47,060 bases of DNA, taken from assembly GCA_016195565.1 (NCBI GenBank), contig JACPZK010000020.1, positions 1-47,060 on the forward strand. Reading direction: 5' to 3'. A model generated the notes under the pieces. It was not told where the DNA came from. It was given only the letters and a program-made list of their open reading frames with translations, and did not search any database. Positions 1 to 47,060 of the stretch are shown here, piece after piece. The translations under genes and the position numbers were made by a program. How positions within the stretch are numbered: the stretch's first letter is position 1; every line of letters begins with the position of its first letter. The DNA comes from Nitrospirota bacterium (GTDB lineage: Bacteria > Nitrospirota > Thermodesulfovibrionia > Thermodesulfovibrionales > UBA1546).

Positions 1-79
1 CTGCTACTGACGCCTCATTCCTCAAGCCTGCCAATACCATTTTCTGCTTCTCTTCTGCGCTCCATTTCTTTCTTGCCAT
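1..79 (-). CDS. IS3-like transposase OrfA, N-terminal fragment
   Basis: The partial frame starts at ATG 79 and runs off the window. Its product begins MARKKWSAEEKQKMVLAG, which resembles the basic helix-turn-helix start of IS3-family OrfA proteins. A strong GGAGGA ribosome site lies just upstream but inside a 6-bp hairpin with a GNRA-like loop (85-100). The same fragment occurs at the right edge. The family call rests on about 26 residues and on the terminus sequence. Confidence 0.7.
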   Translation of the reverse strand, partial: MARKKWSAEEKQKMVLAGLRNEASVA

Positions 80-139
80 CTGCTTCCTCCTTCCGGAGGA
101 CTAACTTACCAGTTGTTCCTAATTTCGTCAAACCCTACA
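1..139 (-). mobile_element. End of an IS3-like insertion sequence (left copy, cut by window edge)
   Basis: Bases 3-139 are the exact reverse complement of 46924-47060. The element tip reads TGTAGGGTTTGACG, with the 5'-TG expected of IS3-family termini, and is followed by a short leader and a transposase start codon at 79 read leftward out of the window. The HNH reading frame on its right ends abruptly at this tip, which marks the insertion point at about 139/140. The other end of the element and any target duplication lie outside the window. Confidence 0.85.
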
Positions 140-657
140 TTCTTTTCATCTTTTGCCCAAGGAATAATATGACTTGCTACTAAGAGTTCCGCAATGCCTA
201 ATCCTGTGATACAACATTTTTGATTGTAAGATGAAAGAATTGCACTTCTGAAAAAATATTGATTTACTCTTGCTTTAATGATTGCTTCTCGCACTTTTCC
301 TTTTGGTAAGTCGGTAGCTTCAATGTGTGCAGTTTCTTCGATAGTTTTTTTGCTGAATTTTGCGATCAATAATTCACTTTCGTAGGCAAGCTTTTCCCAG
401 TTATTATTGAACTCGTTCCAGATATTCTCATCTAACTTGCTTGTATTTTCTAAACCAACAATCCCTCTCTTTTTTAATTCAGGGTCAAAACTTCCAAAGT
501 TGCCGATTTTCATTTTTACTGAGTTGGCACTTCTTCCAATAATTTTTGCTATACGAACAATATCGGGATGCGCAGAGCTAACCCTATTGAATGGAATTTT
601 GCAATAAAGATTAAATACAACGATTGTCTGTTCTCTCGTCCATTTGTCTATAGGCAT
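106..657 (-). pseudogene. HNH endonuclease gene truncated by the IS insertion
   Basis: The frame probably starts at MPIDKW (657); a longer start at 675 is possible. The C-terminal part has the beginning of an HNH nuclease domain: a KCCITG zinc-ligand-like stretch followed by LLVASHIIPWAKDEKN. In HNH nucleases of the putative-restriction-endonuclease type, the motif normally continues into an N-x-R-N-G-L/I-x-L segment with further metal ligands. Here the sequence passes into the IS tip after DEKN, and the last ten residues (VGFDEIRNNW) are encoded by the element. The catalytic domain is therefore incomplete and the protein is presumably inactive. The original target is unknown; a role in restriction or defence is only a family guess. 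Confidence 0.75.
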
Positions 658-706
658 ATTAATCCGTCGTCCCACTCATTGCCGAATACTCGCGTTTAAT
701 CATCTT

Positions 707-988
707 TTAATAACTATCTTTACGAGAATCGGCAGCTATCATGTAAACCATTCTTTCCTTTTCATTGATTTCATAAAAAAATCTATAGCCGCCTATCCTG
801 TACCGCCACGTATCAGGCTTATAGTTTTTTAATTTCTTAATATTTTTCCCGAGATACGGGTTGTTACGCAACTGGGGATATACATACTCCAATAATTTCT
901 TCCTGATTCTTTCACCCTGTCCCTCGAAATCCTGCGTCAGGTCTCCAAGAAATTGTTCAGTCTCAAAAATTCTGTATTTATCCAACAA
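707..988 (-). CDS. RelE/ParE-type toxin of a toxin-antitoxin pair
   Basis: This is a 93-residue basic protein. It has the compact RelE/ParE layout: an N-terminal helix pair, then strands with KKLKNYKPDTWRYRIGGYRFFYEI and an ending MVYMIAADSRKDSY. The segment W-R-Y-R-I-G-x-Y-R matches the conserved core strand of RelE-fold toxins that cleave mRNA or bind gyrase. Its start overlaps the end of the RHH gene by 11 bp, the usual coupling of antitoxin-first modules. Whether it is a ribosome-dependent RNase (RelE) or a gyrase poison (ParE) cannot be told from sequence alone. Confidence 0.8.
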   Translation of the reverse strand: MLDKYRIFETEQFLGDLTQDFEGQGERIRKKLLEYVYPQLRNNPYLGKNIKKLKNYKPDTWRYRIGGYRFFYEINEKERMVYMIAADSRKDSY

Positions 989-1220
989 GGGCGCCCTTTT
1001 TCATTTTTGCGTGGCTATGCCCCTTCTCAAGTTTTTTAAGCAGCTTTGTATTTGAAAATATCTCTTTCATTTCAAAGTCATCAACAAGCATATCTTCATC
1101 CAGTTTTTTTAAGGCGAGTGTTTCTATCAGATTGGACATGCTTCTATGCTCCTCGCTTGCAGCCTCGCTGAATTTCTTATAAATTTCATCTTCTAACCGT
1201 AAAGTTATCGTTTTTGGCAT
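978..1220 (-). CDS. Ribbon-helix-helix (CopG-like) antitoxin
   Basis: The 80-residue protein begins MPKTITLRLEDEIYKKF, a typical RHH strand-helix start, followed by EEHRSMSNLIETLALKKL, the second helix of CopG/MetJ-type DNA-binding proteins. The acidic and flexible C-terminal half (DEDMLVDDFEMKEIF) is where such antitoxins wrap their toxin. It lies upstream of and overlaps the RelE-like gene, so the two are probably one autoregulated transcript. A purine-rich ribosome site (GGAAGGTG) precedes the start. Confidence 0.8.
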   Translation of the reverse strand: MPKTITLRLEDEIYKKFSEAASEEHRSMSNLIETLALKKLDEDMLVDDFEMKEIFSNTKLLKKLEKGHSHAKMKKGALVG

Positions 1221-1381
1221 TTGCTTTCACCTTCCTTCATTTTCATTCTAAAATAGATTAATTCATTCAATATAAGTTTTTCAAGTAAATAAGATATAGG
1301 CGGGAATCAGCCTTTGTCGGTGTAAGCTGCCGTATGATACACATCATAAAAATATTTCCTGCAATATGTTAAAAATAAATC

Positions 1382-1624
1382 ATGTTAAAGGAAACGTGTC
1401 CGGGAAGCAGAGAGATAAGGAATCCGTATCCTGAGGAGATAAAGTGCATTGTCTGCGGAGGGACAACAGAGATATGGACTGACGAGCCTGAGACTATTTG
1501 CAAAACATGCGGAGGCACTGTTTCAAGGGATATGCGTATGACCTGTATAAAGTGGTGCCCAGCGGCAAAAGAATGTGTCGGCACTGAGAAATATGAAAGG
1601 CTAATCAAGGCGCTGAAAGATTAA
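1382..1624 (+). CDS. Small cysteine-rich zinc-ribbon protein
   Basis: This is an 80-residue soluble protein with nine cysteines. They include two CxxC knuckles (CIVCGG near residue 22 and CKTCGG near 40), which make a likely zinc ribbon, and a later CIKWCPAAKEC cluster. Short proteins of this pattern (CPGS start, CxxC pair, WC-x4-C ending) are, from memory, common conserved hypotheticals in anaerobic bacteria. No enzymatic domain is visible. It stands alone between the toxin-antitoxin pair and a repeat element. There is no strong ribosome site before the ATG. Zinc binding is inferred and the function unknown. Confidence 0.65.
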   Translation: MLKETCPGSREIRNPYPEEIKCIVCGGTTEIWTDEPETICKTCGGTVSRDMRMTCIKWCPAAKECVGTEKYERLIKALKD

Positions 1625-1628
1625 TTAA

Positions 1629-1791
1629 AGCTGACGGCTTCGTAAAAAGTCCGTATGCTGCGTTGCGCTGCATCCTTCGTCACTGCGACGTACAGGAAGT
1701 ACGCCTCATTCCTCAAGATTTGCGCGCCTTGCCTTCGGAGCTTTTTACTTTGCCGTCCGATTTCCCGACTTTTTACGAGTTTGTCAAAGCT
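1629..1791. repeat. MITE-like element with terminal inverted repeats
   Basis: The two ends share an inverted repeat: AGCT, a variable 7-9 bases, then TCGTAAAAAGTC at the left (1629-1653), and its complement at the right (1765-1791). The roughly 110-bp interior is GC-richer than the flanks and codes for nothing plausible. The size and structure fit a non-autonomous miniature element. It lies directly downstream of the zinc-ribbon gene and 9 bp beyond the stop of the thioredoxin reductase-like gene. Confidence 0.6.
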
Positions 1792-1800
1792 GATTCCTGC

Positions 1801-2742
1801 CTATTTCCCCCAGTCGTATCTCCTTCTGCTTCTGTGCGTGATAAATCTTTCAGCAGAGAGGGCTGCCACGCAGCCGTTTGCCGCAGAGACAACAACCTGC
1901 CTTACCTCTGTGCATGTCATATCGCCTGCAGCGAACACGCCGGGGATTGACATCTCCATCATCCTGTTAGTGATGATGCATTCTTCCTCGCTGAGTTCAA
2001 CATTGCCGCCGAGGAAATCTACTATAGGTTTATTCCCGTGAAGGTATACAAAAACCCCTGAAACCTCAAGGGAAGTCTCTTTTTTGTCTGCACCGGACAT
2101 CTTTATCCGTTCAACAACTTCATTGCCCTCTATTGCTGTCACTGACTGTCCGAGGAGGATTTTAAGGTGTGGTTCGCTTAATGCAGGATAGTCATCTTCA
2201 ACCTTTAGTCTTGATGACGGCGAGATGAGATAAACAATCGCTGCAAATTTTGTCAGGAGCCCTGCCTCTTTCACTGCCTCTTCAGAATCTCCTATTACGC
2301 ATACTGTTTTGCCTTTATAGAACGCAGCATCGCATATTGCGCAGTAACTTACTCCCTTTCCGAGGAATTCCGCCTCGCCTTTAATTGTGGGTTTCCTGCC
2401 CATGGAGCCTGTTGCCATGATTACAGTCTTCCCGCTGTAGTTCTTATCCATTGTAAAGACTTCTTTTACATTACTGCTGAGATTTACCCCTATGACCTGA
2501 ATCTCAGCGTATTCAGCGCCGAAATTAATTGCCTGTTTTCTGAATATGTCTAAGAGTTCTTTTCCTGTGAGCGGTTCGGAAAGGCCCGGATAGTTTTCTA
2601 TCCTGTGCGCAAATGCAAGGGCGCCTGCTGTTTTGGATTTATCAAGGACAATTGTTTTCAGTTTTGCCCTTGCCGCATACTGCGCAGCGGAAAGGCCTGC
2701 AGGCCCTCCGCCTATAATTATCACATCATAAAGGTCGCTCAT
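1801..2742 (-). CDS. trxB: Thioredoxin reductase-like flavoprotein
   Basis: The 313 residues match the low-molecular-weight thioredoxin reductase family in length and order. There is an FAD-binding GGGPAG at residue 12, a redox-active CAIC at about 134-137, and a C-terminal FAD motif GVFAAGD followed by RQVVVSAANG. The nucleotide-binding part is divergent: the usual GGGDSAxEEA reads IGDSEEAVKEA and the HRRxxxR NADPH motif is replaced by SPSSRLKVE. The electron donor may therefore not be NADPH. Within the family, enzymes using ferredoxin, NADH or other donors have lost these residues. It lies 31 bp after the CBS gene and is probably co-transcribed. The redox partner is not in the window. Confidence 0.8.
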   Translation of the reverse strand: MSDLYDVIIIGGGPAGLSAAQYAARAKLKTIVLDKSKTAGALAFAHRIENYPGLSEPLTGKELLDIFRKQAINFGAEYAEIQVIGVNLSSNVKEVFTMDKNYSGKTVIMATGSMGRKPTIKGEAEFLGKGVSYCAICDAAFYKGKTVCVIGDSEEAVKEAGLLTKFAAIVYLISPSSRLKVEDDYPALSEPHLKILLGQSVTAIEGNEVVERIKMSGADKKETSLEVSGVFVYLHGNKPIVDFLGGNVELSEEECIITNRMMEMSIPGVFAAGDMTCTEVRQVVVSAANGCVAALSAERFITHRSRRRYDWGK

Positions 2743-2773
2743 TTTTATTCAATAATTATAACAGAAAATGTTT

Positions 2774-3241
2774 TTATTGTGCTCTGCCCGTAATTCCCTT
2801 GATTAAATCTATTTTGCCGATTATGCCGATAATTTTTTTCTCATTTTTCCCTTTAACAACAGGAATAAGATGTACCTTCTTTTCAGACATTATAGTGGAG
2901 ACGTCCTGCACAGGCGTGTCTTCAGTAACAGTTATGACCTCTTTTGTATATATGTCATTCACTGCAATCGCTGTCATTTTTTTAATCTCTTTTTCTATCT
3001 TGCCGGGGCTTTCAAGCATGATAAACGCGTCAAAGAGTCTCATTACGGTCGGAATGTGAAGCCTTTTGTCCCGGCTTATCAGGTCGTTTTCTGTGACTAT
3101 GCCGATCAAGTCCCCATCATCATTCACAACAGGGACGCCGCTGATTTTATGCTCCATGAGTATCCGGGCCAGTTCTTCTATTGTGGTTGCTGCTCCGACT
3201 GTTGTCACATTCTTTGTCATTATGTCTTTAGCTGTCAGCAT
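2774..3241 (-). CDS. Tandem CBS-domain protein
   Basis: This 155-residue cytoplasmic protein is made almost entirely of two CBS domains. The first begins AKDIMTKNVTTV and contains HKISGVPVVNDDGDLIGIVTENDLI; the second begins NDIYTKEVITV and contains KKVHLIPVVKG. CBS pairs form a Bateman module that binds adenine nucleotides and signals energy state. No enzymatic domain is fused to it, so it presumably acts on a partner. The start has an AAGGAG ribosome site and a sigma70-like promoter (3269-3297). The thioredoxin reductase-like gene follows in the same direction. Confidence 0.85.
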   Translation of the reverse strand: MLTAKDIMTKNVTTVGAATTIEELARILMEHKISGVPVVNDDGDLIGIVTENDLISRDKRLHIPTVMRLFDAFIMLESPGKIEKEIKKMTAIAVNDIYTKEVITVTEDTPVQDVSTIMSEKKVHLIPVVKGKNEKKIIGIIGKIDLIKGITGRAQ

Positions 3242-3268
3242 TGTTTCTCCTTATCATCTTTTAGAGAT

Positions 3269-3297
3269 ATAATACTGTGTGCAGGAAGCAAAATCAA
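3269..3297 (-). promoter_or_regulatory. Sigma70-like promoter of the CBS-trxB operon
   Basis: On the minus strand TTGATT (3297-3292) is followed after 17 bases by TATTAT (3274-3269), with the CBS start codon 28 bases further on. It overlaps the stop codon of the upstream radical SAM gene, which suggests the CBS-trxB pair has its own promoter. The call is based on sequence match only. Confidence 0.5.
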
Positions 3298-4805
3298 TTG
3301 AAAGATGTCCCCTGTTCATAGAATAGCTTAAGATGTTTGTATACGACGAGGTGCATGAGTACCGTCTGCACATGCTGAGGGTTGTGCAGGAGTGTTTGAA
3401 CAATAATCCGCATGAACATATATATTCGCCGCAGATCAGTTGATAAAACATAGTAGTTAACGAGCCGAAGCAATGTTAATATTCCTTTTTTACTGATTTT
3501 TGTCCGGCCTTTGATGCCGTGCTTTCCCCCAAGTTTAACAGCACTTATCAGTCTTTCAGCAAAATTATCGTAACTGTAGAGATTTCGCACCAGATACCTG
3601 TATCCTTCTGCAAGCTCCTCAGAACTCATATTAACAGGCTTGATGTTTGTATGTATGAGACTGTCCGCTTTTCCCCTGATGCCTCCTGCCTCATTGTCTC
3701 TTAATCTTCCCTCCTGTGTTATGCGCTCATACAACGGCGTCCCGGGGATGGCCTGTAGTATTCCAACCATGACTACAGGAATCGATGCTGCCTGTATAAA
3801 CCCGAGCTGCTCATTGAATATATTCGTGTCATCGCTGTCAAAGCCGACAATAAAAGAGCCCCATACGATTATGTTGTTTGACTGGATGCGGCGAACCGCA
3901 TCCAGCAGGTCTATCTTGGTATTCTGGTTTTTTTTTGCCATTGTCAGGCTGAGTTCACTGGGAGTCTCGATGCCGACAAATACACGCCGGAAGTTTGCCT
4001 TGTTCATGAGAATGAGAAGCTCTTCATCACGCGAAATATCTATTGTGAACTGGCAGCTGAAATAAACCCGATAGTCAATGGCTTTGACAAAGCGCTTGAT
4101 TTCAACAAGAAGATCCAAGGCCCTTTTACGATTCCCGAAGAAGTTGTCATCAATGATAAAGATGGAATCCGCGCCCAGTGCGTAGAGGCTGCGAATCTCC
4201 GTCATCACCTGTTCCACTGATTTATTCCGGGGCCGCTTGCCCAGCCGAATTGGTATTTCGCAGAACTCGCACGAGTGCGGACAGCCGCGCGATGTTTCAA
4301 TGATTGCCGTTGAATATGCCGAAAGCTCAAGCAACTCGAAGCGGGGAGCAGGAGAAGCGCCTAAATCCACAAACCCGTCCTGTGCGTATAAAGGCTGAAC
4401 AGTGCCTGATTGAAAATCGCGGATGAATGACGGCCAGGTATATTCAGCCTCTCCCAGAAAAACTATATCGGCATGTTCCGCACACTCGCCGAGATTTGAT
4501 TTTTGGACGAGCGGCCCTCCGATTGCCACAGTTTTTCCCTTACTGCGGAATAAGTCTGCCAGTTGATAAACCCGCTCCTTCTGGATGTGGTAGCCGGTAA
4601 TGCCTACTATATCGGCATCCGTGTCAAAATCAACGGGTTTGACATTTTCGTCGCATATGACGACATCATGTTCCCTTGGAGTTAAAGCGGCTAAAGTGGC
4701 AAGCGATAACGGCGGGAAAGGGAATACATTGCCGTCAATGTCTCTGGAATAAGAAAAGTCCCACAGCGAAAGTGGCAAGCGCGGATTGATAAGACATATT
4801 TTCAT
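3294..4805 (-). CDS. B12-binding radical SAM protein (DUF4070 type), second of two
   Basis: The protein has 503 residues. Its N-terminal 150 form a cobalamin-binding-like Rossmann domain (MKICLINPRLP at the start, DADIVGITGY, then VAIGGPLV and IVFLGEAEYTWPSFI). Residues about 170-400 form the radical SAM barrel, with the 4Fe-4S motif C-x3-C-x2-C in RGCPHSCEFCEIP. The rest resembles the DUF4070 tail of this class, to which hopanoid and lipid-modifying methylases such as HpnP belong. Its start overlaps the stop of its upstream paralogue by 4 bp. The substrate is unknown; the class acts on unreactive C-H positions of lipids, peptides or tetrapyrroles. Coupling to an Lgt-like membrane protein makes a lipid or lipoprotein substrate attractive. 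Confidence 0.85.
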   Translation of the reverse strand: MKICLINPRLPLSLWDFSYSRDIDGNVFPFPPLSLATLAALTPREHDVVICDENVKPVDFDTDADIVGITGYHIQKERVYQLADLFRSKGKTVAIGGPLVQKSNLGECAEHADIVFLGEAEYTWPSFIRDFQSGTVQPLYAQDGFVDLGASPAPRFELLELSAYSTAIIETSRGCPHSCEFCEIPIRLGKRPRNKSVEQVMTEIRSLYALGADSIFIIDDNFFGNRKRALDLLVEIKRFVKAIDYRVYFSCQFTIDISRDEELLILMNKANFRRVFVGIETPSELSLTMAKKNQNTKIDLLDAVRRIQSNNIIVWGSFIVGFDSDDTNIFNEQLGFIQAASIPVVMVGILQAIPGTPLYERITQEGRLRDNEAGGIRGKADSLIHTNIKPVNMSSEELAEGYRYLVRNLYSYDNFAERLISAVKLGGKHGIKGRTKISKKGILTLLRLVNYYVLSTDLRRIYMFMRIIVQTLLHNPQHVQTVLMHLVVYKHLKLFYEQGTSFN

Positions 4806-6331
4806 CTTTTGGATTCACAGATCTCCGCTATTCTGTAGTAGTGCGTCTGCATGTGCTTGTATGCCAGCAAATGAAAAACAGTCTCATCCAGATTCCGCAG
4901 CCTGTGAGACGCTAGAGACTTAAGAACATGGAAAAACATTTTGCGCGTTTTCCTGTCAGCTCGGAACAGGTAAAACGAAAGCATGCGAATCAGTATCATT
5001 GCTGTCTTTAGATTGAGGACAGGCATTGATGATGTCAGGTTTCTGGTGTTAGAGCCGATATACTGAATCATCTTGGCCCTGAAGGATTCCGGCGAGAACA
5101 TTTTTCTCAGAATGCGCGCAAAGTTTTTCTCAAGCTCTTCCTCGCTCATCTTCTGCGGAATCAGGTTCGTTGCCTTGGAGACTTCTTCTTCGCTGAGTGC
5201 GGTCAGTCCGAGTAAGGAGGGGAGCCGCAGCAGCCTGTTTGTCTCCAGCGCGCGCCGGTAAAGGGGGGTTTCCGGAAGCGCCTGCAGCAGTCCTACCTGT
5301 ACAGGGATAAAGTTGGTATCCCGGATAAACTCAAGCTGCCTGTCAAAAGACGACAGGTCATCACTTTCAAGCCCGAACATGATGCCGGCCCACACCGTGA
5401 TGCCGTAGGACTTGATCTTTTCAACAGCGCGGGTTATGTCCATATCTATCTGATGTCTCTTGTTCAGTTCGCTCAGTTTGCCTTTGTCTCCGGTCTCTAT
5501 TCCTATGAACAGCCGGAGAAAGTTTGCTGCCCGGAATAAATCCAGCAGTTCATCATCGTTCGCCACATCCAGGGCCGCCTGAGTATAAAAGTACATCTTA
5601 GTCGGAAGAGAAGGAAGCAGGGCGGCTATCTCTTTTAGCAGGGTTTTGGCATACGGCTTGTTGCCTGCAAAATTGTCATCCACAATAAATACCGAATCAT
5701 TGCCGAGTCCTGAAAGAATTCTTATTTCGCTGAGAACCTGTTCTATTTTTTTAGAGCGGGGTTGGCCGCCGTACTTTATAGGAATATCACAAAAGTCGCA
5801 CCGGTAAGGGCATCCCCGCGTTACCTGAATGCATCCGCTTGCGTACTGGCCTGATTTCAGCAGATGAAAATGAGGAACGGGAGAGTCCTCAATATTTATA
5901 AATTCTTTTTGATGGTATATGCTCTTTTGTTTCCCCTGCTTGAAATCATCTATGAATGCAGGCCAGGTATATTCAGCCTCGCCGATAAAAACCACATCCG
6001 CGTACGTTTTGCATTCCTCAAGCATATCGAATGTGATTGGCCCGCCGAGGGCAACAAGCTTTCCGCGCTTTCTGTACTCGTTTGCTAATTCAAAAACCCT
6101 CTTTCTCTGGGGTACGGAGCCGGTCAAAGCAATAATATCAGCATCGGTTTCAAAACTTACAGCCTCAACATTTTCATCAATAAGCCCGACGGCGCAGTCA
6201 GGAGGGGTCAGGGCTGCCAGCGTAGGAAGAGATAACGGCATGTGAGAATATTTTACGCCTACAAGGTCCATGCAATGATGAAAGTTCATTGAATGGGGGT
6301 GATGCTTTGGATTGATGAAGGTTATTTTCAT
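4802..6331 (-). CDS. B12-binding radical SAM protein (DUF4070 type), first of two
   Basis: This 509-residue protein is a paralogue of the gene that follows. It has a similar B12-binding domain (MKITFINPKHHPHSMNF start, DADIIALTGS, LVALGGPI, FIGEAEYTWPAFI), the radical SAM cluster motif in RGCPYRCDFCDIP near residue 175, a barrel strand DSVFIVDDNFAGNK, and a DUF4070-like tail. Length, order and motifs match along the whole length, so the pair probably arose by tandem duplication and may perform two successive steps. It begins directly after the stop of the Lgt-like gene (1 bp apart), which indicates translational coupling in a three-gene operon. The substrate is not evident. Confidence 0.85.
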   Translation of the reverse strand: MKITFINPKHHPHSMNFHHCMDLVGVKYSHMPLSLPTLAALTPPDCAVGLIDENVEAVSFETDADIIALTGSVPQRKRVFELANEYRKRGKLVALGGPITFDMLEECKTYADVVFIGEAEYTWPAFIDDFKQGKQKSIYHQKEFINIEDSPVPHFHLLKSGQYASGCIQVTRGCPYRCDFCDIPIKYGGQPRSKKIEQVLSEIRILSGLGNDSVFIVDDNFAGNKPYAKTLLKEIAALLPSLPTKMYFYTQAALDVANDDELLDLFRAANFLRLFIGIETGDKGKLSELNKRHQIDMDITRAVEKIKSYGITVWAGIMFGLESDDLSSFDRQLEFIRDTNFIPVQVGLLQALPETPLYRRALETNRLLRLPSLLGLTALSEEEVSKATNLIPQKMSEEELEKNFARILRKMFSPESFRAKMIQYIGSNTRNLTSSMPVLNLKTAMILIRMLSFYLFRADRKTRKMFFHVLKSLASHRLRNLDETVFHLLAYKHMQTHYYRIAEICESKR

Positions 6332-7168
6332 TTAAATACTTTCCTTATTACGTGATAGATTTTGATACCGCCTGTATAGGCTAAAGCAAAGCCAGAGTGA
6401 AAAAAACAGAAAGAGGACCAGTGTAGCCATCTGCCATGCGTTAAAAATAGTATTGCCTATCATTTCATCTTTCCTCATAAACTCTAAAAAAAAGCGCCCG
6501 CCCGAATACAGAGTGCCTGCAGAGGCAAAGACCGTCCCCGGATACAGTGCCCATTTTTCACGCTTGTGATACATGATTTCAGTAATCACTAATATAGCAA
6601 AAGCCTCAAGCATAAACAATAAAGGCAGATTCCATACGAGGCTGTCATGAGGCATGCCGTGATAGTCGTGCCGTATCTGTGAAGACGGAATATAAAAATC
6701 AAGGGGAAGCGTAAAGACAGAGAGAAATGAGGTTTTAATCGAGTCAGGCGCTATTTTTCCATAACAACACCCATTCAAAAGACATCCTATCCGGCCCAAC
6801 AGGACCGAAAGAGGAAAAGTGAACGCAACTGCATCCATAAGCTGCATGGGCGGAATTTTCATCACATACTTGATATAAAGAAGACTATACAGCAGGACCG
6901 ATATAATGCTGCCTATTACGGTAAGTCCCGAAAAGGGATAAGAAGTGCTTTCTGCTCCTGCAAGAACCGGGATTATTTTATTAAAAAGGTGAGCTCCTAA
7001 GGTGCCGACCGGCAAGGCAAATAATAACCACGGGAAAATTGTATAGAAAGGATAACCCAGTTTTTTTGAGCGTATCAGAAAGAGAATCCAGCAGATCACT
7101 ACACTGCCGAGCGCGGCGAGCCGCCAAGTAGAAATTTCCAGACTGCCGAAATAAATAGAAGGTAACAT
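6332..7168 (-). CDS. Divergent Lgt-like (prolipoprotein diacylglyceryl transferase family) membrane protein
   Basis: The protein has 278 residues and about seven predicted membrane segments. It has the Lgt family signature GRIGCLLNGCCYG (near residue 144) and the later GGRFFLEFMRKDE stretch, which corresponds to the region with the essential Arg239 of E. coli Lgt. The loop that normally carries an invariant-looking His (GG-x-S-x-H-GG, His103 in E. coli) here reads SGLTVIGSI, with no histidine. It is therefore uncertain that this protein transfers diacylglycerol to lipoproteins. It may be a paralogue that uses another lipid or acceptor. It heads an operon with two B12-binding radical SAM genes. 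Confidence 0.75.
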   Translation of the reverse strand: MLPSIYFGSLEISTWRLAALGSVVICWILFLIRSKKLGYPFYTIFPWLLFALPVGTLGAHLFNKIIPVLAGAESTSYPFSGLTVIGSIISVLLYSLLYIKYVMKIPPMQLMDAVAFTFPLSVLLGRIGCLLNGCCYGKIAPDSIKTSFLSVFTLPLDFYIPSSQIRHDYHGMPHDSLVWNLPLLFMLEAFAILVITEIMYHKREKWALYPGTVFASAGTLYSGGRFFLEFMRKDEMIGNTIFNAWQMATLVLFLFFSLWLCFSLYRRYQNLSRNKESI

Positions 7169-7239
7169 TTCAGATGGAAGACGTTAAATGAAAGACATTA
7201 TTATGGAACCCGCGCTTTAATTTGCCGGGAGGTGAATCC

Positions 7240-8160
7240 TTAATATCTCTTCCTCTCCCTGATTTCCTGAGATTTCATTTTCAGGTTGAGCATCTCATCT
7301 GTATTCAGATAGTTCCATGAGGCTTTCATTACCTGCGGATAGGCTGCTTTCAATATATCCGAGAATGCCTTGACTCTTCCGTCATATAAAGTGCGTGTAG
7401 CTCTCCACCCGTAGGTATTTCTCGAATACCCCCCTCCTCCACAGCCGTCAGAAGGAACATAGTGCGAGCCTGTAACATATTGCTCCTTTCCCGTGGCATA
7501 CTCAACCTGGAAATCCTGAACTCCAAGGTCCAGTTTCTTTATCCACATCTTTTCTTCTGACATAGGTTCAAGCATATAAAAATATACCTTCATGCCGACG
7601 GTCATTGTAGAGGAATAAATATCTCCCAAACCTCCACCCTCAAAAGTTGCCTCTCCTTTATACTTAGGATCGCTGGAATGATGAATGTCAAATATAACAC
7701 CTATTGAAAGAGTGAGATCAGAGCCTTTTTTATCAGGATACGTAACCTCAGCCAGAGCAAAGGGGCCCTTTGTAGTCATGCCTTTAGCCACCAACTGCGA
7801 TTGAACATCCTCACCCATGCTGCCGGCAAAGCTTTGAAATACCTTCCGCATGTCGGGTGTCATGGAGCCGCCGGCTGCAACCTTTACCCCGCCGGTATAT
7901 TCCTGTGTAGCAGTATCTTTATATTCAGGGACAGTTATCACGACTGTCAGGTTTGCACTGCCTGGTTTCTTAGCTTCGGGTATATTATATCTCGGGAATG
8001 AATATAAATCGGTGTATTGAGGAATTGTGGAATACTGAACTTGCGGCTGGTGAGTTGGAGGCACGCATGATGTTGTTGCCAGAAAAACAGTTGAATAAAA
8101 AAGAAAGCCGAGCGGGATGATGCCGCCAGATATAATTAATAACATCTTTTTAGTATTCAT
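7240..8160 (-). CDS. Putative HpaA-like outer-membrane lipoprotein
   Basis: The 306-residue protein has an N-terminal hydrophobic segment (about residues 5-28) ending in LATTSC, a weak lipobox with Cys at about 32, followed by a Pro-rich linker. The mature part has a segment KVYFYMLEPMSEEKMWIKKLDL that resembles the VTILEPMSGE...MDLSEL stretch of Helicobacter HpaA (neuraminyllactose-binding hemagglutinin family). It also has a preceding helix with LVAKGMTTKGPF and a C-terminal helix with ILKAAYPQVMK. The match is by eye and distant. It lies upstream of the Lgt-like gene with a 71-bp gap and could be in the same transcript. A TTGACA promoter lies so close to the ATG that the message may be leaderless. 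Confidence 0.55.
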   Translation of the reverse strand: MNTKKMLLIISGGIIPLGFLFYSTVFLATTSCVPPTHQPQVQYSTIPQYTDLYSFPRYNIPEAKKPGSANLTVVITVPEYKDTATQEYTGGVKVAAGGSMTPDMRKVFQSFAGSMGEDVQSQLVAKGMTTKGPFALAEVTYPDKKGSDLTLSIGVIFDIHHSSDPKYKGEATFEGGGLGDIYSSTMTVGMKVYFYMLEPMSEEKMWIKKLDLGVQDFQVEYATGKEQYVTGSHYVPSDGCGGGGYSRNTYGWRATRTLYDGRVKAFSDILKAAYPQVMKASWNYLNTDEMLNLKMKSQEIRERKRY

Positions 8161-8166
8161 AATGAA

Positions 8167-8195
8167 ATGTTAAACATCAGTGGATTAAATGTCAA
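8167..8195 (-). promoter_or_regulatory. Sigma70-like promoter next to the lipoprotein start codon
   Basis: On the minus strand a perfect TTGACA (8195-8190) is followed after 17 bases by TAACAT (8172-8167). The start codon at 8160 is only 7 bases beyond, and no Shine-Dalgarno sequence is present, so transcription from here would give a nearly leaderless message. Confidence 0.45.
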
Positions 8196-8201
8196 GGAAA
8201 T

Positions 8202-8349
8202 ATTTCCGAAAAATAGAGATAGAATTATGAAACCGTTGATTTATCTGTCATTGCGAGAACCCGAAGGGTTCGTGGCAATCTCATTGCAAAAGACGAGATT
8301 GCTTCGCTTTGCTCGCAATGACAACCTTCTATGTCTATTTTTCGGAAAT
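8202..8349. repeat. 148-bp inverted-repeat unit enclosing a REP-like element
   Basis: Bases 8202-8222 and 8329-8349 are inverted copies matching at 20 of 21 positions. The right arm coincides with the left tip of the transposon that follows. Between the arms lies a REP-like palindrome (8246-8323) that opens with TGTCATTGCGAG and closes with CTCGCAATGACA, with internal pairs GGCAATCTC and GAGATTGC. The same REP ends recur at 29598-29673 and in part at 34426-34519. Confidence 0.7.
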
Positions 8350-9505
8350 TTTACAGGAATTTTTATGCAACTGCACCCAACCATCTTGAAATGTCAGGAG
8401 GAACCATGCCTCTTTTTCTTAATCGCATATGGCATATCTGTTTGCAATTGCTCCGAGCCTTTCTTGCCTTTCTTTTTCTATCAAAATTTTTTCGGAGATT
8501 TGGACAGAGGAAATCCAGAGCAGACAAGAAACTATTCTATTATCGTCAACCCAAGCCCGCATGGGTGAGACATGAAATAATCCGTCTCAAGGCATTGATG
8601 CCTGAGGCAGGCTGTAGAACGATTGCTCATACGTTTAATCGCAGGTTTGCAGAGAGCAGGCAAATGACAGTAAGTAAAACATATGCCAATGATGTTATCA
8701 GAAAGAACAAATATGAGATTCAGGTTTTGAGAAAAGAAATAAAAAATAGAAGGCCGAAAGATATTCCGGGAAATCTTGTCTGGGGAATGGACCTGACAGG
8801 TAAGACCGATACCGATGATAATCTTAACCATATCATTGGAATGGTAGAGCATAAAAGCAGGCAATGTCTCGGTCTGGCAGCTTTGAAAGATAAAGCATCT
8901 ATAACAATACTACGCTTCCTGCTCGATGCCGTTGAGCTTTACGGCAAACCAAGGTTTTTGAGGACAGATAACGAACCTCTCTTTACTTCGTGGCTGTTCA
9001 GATTCAGCTTATGGCTGATAGGGGTTCGCCATCAGTTTATTGACAAGAGTTGTCCATGGCAGAATGGGCGCATTGAGAGGTTCTTCGGGACATTAAAAGA
9101 AAAACTTGATCAATGGAATGTAATCAGCAGGGAACAACTAAATGATGCACTCGGTCAGTTTCGGTTCTGGTATAACCATGTTCGGCCTCACCAAAATCTG
9201 GATGGAAGAACGCCTGTAGAGGTGTGGAATGGAACTGATGTCTTCTCCAGAAGACCAAAACATGAATACTGGTTTGAGGCATGGGATGGCTTGCTGACAG
9301 GGATTTATTTGAAACTTTAATCTGTCTGGAATATAACCTAAAAACAGAAAGGGAAAAGGGTGTCCGTGAGAGGTTTGCATTCAGCGGTTGAATCGGACTG
9401 AAGATACTGAAACGAACATAAAAAAATAATACAAAAGCGTTTTCGGTTAAGAAAAATTTACAGCGGTGAGGTCAAAATCACGGACTGATACCTGAAAAAT
9501 AGCTC
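8330..9505 (+). mobile_element. Insertion sequence with a DDE integrase-type transposase
   Basis: One transposase gene (8406-9320) is bracketed by imperfect ends: CTATTTTTCGG at 8335-8345, and on the other strand at 9491-9502 CTATTTTTCAGG. This gives an element of about 1.2 kb, in the range of IS481-like elements. The exact tips and target duplication were not resolved. Beyond the stop codon, about 280 bases up to 9604 hold no other gene that I can see. Confidence 0.6.
8406..9320 (+). CDS. Transposase with rve integrase core (IS481-like)
   Basis: The start at 8406 is chosen for the AGGAGG site just before it and gives 304 residues (MPLFLNRIWHICLQ...). The N-terminus is hydrophobic, then a helix-turn-helix-like region (EIIRLKALMPEAGCRTIAHT), and then a retroviral-type integrase core. 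The catalytic triad is visible as D in VWGMDLTG, D in LRTDNEP and E in NGRIERFFG. The closing WYNHVRPHQNLDGRTP stretch is typical of IS481/IS3-type rve transposases. The frame is intact, so the element may be active. The family name is tentative. Confidence 0.85.
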   Translation: MPLFLNRIWHICLQLLRAFLAFLFLSKFFRRFGQRKSRADKKLFYYRQPKPAWVRHEIIRLKALMPEAGCRTIAHTFNRRFAESRQMTVSKTYANDVIRKNKYEIQVLRKEIKNRRPKDIPGNLVWGMDLTGKTDTDDNLNHIIGMVEHKSRQCLGLAALKDKASITILRFLLDAVELYGKPRFLRTDNEPLFTSWLFRFSLWLIGVRHQFIDKSCPWQNGRIERFFGTLKEKLDQWNVISREQLNDALGQFRFWYNHVRPHQNLDGRTPVEVWNGTDVFSRRPKHEYWFEAWDGLLTGIYLKL

Positions 9506-9604
9506 AGATAGAGGCGAGCAGAGCCTTGCGGACAGCCGGACAGGACAATCATTTTTCTTTTTTAATAGAACTAACCGTCCCCTTTTCCGTTCCTTGAACC
9601 TTCC

Positions 9605-10075
9605 TCATTTATTTTTTCTTTTAATTGTCTTTACGACTTGCTCGATCAAAAAACCTACCCCTGTAAATAAAACGATAGAAGGCACAAATGCATAATAGAA
9701 AGATTTTAGAATTCCAAGAGCAAGGCCAATCAAATAAAAACGAAAATAGCTAACGTAAGGGGGTATAAGATTTAATCTATCTTTATTTATATAGAATTCA
9801 ACATCTATCTGATTGTTCACCCACGGTAACGACAAAAAAAGACCAATAGCAACACCTATAGACAAAAATTTTATCTTAATGTCCCTTTTTTCGAATAGCT
9901 TATTTAAAAAATGGCCTGCCGCAAATCCTGGAATTATACCATTAACTACTGCAATGTATAGTATCAAATAAGGCGAAATACCGAACCTGCGAGCGGTCAT
10001 ATAATGAAAGAAGACATTTACAGCAGTGAATAGAAAAAGAGATAGAAGTATGATAATTATTTTTCTTTTTCCCAT
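9605..10075 (-). CDS. Small polytopic membrane protein downstream of the Rhs giant
   Basis: This 156-residue protein has about four hydrophobic segments (near residues 5-22, 35-57, 69-88 and 110-145) and a basic ending KTIKRKNK. I recognise no family. The gene starts 31 bp after the stop of the YD/Rhs gene on the same strand, the position where immunity genes of Rhs-type polymorphic toxins often lie. That role is only suggested by position. Base composition is AT-richer than the neighbours. It could equally be an unrelated accessory gene. Confidence 0.6.
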   Translation of the reverse strand: MGKRKIIIILLSLFLFTAVNVFFHYMTARRFGISPYLILYIAVVNGIIPGFAAGHFLNKLFEKRDIKIKFLSIGVAIGLFLSLPWVNNQIDVEFYINKDRLNLIPPYVSYFRFYLIGLALGILKSFYYAFVPSIVLFTGVGFLIEQVVKTIKRKNK

Positions 10076-10106
10076 ATCATCTTATCCATACGGCTCATCA
10101 TAGAGA

Positions 10107-13100
10107 TTAGTACTTATAGGGATATTCCCCTGTTTCACAACACGTTTTCCAATGTTGTCGCGCTCTTTCTTCGCATGCCTTTCGTTGCCCGAGGTCGTCA
10201 GGAAATTGAAACGCACAGTCAATATAGTCGAGATTATAAAAAAACTTACATTTCTCGTTTGTGCACCGATCGTCATCACACTTTGTAGGCTTCTTTTTAT
10301 CCTGCGAGTCTCCTCCGCCCGAGGGAACAATGACTGCTAACCCCGTAGGGTCCGTATATCGGACGGGATTATTTCCAACATAATTGAACAGATTTGTATC
10401 GCCACCTCTAAAATCAATCGGATCTTTTGCCGTCCAGCGTCCGATGGCAGGGTCGTAATCACGAAGTCCAAATCGCACCAGTCCTGTATCGCGGTCATAT
10501 AACCCTCCTGCAAAACCGAATGGAACACTGAAGGATGGATTTGTATCGTTTATTACATTTCCAAATGTATCGTAATCAATCTGTTTTATGATGTTTCCAG
10601 TTGAATCTGTTACTACTCTTAACGAACCCACTTGGTCATAGGATAAATAATAAGTTGCTCCTGCAAAAGTCATTGAAAGAGGCAGTCTTCCATCCGCATA
10701 GTTGAAACGCATCATCAAATTATTGTTTCCATCATATACAGCAAGGAGAGTGATTGCATCCGCCCAGAGATATTTCTCTGTTATTGTCCCATTTACTCTT
10801 TTGGCAATTCGCCTACCAAAAGGGTCATGGTCGTACGAGACGACTGTACCGTCAGGTTTGGTTACGCTCAACAATTCGCCTCTTGCAGAATAGTTGAATG
10901 TTGTAGTCCCCGTGCCCGTCGTTTTGCTTGTTAAGAATCCATCAACATCAAACTGATATGTATCTGCTCCTGCAGTAAGAACGTGGTCTTCATTTGAATA
11001 GCTGTAGTTTACTGCATTACCGGTAAGGCGATTCCCATTAGCATCATAAGAATAGTTCTCAGATACTACATTGTTTTTCTTTACCTCAGTAAGTCTTCCG
11101 AGAGAATCATAACTGTAATCCCATGTAATCGTCTCTCCTGAAACATTCTCAACCCTCTGTGTAATCCTTCCCGCTAAATCTCTCGTTAAGGTATAAGAGT
11201 ATTTATTAACTGCTGCTATGAAATAGGCATTGCTGTCCAGTTCTCCATAACCGCTGAATATTCTTGCATTGGTGATTACTCCATCACTAACCGATACAGG
11301 CAATCCGTTTTGTGCATTTCTTGTGATAGTGAACGCTCCTGCCGTTGTCAAAAGGCCATCGTTATCGTAGCCAAAGTTCTGAGCGGTTCCCGCGTACACT
11401 ATTGACGACAGTCTAAAGTCATTATTGTATGTGTAACTGATTGTCTGGTTAAACAATCCTGAACGCGTGTCCGTTTTGAGGAGACTTCCATCATAAGTGA
11501 ACGCTATACTCTCGGAACCTCTTGTTGCGCCTGTCAAATTGTTTGAACATCCATACGAATAATTCGTTGTTCCTTCCGGTGTTTGTGTGCTTGTGAGTAA
11601 TCCATTCGTATAAGCATTGGTTATCAACTTGCCTGATGGGAATTGTATCGTCTTAAGCTTTCTTTCTTTGTCATAGCTGTAAAGATAACTTCCTGACATA
11701 GGAGTTGCCCATGTTTTCCTTTGGTCATTTGCCGTGAAGTCAAAGGTATTGTTTATGCTCTTGGGATTTGTGAGAACCGTCATATTGCCGTTGTTGTCAT
11801 AATCATAGGATACAATCGTTCCATCCGGCCTTAATTCCTGTCTCAATCTCCCCATTACATCATAGGAGTAGTCAAACGTTTTATTGTCTGGTGTAATCAC
11901 ATAATCAATATTTCCATTTGTGTCATAAGCAATTGCAGTTGTCCTTGAGCCTGTGGTAATACCTGTAAGCCTGCCGCGCGCATCATAGCTGTAGTTGGCA
12001 GGAGAAAGTCCTGAAACAGTTATCTGTTTTGTAAGAAGATTTAAAATGTCATATTGAGTTGTTATCGTCCTTCCCAATGGAGATGTGTTTGTGATAATGC
12101 CTGTAAGAACATTGTTGCTCATTGTCCATGATTTGCTGTTCAGGGTTGTTGTCTCTGTAATCAAATCAGGCTTTTTATCCGCATTTGTATCCTGATAGGT
12201 ATTGGCGAATGCAGTGGTCTGCGTGAGACCTGCCGGAGAGGTCTTTGTGGATTCTTTGATGTATTTGAATTTGTATTCAGTGTCAAGGTCATATTTCAGG
12301 CTCTGTTTCATGCCGCAGAGCTGCTCTGTCCCTGTCAAGCCGTCAGATGAACGGGTGATGGTTGTTACTGCGCCAGTCGGCTCTGTTTTTAATGAGGTAT
12401 AAGCGCCTGTTGAATCTGTTTTATCATTATATGTTGTGAGATTGCCTTCGCCTGTCAGAACATTTACAGAAATATTGCCTGCATTATCCACTGTGCGGGA
12501 ATAACTCCATGCTCCGCCCTCAGGGTCAGAGATATTCGTAATCCTTCCGTTTGCATCAAACTGATGCACGAAGTGGTTGTTCTTAGTGTCATATTCATCA
12601 GTCATAAGGCTCTCTGTTGTATAGGTGAAGGAATAGGAGGTGTTATCAGGATATGTAACCTTTGTCAGATTGTTGCTGCCATCTATAGTCAGGCTTGTGA
12701 TAATACCGTCAGGAGATGTGATGGATGTCGGTATGCCGCTGCCGTCTCTCTGAATCGTGGTCTGATTGCCGAAACGGTCCGTTATGGAGATTAGCTTCTT
12801 GTCCTGATTGTAGCCGAATGTAAGCAGAGTCTTTCCTGTGGCAAGATCAATCGTGTATTTATGAAGACCCGTGCTGTCAAGGATATATCCCAGGCCGTTT
12901 TCTTCGGTAAATATTATATCTCCTGCTAAAGTTAAACCTGCAAGAGCAGAAGATAAAAAGATTTTTCTTATCCGGTTGTTAGATGTATCCGCTATATAGA
13001 CATTCCATCCGGTATCTACCGCTACTCCATTCAGATGATTAAGCATGGCCTGCGTAGGAGCGCCCCCGTCCCCGCTAAAGCCGTATTGCCCGGTGCCTGC

Positions 13101-16100
13101 CACTGTGGTGATGATGCCGCTTGTGTCCACCTTTCTTATCCGATGGTTATCATGGTCCGCTATATAGATGTTCCCGGCGCTGTCCACAGCAACCCCAAAT
13201 GGATAGTAAAGCATTGCCTGTGTTGCGGGGCCGCCGTCTCCGCTGAAACCGTATTGTCCATTGCCTGCCACAGTTGTGATAATGCCGCTTGTGTCCACTT
13301 TCCTTATTCGCTGATTTTGGAAATCAGCTATATAGATATTGCCTGCATTATCTGCTGTTACTCCGTATGGGTTATTAAGCCTTGCCGATATTGCTGGGCC
13401 GCCGTCTCCGCTAAAGCCGGATTCTCCATCGCCTGCCGCAGTTGTGATGACGCCGTTTGTATCTACTTTTCTTATGCGCTGATTTCCTAAATCAGCTATA
13501 TAGATATTGCCAACGGTATCCACCGTGACTCCAAAGGGATAATAAAGCCTTGCCTGTATAGCAGAACCTCCATCGCCGCTGAAACCGTATTGTCCATTGC
13601 CGGCCACTGTGGTAATGACGCCGCTTGTATCTACTTTTCTTATTCTATGATTCGATGTATCCGTTATATAGATATTGCCTGCGCTGTCTACTGCTATGCC
13701 GAAGGGATATTGGAAACTTGCCTGTGTAGCAGCGCCTCCGTCCCCGCTGAAGCCTCCTTGCCCATTTCCGGCGGCTGTGGTGATGATGCCGGCGGCATCA
13801 ACTTTTCTTACCCGCTGATTGCTTAAATCCGCTATATAGATGTTCCCGGCGCTATCTACTACTGCTCCGTACGGATTAGAAAGCATTGCCTGCGTTGCAG
13901 GGCCGCCGTCTCCGCTGAAACCTGATTGTCCGTTGCCTGCGATTGTATCTATAATTCTTGCATTATTGCGGCTTGTCGTGCCGTTTCCTTTATAGAGCGT
14001 AGAAGGGTCTAAAGGATTCAAATAATGATGGGCGGATAGCGTCCAGCCGTTGGCAATAATTTTTTCTTCTCTGTTAACAGCCAGAGCGCTCCGCTTCCAC
14101 GACGTAAACTCCTGCCTTCCCCAAATGCCTGTTACATCCGTGCCTGCCTGTGCAAATGCCTGAGCAAAATTGCCCGCTGAATAATACACCGCCTGATATA
14201 CAAACCCTATGCTTATGTCGGCAGTCCTTGAACCAATAACTTGATTGCCAAGATAATCCAGTCCGTCCCAGATGAACTCAACTTTTTGATTGGGCTGTGG
14301 CGGGAGTGTTGTCTCAAACTGCCGCCCTGCAACATCCATCTTAACAATAATGCTCTTGAGGCTTGAAGGGACAGTAGGTCCGCTTGCAGGAATGGTTATG
14401 ATTGATTTATAACCTTTAACACGATGGCTTGCATAGTGCAGTGTCAGGTCCGTGCCGGGGATTGGGATGTCTTCATGAAAGATGCGGCTCCTGCGCTCGC
14501 AATAGGAACTGATATAATCCGAGTCATCGCTATTAATGCCATCAGAACATGCCATCTGTTGATCGGAAATGGCATTGCCTTCTGCATTCGGCGAAACAGC
14601 ATCAGAAGACGGCCCGAACGGCCAGTTAGCGTCCCACGGCGTAAAGTGATTTATTGATACACGCCAATAAGTGGAATTAGGCTTGTATTTAGCGGGGTCG
14701 GTTAGTCCTGCTACGTTGAAGTCATGCGGCAGGCCGTCTCCTACGTTGTCTAATCCATCAACTATGCCGTCGCCGTTTGTATCCAGAAGCTTTACTACCA
14801 CTCCGTTGTCAGAAGGCACCCATACTGCCCTGTCTCGGTCATAGTATCCAACCGGAACTTTCTCTCCTACTTTAAAGCCGAGGAAGTTATCTATATAGAC
14901 TATTACAGGTTTTTCAAATCTCACATTTTTAGCGCCGTCAACCGATAGCTTTGATGCGTATGTATATGCAGAGTTCGGCGGAAGTTTTGCAGGCATGGAC
15001 TCAGGTGTTTCAAATTCCGTGGCCCTTGTTGTGATGGATGAAAGAATTACCTCTGTGCCGTCTGAATTTTTTGCATATACCTTGTTATCTCCGCTAAATA
15101 CCATTGTCAAAGAACGGCTGCCGGATTCATCTGTAATTGTTGAACTCTTGTGAATTATGGTTGTTGAGGCATTGCCGTCAAATGCGAATGTGGTAGAGAC
15201 AGTGTCCTCAGGTATCATTGCGATTGTCTCTGTAGTTGCTATGTCATTCCACGGCACATAGACCTGACGATGTGTTGTTATAAAACCTGATTTTTCGTAA
15301 ACAACCGTAATAGTTCCGCCGCCGTTTGCAGGGATGGAGAATCTGCCTTGAGTGTTTGTTTGCGCAGAACCGTACTCGGAATGATTGTGGATTGAAACCT
15401 TTACCTCTGATAAGGGATTCTTTGCCCTGTCTTTTACAATGCCTGTGATAATGGAAAATCTTTTCGGGTCGTAAGACTTTGTGGCATTAGCTGGAATCAG
15501 GTCTTCATACTGTTTTCCAAAAGAGCCTTCAGGAAGGGGCTGGACAGTTGTCTCTTGTTTTACATTAAAGTTTATTGCTTCAGACATCCCTCCGTCAGGT
15601 GATGGGTTTACAACTGTTACAGGGAATAGACCTGCGTTTGCCAGCATTTCCTTTGGAATGGTTATACGAATGTTATGGTTGTCTGTAAAGGCTGTGGTTA
15701 GAGCCTGGCTGTTGAAATAGGCAACTGATGAGGTTATGAACTTATTGCCTTCAATGGTTAATATAATCCCATTGCTTCCCCTCTGAGCGCTTGCCGGAGT
15801 TAAAGATGTTATCTCAGACACAGGGTTCGGAAGCTGTATCAATGTGAGGCTGTCTGTCTTGTCGTCAACTATGCCTGCTATGTTTGTGTAGTTGTTTACT
15901 GCTACTGCTTTTGGAAGTTTGTTCAAGGCGTAGTTCTTGAGGATTGTGTTTGTATTAAGGTCTATAAGTAGCAGAGTTCTGTCTTCATCGCATATTACAA
16001 GGGCGCGGTTGTCCAATTGATTGATTGCTATGTCTATGGGATGTTTGCCGACAGGAATGGTTGTTGTCTGCCAGTTCTGAAGATTTATGACTGTAATAGA

Positions 16101-16802
16101 GTTGTCTTTTTCATTTACTACTGCTGCGAGATGTGTCTCCGGATTTATGTCTATTGACTGTGGTTTTTTGCCAACAGGGACTATTCGTGTTATCTGATAG
16201 GTATTAAGATCTATTACTGAGACATTGTAGTCTTTCTCATTTACGACAAGGGCCAGATTAAGCACTTGGTCTATTGCTATGTCTTTTGGTTCTTTTCCTA
16301 CAGGGATTATTCCTAAGTTTTGACGTGAGAAGAGGTCAATGACAGAGATTGTGTCATCTTTATGATTGGCTACATAGGCTCTATGGGTTGATTGATTTAT
16401 CGCTATTCCTTGTGGTTCTTTGCCGATGGGTATGGTTGAGGTTACTTTGTTGGTGCTCAGGTCTATTATTGAAACGGTATTGTCATGGCTGTTTCCGATT
16501 ACTGCAAGGTTAAGCCCTCTGTCAATGGCAACTCCTCTCGGCGCTTTGCCGACAGGAATTGTTGAGAGGACTGTCTGAGTATTAAGGTCTACTATTGATA
16601 CTGAATCGGATTTTTCATTAGCAACTACTGCAATATCTGTATTCGGATTTATTGCTATACCGTATGGATTGTTTTCAAGTGCGATGCCGGAGGTGTCGGT
16701 TGTGGAATGAACAGAGTCTTTAAGAGAAAATACTATAAGGCTGAAGGCTGATAAAATTAAGACAAAGAAGACACATCTAAAGGAGTAGCTTTTTCTCATC
16801 AT
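10107..16802 (-). CDS. Giant secreted YVTN-TIG-NHL-YD/Rhs protein with teneurin-like domain order
   Basis: From the preferred start (16802, after GAGGGGG) the protein has 2231 residues. Numbering from there, a signal peptide (MMRKSYSFRCVFFVLIL) is followed by: about seven 42-residue YVTN/YncE-type propeller repeats (to about 340; recurring PVGK and V-I-D-L-N-T); an IPT/TIG domain; a carboxypeptidase-regulatory-like domain (about 455-545); a beta-rich plug-like region; six 56-residue NHL repeats (about 945-1290, GFSGDGG and NIYIAD motifs); a YD-repeat shell; and the Rhs core ending DYDPAIGRWTAKDP...NPVRYTDPTGL near 2150. The tail is only about 75 residues and Cys-rich. This order (regulatory-like, plug, NHL, YD) parallels animal teneurins. 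It is presumably a surface or secreted adhesin or toxin carrier; no toxin domain is recognised. Confidence 0.85.
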   Translation of the reverse strand: MMRKSYSFRCVFFVLILSAFSLIVFSLKDSVHSTTDTSGIALENNPYGIAINPNTDIAVVANEKSDSVSIVDLNTQTVLSTIPVGKAPRGVAIDRGLNLAVIGNSHDNTVSIIDLSTNKVTSTIPIGKEPQGIAINQSTHRAYVANHKDDTISVIDLFSRQNLGIIPVGKEPKDIAIDQVLNLALVVNEKDYNVSVIDLNTYQITRIVPVGKKPQSIDINPETHLAAVVNEKDNSITVINLQNWQTTTIPVGKHPIDIAINQLDNRALVICDEDRTLLLIDLNTNTILKNYALNKLPKAVAVNNYTNIAGIVDDKTDSLTLIQLPNPVSEITSLTPASAQRGSNGIILTIEGNKFITSSVAYFNSQALTTAFTDNHNIRITIPKEMLANAGLFPVTVVNPSPDGGMSEAINFNVKQETTVQPLPEGSFGKQYEDLIPANATKSYDPKRFSIITGIVKDRAKNPLSEVKVSIHNHSEYGSAQTNTQGRFSIPANGGGTITVVYEKSGFITTHRQVYVPWNDIATTETIAMIPEDTVSTTFAFDGNASTTIIHKSSTITDESGSRSLTMVFSGDNKVYAKNSDGTEVILSSITTRATEFETPESMPAKLPPNSAYTYASKLSVDGAKNVRFEKPVIVYIDNFLGFKVGEKVPVGYYDRDRAVWVPSDNGVVVKLLDTNGDGIVDGLDNVGDGLPHDFNVAGLTDPAKYKPNSTYWRVSINHFTPWDANWPFGPSSDAVSPNAEGNAISDQQMACSDGINSDDSDYISSYCERRSRIFHEDIPIPGTDLTLHYASHRVKGYKSIITIPASGPTVPSSLKSIIVKMDVAGRQFETTLPPQPNQKVEFIWDGLDYLGNQVIGSRTADISIGFVYQAVYYSAGNFAQAFAQAGTDVTGIWGRQEFTSWKRSALAVNREEKIIANGWTLSAHHYLNPLDPSTLYKGNGTTSRNNARIIDTIAGNGQSGFSGDGGPATQAMLSNPYGAVVDSAGNIYIADLSNQRVRKVDAAGIITTAAGNGQGGFSGDGGAATQASFQYPFGIAVDSAGNIYITDTSNHRIRKVDTSGVITTVAGNGQYGFSGDGGSAIQARLYYPFGVTVDTVGNIYIADLGNQRIRKVDTNGVITTAAGDGESGFSGDGGPAISARLNNPYGVTADNAGNIYIADFQNQRIRKVDTSGIITTVAGNGQYGFSGDGGPATQAMLYYPFGVAVDSAGNIYIADHDNHRIRKVDTSGIITTVAGTGQYGFSGDGGAPTQAMLNHLNGVAVDTGWNVYIADTSNNRIRKIFLSSALAGLTLAGDIIFTEENGLGYILDSTGLHKYTIDLATGKTLLTFGYNQDKKLISITDRFGNQTTIQRDGSGIPTSITSPDGIITSLTIDGSNNLTKVTYPDNTSYSFTYTTESLMTDEYDTKNNHFVHQFDANGRITNISDPEGGAWSYSRTVDNAGNISVNVLTGEGNLTTYNDKTDSTGAYTSLKTEPTGAVTTITRSSDGLTGTEQLCGMKQSLKYDLDTEYKFKYIKESTKTSPAGLTQTTAFANTYQDTNADKKPDLITETTTLNSKSWTMSNNVLTGIITNTSPLGRTITTQYDILNLLTKQITVSGLSPANYSYDARGRLTGITTGSRTTAIAYDTNGNIDYVITPDNKTFDYSYDVMGRLRQELRPDGTIVSYDYDNNGNMTVLTNPKSINNTFDFTANDQRKTWATPMSGSYLYSYDKERKLKTIQFPSGKLITNAYTNGLLTSTQTPEGTTNYSYGCSNNLTGATRGSESIAFTYDGSLLKTDTRSGLFNQTISYTYNNDFRLSSIVYAGTAQNFGYDNDGLLTTAGAFTITRNAQNGLPVSVSDGVITNARIFSGYGELDSNAYFIAAVNKYSYTLTRDLAGRITQRVENVSGETITWDYSYDSLGRLTEVKKNNVVSENYSYDANGNRLTGNAVNYSYSNEDHVLTAGADTYQFDVDGFLTSKTTGTGTTTFNYSARGELLSVTKPDGTVVSYDHDPFGRRIAKRVNGTITEKYLWADAITLLAVYDGNNNLMMRFNYADGRLPLSMTFAGATYYLSYDQVGSLRVVTDSTGNIIKQIDYDTFGNVINDTNPSFSVPFGFAGGLYDRDTGLVRFGLRDYDPAIGRWTAKDPIDFRGGDTNLFNYVGNNPVRYTDPTGLAVIVPSGGGDSQDKKKPTKCDDDRCTNEKCKFFYNLDYIDCAFQFPDDLGQRKACEERARQHWKTCCETGEYPYKY
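13040..13960 (-). repeat. Six in-frame tandem 168-bp NHL-coding repeats
   Basis: Within the Rhs giant, six consecutive units of about 168 bp encode 56-residue NHL repeats. Each has the same phrases (GNGQ-x-GFSGDGG-x-A-T-Q-A, YPFGVAVDSAGNIYIAD, N-x-RIRKVDTSGIITTVA). Similarity is high also at the DNA level, which points to recent unit duplication or gene conversion. Together they fit one six-bladed propeller. Confidence 0.85.
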
Positions 16803-16904
16803 TTCCCCCTCTGATGATTTTCGCTGAACTGGCTGAATCATAAAGAAATGATTAAACTGTTGTCAAGAAAAAACGAAATAGGAATATTTTACGCAACTGA
16901 TTAT

Positions 16905-17516
16905 TTACAGGTTATGCTTCCGTGCCGAGGAAATTGCAAAGGCGCTGAACCAGACAAATGCTGAAAAGGAAGCCGATCTCTGCTGAAACCCCATAAATGT
17001 ATGTATTCTGATGCCCCGGCTCTCAGCAAGAACCCATGTTGCGGCGTCAATTAATATAAGAAGTGCGACAGCGAAACCTGATACGACCAAGACTGAATAA
17101 CCCTTATGTCTCACGGTATATACAGAGAACCCGAAGATATTGATAGATGCCGCGAGCCCGGCGAGAAGAGCAGACGTGAGATGTATCAATGAAGGGAAGG
17201 GGTAGAAACCTGCGACAATGAGGAACACACCGGCACATGCCATGCATCTCAGTCCAAGGCTTGGCAATAAGGGAGAAGTCCACATCTTATTGGCTGCCCG
17301 CGCCGCTAATAGAATGAAACCACCCGGCGCAGCGAACCCAAGATAGTTTAAGAGAAAGGCGTATGGCTGCCCAGCGATGCCAAGGTCGCTGATGGCCCTC
17401 CGGCTCTGCGAATAATCAGGCGTTAAGAATCCCGCAACAAGAACAGCCATTATATGCAATACTGCGGCGCTAACAGAAGCTGTGGCAAAGACCTTATGAG
17501 CATTCAGCCGCATCAT
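16905..17516 (-). CDS. DUF998-family membrane protein
   Basis: This 203-residue protein has about six hydrophobic segments. The early motif SQSRRAISDLGIAGQPYAFLLN and the later RGIRIHTFMGFQQR match the DUF998 family of bacterial integral membrane proteins, in which a Y/S-x-x-x-R-x-x-S-x-L stretch follows the first helix. The function of this family is not established. It overlaps the Gx transporter gene by 4 bp, so it is probably translated from the same message as the flavin-transfer genes upstream. Confidence 0.65.
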   Translation of the reverse strand: MMRLNAHKVFATASVSAAVLHIMAVLVAGFLTPDYSQSRRAISDLGIAGQPYAFLLNYLGFAAPGGFILLAARAANKMWTSPLLPSLGLRCMACAGVFLIVAGFYPFPSLIHLTSALLAGLAASINIFGFSVYTVRHKGYSVLVVSGFAVALLILIDAATWVLAESRGIRIHTFMGFQQRSASFSAFVWFSAFAISSARKHNL

Positions 17517-18034
17517 CTGGATGTATCGGGTGATTTTTTTGAAATATTTTTGATGAGCATGCCTCCTATAATGCCATTCACAACGCCTGTGATTGTTCCT
17601 AAGAGAATCAACAGTGGAGTTACTATTAAGATAGCTTCAAGCTGCCGGACGAATAACAGGTATGCGATAGAAAGCTGTGAGACATTATGGAATAATGCGC
17701 CGATCAGGCTGAGCCCTACAGGGCCGAAGAGTCTTGGAAACAGTGAGAATGTAATCCCCATTGCAGCCGTGCTTGAGACACCGCCGCAGAAGCTCATGAT
17801 AAAACCGGGGCCAAGAAATGTGCCTATGAATATTGATGAAAGGATTACCCTTATAAGCGTCACTATCATGGCTGCTCTGAATCCATAAAGGACGAGCGTT
17901 GCAAGTGTGATAATGTTTGCGATACCGAGTCTTAGCCACGGGATAGGAGTTGGCAGAAGATTTTCAAAGCTGTGGATTGCAATTGCATAAGCTGAGAGCA
18001 GCGCTATGCGGTACTTATCCTGTGATTGCATCAA
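17513..18034 (-). CDS. Gx transporter family membrane protein
   Basis: The 173-residue protein has five or six membrane segments and many glycines. It contains the family hallmarks PIPWLRLGIANIITL near the start and SFCGGVSSTAAMG in the middle. The family (Pfam Gx_transp, often misannotated as heptaprenyl diphosphate synthase component I) is S-component-like. Its homologue EetB sits in the flavin-based extracellular electron transfer locus of Listeria and lactobacilli. Here it overlaps the NusG-II gene, which in turn overlaps apbE, giving the same three-gene association. The substrate is unknown; a quinone or flavin precursor is an inference from context. Confidence 0.8.
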   Translation of the reverse strand: MMQSQDKYRIALLSAYAIAIHSFENLLPTPIPWLRLGIANIITLATLVLYGFRAAMIVTLIRVILSSIFIGTFLGPGFIMSFCGGVSSTAAMGITFSLFPRLFGPVGLSLIGALFHNVSQLSIAYLLFVRQLEAILIVTPLLILLGTITGVVNGIIGGMLIKNISKKSPDTSR

Positions 18035-18428
18035 TAGCTTTATTCTCTTTGCCTTCAGAACTATCCACGAATACCGTTACCCTGTTTGGAAGACATACTA
18101 TTGCGCCTCTGTCTATCCATCCATTATGGATGCATATTTTGTTAGGGCAGGGGGATTCTTTTATCCGCACCTTCCTGTTTTTAATTTCCACTACGGTGTC
18201 TCCGTTTATGCCTTTCACAGCGATTATTGCATCGCTGTTGAGCGGAAGTTTGTATGCAAGCTTTCCGTTAACTTCAATCTTGACGTCTGTTCCCTGAGGG
18301 AATGCCTCTTTTATAAAAATAAACTCTGAGATAGATATGAGTATAAGCACTGCAAGCAGCAGTATGTCCGCAAGCGTCATTCTCTCAGTCAGTTCTTTTT
18401 TGCCTCTGCGAATCTCCGATAATTTCAA
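18015..18428 (-). CDS. NusG domain II-like membrane-anchored protein
   Basis: The 137-residue protein has one N-terminal membrane anchor (about residues 20-40) and then an extracytoplasmic beta domain. It contains the diagnostic IKESPCPNKICIHNGWI...IVCLPNRV stretch of the NusG_II family, with three cysteines (C-x4-C and a later C). Despite the name it is not a transcription factor. Homologues (EetA in Gram-positive bacteria, as I recall) sit beside Gx transporters and ApbE in electron-transfer loci. It overlaps apbE by 44 bp and the Gx gene by 20 bp, so expression is tightly coupled. Confidence 0.75.
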   Translation of the reverse strand: MKLSEIRRGKKELTERMTLADILLLAVLILISISEFIFIKEAFPQGTDVKIEVNGKLAYKLPLNSDAIIAVKGINGDTVVEIKNRKVRIKESPCPNKICIHNGWIDRGAIVCLPNRVTVFVDSSEGKENKAIDAITG

Positions 18429-19581
18429 GTTTTCCTCTCAGGTTTGGTGTCGTGTGTATTTTGCCATTTTTATCCACAATTATTCCATCAATCCCCATTT
18501 CTTCAAGGAGTTTTATCCCTTTTTCAGCGCCGAGTATAAAGATGCCTGTTGAAAAAGGGTCTGTTACAGAACCGTCTTTTGCTACGATGCTTACGCTCCG
18601 GCATTCATCCACGGGATAGCCTGTTTTTGGATTAAGGATATGATGGTATCTTTTTCCGTCAATAATAAAGTATCGCTCGTAATCTCCGGATGTTGATATT
18701 GCCAGGTCAGTCATCTCTATAGTTGCCATTATTTCATCCGAAAATCCCTTTTCACCCTCCCCCTTACCCCCTCCCATCAAGGGAGGGGGAAGAATAGCAG
18801 TTCCCTCTCCCCTCGTGGGTGAGGGGGGGTGAGGGGGGATTGCTCTTGGATTTTTTATCCCTATCTTCCACGGTTTTAAATCAGGTTTTAACCCAAAGGC
18901 TTTAATGTCACCTGAGATGGAAACAAGCCCTGATTTTATGCCCTCTCTTTTCAGCGCCTCCACTGCCTTATCAGCAGCGTATCCCTTTGCTATGCCGCCG
19001 AGGTCAATAAGCATTCCTTTTTTCTTGAGATAAACGGATGAAAATTTTTGGGTAAGCACTATATTGTTATAGTTTACAAGCGGAAGCCTTTCTTTGATTT
19101 TTTTGTCTTCAGGTTTTGTTCTCTTATGAAAATCCCACAGGGTTGTTACAGAGCCTATTGTCACATCAAATGCGCCGTTGGTTTTTCCGGAGGCATAAAT
19201 TGCTTTCTCAATAACTTCAAAGGTCTCCGGAGACACTACCACAGCTTTCAAGCCTGCATTTCTGTTTATCTCTGAAACCTCGCTGCTGTCGGAGAAAAAG
19301 TTCAGCAGCCTGTCAAGTTTTTCTATCTCTCCAAATGCTCTGTCTATTGCTTTCTCTGCTTTATCACCTGAGCCTGAAATAACACTTATTGTTATAAGCG
19401 TATCCATGAGTACTTTGCTCTTGCGATAGACTTTCTCTTTTTGAGGACTGCAGGCGCTGAGAGCGAACAGTAAGATGAGCCCAGCAGCGCAGTAGCGCAG
19501 TAGCGCAGTAGTTAAAGATTTCTGCACTAAAGACTGCTGCCCTGTTGCTCTACTGCTCTGTTGCTCTATTGACTTTTTCAT
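18385..19581 (-). CDS. apbE: ApbE FAD:protein FMN transferase lipoprotein with two in-frame repeat insertions
   Basis: ApbE covalently attaches FMN to Thr/Ser of secreted flavoproteins outside the cytoplasm. Family signatures are present: KVLMDTLITISV, DVTIGSVTTLWDF, GMLIDLGGIAKGYAADKA, SGDIKAFG, HHILNPKTGYPV, and the late VTDPFSTGIFILG metal-binding stretch. The export signal ends at a good lipobox LSAC near residue 44. The 398-residue length exceeds the usual 320-350 because of two palindromic inserts. One encodes most of the first 35 residues; the other encodes a Pro/Gly-rich loop around residues 247-277 (HPPSPTRGEG...PPPLMGGGKGEG). Both keep the frame. The gene overlaps uvrA by 1 base and NusG-II by 44. 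Confidence 0.9.
   Translation of the reverse strand: MKKSIEQQSSRATGQQSLVQKSLTTALLRYCAAGLILLFALSACSPQKEKVYRKSKVLMDTLITISVISGSGDKAEKAIDRAFGEIEKLDRLLNFFSDSSEVSEINRNAGLKAVVVSPETFEVIEKAIYASGKTNGAFDVTIGSVTTLWDFHKRTKPEDKKIKERLPLVNYNNIVLTQKFSSVYLKKKGMLIDLGGIAKGYAADKAVEALKREGIKSGLVSISGDIKAFGLKPDLKPWKIGIKNPRAIPPHPPSPTRGEGTAILPPPLMGGGKGEGEKGFSDEIMATIEMTDLAISTSGDYERYFIIDGKRYHHILNPKTGYPVDECRSVSIVAKDGSVTDPFSTGIFILGAEKGIKLLEEMGIDGIIVDKNGKIHTTPNLRGKLEIIGDSQRQKRTD
18750..18840. repeat. Palindromic repeat inserted in frame within apbE
   Basis: A roughly 90-bp C/G-biased segment carries the inverted pair CCCCCTCCCATC / AAGGGAGGGGG and is bounded by CACCCTCCCC- and GAGGGGGG-type ends. It encodes a loop that ApbE proteins normally lack. 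The end at 18823-18840 shares the sequence ATCCCCCCTCACCCCCC (other strand) with the repeat at 43922-43983 in the lipid kinase gene, so both belong to one family. Confidence 0.7.
19481..19570. repeat. Low-complexity inverted repeat in the apbE signal-peptide region
   Basis: An 8-bp direct repeat (CGCAGTAG three times, about 19487-19511) faces an imperfect inverted copy rich in TTGCTCT/CTGCTCT (about 19532-19570). Together they encode the Ser/Gln-rich extension before the ApbE hydrophobic core. Composition and structure differ from the rest of the gene. Confidence 0.55.
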
Positions 19582-22136
19582 TATGCCACTCTTGCAATAT
19601 TAGACTTTGGAAGTTTATTTTTCAAGGCAATTCCTGTATACGAATCAGGATTCATGCTTACTTCTTCAGGCGTTCCCGCTGCTATGACCCTTCCGCCTTT
19701 TTCTCCGCCCTCAGGCCCGAGGTCAATTATATAATCCGATGACTTTATCACGTCAAGATTATGCTCGATGACAACCACCGTGTTTCCAAGGTCTATGAGG
19801 CTGTTTATGACATCCATGAGTTTCTGGATATCGGCAAAGTGCAGTCCTGTTGTAGGTTCGTCAAGCAGATAAAGCGTATTGCCTGTTGATCTTTTCCCGA
19901 ATTCTTTTGAAAGCCTTACCCTTTGCGCTTCTCCGCCTGAGAGTGTTGTTGCAGACTGGCCGAGCTGTATGTAGCCGAGCCCTACGTCTTCAAGTATCTC
20001 AAGCCTCTGGCGTATAAGGGGGATTGCGCTGAGAAACTGAAGCATTTCGGAGACCGTCATCGCAAGGACCTCAGCTATGTTTTTGTCTTTATATCTTATT
20101 TCAAGCGTCTCTTTATTGTATCTTTTGCCTTTGCATACATTGCACGGTATGTAAACATCAGGAAGGAAATGCATGGCAACTTTAAGCGTCCCTCCGCCGC
20201 GGCAGGACTCACATCTTCCTCCTGCGACATTAAAACTGAAGCGCGATGCAGTATATCCCCTTACCTTTGAGTCCTGAATCTGCGCAAAGAGTTCCCTGAT
20301 ATATGTGAATATCCCCGTATAAGTTGCCGGATTGGACCTTGGCGTGCGTCCTAACGGAGACTGGTCAACGCATATTATGCGGTCAATCTTTTCTATGCCT
20401 GTGATTTCCCTGTGCTTTCCGGGGATGAGTGCGCTTTTATATAGTTTTCCGGCGATAGCTTTGTATAGAGTTTCAAATATCAGAGTGCTCTTACCCGAAC
20501 CTGAAACCCCTGTTATGCATGTAAATAGGCCCAGCGGCATCTTGACGTCTATATCCTTAAGATTAAATTCGGATGCGCCAATGATATGGATGAAGTCTTT
20601 TGGTTTTCTCCTCTTGGCAGGCACGGGGATGCTCAGTTCGCCTTTGAGGTATCTGCCTGTCAATGAGTTTTTGTTATCCCTGATAACATGAGGCGGACCT
20701 TCTGCGGTTATCCATCCGCCTCGAAGCCCTCCGCCATGCCCCATGTCAATTACATGGTCAGCCCAGTTTATAGTATCTTCATCATGTTCAACGATTATCA
20801 CTGTATTTCCGGAGTCTCTTATGGACGAAAGGCTTTCAAGCAGTTTTTTGCAGTCTCTCGGATGAAGCCCGATGCTTGGCTCGTCAAGGACATAAAGCAC
20901 TCCTGTAAGGGATGACCCCATCTGCGTTGCAAGCCGTATCCTCTGCGCTTCACCGCCTGAAAGTGTCAGTGAGAGCCTGTCAACTGTCAGATAACCGAGG
21001 CCGACCTTATCAAGAAACGAAAGCCTGTCTTTGACTTCTCTCAGCACGCGTGATGCTATCATCTGTTCCCGGTCCGTAAGCTTCAGCGCATTGATGAATT
21101 GAATCGCATTTATGACAGACATCCTTGAAAATTCAGCTATGTTTGTGTCTTTTATTCTTATGCTCAGCGCCTCTTTTCGCAGTCTCATGCCTTTGCACGC
21201 CTTGCACGGCGATAACCCGGTCACTGCCTCATCGGTTATAACTCCAAAGTCCTGTCTTTCGGCCTCAAAATCCTCGCTGATGTTCTCAAACCCGATGCCG
21301 TTGCATCTCGGACAGGCGCCGTATTTACTGTTGAACGAAAAAAACCTCGGATTAATTTCAGGGTAGCTTATGCTACAGTTGGGACATGCCATGGTCCTGC
21401 TGAAAGGGATGTCTTTATTTTTATCTATGAGATTAATTATGACAGTGTCTGTATATTTTAATGCTGAATCAATAGCGCTCTTTATCTGCCTTTCAGTCCC
21501 TGTTTTTATAAGAAGCCTGTCTATAACAATCTCGATGGTATGCCTCTGCTGTTTCTTCAGCTTTATATCCTGCGTGAGGTCCACCATCACACCATCTATC
21601 CTCGCCCTTATAAACCCGTCGCGCAGCATCTCGTAAAGTTCTTTTTTATATTCGCCTTTTCTGTCTCTGACAATGGGCGCAAGTATCTGCATGCGCGTTC
21701 CCTGAGGCAACGACATAACGGAGTCTATTATGCCCTGAGCCTCCTGTGCGGTTATAGGTGAACCGCAGTTATAGCAGTAAGGTTTTCCTATCCGCGTGTA
21801 AAGCACGCGCATATAGTCATAGATTTCCGTTATTGTGCCGAGAGTGGACCGCGGACTTTTCGTAACTGTTTTTTGTTCAATAGCGATAGAAGGCGAAAGT
21901 CCCTCAATCAGGTCCACGTCGGGTTTCTGAAGCTGTTCAAGAAATTGCCTTGCATATATTGAAAGGCTTTCAACATACCGCCTCTGTCCCTCCGCGTAGA
22001 TTGTGTCAATTGCAAGGGATGATTTGCCGGAGCCTGAGGGGCCAGTGATAACAGTTATCTTTTCCCTCGGTATGGATACACTGATGTTCTTGAGGTTGTG
22101 CTCCCGCGCGCCCTTTATGACTATAGAGGTTTGCAT
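19581..22136 (-). CDS. uvrA: UvrA excinuclease ABC subunit A, shortened form
   Basis: UvrA is the damage-recognition ATPase of nucleotide excision repair. Both ABC modules are complete: Walker [12 protein letters not shown] near residue 33 and [10 protein letters not shown] in the second half, and signatures [12 protein letters not shown] and [12 protein letters not shown] each followed by LDEP. The zinc modules CPNC...CPRC and CESC...CNVC are present. The length is 851 residues, about 90 less than usual. The missing part lies between CPRCNGIG and CKACKGMRL, where only about 35 residues replace the usual ~120-residue segment. The domain lost is outside the ATPase core, so activity is plausible. 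The stop overlaps the apbE start by 1 base. Confidence 0.95.
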
Positions 22137-22334
22137 ATCGCTGTCTGGAATGTCTTAAAGACTGATATTCAATATAATAACCTAAATAGGAAGGGGCTTT
22201 CAAACAGCGATTCCGAAACAACAGTTTAAAGAGCCATTCAGAAGATTGTTCGGGATATTTGCAGTCAGAGGTGACAGGTGATATTTTTATAGAGAATGTG
22301 CTATAAAACAGGGAAAAATCACAAGGAGAGCGGC

Positions 22335-22976
22335 ATGATGAGAAAATTTATTTTAACTCTGGTGCTACTTTTACTGCCAGCAGTTTGTTGGAGTGATGAA
22401 TATTATGAATTCGTAAAAATTACTTGTGCAAAGGAAGTCGGATTTTTGGAGATACATTCGACAGGAATGTCCAATATAGGTGATTTTGTAAAGAGAGATT
22501 TTTCTTTGAATATAAATAATCTCAAAAATCTTGAAAAGAGATATGGTTTATATTTACTATGGCCCGGCGATACAATAAAACAAAAATGTGTGCTTAAGGA
22601 GAAGACAGTTAGGATTGAAATTAGACGTGATGAATCACGAGCACATGGACAATGTGCTGCAAACCCGCTATCTTACATTAGTCTATGGATTAATAACGAG
22701 GAAATAATAAGCTCTGTTAAGTTTGGTGATATAACTTCTTGTTTTCCCCCATATATTAAAAAAATAACTTTGCAGGATAGTGCAGGTGACCTTTCCTTGT
22801 TGTTGCTTATTGAAGGAACTGATGCCTACAGTATAGAACATTTTATAGCACCGTGGGAACGAGGGACGATGAATAAGTCTATTACGGACGATTATATAGA
22901 AGCTATCATGCAAAAGAATACGGAAAAACTAGAAAATTCCATAAAAAATAAAATCAAAAAACAAGGAGGACAATGA
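22335..22976 (+). CDS. Hypothetical secreted protein
   Basis: The start at 22335 is preferred because AAGGAGAG precedes it and a clean signal peptide begins there (MMRKFILTLVLLLLPAVCWS, cleavage near DEYY). The mature part of about 190 residues has five or six cysteines that could pair in the periplasm, mixed beta character, and a Lys/Asn-rich C-terminal helix. I recognise no family. The gene is markedly AT-richer than uvrA and the helicase operon, a hint of recent acquisition. A 36-codon frame overlaps its stop as ATGA behind a perfect AAGGAGGA site. Confidence 0.6.
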   Translation: MMRKFILTLVLLLLPAVCWSDEYYEFVKITCAKEVGFLEIHSTGMSNIGDFVKRDFSLNINNLKNLEKRYGLYLLWPGDTIKQKCVLKEKTVRIEIRRDESRAHGQCAANPLSYISLWINNEEIISSVKFGDITSCFPPYIKKITLQDSAGDLSLLLLIEGTDAYSIEHFIAPWERGTMNKSITDDYIEAIMQKNTEKLENSIKNKIKKQGGQ

Positions 22977-23083
22977 AAATGGCACTCACAGGACTATATA
23001 CAGAAAAAGAAGATTTTGGGTTAACTCTTCAAAAATCATTTATGATTATACAGGTTTGCATAATTGAGTTTTCAGTGATATAG
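22973..23083 (+). CDS. 36-codon frame coupled to the secreted protein, possible gene remnant
   Basis: This frame begins MKMALTGLYTEKEDFGLTL. Its ATG overlaps the preceding TGA (ATGA), and a near-perfect AAGGAGGA site lies 5 bases upstream. Such a start normally opens a real second cistron, but the frame closes after 36 codons. The next 140 bases hold no continuation that I could identify. It may be a true small protein or the head of a decayed gene. Confidence 0.35.
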   Translation: MKMALTGLYTEKEDFGLTLQKSFMIIQVCIIEFSVI

Positions 23084-23225
23084 ATTATGTTTCAGCATTT
23101 AGGAGAAAAAACGAGGGACAGCGACCGCTTTTTTGAATACGATCCTCACTTTTTTAAAAGGAGAGGACTAACAACCCTTCTCTATGTCCAACGCTTTTAT
23201 GCTAAAATGAGGGCAGGAGGTGAAT

Positions 23226-23411
23226 ATGAAATTTAACAGAATAACTGTTGACCCTGAAGTCTGCTCCGGCAAACCATGCATCAGAGGCTTGAGATTTCCT
23301 GTTTCCAGAATCCTCGGACTTTTGTCTGCCGGTGAGACAAAAGAATCCATATTAAAGGCTTATCCATATCTTGAACCACAAGACATAGACGAAGCTTTGG
23401 CATACGCTTAA
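23226..23411 (+). CDS. DUF433 protein, short and without its usual partner
   Basis: The 61 residues contain the DUF433 hallmark ITVDPEVCSGKPCIRGLRFPV followed by the small helix-turn-helix-like part (ILGLLSAGETKESILKAYPYLEPQDIDEALAYA). DUF433 proteins are thought to be antitoxins and are normally followed by a DUF5615 PIN-like toxin gene. Here the frame stops about 10-20 residues earlier than is common, and the next gene is on the other strand. The start is ATG 23226 with GGAGGTG before it. It is probably a solitary or decayed antitoxin. Confidence 0.75.
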   Translation: MKFNRITVDPEVCSGKPCIRGLRFPVSRILGLLSAGETKESILKAYPYLEPQDIDEALAYA

Positions 23412-23423
23412 TCTAACCGCCAA

Positions 23424-23876
23424 TCACTCATCATAATGCTTTTCTTTGACCGCAAAATAAATCTTTCCATTGCGTTCATGCACATCAACCTCTATGGATT
23501 CCCTCGGAGATAGAGGCCTGGCGAATGTGAGCAAATAACCTATTGTCTTTTCTTTGTATTTTACTCCCTGTATAGAGACGTTCTTGAAATCGCCTGCTTT
23601 TTCCATAAAGGTCAGCGCATCATCAAACGTAACCTTGGCAGTGGTTATCTGCCGGGAGTACGGTACAATTTCCACGTCGGTTTCAGGGCTTTTCAGGAAA
23701 ACAGCCCTTAACCTCTCGCCTATGCCGGAGCTGTAAAGATACGCCGTGTAAACAACTTTAGGCACTGTCTTGTAATCATCTATGTTGTAAGTGGTGACTG
23801 TCTGCACACAGCCTGCGATCACTGCCAGCGATAAAATACCTATGATGCTTAATCTTATAACGCCAAATCTTTTCAT
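23424..23876 (-). CDS. Small lipoprotein
   Basis: The start MKRFGVIRLS at 23876 follows a GAGGAGA ribosome site; an upstream in-frame start at 23921 is less likely. The signal peptide ends in a good lipobox (LAVIAGC). The mature protein of about 125 residues is mixed alpha/beta and contains VTFDDALTFMEKAGDF and a C-terminal strand-rich segment. I recognise no family. It is convergent with the DUF433 gene (12 bp between stops) and divergent from the helicase operon. Confidence 0.6.
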   Translation of the reverse strand: MKRFGVIRLSIIGILSLAVIAGCVQTVTTYNIDDYKTVPKVVYTAYLYSSGIGERLRAVFLKSPETDVEIVPYSRQITTAKVTFDDALTFMEKAGDFKNVSIQGVKYKEKTIGYLLTFARPLSPRESIEVDVHERNGKIYFAVKEKHYDE

Positions 23877-23954
23877 GGTCCTGTCTCCTCTTGTTCCCAT
23901 GCTTTTTAATTCACTATACACTGATAATCATCCACTGTCAAACCCCCTGCGTCC

Positions 23955-23984
23955 TTGACTTTTACACGTAATAAACATGATACT
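23955..23984 (+). promoter_or_regulatory. Sigma70-like promoter of the DEAD-box helicase operon
   Basis: TTGACT (23955-23960) and GATACT (23979-23984) are separated by 18 bases (17 if TGATAC is used). The predicted message would have a leader of about 140 nucleotides before the first start codon at 24132, and that leader contains a terminator-like hairpin. Confidence 0.55.
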
Positions 23985-24018
23985 CTTAGAGAAGGTCAAG
24001 GAGTATTTTGTTATATCT

Positions 24019-24053
24019 AAACCGCGCAAAATCCTGCGCTTGCTGGTTTTTTT
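24019..24053 (+). terminator. Putative attenuator hairpin in the helicase operon leader
   Basis: AAACC and GCGCA pair with TGCGC and GGTTT (interrupted by TTGCT on one side), and the stem is followed by a run of seven T. It lies between the promoter and the first gene. Leaders of cold-induced DEAD-box helicase genes are often regulated at this level. It could also be the end of a small upstream transcript. Confidence 0.5.
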
Positions 24054-24131
24054 ATGACACTTTCTCCCTTACTTCAAATCACAGTCCGTGAGGAATAAAC
24101 AAACAGTGACAGCTAACTGAAGGGAGATAAT

Positions 24132-24314
24132 TTGGCAAAACACGGAGGAGCATTTAAAAGCGAAAAGAGAAAAAAAGAATTGGTGCGCCAGAAAAAGCAG
24201 GAAGAAAAGCGGCAGAGGCGTTTAAAGAAAGATATAGGACAGGAACAAGGCGCTGAAGCAACAGTTTCCGATCAGAAGGATGAGGTTGCATTGCCTGCTA
24301 TTCAAGATGCTTAA
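24132..24314 (+). CDS. Small highly charged protein in the helicase operon
   Basis: The protein has 60 residues and starts at TTG 24132 behind AGGGAG. It is extremely Lys/Arg/Glu-rich (AKHGGAFKSEKRKKELVRQ, then EEKRQRRLKK), with an acidic tail, and probably forms a helix that binds RNA or ribosomes. I believe similar HGG-x-F-K-S-x-K-R-K-K-E proteins are conserved next to helicase or cold-shock genes, but no function is known to me. It ends 14 bp before the helicase start, so the two are surely co-transcribed. Confidence 0.7.
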   Translation: MAKHGGAFKSEKRKKELVRQKKQEEKRQRRLKKDIGQEQGAEATVSDQKDEVALPAIQDA

Positions 24315-24328
24315 AGGAGAATAATTAA

Positions 24329-25912
24329 GTGTATAAAAATTTCAATGAATTTGGCATTTCAGACAAGGTAATCGTCTCGCTTTCAGAGATGGGCTTTGAA
24401 GAGCCCACTCCAATACAGAAGATGGCAATCCCGCCGGTTCTGCAGGGAAAGGATATTATTGGCCGGGCACAAACAGGCACAGGCAAGACAGCTGCCTTTG
24501 GAATACCGCTGATAGAACAAAGGCCCGAGGCAAAAGGAAGGTATCCCTACGCAATAGTTCTTGCGCCAACGCGGGAACTTGCTGTTCAGGTATCGCAGGA
24601 AATCAATAAGATGGGCGCGAGAGCCGGCGTTGTCTCGCTTCCGATTTACGGCGGACAATCCATAGAACTACAGATAAGGAGCCTGAAGAGAGGGGCAGAG
24701 ATTGTGGTTGGCACACCGGGAAGGGTGCTGGACCATATGAGAAGGAAGACACTCGTTCTCAAGGATATAAAGACAGTAGTTCTTGATGAGGCAGACGAGA
24801 TGCTGAACATGGGTTTCATAGAGGACATAGAGAAAATCCTCGGCGGAATACCCGGAGAAAGACAGACGATGCTCTTTTCAGCCACCATGCCGAAAGAAAT
24901 TATCCGCATTTCAAAAAACTACATGAACAAACCTGTGCATGTGGGCGTGGATGCGAGCGAGATGGTTGTCGCCAAGATAAAGCAGGTATTTTACGAGGTG
25001 CGCGAAGAAGACAAGATAAAGGCTTTAACCCGCCTTCTGGATGTTGAAGGCCCCGCGCTTACTCTCGTATTCTGCCATACAAAAAAGGAGGTGGATGAAG
25101 TCGCGGGAAGGCTCCAGCAGATGGGCTATCCTGCAGGCGCAATCCACGGAGACTTCACTCAGAGCCACAGGGACGAAATGATGCGAAAGTTCAAGGGCGG
25201 AGACATAGACATCCTCGTTGCCACAGATGTTGCGGCACGCGGACTGGACATACCTGATGTTTCCCATGTCATTAACTTCAGCATTCCGCAAGACCCTGAG
25301 GGCTACATCCACAGAATTGGCAGGACAGGCAGGGCCGGCAAATCCGGCATTGCGATAACGTTTGTCACTCCCCGGCAGTACCGCCAGCTAAAGCTCATAG
25401 AGCAATCGGCAAAGACGCAAATAAAGAAGGCAAAACTTCCGAGCAGAGAAGAAGTAAGAAAGGCGAAGGAGGAAGAGCTTGCTGCGGGTGTTGAAGAGAT
25501 TATAAAAGAAGGCAAACACACTCATTTTTATGACATGGCAAAGAGGCTCTTTGAGAAATACTCTCCTGAGGACGTCTCAGCAGCGGCGCTGAGCATGCTG
25601 CTTGATACAGAGGATATGCAGGAGATTGAGGAGCCGGGAAAAGGATATGCAGGACAGCAGAAGGATTCCGTGCGCTTATTCATGACAATAGGCAAGATGG
25701 ATAAGATAAAGGTGGGAGATATAGTCAAATCAATCTCTGCAGAAGCGGGTATTCCAGAACGGAAGATCAGCAATATTGCGCTTTTTGACAAGTTCAGTTT
25801 TGTAGAAGTCCCGGCTGACCTTGCCGACAGGGTTATCAGCGCCATCAACGACAGCATCATAAAAGGAAGAAAGGTCAAAATCCAGCACGCCAAGAAAAAG
25901 GAGAGGAGATAA
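24329..25912 (+). CDS. deaD: DEAD-box ATP-dependent RNA helicase (DeaD/CsdA type)
   Basis: The 527-residue protein starts at GTG 24329. All helicase motifs are present in order: Q motif GFEEPTPIQ, Walker A AQTGTGKT, PTRELA, GTPGRVLD, DEAD in VLDEADEML, SAT, then ARGLDIP and HRIGRTGRAG in the second RecA domain. The C-terminus (from about residue 450, VRLFMTIGKMDKIKVGDIV) is a DbpA-type RNA-binding domain, as in CsdA/DeaD, and is followed by a basic tail. Such helicases unwind rRNA and mRNA structures in ribosome assembly and cold adaptation. A leader hairpin and a strong promoter precede the operon. Confidence 0.95.
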   Translation: MYKNFNEFGISDKVIVSLSEMGFEEPTPIQKMAIPPVLQGKDIIGRAQTGTGKTAAFGIPLIEQRPEAKGRYPYAIVLAPTRELAVQVSQEINKMGARAGVVSLPIYGGQSIELQIRSLKRGAEIVVGTPGRVLDHMRRKTLVLKDIKTVVLDEADEMLNMGFIEDIEKILGGIPGERQTMLFSATMPKEIIRISKNYMNKPVHVGVDASEMVVAKIKQVFYEVREEDKIKALTRLLDVEGPALTLVFCHTKKEVDEVAGRLQQMGYPAGAIHGDFTQSHRDEMMRKFKGGDIDILVATDVAARGLDIPDVSHVINFSIPQDPEGYIHRIGRTGRAGKSGIAITFVTPRQYRQLKLIEQSAKTQIKKAKLPSREEVRKAKEEELAAGVEEIIKEGKHTHFYDMAKRLFEKYSPEDVSAAALSMLLDTEDMQEIEEPGKGYAGQQKDSVRLFMTIGKMDKIKVGDIVKSISAEAGIPERKISNIALFDKFSFVEVPADLADRVISAINDSIIKGRKVKIQHAKKKERR

Positions 25913-25930
25913 TTATCTTAAGAGGAAGTG

Positions 25931-26623
25931 ATGAGAAAATATTTGCAGATATGCGCAGTTGGAATTGTTTTCTCAGTATTGGCGGGTGTTTTATTTGTAA
26001 AACTCAGTCTTGCTGATATTCAGTCAATAGTATTTGGCTTTAACGGCAAAATTAACAGCAACGGCATTGCTTCTCCGTGGAAGTTAAAAGAAAAATACGG
26101 CGCGGCTGATGTAAAGATTGTCTCTGACAGCAGCGAGAAGGTTGTTCAGCTTAAATCCGACAATGCCTCTTTCTCCATAGAAAGAGAGGTTAATGTGGAT
26201 ATCAAGAATTACCCGTATCTCGCATGGAGATGGAAGGCTTTAAAACTGCCGCCTCATGGAGATGTCCGCAGCGGAAAAACAAATGATCAGGCGCTTCAGC
26301 TTCTTGTGGCATTTGAAGGCCGCAAAATACTCAGTTATATATGGGACTCAAATGCGCCTGAAGGCACGGTAGCTGACGAGTCTATTGCATGGCCTGTCAG
26401 CCTGAAGGTGAAGGTGCTTACTGTGAAAACAGGGACTGCGGATACAGGCAAATGGTTGACAGCCACAAGAAATGTGTACGATGATTACAGGAAATTATTC
26501 AATGAAGACCCGCCTCTTGTAAAAGGCATCAGAATTCAGACAAATTCCCAGCATACGGAAAGCATAGGAGAGGGTTATGTCGGGAAGATTGTATTCAGCA
26601 AAAATCTGTCTGTAGCAAGATAG
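25931..26623 (+). CDS. DUF3047 family exported protein
   Basis: The protein of about 230 residues has an N-terminal signal or anchor (residues 1-28). The mature region carries the DUF3047 features: YPYLAWRWKALKLPP, DQALQLLVAFEGRKILSYIWDSN, and VYDDYRKLFNEDPPLVKGIRIQTNSQHT...GYVGKIVF. The family has a beta-jellyroll appearance; its function is unknown and may involve carbohydrate or envelope binding. ATG 25931 is preferred over GTG 25928. It follows the helicase by 18 bp and may be read through from it. Confidence 0.85.
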   Translation: MRKYLQICAVGIVFSVLAGVLFVKLSLADIQSIVFGFNGKINSNGIASPWKLKEKYGAADVKIVSDSSEKVVQLKSDNASFSIEREVNVDIKNYPYLAWRWKALKLPPHGDVRSGKTNDQALQLLVAFEGRKILSYIWDSNAPEGTVADESIAWPVSLKVKVLTVKTGTADTGKWLTATRNVYDDYRKLFNEDPPLVKGIRIQTNSQHTESIGEGYVGKIVFSKNLSVAR

Positions 26624-26684
26624 GACTAAAAAAGGTGAAAATGAGATTAATTAGAACGTCCCCATTTCCGTTTCATAGCTGAAT

Positions 26685-27530
26685 ATGAAGATTACATGGC
26701 AAAGTTTCTCTCTGGATTTTTCTAAAAAAACCTGTCTCATGGGCATTCTGAATGTCACGCCTGATTCTTTTTCAGACGGCGGGCAGTATTTTAACAGAGG
26801 GCTTGCGATTAAAAGAGCGCATGAGATGGTTGAAGAAGGCGCTGATATCATTGACATCGGCGGAGAATCAACAAGGCCCGGCTATGAGCCTGTTCCGCTT
26901 GAAGAAGAGATAAGCCGCACAATCCCTGTAATAGAAGCGCTCGCAAAAAATATTAAAGTTCCTATATCAATAGACACATACAAGGCAGAAGTTGCAAAGA
27001 GGGCTTTGGATGCAGGAGCATCAATTGTTAATGACACAAGCGGGCTGCGGTTTGACCCTGAGATGCCGAAGGTTGTTTCTCAATATAAAGTCCCTGTTGT
27101 TATCATGCACATAAAAGGGACGCCAAAGAATATGCAGGTAAATCCAACATATGAGGCATTGATTCCGGAGATTATGGATTACTTCAGAGAAAGCATAAGG
27201 CTTGCCGTTGAATCAGGAATTGCAGAAGAGAAAATTATCATAGACCCGGGAATAGGTTTTGGTAAGACATTTGGGCACAATCTTGAGATAATAAAAAACC
27301 TCCGTGAATTTACACTACTTGAAAAACCATTGCTCGTAGGCCCTTCAAGAAAGGCATTCATAGGAAAGATTCTTGGCGATGCCACTGCATCAGAGAGGCT
27401 TGAAGGAACTGCGGCTGCGGTTGCAATTTCAATTTTAAACGGCGCAAATATTATCAGGGTTCATGATGTTAAGGAGATGAAAAAGGTCGCGCTTGTTGCT
27501 GATGCGGTGAAGAGGGGGAGCGTGGATTAA
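26685..27530 (+). CDS. folP: Dihydropteroate synthase
   Basis: FolP condenses para-aminobenzoate with dihydropterin pyrophosphate in folate synthesis. The 281 residues fit the TIM-barrel family. Pterin and substrate motifs are clear: GILNVTPDSFSDGG near residue 20, GADIIDIGGESTRPG, SIDTYKAEVA, IVNDTSG, a DPGIGFGKT loop, GPSRKAFIG and the closing RVHDVKEM. No folB or folK gene is adjacent. It stands 61 bp after the DUF3047 gene in the same direction. The sulfonamide-binding loops look ordinary. Confidence 0.95.
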   Translation: MKITWQSFSLDFSKKTCLMGILNVTPDSFSDGGQYFNRGLAIKRAHEMVEEGADIIDIGGESTRPGYEPVPLEEEISRTIPVIEALAKNIKVPISIDTYKAEVAKRALDAGASIVNDTSGLRFDPEMPKVVSQYKVPVVIMHIKGTPKNMQVNPTYEALIPEIMDYFRESIRLAVESGIAEEKIIIDPGIGFGKTFGHNLEIIKNLREFTLLEKPLLVGPSRKAFIGKILGDATASERLEGTAAAVAISILNGANIIRVHDVKEMKKVALVADAVKRGSVD

Positions 27531-27565
27531 CACCCAGAATCAGCAGTAGTGTCAAAAAGACAATA

Positions 27566-27805
27566 TTACTTCCCCCGTTTATAGATAATCTTCTTAGTCC
27601 CTCCGTCGCAGGTTCCGACTACTTTTCCGTCCTTGACATCCGCGGCTTTTTCATTCGGAACGATTTCAAGGCTGAATTTCTTTACTCCTTTTGCCTGAAT
27701 CTTGGCGTCAATCTCTGTTAGGAGTTCTTCACAGGGTTTCCTCTGCGCAAATGCAGGAGTTGCAGCGAACATCAATAAAACAACAGCGGCAATCAAGTTT
27801 TTCAT
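27566..27805 (-). CDS. DUF1161 small secreted protein
   Basis: The 79-residue precursor has a signal peptide MKNLIAAVVLLMFAATPAFA and a mature part of about 58 residues. It contains the DUF1161 pattern CEELLTEIDAKIQAKGV...FSLEIVP, ending in VVGTCDGGTKKIIYKR; the two cysteines could form a disulfide. Function unknown. An AGGAGGG-like site precedes the ATG. It lies alone, convergent with folP. Confidence 0.75.
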   Translation of the reverse strand: MKNLIAAVVLLMFAATPAFAQRKPCEELLTEIDAKIQAKGVKKFSLEIVPNEKAADVKDGKVVGTCDGGTKKIIYKRGK

Positions 27806-27869
27806 CTTAAACCCTCCTCTTATTTTTATTGAATTTTAGGAGAAAGCTAACAGGCAAGTCAAGAAGAAA

Positions 27870-29603
27870 TCACGCGGAGATTTTCCATATCAGTTCAAAA
27901 TTACATATGATGACTTCGGGCTTGCCGGAATCATTTTTCATAATGTCCCCCTTATTGTCTATTGCCAGCAGGAGGTCGTTGGTTTTCAGCAAGGAGCCGT
28001 CATATCCGGCATTCTTTAATTTTTCTTTTACCTCATCTAAAAGTTTCTGACATTCTGATTCATCAATAATACCTCTGTAAGCCGCCTTGTAAAGGTCTAT
28101 CGGAGTGTATAAAGCATCGCTGTGCTCGGCAACCCACTGGTCAGGCCCGTTGTAATAACCCCTGATTGTTATGTAGTTATGATTCTCCTGAAGAATGGGA
28201 TTGCCTTCAGGATCAAGAATGCTTTTGTGGAACTCATATTTTCTCAAATCAGTTGACGGCTCTATCTTTGCGCTTCCGGTCATGTATATAGCCCTTACAT
28301 AAACGCATGGGATCCCAAGCCGGTTAAGTTCATAGGATAAGGCAAATTCTTCAAAGGGGCTGTTTATCCCGAATTGACGGATCTTGGGATTATAGCTGCC
28401 GTTTTCCTCTATGTTATGCATTTCACCTACACGGGAAGTTTTCCAGACGAGGTGAATGTTGTCTTTTGTTATCGTATAGAACACTTCCTTTGAAAATGAC
28501 AATCTGATGGAAGGAGTTTTCCTCCATCTTTCAGGAAGGAAATAATCGAACAGATGCGCATTTTTCCCGACAACCCACAACCTGCCTCCGGTGCTCTCTG
28601 CGTGTCCATAAATATAGGGCACTCCGAAGATTTCTTTATAAGACAGATGAGAGGGCAAAGGAGTCGGTGTGAAACGGTTAAGCTGGTCATCGAGATATGA
28701 ATATCTTCGGGAAGATTTAACCGCATCTTCATGTTCAGGTGTGCGTGAGAGAAGCTCATAATCAACCACAGAATATTTGCCTTCATTCAGCAGTTGATAC
28801 AGCAGTTCTGTCTGTTTCCCCGGAGCGTCTATATCCTGAGAGCCGCCGATTTTTTTGATGCGCTCGGTATTCTCTTCACTGATTATGATATGTTCCGGCT
28901 TCATATCGGCAACGAGGTATCCTTTTTTGTTTAGGTCGCCTATCCCCTTGTAATTGATCTTTTTTAGATGACTTACAAGCTCGGCGCTGTCCACATTGAT
29001 AAGTTCAAAAACTTCGATAAGATTTTTGCCTTTAATCCATTCGTAGATGAGTTTGTATTGTTTTAATATGTCCAGATCAATGCCCGGATGCTTGACCCTT
29101 ATGCGGTTGATTTTTTCGCGCGACCTTCCGCTCTGCCACAACTGCATCTTTTCAGGAGGCACATAAATAGCCATGGGCCGTTGCGTATTAACCCGCAGCT
29201 CCTTCGGGCCATAGATGTTTTCACGCATCTCTGTGACAAGGGAAAACTCTTCCCACGGGCTGTTGAATTCAGCATCGCAGAATTCTTCCAGAGTGTGCGT
29301 ATCCAGAGGGACATCCTCTCCAACACGGCAGTTCTTGACTACGAGGTCAAGGCTTTTACCTTTAACCTCTTTTGTAGGAACCCTGTAAACAGAACTTGTG
29401 CCTTTAAGCCTAATCTTGTGTTTGTCGAACCAGTTCTTTTCATACCAGTTTGTGATATCAAAATGTTCTTCATAGGGTTCGGCAAAACGCGTGAGATACA
29501 GGTCTCCGCCGTCGCTGGTTTTTGTATGGACATACACAACGCCCAATACATTGACGAGAGATTTCTTTGATAGTGTTTTTTCCAAAGGTTTCCTCGTTGT
29601 CAT
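27870..29603 (-). CDS. Two-part protein-kinase-like protein (kinase half plus pseudokinase-like half)
   Basis: The 577 residues form two similar halves. Half one has LVVKNCRVGE (87-96, with a VAIK-like Lys90), FNSPWEEFSLVTEM (113-126, an alphaC-like Glu), a hinge-like YEWIKGKNL, a catalytic-loop-like GYLVADMKPEHII (228-240, Asp233) and VVDYE (Asp281, DFG-like). Half two repeats LVWKTSRVGE (385-394) and INSPFEEFALSYEL (413-426) but reads GYDGSLLKTNDLLL where the catalytic Asp should be and IICNFE (568) in place of DYE. The second half is therefore probably catalytically dead. No known family name is assigned; the kinase fold is inferred from motif order. The start codon at 29603 lies inside a REP element with no ribosome site, so translation start is uncertain. 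Confidence 0.7.
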   Translation of the reverse strand: MTTRKPLEKTLSKKSLVNVLGVVYVHTKTSDGGDLYLTRFAEPYEEHFDITNWYEKNWFDKHKIRLKGTSSVYRVPTKEVKGKSLDLVVKNCRVGEDVPLDTHTLEEFCDAEFNSPWEEFSLVTEMRENIYGPKELRVNTQRPMAIYVPPEKMQLWQSGRSREKINRIRVKHPGIDLDILKQYKLIYEWIKGKNLIEVFELINVDSAELVSHLKKINYKGIGDLNKKGYLVADMKPEHIIISEENTERIKKIGGSQDIDAPGKQTELLYQLLNEGKYSVVDYELLSRTPEHEDAVKSSRRYSYLDDQLNRFTPTPLPSHLSYKEIFGVPYIYGHAESTGGRLWVVGKNAHLFDYFLPERWRKTPSIRLSFSKEVFYTITKDNIHLVWKTSRVGEMHNIEENGSYNPKIRQFGINSPFEEFALSYELNRLGIPCVYVRAIYMTGSAKIEPSTDLRKYEFHKSILDPEGNPILQENHNYITIRGYYNGPDQWVAEHSDALYTPIDLYKAAYRGIIDESECQKLLDEVKEKLKNAGYDGSLLKTNDLLLAIDNKGDIMKNDSGKPEVIICNFELIWKISA

Positions 29604-29673
29604 TGCGAGCGTAGCGTGGCAATCTTTCTTTTGAGATTGCTTCGTCAGTCGTTACGACTTCCTCGCAATGACA
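29598..29673. repeat. REP-like palindrome overlapping the kinase-like start codon
   Basis: A 76-bp imperfect palindrome opens TGTCATTGCGAG and closes CTCGCAATGACA, with inner GGCAATCT / AGATTGC pairs. It is the same family as 8246-8323. The annotated ATG of the kinase-like gene is formed by its first bases. Confidence 0.75.
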
Positions 29674-29726
29674 ATTGGCACGTTTGTGTTATATTTAGAT
29701 CCTTTTCAAAAGCAGACAGAGCGATA

Positions 29727-31514
29727 TTATCCAAGGCGCTCCGCAAGTTCCTTCAACTGTTTTTTAAGCCTCTCAGGCAGACGGCTGCCGAATGTTGCAA
29801 AATGTTTCTCAATATCCGGTATCTCAGCCTTCCACTCATCAAGGTCAACCTTCGTAAGCTCTTCCATGTTTTCAGCAGATAGCCCTATGCCATTAAGGTC
29901 AAGGCCTCGATCCACAGGCAATAAACCTATAGCTGATTTCTTTGCGTCAACCTTGTTGTCTGTGCGTTCGCACATCCACTTAAGCACACGGCTGTTGTCG
30001 CTGAATCCGGGCCATAAAAATCTTCCATCATGGTTTTTCCTGAACCAGTTAACATAGAAAATCCTTGGGGCTTTAGAGCCGAGCCTGTCGCCCATATTGA
30101 GCCAGTGCTGAAAATAATCACCCATATTGTAGCTGCAAAAAGGTTTCATGGCAAAAGGATCCCTTCTCAAATTACCAATTTCTCCGATATTGGCGAATGT
30201 GGTCTCGGAGGCTGCTGTTGCGCCGAGGAATACACCGTGATCCCAAGAAAATGCTTCATATACAAGCGGGACAACACTGCTCCTTCTTCCGCCGAATATA
30301 AAAATATCTATAGGAACGCCATTCGGGTTTTCCCAGTCCTTGCAAATCACCGGGCACTGGGACGCAGGCGCCGTAAAGCGGGCATTAGGATGTGCCGCAT
30401 CACCCTTGCTTTCAGGAGTCCAGTCCCGCCCCTTCCAGTCAATGAGATGGGATGGGACATCGTCATTGATTCCTTCCCACCACACATCCCCGTCATCTGT
30501 AAGTGCGCAGTTAGTGAAAATAACATTCTCTTTCAGAGTATCCATTGCCATAGGATTAGTGTCATAAGAAGTGCCGGGAGCCACGCCAAAGAAGCCGTTT
30601 TCAGGGTTAATGGCATGAAGGCGTCCGTCAGCGCCGATCTTCATCCACGCAATGTCGTCGCCGATGCATTCGCATTTCCAGCCTTTGATTGAAGGCTGCA
30701 TCATGGCTAAATTAGTTTTACCGCAGGCAGATGGGAATGCAGCAGCAATGTGATACTGCTTTCCCTCAGGATTGGTGAGTCTCAGTATGAGCATATGCTC
30801 TGCCATCCAGCCTTCTCTTTTGGCGACAGCAGATGCTATTCTCAGCGCAAGGCATTTTTTGCCGAGCAGGGCATTGCCGCCGTAACCTGAACCAAATGAC
30901 CATATCAGATTTTCCTCAGGGAAATGGCTTATGTATTTTTTCTCAATCGGAGCGCAGGGCCACTGGACATCCTTCTGTCCCTTGGCTAATGGCGCGCCTA
31001 TAGAATGGAGGCAGGGAATAAAATCCTCACCTGCATTAAGAAGTTCCATGACTCTGGCGCTTACGCGGGTCATGATATGCATGTTTATAACAACATAAGG
31101 GCTGTCTGTAACCTCTACCCCTATCTTTGAGATTGGAGAACCTATCGGCCCCATTGAAAAAGGAATCACAGACATTGTGCGTCCCTTCATGCAGCCTTTG
31201 TATAGCCGCTTCATGGTGTCTTTTAGCTCAATTGGATCAATCCAGTTATTTGTAGGGCCTGCCGCATCTTTTGCGGATGTGCTTGTGAATGTGCGGTCCT
31301 CAACGCGCGCCACATCGCTTGGGTCAGAGCGGAAAAGATAGCTGTTAGGCCGCTTCTTAAGGGGAATGGCGCTGCCGCTTGCCATCAGCTTTGACAGCAT
31401 GAGGTTATATTCTTCCTTGGTCCCGCTGCATAAGTAAATGTCATCGGGCTGGCACATCTCCGCAGCTTCTTTAATCCAGTTGTTCAGTTTTTCATTCTTT
31501 GTCAAAGCAGACAT
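29727..31514 (-). CDS. pckG: Phosphoenolpyruvate carboxykinase (GTP)
   Basis: PckG interconverts oxaloacetate and phosphoenolpyruvate using GTP or GDP. The start MSALTKNEKLNNW at 31514 is chosen for its AAAGGAG site and gives 595 residues, the normal size. The nucleotide-binding P-loop with the reactive cysteine is AAFPSACGKTNLAMM, followed by the kinase-2-like ECIGDDIAWMKI. Other family stretches are GSGYGGNALLGKKC, FGGRRSSVVPLVYEAF and FYVNWFRKNHDGRFLWPGF. It stands alone, divergent from the site-2 protease gene. Confidence 0.95.
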   Translation of the reverse strand: MSALTKNEKLNNWIKEAAEMCQPDDIYLCSGTKEEYNLMLSKLMASGSAIPLKKRPNSYLFRSDPSDVARVEDRTFTSTSAKDAAGPTNNWIDPIELKDTMKRLYKGCMKGRTMSVIPFSMGPIGSPISKIGVEVTDSPYVVINMHIMTRVSARVMELLNAGEDFIPCLHSIGAPLAKGQKDVQWPCAPIEKKYISHFPEENLIWSFGSGYGGNALLGKKCLALRIASAVAKREGWMAEHMLILRLTNPEGKQYHIAAAFPSACGKTNLAMMQPSIKGWKCECIGDDIAWMKIGADGRLHAINPENGFFGVAPGTSYDTNPMAMDTLKENVIFTNCALTDDGDVWWEGINDDVPSHLIDWKGRDWTPESKGDAAHPNARFTAPASQCPVICKDWENPNGVPIDIFIFGGRRSSVVPLVYEAFSWDHGVFLGATAASETTFANIGEIGNLRRDPFAMKPFCSYNMGDYFQHWLNMGDRLGSKAPRIFYVNWFRKNHDGRFLWPGFSDNSRVLKWMCERTDNKVDAKKSAIGLLPVDRGLDLNGIGLSAENMEELTKVDLDEWKAEIPDIEKHFATFGSRLPERLKKQLKELAERLG

Positions 31515-31656
31515 AAATTTTTCTCCTTTAAGATGTATGATGCTATCACCGAAATATTTTTTAAAAAAGAGGTTACCTTCAGCGTCAGCCAATATATTTA
31601 ATTATACGAATTATGCCATCAGAAAATCCAGAGCCATGGGCAGCCAGTTTATTTAG

Positions 31657-32379
31657 TTGAAGAGCTTAATTGACTTTAACATGCAAAACTATTATATTAA
31701 AAGCCACTTTGAAAAAATTATTATACAGGTTAATATTTTGGATTTTACAGATATAATCCGGCAGATAGTCCTCCTTGCTTTTCCTGTTCTCATAGCAGTT
31801 ACATTTCATGAGCTTGCCCACGGTTATGTTGCAGACAGGCTCGGCGACCCGACTGCACGGCTTGCAGGAAGGCTTACGATTAACCCGTTAAAACATCTTG
31901 ACCCGATAGGCACCCTGGTATTTGTTATTACGAGGATGATTGGATGGGCAAAGCCTGTTCCTGTGAATCCGTATAATCTTAGGAACCCGAAAAAGGATAT
32001 GATTTGGGTGTCACTCGCAGGACCGGCGACTAATCTGATTATTGCTGTTATCGCGTCTGTTATTTACAGGCTGCTGCTGAGTTTCCCTGTTTCACCATTC
32101 AGTCCGACGGGGCAGACAATTCTTGTTCCGCTGATTCTGATAGCTAAACTAACTGTTACGATTAATATCGGACTCGGGGTTTTTAATTTAATCCCTGTGC
32201 CGCCGCTTGATGGAAGCAAGATATTAATGGGACTATTGCCTCACAGGCAGGCTGCTGCTTACAGCAGAATTGAGCCTTACGGTTTTTTTATCCTGCTCGG
32301 GCTTATATTTCTGCGAATTACAGACTACGTCATAGTCCCGATAATAATTCTCATAAGATACCTTCTTTTAGGGCAATAA
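31657..32379 (+). CDS. Site-2 protease family (M50) membrane metalloprotease
   Basis: The 240-residue protein has about five or six membrane helices. The zinc-binding HELAH motif lies in TFHELAHGYVADRLGDPTA near residue 51, and the third ligand motif is NLIPVPPLDGSKIL. No PDZ domain is present, so it belongs to the short M50B-like group typified by YwhC. These proteases cleave membrane proteins, but the substrate here is unknown. The true start may be MQNYYIK at 31681 or further in, since the proposed N-terminus lacks a ribosome site. Confidence 0.85.
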   Translation: MKSLIDFNMQNYYIKSHFEKIIIQVNILDFTDIIRQIVLLAFPVLIAVTFHELAHGYVADRLGDPTARLAGRLTINPLKHLDPIGTLVFVITRMIGWAKPVPVNPYNLRNPKKDMIWVSLAGPATNLIIAVIASVIYRLLLSFPVSPFSPTGQTILVPLILIAKLTVTINIGLGVFNLIPVPPLDGSKILMGLLPHRQAAAYSRIEPYGFFILLGLIFLRITDYVIVPIIILIRYLLLGQ

Positions 32380-32519
32380 GAAATCTGTTAGTGTTTAGCA
32401 AGGAGATACACTTCAACACACTATAAGACCGTCCTGGAGGGAAAAGCAAATAACATCGAAGATTTTCAGCTATGTTTCGAGTTCGGATAAAAACTCAGTA
32501 AACTCCAGCGAATATTCTA

Positions 32520-32548
32520 TTGACAAGCCTTTAATAGTATAGTAGTAT
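32520..32548 (+). promoter_or_regulatory. Sigma70-like promoter of the chemoreceptor gene
   Basis: A perfect TTGACA (32520-32525) is followed after 17 bases by TAGTAT (32543-32548), about 58 bases before the start codon at 32607, which has a GGGAGG site. The rest of the 227-bp gap shows nothing else I can name. Confidence 0.6.
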
Positions 32549-32606
32549 TTATCAATGATTAAGACTTTCAGCTTTGAATCAATTAAAGAATGGATAGGGA
32601 GGTAGT

Positions 32607-34412
32607 ATGGTAAAGCTGAGTATTACCAAGAAGTTTTTTATTATTGGTTTGATAATGGTAGCCGCATTTTTTGCGGCAATTGGAATTACCCTTATAGCAG
32701 CAAGGGATATAAATGACACATTCAGGGATTTTGTTCAAAAGGAACAGTCCCTGCTGATATCACTTCACAGCATGCACGCCTTTGGGCTTCAGGGAGCCGG
32801 TTCTACAAGACAGATAGTTGTTGCGCCGAATGATAAGGCATCCGTAGATTTTTATAAAAAGGCTAATGATGAGTTTGTAAAAGCTAACGAAGAGGCGCTC
32901 AGAGTTGCTCCGCCGGAGATAACCGCGGAATTAAAAAACATCTCATCTGAATGGAAGGACCTGCATAAAATAAGATTACAAATCCAGAGTCTTGCTATAG
33001 AAGGAAAACCAAAAGATGCGATTGCACTCCTTACCTCTGCTGAAACGCCGAAGTGGCGAAGTTTCAGGGAAAAAATCCTTAATATGATAACGGTACAGAG
33101 AGATAAGGCCATGACAACCCAAAAACAGGTGGAATCTCTGACATATGAAAGAATGCTGTTAAGCGTAATTATTGCTACAGCTGCATTACTGATATCCGGG
33201 GTGATCTTCTACCTGTTTATCTTCAGGCAGATAGCACGCCCTATTCGTGACCTCACTAAGGTAGCAAAGGCTATGGGTGAAGGAGACTTATCCAGAAAGA
33301 TTAGGTGGACGAGGGGTGATGAACTTGGCGAACTGGCAAAGACCCTTAATGATGCCATTGACAGGCTTAAGGGATTCGTCCAGAGCGAGGAAGAAAGAAC
33401 CATGTCCCAGGAAAATATCATTAATTTCTTGAACCTCTTAAGCTCTGCCTCTGAAGGAGACCTTACTCAAAAAGCTGAGGTCACACCTGACATCTTTGGC
33501 TCCATTGGAGACGCCTTTAATCTCATGGTAGAGGGCCTCACAGACCTCATCGAAAAGGTTAGAAGCTCAGCTCAAGATGCCAACATGAAGAGTTCAAAGA
33601 TATTGAGCGTCCTTAAGGAAATGGAAGAGAATTCCGAGATACAGACTGTCGAGGTCAGGCATGCAAGGGGGGCTGTAGAGGATGCTGCTCAATCTGCAAC
33701 AGATATTACTGAGAAGACCAGACAGGCGCGAAAGATTTCTGAGATGGTAGTTAAGGCGATATATAAAGGTAATAGATTAGTGCTTGAATCCATGGACGGA
33801 GTGCAACTCATAAGAGTTACTGTCCAGGCCATAAATAAAAGGATGAAGTATCTTTCCGAGAGGTTGATGGAGATCGGAACAATCTCACAGCTTATCACAG
33901 AGGTTGCGAATAGAACTAACCTCCTGGCCATAAATGCATCCATAGAGGCAGCCAGGGCGGGTGAGCAGGGCAAGGGTTTTGTTGTTATAGCTGAGGAGAT
34001 CAGATCTCTTGCTGAAAGGGCTACAAAATCCACAAAACAGATTGGAGAGATACTAAGCGCCATACAGCTGGAGTCTGCAGGGGTTACAAAGCACCTCGAA
34101 GAAGAGACCAAATATGTTGAGATGGAGACCAAACTTGCAACAGACACAGGAGCTGCCTTCAAAGAGATAGATGCCTCCATAAAAGATACGGTAACAGTTA
34201 TATCAGAGATTGATACATCTGCAAATACCCAGAAAGAACTCACATCCAGGGTCATCCTTTCCACGGAAGAGGTCCAGAGGATAACCAGAGAGATGCTGAA
34301 CCTCGTTAAGGATGTCTCGAACATCTCGGCGTCCCTTTCGGCCACATCCAATGTCCTCATATCTTCTGTTGAACGATTTAAATTACCTGAAACAGAGAAG
34401 GTTAAGGTATAA
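32607..34412 (+). CDS. Methyl-accepting chemotaxis protein (4HB-HAMP-signalling domain)
   Basis: The receptor has 601 residues. A first membrane helix (about 8-30) precedes a periplasmic helical region of about 160 residues that resembles a four-helix-bundle sensor. A second membrane helix (about 192-212) is followed by a HAMP domain (RQIARPIRDLTKVAKAMGEGDL), a second HAMP-like linker (EGDLTQKAEVTPDIFGSI) and the signalling hairpin with tip EVANRTNLLAINASIEAARAGE. The two-HAMP layout and short cytoplasmic domain are PilJ/FrzCD-like. No CheR-docking pentapeptide is visible at the end (LPETEKVKV). It is convergent with the CheA gene and probably feeds that operon. Confidence 0.9.
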   Translation: MVKLSITKKFFIIGLIMVAAFFAAIGITLIAARDINDTFRDFVQKEQSLLISLHSMHAFGLQGAGSTRQIVVAPNDKASVDFYKKANDEFVKANEEALRVAPPEITAELKNISSEWKDLHKIRLQIQSLAIEGKPKDAIALLTSAETPKWRSFREKILNMITVQRDKAMTTQKQVESLTYERMLLSVIIATAALLISGVIFYLFIFRQIARPIRDLTKVAKAMGEGDLSRKIRWTRGDELGELAKTLNDAIDRLKGFVQSEEERTMSQENIINFLNLLSSASEGDLTQKAEVTPDIFGSIGDAFNLMVEGLTDLIEKVRSSAQDANMKSSKILSVLKEMEENSEIQTVEVRHARGAVEDAAQSATDITEKTRQARKISEMVVKAIYKGNRLVLESMDGVQLIRVTVQAINKRMKYLSERLMEIGTISQLITEVANRTNLLAINASIEAARAGEQGKGFVVIAEEIRSLAERATKSTKQIGEILSAIQLESAGVTKHLEEETKYVEMETKLATDTGAAFKEIDASIKDTVTVISEIDTSANTQKELTSRVILSTEEVQRITREMLNLVKDVSNISASLSATSNVLISSVERFKLPETEKVKV

Positions 34413-34425
34413 TCCAAAAGAGGGA

Positions 34426-34519
34426 TTGCTTCGCCTTCAGCTCGCAATGACAAATTAAGTGAGAACGGTTACTTTTGTCATTGCTTCGTCGTCCCGATTT
34501 ATCGGGACGACGAAGCAAT
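34426..34519. repeat. REP-related repeat with a 40-base perfect palindrome
   Basis: A half copy of the REP end (GATTGCTTCG...CTCGCAATGACAA, 34426-34453) is followed at 34480-34519 by a perfect 19-bp inverted repeat with a TT centre, running from ATTGCTTCGTCGTCCCGAT to its complement. It sits in the convergent gap and ends 1 base before the cheA stop codon. It has no T-run but could still stop transcription from both sides. Confidence 0.75.
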
Positions 34520-34520
34520 C

Positions 34521-36839
34521 TCAGGCGAGATCAACTGCAGATAGGTGTTTTCTCAAGATTTCTGAGAGAGACTTCTCGTCAAAGGGCTTAACAAGATAGT
34601 CTTCTGCACCGCTTTCCAGCGCCTTTTCTCTGTGTTTCTCAGCGCTTCTCGATGTAAGGACAATGACCGGTATCTCCTTCAATCTTTCTGAACTCTTTAT
34701 CCTGTTTATCAGTTCATAGCCATGCATCACAGGCATTTCGAGGTCTGTGATAATCATATCGACTGGTGTATCTTCGAGTATGTTCAACGCCTCAACACCA
34801 TTGGATGCGCTGTAGACCTTAAAACTCTTTGCCTCAAGGAAGGCGCTTACATATTTTCTAACACTCAGGGAATCATCAACAATGAGGATCCTCCTACCCC
34901 CATAACCTTCATCAGCCATAGGCCTGATGGCGACAGGCAGGATCTGTTCTTCAAATATCCTTATAGGGTTAATAACAAATCTCGCCCTTCCATTGCCTGA
35001 TATGGTCGTCCCGGAGTAAATATATAATCCTCCCAGGAAGCGATTCATTGGCTTTATTATGGCCTCTTCATGCCCTATTATCTCATCAACAATCAAGCCG
35101 GCCTTTTTGTCTGCAACATTGCATATAATTACAGGTCTGTTTGATCTATCTATCATGCTGACAGTACCAAACATCTCAGAAAGATTCTTGACATGAATCT
35201 CCCTATCCCTGTAATTTATCATCTCAGGTCTTCCATCTTCGGACTTAACATCTATTTCTATTATCTCTTCGATCAGACTTGCAGGTATCACAAACTCTAT
35301 ATTGCCGGAACTGAAGACTATCACATTTGTTATCGCAAGAGATGAAGGGACACTTAACCTGAATGTTGTGCTGCTGCCGACATCCGTATCCACTGCAACT
35401 GCACCACTAATGGCAGAGATCTGTCTCCTTACCGCACTCATCCCGATCCCTCTGCCTGATGCCATATCAGCGATCTCTGTGGTTGTAAAACCAGGCACAA
35501 AAATCAACGAAAGAAGCTCTTCTACTGAAGGTTTGTTCTCGATATTTAATAGACCCCTTTTAACAGCTTCCTCAAATAACCTATCCGTATTGATGCCCCT
35601 GCCATCGTCGTTTACCTCTATAACAATGGAATTTCCGTCTCTCCTTGCAGAGAGGAGAATCAACCCCTCCTCTTTCTTTCCCTTCTGCAACCTTTCATCT
35701 GACTTCTCTATGCCATGGCTTACGGCATTTCTTATTATGTGCATGAGTGGATCAAAGAGCCTCTCGAATATCACCTTGTCAATCTTTGTATCACCACCTG
35801 ATATAAGGACTTCAACCTTTTTGTCATCTTGTCTTGCCATATCTTTTATGGGTCTGACAAAACGTTTAAGCAATCTGCCTATCTCTATCATCCTGGCCTC
35901 AGAAATGTCAGACCTCAGAAGCTTTATCATGTTACCTATTGTCTTAACATCATCACCGAATGAATCAAAGAAAACGGAAAGCCCTTTCAGCGCCTCGGTT
36001 ATATCATTTGTTATCTCCTGAAGTTTTCTTGAAAAGAGATTCAGGTCATCGTATCTGTCGAATTCAAGTTCGCCAAACTCTGAGAGGAGGGGATCGATAT
36101 ATTTCAGATTCCCCGGTACGGAGGGCGCAGAGTAGGCATACCTTTCAGCAAAGTTACTGACCTCTTTAAGCAGCCTCCTCCCTGCAAAAAATATCTCATC
36201 CGATATCTCGCCGGTCTCCTTTGACCTCTGTAAAAGATAATTCTTCTTTATGGATATTTCACCTATGAGATTCAGCATCTCTTCAACCTTCTGGACATCA
36301 ACCTTGACAAAATTGTCTGAGAAGAACTCGAAGTCTTCCTTCCTTCTGCCAACTGCATCACGTTTTTCAGGAACTGCCGATATTGCAGGCTCCGGAGCAG
36401 CAGGAATCTCTTTAATCACCTCATCAGGAGTAGCAGCCTCTACCTTTTCACATGCCATCACCTCATCGATCCTCTGTAGCACCTGCTGTTCAACCCCTGC
36501 ATTTTCACCCCTGCCTTCTACGATGTCCTGAATAAGCCCCTTAATATTGTCGAGGATGTATGACAAAAGCTCAACAACCGCGCTGCCCGGCCGTGATATC
36601 CCATCCTTCAGATCCTCGAGTATATCCTCCATCTTATGGGCTATGTTACTCGTGGCCTTGAGTTTCAGAAGGGCTGCTGCACCTTTTAGCGTGTGGGCTG
36701 TCCTGTAGAGGTCTTCTATAAGAGTGCCACTATCAGGGGCGCTCTCAAGTTCAGAGATTCCCTTATCAAGGGTGTTTATGTGGTCCTCTGCCTCAGAAAG
36801 GAAGTATTTAAGCAGTTCTGAACGGTCAAACTGTGCCAT
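34521..36839 (-). CDS. Hybrid chemotaxis histidine kinase CheA-REC
   Basis: The 772-residue protein is organised as Hpt (residues 1-110, phospho-accepting His in TAHTLKGAA), linker, dimerisation region, HATPase (N box IIRNAVSHGIEK, G1 NDDGRGIN, G2 SGRGIGMSAVRR), CheW-like domain (about 500-640) and a C-terminal receiver domain (about 650-770, phospho-acceptor Asp in MIITDLEMP, Lys in LVKPFD). A receiver fused to CheA is typical of FrzE and ChpA rather than of flagellar CheA. It lies last in a six-gene operon and overlaps cheW by 14 bp. No CheR, CheB or CheY-P phosphatase gene is nearby, so adaptation must come from elsewhere or be absent. Confidence 0.93.
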   Translation of the reverse strand: MAQFDRSELLKYFLSEAEDHINTLDKGISELESAPDSGTLIEDLYRTAHTLKGAAALLKLKATSNIAHKMEDILEDLKDGISRPGSAVVELLSYILDNIKGLIQDIVEGRGENAGVEQQVLQRIDEVMACEKVEAATPDEVIKEIPAAPEPAISAVPEKRDAVGRRKEDFEFFSDNFVKVDVQKVEEMLNLIGEISIKKNYLLQRSKETGEISDEIFFAGRRLLKEVSNFAERYAYSAPSVPGNLKYIDPLLSEFGELEFDRYDDLNLFSRKLQEITNDITEALKGLSVFFDSFGDDVKTIGNMIKLLRSDISEARMIEIGRLLKRFVRPIKDMARQDDKKVEVLISGGDTKIDKVIFERLFDPLMHIIRNAVSHGIEKSDERLQKGKKEEGLILLSARRDGNSIVIEVNDDGRGINTDRLFEEAVKRGLLNIENKPSVEELLSLIFVPGFTTTEIADMASGRGIGMSAVRRQISAISGAVAVDTDVGSSTTFRLSVPSSLAITNVIVFSSGNIEFVIPASLIEEIIEIDVKSEDGRPEMINYRDREIHVKNLSEMFGTVSMIDRSNRPVIICNVADKKAGLIVDEIIGHEEAIIKPMNRFLGGLYIYSGTTISGNGRARFVINPIRIFEEQILPVAIRPMADEGYGGRRILIVDDSLSVRKYVSAFLEAKSFKVYSASNGVEALNILEDTPVDMIITDLEMPVMHGYELINRIKSSERLKEIPVIVLTSRSAEKHREKALESGAEDYLVKPFDEKSLSEILRKHLSAVDLA

Positions 36840-37269
36840 AATGGGGCTCCTTTACGCGAAAGGCCTGGAAAAAACTCTTTACGTGTATTATATCATCAGC
36901 AGGGATATCAGAGCCAAAGGTGACAAAGTATGGGAGCGTTTCAGAGATAAAACCTATATTTTCGTTTATAGTCTCTCTAAGAAGTTCAACCTCAAGATCG
37001 ACAACGACAAGCTTGGCATCACTATATTCAGGTTTCCCTGCGGGATAAATCTTTGATAGGTCTATTGCAGGGACTATCCTGCCGCGGATCGGAACTACCC
37101 CGTATATATATTCGGGTGCCGTCGGAACAGGATACAGGGGATTTAGATCGACAATCTCTCTCACATGTTCTACAGGCAGAAGGAAATCCTTCTCGCCTAC
37201 CTTGACGACACAGTAGGTAGATTCTTCTATTGTTCCTTCGTCGATCTGGTTTTCAATCTCATCCTTCAT
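36826..37269 (-). CDS. CheW-like coupling protein
   Basis: The 147-residue protein is a single CheW domain: CVVKVGEKDFLLPVEHVREIV, then PTAPEYIYGVVPIRGRIVPAIDLSKIY. It couples receptor and CheA. The short acidic N-terminus is like that of PilI proteins. It overlaps the upstream response regulator by 4 bp and cheA by 14 bp. Confidence 0.9.
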   Translation of the reverse strand: MKDEIENQIDEGTIEESTYCVVKVGEKDFLLPVEHVREIVDLNPLYPVPTAPEYIYGVVPIRGRIVPAIDLSKIYPAGKPEYSDAKLVVVDLEVELLRETINENIGFISETLPYFVTFGSDIPADDIIHVKSFFQAFRVKEPHYGTV

Positions 37270-37631
37270 GGATTCAGGTGTTTCTTTACTGCAAGCAGCA
37301 GGTCTATGGGTTCACATGGTTTTGTCAGGTATTCATCCGCCCCCTGTTTTTCGCCCCAGAGCTTATCACTCATCTGGTCCTTTGATGTTAACATGATTAC
37401 GGGGATACTCTTCAACCTTTCGTCTTTCTTAATCGCCCTGCATACCTGAAGCCCGTTTTTCTTTGGCATTATAACATCGAGGATTATCAGGTCAAAGGGC
37501 TCGTTTTTGACCATTCTCTCTGCCTCTTCCCCATCCATCGCAACTGATAGGTCATGCCCTGTATCAGCCAGCACAGACTTTATATACTGGAGGTCTGTAG
37601 CGCTGTCCTCAGCAATCAGAATCCTTGCCAT
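37266..37631 (-). CDS. Single-domain response regulator (PilG/PilH-like)
   Basis: The 121-residue stand-alone receiver domain starts ARILIAEDSATDLQYIKS. The phospho-acceptor Asp is in DLIILDVIMPKKNG, Thr in VIMLTSK, and Lys in YLTKPCEP. No output domain follows, so it acts by protein contact, as CheY, PilG and PilH do. It lies between the REC-PATAN gene and cheW in the operon. Confidence 0.9.
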   Translation of the reverse strand: MARILIAEDSATDLQYIKSVLADTGHDLSVAMDGEEAERMVKNEPFDLIILDVIMPKKNGLQVCRAIKKDERLKSIPVIMLTSKDQMSDKLWGEKQGADEYLTKPCEPIDLLLAVKKHLNP

Positions 37632-37644
37632 TTAGCCTCCTCAT

Positions 37645-38931
37645 TTATTTTTTCTTTAGAATTCCAACCTTTGTCAGCGTATAGAAAATCCTTTTCGCTT
37701 CTCTCTCCTCTATGGCGCTCTTTTTTATTATATCTCCGAGGTTTCTTTTTCCATCAACGAGAGAGAATATCTTCAGTTCATTTTCATCGAGATTGATATC
37801 ATCTACCGCTACATCTGTCAGAAGCCTTGTAAGAACGATGCCGTTATCCTGGAACATCTTGGCTGCAAACCTCTTCTCATCAACTCTTCTTGCACCTTCT
37901 AAAATGAGATGAGAGGCCTTGACCCTTAAAGGTATGTCTGAGAAATTTTCAGGAATCGGCATCTTCTCAAAGAAGAAGTTCCCTGCCTCGAGCTCCATCG
38001 TCGAGTAGATGGCATCGTCTATACGCTCCTTTAAGATAGCCATAATCTCGTCTTCAGAAAGGATGCCCTCATTCACAAAGGCCCTGAGAATGGGAACCCC
38101 TGTCGCCTTCGATGCCTTAAATGCTCGGTTAAATACCTTCCTCGGGATGTTCTTTCTCTTTTCAAGCAGGTCTCCGGAAAGGAACCCCTTTCCCTGCTTA
38201 CTCGTTGAGGCGTAAACTATACCTCCTTTATCAAAATATATTTCTGAACTTAGAACAGGTGAATAGATAGATAGTTTTCCGGTTGCTTTAGCGGTATCGC
38301 TTAACTGAAAAATATCGAAAAGACTGAAATCAGAAAGATCTCCCGACAAGGCGATGCCAGGCGCTCTAATTACCCCTGTCTGCTTCAAAATATCCGCAAT
38401 GCTTTTCTGAAGCAAGACAGGAAACTCCTTGTAAAAATATCTTCGTATTATCCTGTCAACAGTCTCACCAATATCAGATGTGTAAACTGCCCCTGCAATA
38501 TCGGGTGCAATATCGGGTGCCTCCATCGCCTCGGATACAGATGCATCCCCGGCCCTCTGTGATTGGACGATCGAGTTCACCTTCTCGACGAGTTCATCGG
38601 GTTGAAAGGGCTTTATAAAATAGTCCACCACACCGAACTTCTCTGTGAACTTCTCTCCCACATCCTCGCCCTTTGCGGTGATGAGTATAACAGGGACATT
38701 CTTGAGGAATCGGTTGTTTCTCACCATTTTACAGAACTGATAGCCGTTCATCCTCGGCATTATAAAGTCAACAAGTATTACTGAGGGCAGTACCTCCTCG
38801 GCGATCTTCAGGCCCTCCTCCCCGTCTTCTGCTGTATAAACCTTATATCCCTCTTCCTGAAGGACAATCTCAGCCAGTTTTCTTACAGTGGGGCTGTCAT
38901 CTATAACAACAACTTTTCCTTTACCCATCAC
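37645..38931 (-). CDS. Response regulator with DUF4388 (PATAN) output region
   Basis: The 428-residue protein has an N-terminal receiver (residues 1-125, VVVIDDSPTVRKLAE, acceptor Asp in VILVDFIMPRMNG, FIKPFQPDEL). After a linker, from about 190, comes a DUF4388/PATAN domain (GDLSDFSLFDIFQLSDTAKATGKLSI...IYFDKGGIVYA). A winged-helix-like C-terminal end (SLVDGKRNLGDIIKKSAI...LTKVGILKKK) follows. PATAN proteins mediate protein contacts in twitching and phototaxis systems. It overlaps the DUF3365 gene by 4 bp, so signal input and regulator are co-translated. Confidence 0.85.
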   Translation of the reverse strand: MMGKGKVVVIDDSPTVRKLAEIVLQEEGYKVYTAEDGEEGLKIAEEVLPSVILVDFIMPRMNGYQFCKMVRNNRFLKNVPVILITAKGEDVGEKFTEKFGVVDYFIKPFQPDELVEKVNSIVQSQRAGDASVSEAMEAPDIAPDIAGAVYTSDIGETVDRIIRRYFYKEFPVLLQKSIADILKQTGVIRAPGIALSGDLSDFSLFDIFQLSDTAKATGKLSIYSPVLSSEIYFDKGGIVYASTSKQGKGFLSGDLLEKRKNIPRKVFNRAFKASKATGVPILRAFVNEGILSEDEIMAILKERIDDAIYSTMELEAGNFFFEKMPIPENFSDIPLRVKASHLILEGARRVDEKRFAAKMFQDNGIVLTRLLTDVAVDDINLDENELKIFSLVDGKRNLGDIIKKSAIEEREAKRIFYTLTKVGILKKK

Positions 38932-39812
38932 TTTTTCCTCATAATAGCCATCGCCTTTGCAAGGCTTACTTTCATCCTTGTGAAGGCATCTGCAATAGTC
39001 CTTATCTCATCATTGGTATTGACAATAAACTCTTTATCGAACCACCCTCGACTTACCTTATCCGCCACATCCGCAAAATGTTCTATTGGTTTAATTATAC
39101 TGGCTATAATCAATCTGTCGATGACAATTATCACCACAAAGAAGAATACGCTGTATATTATAGAAAACAGGACAAGGGCCTTTCTTGCATTCTGTATCGG
39201 GACGTCAGCAGGTACATAGACGGCAGCAACAGTCTGAATCTCGCCCACCTTCCAGCCATAACCATTGGTTGTCCCATATTTCTCCTGCACCTCAGGAGGC
39301 GCAAATGCAGGGTCACCGTGGCATCTGAGACAGTCCGGTTTTACCTCCACCGGCCTCATTACCACATAGAAGCTGCTTGCGCCTATCTGTTTATAACCCC
39401 TCCATTCCTTTGTTAGTTTGCCTGCCCGAAACCCTTCTATTTTCTCCCTTTCAAAATCATCGGCCTTGTATACGAGGTTCAGGGGATTAAGGGTTGCCTC
39501 CTTAAAGGAGTAATTCGGAAGCTTTTCCCTGATCCTTTTTTCTATACCCTTTGCCACAAAGGTGGCAGACATAGCCTCAACAACGAACTTGGTTGGCAGC
39601 TCTTTGGTGACCACAGGCCTAAGGACTTCGCCCGTGTATTTCCTTGCTCCTTCCATCGCAGCCAGCATGATATTTGACTCCTCAAGTATCTCCCTTACCG
39701 CATTCTGTTTAAGAATGTAATAACTCCCCAGAATTATAACGGGAAGAGAAAGAACATAAACAATTAGCATAATGACTGTAAACCTTGCCCTTAACTTAAG
39801 GTTTTTAAGCAT
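38928..39812 (-). CDS. DUF3365 (Tll0287-like) heme-type sensor with HAMP domain
   Basis: The 294-residue protein has an N-terminal membrane helix (about 12-33), an extracytoplasmic DUF3365/Tll0287-like domain containing one c-type heme motif CLRCH (about residue 160, in PVEVKPDCLRCHGDP), a second membrane helix (about 215-238) and a HAMP domain (IIKPIEHFADVADKVSRGW) at the C-terminus. No kinase or methyl-accepting part follows. It is probably a redox or gas sensor that signals through a partner, possibly the PATAN regulator next to it or the MCP. Heme attachment would need a cytochrome c maturation system, which is not in this window. Confidence 0.85.
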   Translation of the reverse strand: MLKNLKLRARFTVIMLIVYVLSLPVIILGSYYILKQNAVREILEESNIMLAAMEGARKYTGEVLRPVVTKELPTKFVVEAMSATFVAKGIEKRIREKLPNYSFKEATLNPLNLVYKADDFEREKIEGFRAGKLTKEWRGYKQIGASSFYVVMRPVEVKPDCLRCHGDPAFAPPEVQEKYGTTNGYGWKVGEIQTVAAVYVPADVPIQNARKALVLFSIIYSVFFFVVIIVIDRLIIASIIKPIEHFADVADKVSRGWFDKEFIVNTNDEIRTIADAFTRMKVSLAKAMAIMRKK

Positions 39813-39858
39813 TCAATGTTACCTCCCTTATTGAGCTTACACGCCATGATAAAGTTTT

Positions 39859-40398
39859 TTATTTTATCCCCCTTCTATATTTTGCCCTAAAGGCCTCCTG
39901 TTGTTTAGCAGGCAGCTCCTTTATAAGAGACTCTAATAAATAGGAATAATCCTCCGATGGCATGGGTTTCCCCCGGCTGGAGGATATTTCAGAGAAGATA
40001 TTATCTACAATCATTTTCCCTATAGGTCCAATTAAATCTATAAACTCTTCTTCAACATCCGTAATCACGGAAGGCTGGATGTTGACACCATGTGTTGAAG
40101 GTATTCCTGCGTCAACCTCCATAGCACTCATTCCTGTATGCGCTATAAGCTTCTCAGTTAAAGGTGTGCTGGATTTTGTGGGGGGTTTCACGCCCCTTAC
40201 AAAGAAATGCTCAAGCGGAACTATGCTGTCTAATTTCTTAAGACATTCTTCATCTTTGCACGTGCCAAGATTTAGAGAGACAACCTCACCGCTGCCGAAA
40301 TAAATCTTAAGGAGATGGCTTTCACCCTCTACTTTAATCGAAAGAAGCCCTGAATCCTTTGTCCGTATATATTTTGTTATAATATCCGATAGATTCAT
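39859..40398 (-). CDS. DUF4388-like chemosensory accessory protein
   Basis: The first gene of the chemosensory operon encodes 179 residues. The N-terminal 75 (TKDSGLLSIKVEGESHLLKIYFGSGEVVSLNLG) look like half of a DUF4388/PATAN beta domain. The C-terminal part has an acidic helix pair with EEEFIDLIGPIGKMIVDNI, similar to domains found next to DUF4388 in twitching regulators. No catalytic motif is seen. It has an AAGGAGG site and is followed by 46 bp and the DUF3365 gene. Its role is inferred from the operon. Confidence 0.6.
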   Translation of the reverse strand: MNLSDIITKYIRTKDSGLLSIKVEGESHLLKIYFGSGEVVSLNLGTCKDEECLKKLDSIVPLEHFFVRGVKPPTKSSTPLTEKLIAHTGMSAMEVDAGIPSTHGVNIQPSVITDVEEEFIDLIGPIGKMIVDNIFSEISSSRGKPMPSEDYSYLLESLIKELPAKQQEAFRAKYRRGIK

Positions 40399-40480
40399 CA
40401 GCCTCCTTAAGCATCTTTAAATTGAGGGATCATAACCTAAAAAATACTTATCAGTCCTGATTCAACAGCCCCATAGGCTT

Positions 40481-40508
40481 TTTATAGTATATATGGTAAC
40501 TACTACAA
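40481..40508 (-). promoter_or_regulatory. Possible promoter of the chemosensory operon
   Basis: On the minus strand TTGTAG (40508-40503) is followed after 16 bases by TATAAA (40486-40481), about 83 bases before the start codon at 40398. The surrounding 180-bp gap is AT-rich and shows no clearer promoter. Confidence 0.35.
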
Positions 40509-40715
40509 GTTGGAAAGTCAAGGAATGCTATAACAATAATTGCGAAGAGGAAACTTTCTGTAAAGGAGGAGTGACGACAATACTACAAATTAAGCAATGC
40601 TAACGCTTTTCTCAGTAAACTAAGCCCCTTTATCTCCTCATCTATCAATGGGAACCGAAGCACAGGAAGGTTAAATTTCTTATGGCTTTCCATCAGATAC
40701 CGCATCTGCATTATC

Positions 40716-40740
40716 AAACGGCAGGCTCTTCTTGCCGTTT
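40716..40740. terminator. Hairpin downstream of the arsenic operon
   Basis: AAACGGCA and TGCCGTTT form a perfect 8-bp stem with a 9-base loop. On the plus strand a short run of T follows. It lies beyond the acr3 stop and with the next palindrome probably insulates the arsenic and chemosensory operons. Confidence 0.5.
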
Positions 40741-40747
40741 TTATGAA

Positions 40748-40785
40748 GCAGATAGGCATTTTGTTTTCCATAAATGCCTATCTGC
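40748..40785. terminator. 14-bp perfect inverted repeat just after acr3
   Basis: GCAGATAGGCATTT (40748-40761) and its complement (40772-40785) flank a 10-base loop, ending one base before the acr3 stop codon at 40787. The position suits a terminator or 3' stabiliser of the acr3 message. Confidence 0.6.
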
Positions 40786-40786
40786 T

Positions 40787-41839
40787 CTATATCTTCTCTT
40801 TGAATAACTTGTGACCGGTTGATTTTGCAAACCATACAAGGGAAAGCATTACAGGCACTTCAATCAGAGGGCCTATAACCGTTGCGAGCGCGACGGTCGG
40901 GTTAAATGCGGTAATCGCTATTGCGATTGCTATCTCAAAGTCCCTCCCTGTTGCGTTAAATCCTACAGCTACAGAATCCTTGTAATTAAGTCCAAGCTTC
41001 CAGCCTGTAAGGTAAACGACAACGAACATAATCCAGAAAAAGAGCGTCATCGGAATTGCCAACTGCACAATAAACATCGGTTTTTCAAGAATCAAGTCTC
41101 CTTTCAATGCAAACATCACAACCAAAGTGAATAAAAGCCCGATGATTGACATCGTATCAAGATAAAACTTCAGCTTATGGAACCACTCCTCGCCAAACCT
41201 TTTTACTCCTAAAAACCTTGTCAGCATTCCTGCAATAAGCGGAATGCCAAGGTACAAAAGTACGCTTTCGCCAACAACCCATACATCAAAATCAACATCG
41301 CCTAAAAGTAGTTTTGCATAGACAGGAATCAATATCATCTGAATTATGGAGTTCAGCGCAACCAGTATTATTGCCAGCGGCCCATTGCCTGCTGAAAGGT
41401 AGGTGAATACAATAACCATTGCAATGCACGGAGCGAGTCCGTAAAGGACAAGCCCGGTGTAGAGGTCGGGTTCACCGCTCAGGAATATTTTTGAGAGCAG
41501 GAGCATAAAAAACGGCGCGACTGCATAGTTAAAGAACATGACGATGAGCAATTGTTTCGGAGATTTTGCAGCCTTTCCCAAATCCTCAAACTTGATATTT
41601 GCCATAGCCGGATACATCATCATAAAGAGACCGACTACAACACCAAGTGCAAGGATATTTGGTATGGTGAACTCATAAGCGCCGTGAAATATGAATTTGA
41701 TAGCAGAAATCGGAGGTGTGAGTTCAAAGTTTGAAATCCCGTACCACTTACCGACGGCAATGCCGATAATCATACTTGCGATAACAAATACCGGCAGAAG
41801 CCTGAAGTTGTGAAGTTTTTCAAACAATCCTCTGAGCAT
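40787..41839 (-). CDS. acr3: ACR3-family arsenite efflux pump
   Basis: The 350-residue integral membrane protein has about ten helices. It exports arsenite using the proton motive force. The conserved helix-4 cysteine is in GLAPCIAMVIVFTYLSAGN, and the family stretch GFNATGRDFEIAIAIAI marks helix 9. The order and length match bacterial Acr3 of the bile acid:sodium symporter superfamily. It overlaps arsC by 20 bp, so the two are coupled. No arsR repressor gene is present in the window. Confidence 0.93.
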   Translation of the reverse strand: MLRGLFEKLHNFRLLPVFVIASMIIGIAVGKWYGISNFELTPPISAIKFIFHGAYEFTIPNILALGVVVGLFMMMYPAMANIKFEDLGKAAKSPKQLLIVMFFNYAVAPFFMLLLSKIFLSGEPDLYTGLVLYGLAPCIAMVIVFTYLSAGNGPLAIILVALNSIIQMILIPVYAKLLLGDVDFDVWVVGESVLLYLGIPLIAGMLTRFLGVKRFGEEWFHKLKFYLDTMSIIGLLFTLVVMFALKGDLILEKPMFIVQLAIPMTLFFWIMFVVVYLTGWKLGLNYKDSVAVGFNATGRDFEIAIAIAITAFNPTVALATVIGPLIEVPVMLSLVWFAKSTGHKLFKEKI

Positions 41840-42251
41840 CTCTTACCTCCGCAATAAATTTAATTATCCTCTCTTTTATCGCAGCTCTTGTTTTTCTGAA
41901 TTCATTTATGATTTTCTCCTCCGAACCGATGGTCCCCACAGGGTCGGCTATCGGCCAGTGGATGCGCCTTATCTCAGGAGGAGTCCATGGGCATGATTCC
42001 TCAGCGCTGCCGCAGAGAGTGATGACAATATCCATTTTTCTCAGGAGAGATTCGTCTATGCTTTTTGATTCTTGTTTTGATATGTCTATCCCTATCTCTT
42101 TCATTACCGAAACAGCTCTTGGATGCAAACCTGCAGCCATAAGCCCTGCGCTGAATGGTTCTATTAAGCCGCTACCGAATTCCCTTGCAAGCCCTTCTGC
42201 CATCTGACTTCTGCAAGAATTCCCTGTGCACAGAAACATTACTTTAAGCAT
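41820..42251 (-). CDS. arsC: Arsenate reductase (thioredoxin-coupled, low-Mr phosphatase type)
   Basis: The start MLKVMFLCTGN at 42251 has an AGAGG site; a GTG two codons earlier (42257) is possible. The P-loop CTGNSCRS near residue 8 contains the nucleophile. The two further redox cysteines are in ITLCGSAEESCPW, spaced as in S. aureus pI258 ArsC, which relays the disulfide to thioredoxin. ArsC turns arsenate into arsenite for export by the downstream pump. It starts 17-23 bp after the SNase gene, on the same strand. Confidence 0.93.
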   Translation of the reverse strand: MLKVMFLCTGNSCRSQMAEGLAREFGSGLIEPFSAGLMAAGLHPRAVSVMKEIGIDISKQESKSIDESLLRKMDIVITLCGSAEESCPWTPPEIRRIHWPIADPVGTIGSEEKIINEFRKTRAAIKERIIKFIAEVRDAQRIV

Positions 42252-42274
42252 TTCCACCTCTCTATGTATTTATT

Positions 42275-42817
42275 TTACCTGTACGGGTGTTTTTTCCTGT
42301 AATCGCCCGGACTTTCTTTGAACCCATTGCTGTTCCATATCCCCCGTCTATGTTGTCTTGCCTCATTTTCTGCCATTCTCAATTCATCAACATATTTGAT
42401 ATTTGGCGGGATGGTTAGCAGCACAGCATAGCCGTCCTTAACCATTTGAATGTTCAGCATTTTTCTGTCAGGCGTGAATATGTAACATAAGAGGCGGCCG
42501 TATTTGTCCCTTCTTTCCACATCAAATTCAAGGATGACTGTCCGGTTGGAAGCTGTCAGCATTTTTTCAAGGTGCTTTCTTGCTTTTGTCCCCCACGGCT
42601 TTTGTTTGATTTCCGGAGCATCCATGCCTATCAATCTTACCTTTTCCTTCCTGCCGTTTAGAATTACGCTTACAGTATCACCGTCATGTACCTTTATAAC
42701 TCTGACGTACCCTTGATCGTCAAATGCAGGGGAGTTGTCGTAAATGCAAAGACCGGGAAGCAGCATTGCAATTAATATTGTGAATAGTGTGCTTGTCTTC
42801 AAACATCTTCTGAGCAT
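42275..42817 (-). CDS. Secreted thermonuclease-family (SNase) nuclease
   Basis: The 180-residue protein has a signal peptide (about 1-26) and an SNase fold. Active-site residues are recognisable: VHDGDTVSV for calcium binding, VRLIGMDAPEIK with the Arg, Asp and Glu equivalents of Arg35, Asp40 and Glu43 of staphylococcal nuclease, and RDKYGRLLCYIF with the Arg87 equivalent. It probably degrades extracellular or periplasmic nucleic acids. Its place directly upstream of arsC-acr3 on the same strand is odd; the link may be only positional. Confidence 0.9.
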   Translation of the reverse strand: MLRRCLKTSTLFTILIAMLLPGLCIYDNSPAFDDQGYVRVIKVHDGDTVSVILNGRKEKVRLIGMDAPEIKQKPWGTKARKHLEKMLTASNRTVILEFDVERRDKYGRLLCYIFTPDRKMLNIQMVKDGYAVLLTIPPNIKYVDELRMAENEARQHRRGIWNSNGFKESPGDYRKKHPYR

Positions 42818-42896
42818 GTATTAATTATAGAGCATATATGGGCTGAAAAGAATAATCCTTGATAATATCAATCTATTTAATGATAGAATATCTCTG

Positions 42897-43430
42897 ATGG
42901 AGAAGAGGAAGACAAAGAGTATAAAACAGAGATTTTTTATGGCGAAAGAACTGCGCCTTTCAATTTCGCTCATAGTTATCTGGTCGCTTCTTGTAGGAAT
43001 CATCTTTGCGTATTTAACCAAAGAGCTTGGAGCGAGGGTAGAGCACGGAGTTTTTTCTTTTATAGCAGTGTTTTTGGGTTATGTGATTATTGTTGTTATA
43101 TTAGCCCTGTTTTTCACGCACAGGTTTATCGGCCCGTTTGAGAGATTAAAGATGGAGATGAAACTTGTACTGACAGGCAATTACCACAGACGGCTTTCCG
43201 TACGCAACAGCGATGACTTCTATGTCAGGTCGTTTGTTTTAGAAGTGAACAAGATGCTTGACGAGTTTGAAAAGAAGTCTTTTGACAAGGAAGGATTCCG
43301 TAAAAATATTGATGCTGAATTGCTGCATGTTATGGCTCTTATTGAGAAGGAGCATGTTTCAAAGGATAAACTGAGAGAAGCCCTTCTTTCATTCCATGAA
43401 AAAATGGAAGCATTGTTAAAGAAGAAGTAG
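42897..43430 (+). CDS. Two-helix membrane protein with HAMP-like region
   Basis: The 177-residue protein has two membrane helices (about residues 20-42 and 52-76), then HRFIGPFERLKMEMKLVLTGNYHRRLSVRNSDDF, which looks like a HAMP domain (R-x-x-x-P-x-x-x-L plus the second helix). A Lys/Glu-rich coiled-coil tail closes it. No kinase or methyl-accepting module follows and almost no periplasmic loop is present. Comparable short HAMP proteins are common in this type of genome, with unknown partners. No good ribosome site precedes the ATG; a later start is possible. Confidence 0.65.
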   Translation: MEKRKTKSIKQRFFMAKELRLSISLIVIWSLLVGIIFAYLTKELGARVEHGVFSFIAVFLGYVIIVVILALFFTHRFIGPFERLKMEMKLVLTGNYHRRLSVRNSDDFYVRSFVLEVNKMLDEFEKKSFDKEGFRKNIDAELLHVMALIEKEHVSKDKLREALLSFHEKMEALLKKK

Positions 43431-43448
43431 CAAGGGATAACCCCTTGT

Positions 43449-44420
43449 CTAATATACCAGCCTCATCGCATCAGGCACAATCTCAATTCTTGCCGGTGTC
43501 ATGCCGAAATAATCTCCGTCTATCTGTATGTGGGCATTGCCAGTTATTTCCATATTTTTTATCTGCAGGTATGTTATATCCTTAAATTTCAGATGTCTTT
43601 TTGTAATTATCCCTGAGACATATCTGAAAATATTCAGCCGGTTTTTACCGTGCATAATGAAGGCATAAAAATCGGCGTTCTTTATATCTGCATCAGGCGC
43701 AATCCTGAAATTGCCTGCGTATTTTGATGTTTTACAGATTATCGCAGAGTATCCTTCGCAGGATTTGCCGTCCATGGTGAAGGTCAATTTATCAGGCGCC
43801 CATCTCATCAGCGTCTTTAAACCGCTCAGAATATATGCTCCTTTTCCTGAGTATTTTTTAAGCCCCTTCTTTATTCCATAAACTGTTTCGCCGTCATAGC
43901 CGATTCCAGCCATCAGTAAAAAGTGACGGGTGACGCCTGCCCCGCTTCGCGGAGCGAGGCCGGGGGGTGAGGGGGGATTACTAGTTATTTTCCCAAGGCA
44001 GATAGTATGTATTTTGCCATTCAGGGCAATATCAACAGCCTTCTCTACATCTTCGGGTATGTTGAGTTCTTTAGCAAGGACATTTGTTGTTCCGAGAGGG
44101 AGTATCGCCATTGGTATGTTGGTGCAGGCAATGCCGTTAATCACCTCATTGTACGTTCCATCACCGCCTGCGGCGATGATTAAGAGTTTAGAGTTTAGAG
44201 TTATGAGTTCTAAGTTTTTATCATTTCTTAACTCTGAACTCTTAACTCTAAACTCAGAACTAATTTGTCTTGCAAATGACTCAGCATCGCCTCTTTTTCC
44301 GGTCAGCAGCATCTCAACATTGTGTCCCTTGTTTTTAATAATTGCTGTTGCTTCATTGATTTTCCTCAGAGCATTCCTGCCTGCTGCGGGATTGCCTATA
44401 AGGAATATAGTTTGTTTCAT
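43449..44420 (-). CDS. Diacylglycerol kinase-family lipid kinase with two in-frame repeat insertions
   Basis: YegS/DgkB/BmrU-type lipid kinases phosphorylate diacylglycerol or related lipids. Family motifs are IGNPAAGRNALRKI at the N-terminus, IAAGGDGTYNEVINGI (GGDGT nucleotide-binding motif), LPLGTTNVLAKELNIP and MAGIGYDGETVYG, with the ending IQIDGDYFG. Two segments foreign to the family keep the frame. One of about 27 residues (EFRVKSSELRNDKNLE and so on) lies just before the GGDGT strand. One of about 20 residues (PPSPPGLAPRSGAG and so on) lies before MAGIGYD. Both coincide with palindromic DNA repeats. Activity is plausible if these form surface loops. It follows bioW by 45 bp. Confidence 0.85.
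   Translation of the reverse strand: MKQTIFLIGNPAAGRNALRKINEATAIIKNKGHNVEMLLTGKRGDAESFARQISSEFRVKSSELRNDKNLELITLNSKLLIIAAGGDGTYNEVINGIACTNIPMAILPLGTTNVLAKELNIPEDVEKAVDIALNGKIHTICLGKITSNPPSPPGLAPRSGAGVTRHFLLMAGIGYDGETVYGIKKGLKKYSGKGAYILSGLKTLMRWAPDKLTFTMDGKSCEGYSAIICKTSKYAGNFRIAPDADIKNADFYAFIMHGKNRLNIFRYVSGIITKRHLKFKDITYLQIKNMEITGNAHIQIDGDYFGMTPARIEIVPDAMRLVY
43922..43983. repeat. Palindromic repeat inserted in frame in the lipid kinase gene (site 1)
   Basis: The segment contains CCCCGCTTCGCGGAGCG and a C/G-rich end whose other strand reads ATCCCCCCTCACCCCCC, shared with the repeat in apbE. It encodes a Pro/Gly/Arg loop absent from typical homologues. Confidence 0.65.
44181..44262. repeat. 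Palindromic repeat inserted in frame in the lipid kinase gene (site 2)
   Basis: AGAGTTTAGAGTTTAGAGTT at the left is mirrored by AACTCTTAACTCTAAACTC at the right, around an AT-rich centre, so the segment can fold into a long hairpin. It encodes about 27 residues inserted just upstream of the GGDGT strand. Confidence 0.7.
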
Positions 44421-44465
44421 CTGTATTTGCGAGATTTTTTTGTTTCCCCCTCTGTTTTTTATTGA

Positions 44466-45203
44466 TTATATAATGATAGCAGGTTTTCTTTCCAAATAAG
44501 AGATTAAGCCGGCAATATCAGCAGTTTCCCTGATAAAGAATACCCTGCCTCCGTGCATTTCCTTCACTCTCTTGATATTCGGTATCCTCAGATAACCGAA
44601 TTCCTTTGATGCGATGTAACCGGTAGTATAATCAGGATCATCTGAGATGCAGGCCTCTGCGATAACATCACGGCATGATGCTGCCTTTGATGCAAGAACT
44701 AAAGCCTCTTTCACCCGCCTGAGGCGGGTTGTATTTATCTTTGCTCTTGACAGTTTTTCTGATAGATTTTTTTCAGTTGATTTCTCAATCCCCATTCTTG
44801 AGACTCTTACGCCTCTTTCCTTGTCGGGTTCAACGCGTGCTCCTGATTTCAGGAGTATCAGCGATGCGCCCCGCATTGTCTTTTTTGAATTCAGAACAAC
44901 AAATCCATTGTCAATGGCTTTTTTCGAAATGCCAAGAGATTGCAATTTCTGTGTTATGATTTCCCTTGCTTTCTCAGGAGAGTTGCATTTGAAAGTTGCG
45001 ACAGGCAGCAAAGGGATTGTTTTTGGCTTCTGCCTTATCTTTTCAATTGTGATTACAATCTCGTCAGGTTTGCCTCTGGAATGGGTTAACGCCCTTTTGA
45101 TATATTCACCGCAGACCTTTGATATTTCGGATTTTTGGCATATTCCTTCAGCGCCAGAGATGTGGATGTCGCTCTTTGCCGCCCTCATACGAATGCTAAA
45201 CAT
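44466..45203 (-). CDS. bioW: 6-carboxyhexanoate-CoA ligase (pimeloyl-CoA synthetase)
   Basis: BioW makes pimeloyl-CoA from pimelate for biotin synthesis. The 245 residues align by eye with B. subtilis BioW: FSIRMRAAKSDIHISGAEG, THSRGKPDEIVITIE, LLPVATF, MRGASLI, ERGVRVSRMGIE, RVKEALVLASK, ISDDPDYTTGYIASKEFGYLRIPNIK and the closing GGRVFFI. The length is family-typical. A GC palindrome CCCGCCTGAGGCGGG lies inside the gene at the TRLRR codons and does not change the length. bioB lies 152 bp upstream on the same strand, with a repeat between them. bioF, bioA and bioD are not in the window. Confidence 0.93.
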   Translation of the reverse strand: MFSIRMRAAKSDIHISGAEGICQKSEISKVCGEYIKRALTHSRGKPDEIVITIEKIRQKPKTIPLLPVATFKCNSPEKAREIITQKLQSLGISKKAIDNGFVVLNSKKTMRGASLILLKSGARVEPDKERGVRVSRMGIEKSTEKNLSEKLSRAKINTTRLRRVKEALVLASKAASCRDVIAEACISDDPDYTTGYIASKEFGYLRIPNIKRVKEMHGGRVFFIRETADIAGLISYLERKPAIII

Positions 45204-45227
45204 TTAAAAATCTCCATCTTGCTCCTT

Positions 45228-45295
45228 GTCATTCCCGCGAAAGCGGGAATCCAGAAAAACATCAATACTGGATTCCGCATCAAGTGCGGAATGAC
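45228..45295. repeat. Double-hairpin repeat between bioB and bioW
   Basis: Outer ends GTCATTCC and GGAATGAC pair. Inside lie two further hairpins, ATTCCCGCGAAAGCGGGAAT and a second with GGATTCCGCA...TGCGGAATG, separated by a CCAG/CTGG pair. This is a common type of dispersed intergenic palindrome. It could modulate read-through from bioB to bioW. Confidence 0.75.
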
Positions 45296-45355
45296 AAATA
45301 AGATATCAGGTCGAGAATGAGCGAAAAGCTAATCCTATCGCCAAGCTTCCTATTC

Positions 45356-46315
45356 TCAAATTTTCAATCCATATTGCCTTGTTAATTTTAAATCATCCTC
45401 AAATGTCCTGCCTGTTGTTGTAAGATAATTTCCTGTAAGGAGAGAGTCTGCTCCTGCCATAAAAACCATTGAATTAAATTCCCCTAAAACCTGCATTCTT
45501 CCCCCACATATGCGTATTTCTTTTTGCGGAAGAATAAACCTGTAAAGGCTCACAATTTTTAGGGCTTCAAAGGGATTGAGCAGGTCCTGTTCTCCCAGCG
45601 GCGTCCCCTTAACAGGTATAAGATAGTTTATCGGAACAGAAGTTATGGGCAGTTTTTTTAGCGTAAAAGCCATGTCAATCCTGTCTTCCCATGTCTCACC
45701 AATTCCGAATATACCGCCTGAGCAGACAGAAAGTCCGGCAGCTATTGCAGCATCTATAGTTTTCAGCTTATCACTGTACGTGTGGGTTCTGCATATTTCA
45801 GGAAAAAACCTTTCGGATGTTTCAAGATTGTGGTGGTATCTCTCAAGACCGCTGTCCTTTAGAAGTTTAAGTTCATCTTTGTTCAGCAACCCGAGCGTTG
45901 AACACGGCAAGAGCCCAATTCCCCTGATATCTTTTATCATCGAACATATCTCTTTCAATTCGTTTTTCCCTATCTTTCTTCCGCTTGTGACAATGCAGAA
46001 TCTTTTTACGCCTGCATCTCTCGCTTCTTTTGCCTTTTCAATCACAGCGTTCTTATTGATGAGAGGGTAAATGGCTGTTTCAGTCTTGCTCCTTGAAGAC
46101 TGGGCGCAGTAAGAACAATCTTCAGGGCATGCGCCTGATTTTGCGTTGACTATTGCACAGAGGTCCACAGAGTCTCCTCTGAACGTTTGCCGTATTCTGT
46201 TAGCTGCGGCAAAAAGGTCAAACATCTCTGTTTTTGGGAGTGCGCTTATTTGAACGGCTTCAGTTTTTGTTATAGCGTGCCCGCTTATAACCCTGTCTCT
46301 CAGGCTGTCAATCAT
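45356..46315 (-). CDS. bioB: Biotin synthase
   Basis: BioB is the radical SAM enzyme that inserts sulfur into dethiobiotin. The 319 residues carry the 4Fe-4S motif CPEDCSYCAQSS near residue 63 and the substrate stretches YHHNLETS, SGGIFGIGE, PINYLIPVKGTPL and ICGGRM, the last with the Arg of the 2Fe-2S site. The start has a BirA-type operator 28-60 bp upstream, and bioW follows in the same direction, so the pair is probably biotin-repressed. Confidence 0.96.
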   Translation of the reverse strand: MIDSLRDRVISGHAITKTEAVQISALPKTEMFDLFAAANRIRQTFRGDSVDLCAIVNAKSGACPEDCSYCAQSSRSKTETAIYPLINKNAVIEKAKEARDAGVKRFCIVTSGRKIGKNELKEICSMIKDIRGIGLLPCSTLGLLNKDELKLLKDSGLERYHHNLETSERFFPEICRTHTYSDKLKTIDAAIAAGLSVCSGGIFGIGETWEDRIDMAFTLKKLPITSVPINYLIPVKGTPLGEQDLLNPFEALKIVSLYRFILPQKEIRICGGRMQVLGEFNSMVFMAGADSLLTGNYLTTTGRTFEDDLKLTRQYGLKI

Positions 46316-46343
46316 GGGTTATTTTTTCGGAAAGGCGCATGAA

Positions 46344-46375
46344 TTGTCAACTAAAAGGCAATTGTCGGTTTACAT
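46344..46375 (-). promoter_or_regulatory. BirA-type biotin repressor operator upstream of bioB
   Basis: TTGTCAACT (46344-46352) and GGTTTACAT (46367-46375) are separated by 14 bases. This matches the known bacterial BirA consensus TTGTAAACC-N14/15-GGTTTACAA at 15 of 18 positions. It lies in the divergent bioB-yqeY gap, 28 bases before the bioB start. The regulator gene itself is not in the window. Confidence 0.7.
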
Positions 46376-46479
46376 AAGGATTGATAAGAATTGTAATATT
46401 ATTTGTGGAGCGCTGCCTTAATTAGAGATATTGCGATTGGTGTATACTAAAAGACAAAAACATTAAGGAGAATAATTGT

Positions 46480-46935
46480 ATGGACATTTTAAAGAAGATA
46501 AACGAAGACCTTGTGACAAGCATGAAGAGCAGGGCTGGTGAGCTCATAGTTTCCACGCTCAGGATGATAAAGTCGGCTATAAAAAACGCAGAGATAGCAA
46601 AGCGCGGAAAAGGCGAGCTTACTGAAGAGGATATTTTAGGCGTGCTTTCTACAATGGTAAAGCAGCGCAAGGAATCTGTCGAACAATACCAAAAGGCCGG
46701 AAGAAATGATCTTGCAGATAAAGAAAATAAAGAGATAGGCATTATTCAGGTATATCTCCCTGAGCAGCTTTCTCCTGAAGAGGTTGATGAAATCATTAAA
46801 TCAACAATTCAGGAGGCAGGGATTACCGGCATGAAGGATATGGGCAGGCTGATGAAGGAACTCATACCTAAACTTAAAGGCAGGGCTGACGGCAAACTGG
46901 TAAGCCAGCGTGTAAAAGAGATTTGTAGGGTTTGA
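46480..46935 (+). CDS. yqeY: GatB/YqeY domain protein with IS-altered C-terminus
   Basis: The 151-residue protein matches the YqeY family: an N-terminal helical part (LVTSMKSRAGELIVSTLRMIKSAIKNAEI), EDILGVLSTMVKQRKESVEQYQKAGR, then EIGIIQVYLPEQLSPEEV and the C-terminal MKDMGRLMKELIPKLKGRADGKLVSQRVKEI, resembling the tRNA-binding tail domain of GatB. Its role may be tRNA-dependent amidation or tRNA handling. The last three residues, CRV, and the stop codon are supplied by the IS tip that begins at 46924, so only a few native residues are lost. An AAGGAG site and a TATACT -10 element (46443-46448) precede it. Confidence 0.93.
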   Translation: MDILKKINEDLVTSMKSRAGELIVSTLRMIKSAIKNAEIAKRGKGELTEEDILGVLSTMVKQRKESVEQYQKAGRNDLADKENKEIGIIQVYLPEQLSPEEVDEIIKSTIQEAGITGMKDMGRLMKELIPKLKGRADGKLVSQRVKEICRV

Positions 46936-46962
46936 CGAAATTAGGAACAACTGGTAAGTTAG

Positions 46963-46978
46963 TCCTCCGGAAGGAGGA
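46963..46978 (+). promoter_or_regulatory. Hairpin that masks the transposase ribosome-binding site
   Basis: TCCTCC and GGAGGA form a 6-bp stem around GGAA, a GNRA-type tetraloop. The GGAGGA strand is the Shine-Dalgarno sequence of the ATG at 46984. The left IS copy has the same structure at 85-100. Confidence 0.6.
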
Positions 46979-46983
46979 AGCAG

Positions 46984-47060
46984 ATGGCAAGAAAGAAATG
47001 GAGCGCAGAAGAGAAGCAGAAAATGGTATTGGCAGGCTTGAGGAATGAGGCGTCAGTAGC
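46984..47060 (+). CDS. IS3-like transposase OrfA, N-terminal fragment
   Basis: This is the same N-terminal 25-26 codons as in the left IS copy (MARKKWSAEEKQKMVLAG and onward), running off the window. The helix-turn-helix start is typical of IS3-family OrfA. Confidence 0.7.
   Translation, partial: MARKKWSAEEKQKMVLAGLRNEASV

Follow-up and report, generated by a model that had tools for sequence, protein, structure and literature searches.

A tandem kinase–pseudokinase-like protein genetically associated with GTP-dependent PEP carboxykinase in Nitrospirota

The window analysed here, the whole 47,060-nucleotide stretch of contig JACPZK010000020.1 from a Nitrospirota bacterium (assembly GCA_016195565.1), encodes next to pckG a protein that the preliminary description, made from the sequence and its open reading frames, presented as a double kinase-like protein with a probable pseudokinase half. 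The locus raises the question of whether this protein is a kinase and, if so, what it would act on (the features discussed below are collected in Table 1). The gene lies on the minus strand, a point absent from the preliminary description. Its start is probably the TTG at position 29585, given that a GAGGA ribosome-binding sequence precedes this codon, that close relatives begin there and that the six codons ahead of it fall inside a dispersed palindromic repeat. This repeat, of the CATTGCGAGCG...CGCTCGCAATG type, has been inserted into the space that separates pckG from the kinase gene and probably supplies the false ATG start of the longer, 577-codon frame. One of its arms has 28 matches in the window's genome versus 0 for a reversed-pattern control. 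Downstream of the kinase gene and on the same strand (27569-27808) lies a gene for a small secreted-looking DUF1161 protein, whose cluster is present in only 3 of the neighbourhoods compared.

Table 1. Features of the tandem gene and its upstream neighbour. Coordinates are window positions; residues are numbered in the 577-residue frame.
Feature	Coordinates	Strand	Basis
pckG, GTP-dependent PEP carboxykinase	29727..31592	-	PF00821, E 4.7e-170; PF17297, E 2.9e-96; conserved pair
Dispersed palindromic repeat, 13-nt perfect arms	29597..29674	.	inverted repeat between pckG and kinase gene
Tandem kinase–pseudokinase gene	27870..29603	-	577-aa open reading frame; 571 aa from the probable TTG start at 29585
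Module 1, residues 12-312, predicted to be competent for catalysis	28668..29570	-	invariant residues; AlphaFold model and fold search
G-loop-like GTSSVY, residues 68-73	29385..29402	-	putative role, from position ahead of the K90 strand
K90, VAIK-type lysine	29334..29336	-	49/49 relatives, 28/28 diverse members, 9/10 single-module homologues
E118-E119, alphaC glutamate candidates	29247..29252	-	E119 invariant in all sets; located at the start of the helix that follows K90 and its strand
Catalytic loop DMKPEH, residues 233-238	28890..28907	-	D233, K235, H238 unchanged throughout the three sets
DYE, residues 281-283, DFG-equivalent metal site	28755..28763	-	D281, E283 unchanged throughout the three sets
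Module 2, residues 317-577, putative pseudokinase	27873..28655	-	homology to module 1; catalytic residues lost; kinase folds matched
LLKTND, residues 538-543, degenerate catalytic loop	27975..27992	-	Leu at the D233-equivalent position in the window protein
NFE, residues 568-570, degenerate DFG-equivalent	27894..27902	-	protein ends 7 residues later

Neither Pfam nor NCBIfam yields a family match for the window protein, in agreement with the earlier remark that no named bacterial family of this form was known, and a search of open-licence papers returned none that describes such a family or a kinase of bacterial PEPCK. In particular, the Pfam scan gives no match of the window protein to PF00069 (Pkinase), to which 5 of 69 module-1 sequences show weak similarity (best E 0.011). 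The most frequent weak Pfam match is ABC1, which 19 of the 69 members show with an E of 2e-4 at best; the window protein itself scores 11.1-12.5 bits with PF03109 (ABC1/UbiB), below the gathering score of 22.9 bits. The Pfam families of AceK and of PpsR/PDRP (Kinase-PPPase) are found neither among the matches of the window protein nor among the matches listed for alignments A1 and A2. A profile search against PDB sequences identifies weak similarities only, the best one being to twitchin kinase (E 0.05), where the DMKPEH loop aligns with LDLKPENI. A possible role in defence is not supported by the neighbourhood, which is of the housekeeping type, and PADLOC reports only weak PD-T4-6 kinase matches (E 1e-3); a tblastn search against plasmids yielded no match.

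The family comprises 52 relatives in GTDB species genomes, mostly from Nitrospirota, where 59 of the 396 sampled genomes are kinase-positive, with additional representatives in Fibrobacterota, Lentisphaerae and Planctomycetota; further members are present in the two phyla to which the planctomycete and the lentisphaera matches belong, the second of which is taken here as Verrucomicrobiota. Ten members, from Planctomycetota and Verrucomicrobiota, are single-module proteins that match the first half only. In genome G896 (locus L101:4470-6169), the two modules are encoded as separate reading frames split at the module border, a split that might be either natural or due to a frameshift. Given the existence of single-module proteins and of this genome with separately encoded modules, the module is a free unit, of which the tandem protein is a duplication.

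The motif RVGE occurs at residues 93-96 and again at 391-394, with a spacing of exactly 298, and NSPWEEF (114-120) recurs as NSPFEEF (414-420) with a spacing of 300. The internal duplication that had been proposed from these motifs is borne out by profile comparison: two profiles from 49 relatives, one for residues 1-316 and one for residues 317-577, align in hhalign with a probability of 97.2% (E 3.7e-11, 26% identity over 231 columns), versus a best E of 0.0038 among 20 block-shuffled control profiles.

Module 1 contains, in order, the landmarks of the PKL superfamily, that is, the lysine, the alphaC glutamate, the catalytic aspartate and the metal-binding aspartate. The earlier assignment of DMKPEH and DYE as retained catalytic motifs is confirmed, D233 and D281 being invariant across the relatives. 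Indeed, K90, E118, E119, D233, K235, H238, D281 and E283 are all invariant in the 49 relatives and in 28 diverse tandem members, and E119, D233, K235, H238, D281 and E283 are found in 10/10 single-module homologues (K90 in 9/10). Within the G-loop-like motif, T69 is kept in 49/49 relatives, in 27 of the 28 diverse members and in every single-module homologue (10/10), and G68 and V72 are invariant in alignment A1. In the model of module 1, the glutamate candidates E118-E119 lie near the start of a helix (116-128); the module also includes a family-specific N-terminal cap (15-62) and a hinge near residues 187-192. In contrast to the HRDxKxxN and DFG motifs of eukaryotic-type Ser/Thr kinases, the catalytic loop reads VADMKPEH, with histidine in place of asparagine and no HR preceding the aspartate, and the metal site has the form DYE or DFE. 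About 35 residues separate DYE from module 2, and most of the single-module proteins have only a short tail after DFELL. The activation segment, with its APE motif, and helices F-I, that is, the late C-lobe of ordinary protein kinases, are absent in both modules. Thus, with a C-lobe that stops just after the DFG-equivalent, module 1 is no standard Ser/Thr kinase.

The preliminary description had named, as the observation that would count against it, a predicted structure in which the first half lacks a bilobal kinase fold. An AlphaFold model of module 1 alone, built with 69 sequences (pLDDT 89.9, pTM 0.87), retrieves kinases in Foldseek (best E 1.1e-4) and in VIA-align, where the best match is WaaP (Z 8.6, rmsd 5.4, 172 aligned residues); all the listed matches of both searches are kinases, with modest scores (TM about 0.3). 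In the full-length model (pLDDT 79.9, pTM 0.79), kinase chains match both halves with Z of about 7-8.5. The preliminary reading thus survives this check. The fold scores are modest and alone would not prove a kinase fold; taken together with the ordered invariant residues, they indicate that module 1 very likely adopts a kinase-like fold.

Module 2 has the hallmarks of a pseudokinase, having lost the lysine, the catalytic aspartate and the metal aspartate while keeping detectable homology to module 1 (E 3.7e-11). The absence of the catalytic aspartate and of the metal motif from the second half (LLKTND, NFE), initially noted for the window protein, extends across the family. The residue at position 568 is asparagine in 47/49 relatives and in 26/28 diverse tandem members (aspartate in two), position 388, equivalent to K90, varies between lysine, glutamate and arginine among the relatives, and there is no G-loop. 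Retained are the NSPFEEF motif and a block with the pattern ESTGGxLWVVG. The mean pairwise identity is 0.68 in each module, which shows that module 2 is not in decay. By analogy with other kinase–pseudokinase arrangements, module 2 might regulate module 1.

A survey of neighbours in other genomes, suggested in the preliminary description, reveals a recurring partner that had been missed, GTP-PEPCK. In the window, the kinase gene directly follows pckG, which has the same orientation. Of the 53 neighbourhoods compared, the window included, 40 contain PEPCK together with the kinase gene, always on the same strand and mostly as the adjacent upstream gene, while the flanking genes change. Among the 396 Nitrospirota genomes, PF00821 is present in 58 of the 59 kinase-positive ones versus 15 of the 337 kinase-negative ones (Fisher p 3e-54, a value that is inflated by the relatedness of the Nitrospirota genomes and uncorrected for it). 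The only kinase-positive genome without PEPCK, G342, has a partial kinase gene in a fragmented assembly. PEPCK is found upstream on the same strand at a distance of at most 6 kb in 53 of the 58 genomes, including 38 with a distance within 300 bp and 15 more within the 6 kb; in 4 it is on another contig and in 1 far away. One complete Nitrospirota genome possesses both genes 2 Mb apart. In the window's own family, PEPCK is present in 7/7 listed kinase-positive and in 0/4 listed kinase-negative genomes. In loci L006-L009 and L029, the PEPCK and kinase reading frames overlap.

Outside Nitrospirota, the picture depends on the phylum. In Planctomycetota, PEPCK is present in 10/10 genomes with a tandem or single-module homologue versus 101/294 overall (p 2e-5), and either a tandem kinase gene (locus L103) or a single-module homologue (L096) can directly adjoin PEPCK. 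In Verrucomicrobiota, the corresponding numbers are 19/19 versus 213/241 (p 0.14), a test made uninformative by the near universal presence of PEPCK in this phylum. In the loci from Verrucomicrobiota and Fibrobacterota, the kinase gene is not located beside PEPCK, and in Verrucomicrobiota single-module homologues adjoin an argJ-like gene.

Several other contexts were observed. The single-module homologues in L097, L098, L099 and L100, from four genomes, adjoin an argJ-like gene, and some of them are close to rpsI; this is a conserved position that lies away from PEPCK. In the planctomycete locus L102:3020-6432, the final part of a SulP-family transporter gene (Sulfate_transp and STAS) overlaps with the tandem kinase gene; the same genome also has the single-module homologue that adjoins PEPCK in L096. 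In L031, L033 and L035, genes for a response-regulator protein and a histidine-kinase-like protein directly precede the kinase gene in the same orientation, and in L033 and L035 these two genes separate it from PEPCK. Frequent neighbours of the pair are genes for an M50 peptidase and for TrpRS; these were rejected as functional partners because their position and strand vary and because they also flank PEPCK in kinase-less genomes. The loci L123-L126 contain close relatives of the window's PEPCK gene, with the same two flanking genes and without the kinase gene.

In six Nitrospirota genomes, a close relative of this PEPCK (73-81% identical) is present and the kinase gene is not, so PEPCK can function in its absence; no PEPCK residues were found that separate kinase-linked from kinase-less PEPCKs. 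PEPCK connects gluconeogenesis with the TCA cycle. The search for a PEP carboxylase (PF00311) was negative in the window's genome and in 40 relatives; PEPCK may accordingly be an important link between PEP and oxaloacetate, and its control could matter.

Taken as a whole, the reading of this protein as a new PKL-type family that arose by tandem duplication, with phosphotransfer by module 1, a pseudokinase regulator in module 2 and GTP-PEPCK as the target, falls just on the probable side. Under this reading, module 1 would hold ATP-Mg via K90, E119, D233, H238 and D281, the use of ATP being suggested by the invariant K/E/D/D set, and would transfer phosphate using D233 and K235. Module 2 would hold and tune module 1, perhaps via sensing a metabolite or a nucleotide. 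Linkage and co-occurrence point to PEPCK, encoded in the same operon, as the most likely substrate, so that the activity or the direction of the PEP–oxaloacetate step would be set by the kinase. A more specific proposal, namely a dedicated GTP-PEPCK kinase with a minimal module that ends at the metal aspartate and is completed and controlled by its pseudokinase copy, is tentative and remains, on balance, doubtful. Several observations speak against a PEPCK kinase in general: close PEPCK relatives occur in genomes that lack the kinase, no PEPCK residue tracks its presence, and in Verrucomicrobiota the co-occurrence is uninformative and the gene lies away from PEPCK. In addition, in the absence of the activation segment, the usual peptide-binding surface of protein kinases is missing, and the DYE/DFE motif also resembles those of small-molecule PKL kinases.

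The latter resemblance leads to one alternative, under which the protein is a small-molecule PKL kinase of the aminoglycoside, choline or heptose type that acts on a metabolite near the PEP node, with a structural role for module 2. Many small-molecule PKL kinases have such a replacement of DFG, the C-lobe is short, the best structural neighbour of module 1 is the heptose kinase WaaP (Z 8.6), and the operon is metabolic. The D-x-K catalytic loop is typical of Ser/Thr protein kinases and not of small-molecule kinases, and the invariant K235 of the window protein is of this protein-kinase type, which would favour a protein substrate; moreover, no gene other than PEPCK recurs as a same-strand partner across the Nitrospirota loci. 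With these observations, a small-molecule kinase appears unlikely. Comparably improbable is a non-phosphorylating partner of PEPCK, in which both modules bind a nucleotide or metabolite and PEPCK is controlled through binding, or module 1 performs another chemistry, e.g., AMPylation. The presence of H238 in place of the usual metal-binding asparagine is compatible with this possibility, the strong conservation of module 2, e.g., the STGGxLWVVG block, suggests a binding role, and PKL proteins with AMPylation or glutamylation activity are known (PMC10870513, PMC6858067); the complete invariant K/E/D/K/D set argues instead for ordinary phosphotransfer.

Finally, the protein could be an enzyme or a regulator with a target other than PEPCK, the pairing then reflecting a shared need, e.g., growth on C3/C4 acids, together with inheritance of the genes as a block. 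The lack of PEPCK linkage in the Verrucomicrobiota and Fibrobacterota loci and the linkage to a SulP transporter instead in one planctomycete (L102) are compatible with such a scenario. Against it stand the near-perfect co-occurrence in Nitrospirota, which extends to unlinked cases such as G312, and the overlapping reading frames in several genomes, and we regard a different target as quite unlikely.

If the more specific proposal of a minimal module completed by its pseudokinase copy is correct, the PEP–oxaloacetate node would be controlled post-translationally in a new way, by a kinase of a new minimal architecture. The shortened module bears on the minimum size of a working kinase fold. A conserved kinase–pseudokinase partner of PEPCK would also provide a simple bacterial system of two purified proteins for testing both the control of a kinase by a pseudokinase and the control of PEPCK direction through phosphorylation. 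The consulted portions of two reviews, on the PEP node and on PEPCK regulation, describe no dedicated kinase of bacterial GTP-PEPCK (PMC8100219, PMC10441589).

Among the known systems, several share individual features with the tandem protein. The LPS kinases WaaP/KdkA and the ABC1/UbiB family are, similarly, atypical PKL kinases, WaaP being the nearest one structurally and ABC1 by weak Pfam matches; unlike these, the window protein is tandem-duplicated and PEPCK-linked, and it scores below the ABC1 cut-off. In JAK, a competent and a degenerate kinase domain are combined in one chain. The same layout is seen in plant tandem kinases, e.g., WTK1, for which a tandem kinase–pseudokinase family has been described (PMC6170490). 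The likeness of JAK and the plant proteins to the window protein concerns the layout only: those are full eukaryotic kinase domains, whereas the present family is bacterial and has nearly nothing after the DFG-equivalent. Bacterial pseudokinases, including a class DYD, are represented among the bacterial Ser/Thr pseudokinase families (PMC12599244), in a paper whose main text contains neither "tandem" nor "carboxykinase". PDRP, which according to the consulted portion of a PEP-node review has both PPdK and the PPS of E. coli as targets (PMC8100219), resembles the proposed function in that PpsR/PDRP is a dedicated kinase of a PEP-node enzyme; its fold and its target are different, and the window protein has no match to that family. 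AceK is the isocitrate dehydrogenase kinase/phosphatase, a protein with a kinase fold that is encoded in the aceBAK operon. As proposed for the window protein, it is a kinase-fold enzyme from a central-carbon operon and acts at a branch point, on an enzyme of metabolism; it is, however, not built as a tandem of kinase and pseudokinase, it acts on isocitrate dehydrogenase, and its Pfam family does not match the window protein. The fold of PpsR/PDRP, in turn, is of the P-loop type. The window protein is thus unrelated to AceK or PpsR, and its proposed function is, by analogy, most similar to those of these two.
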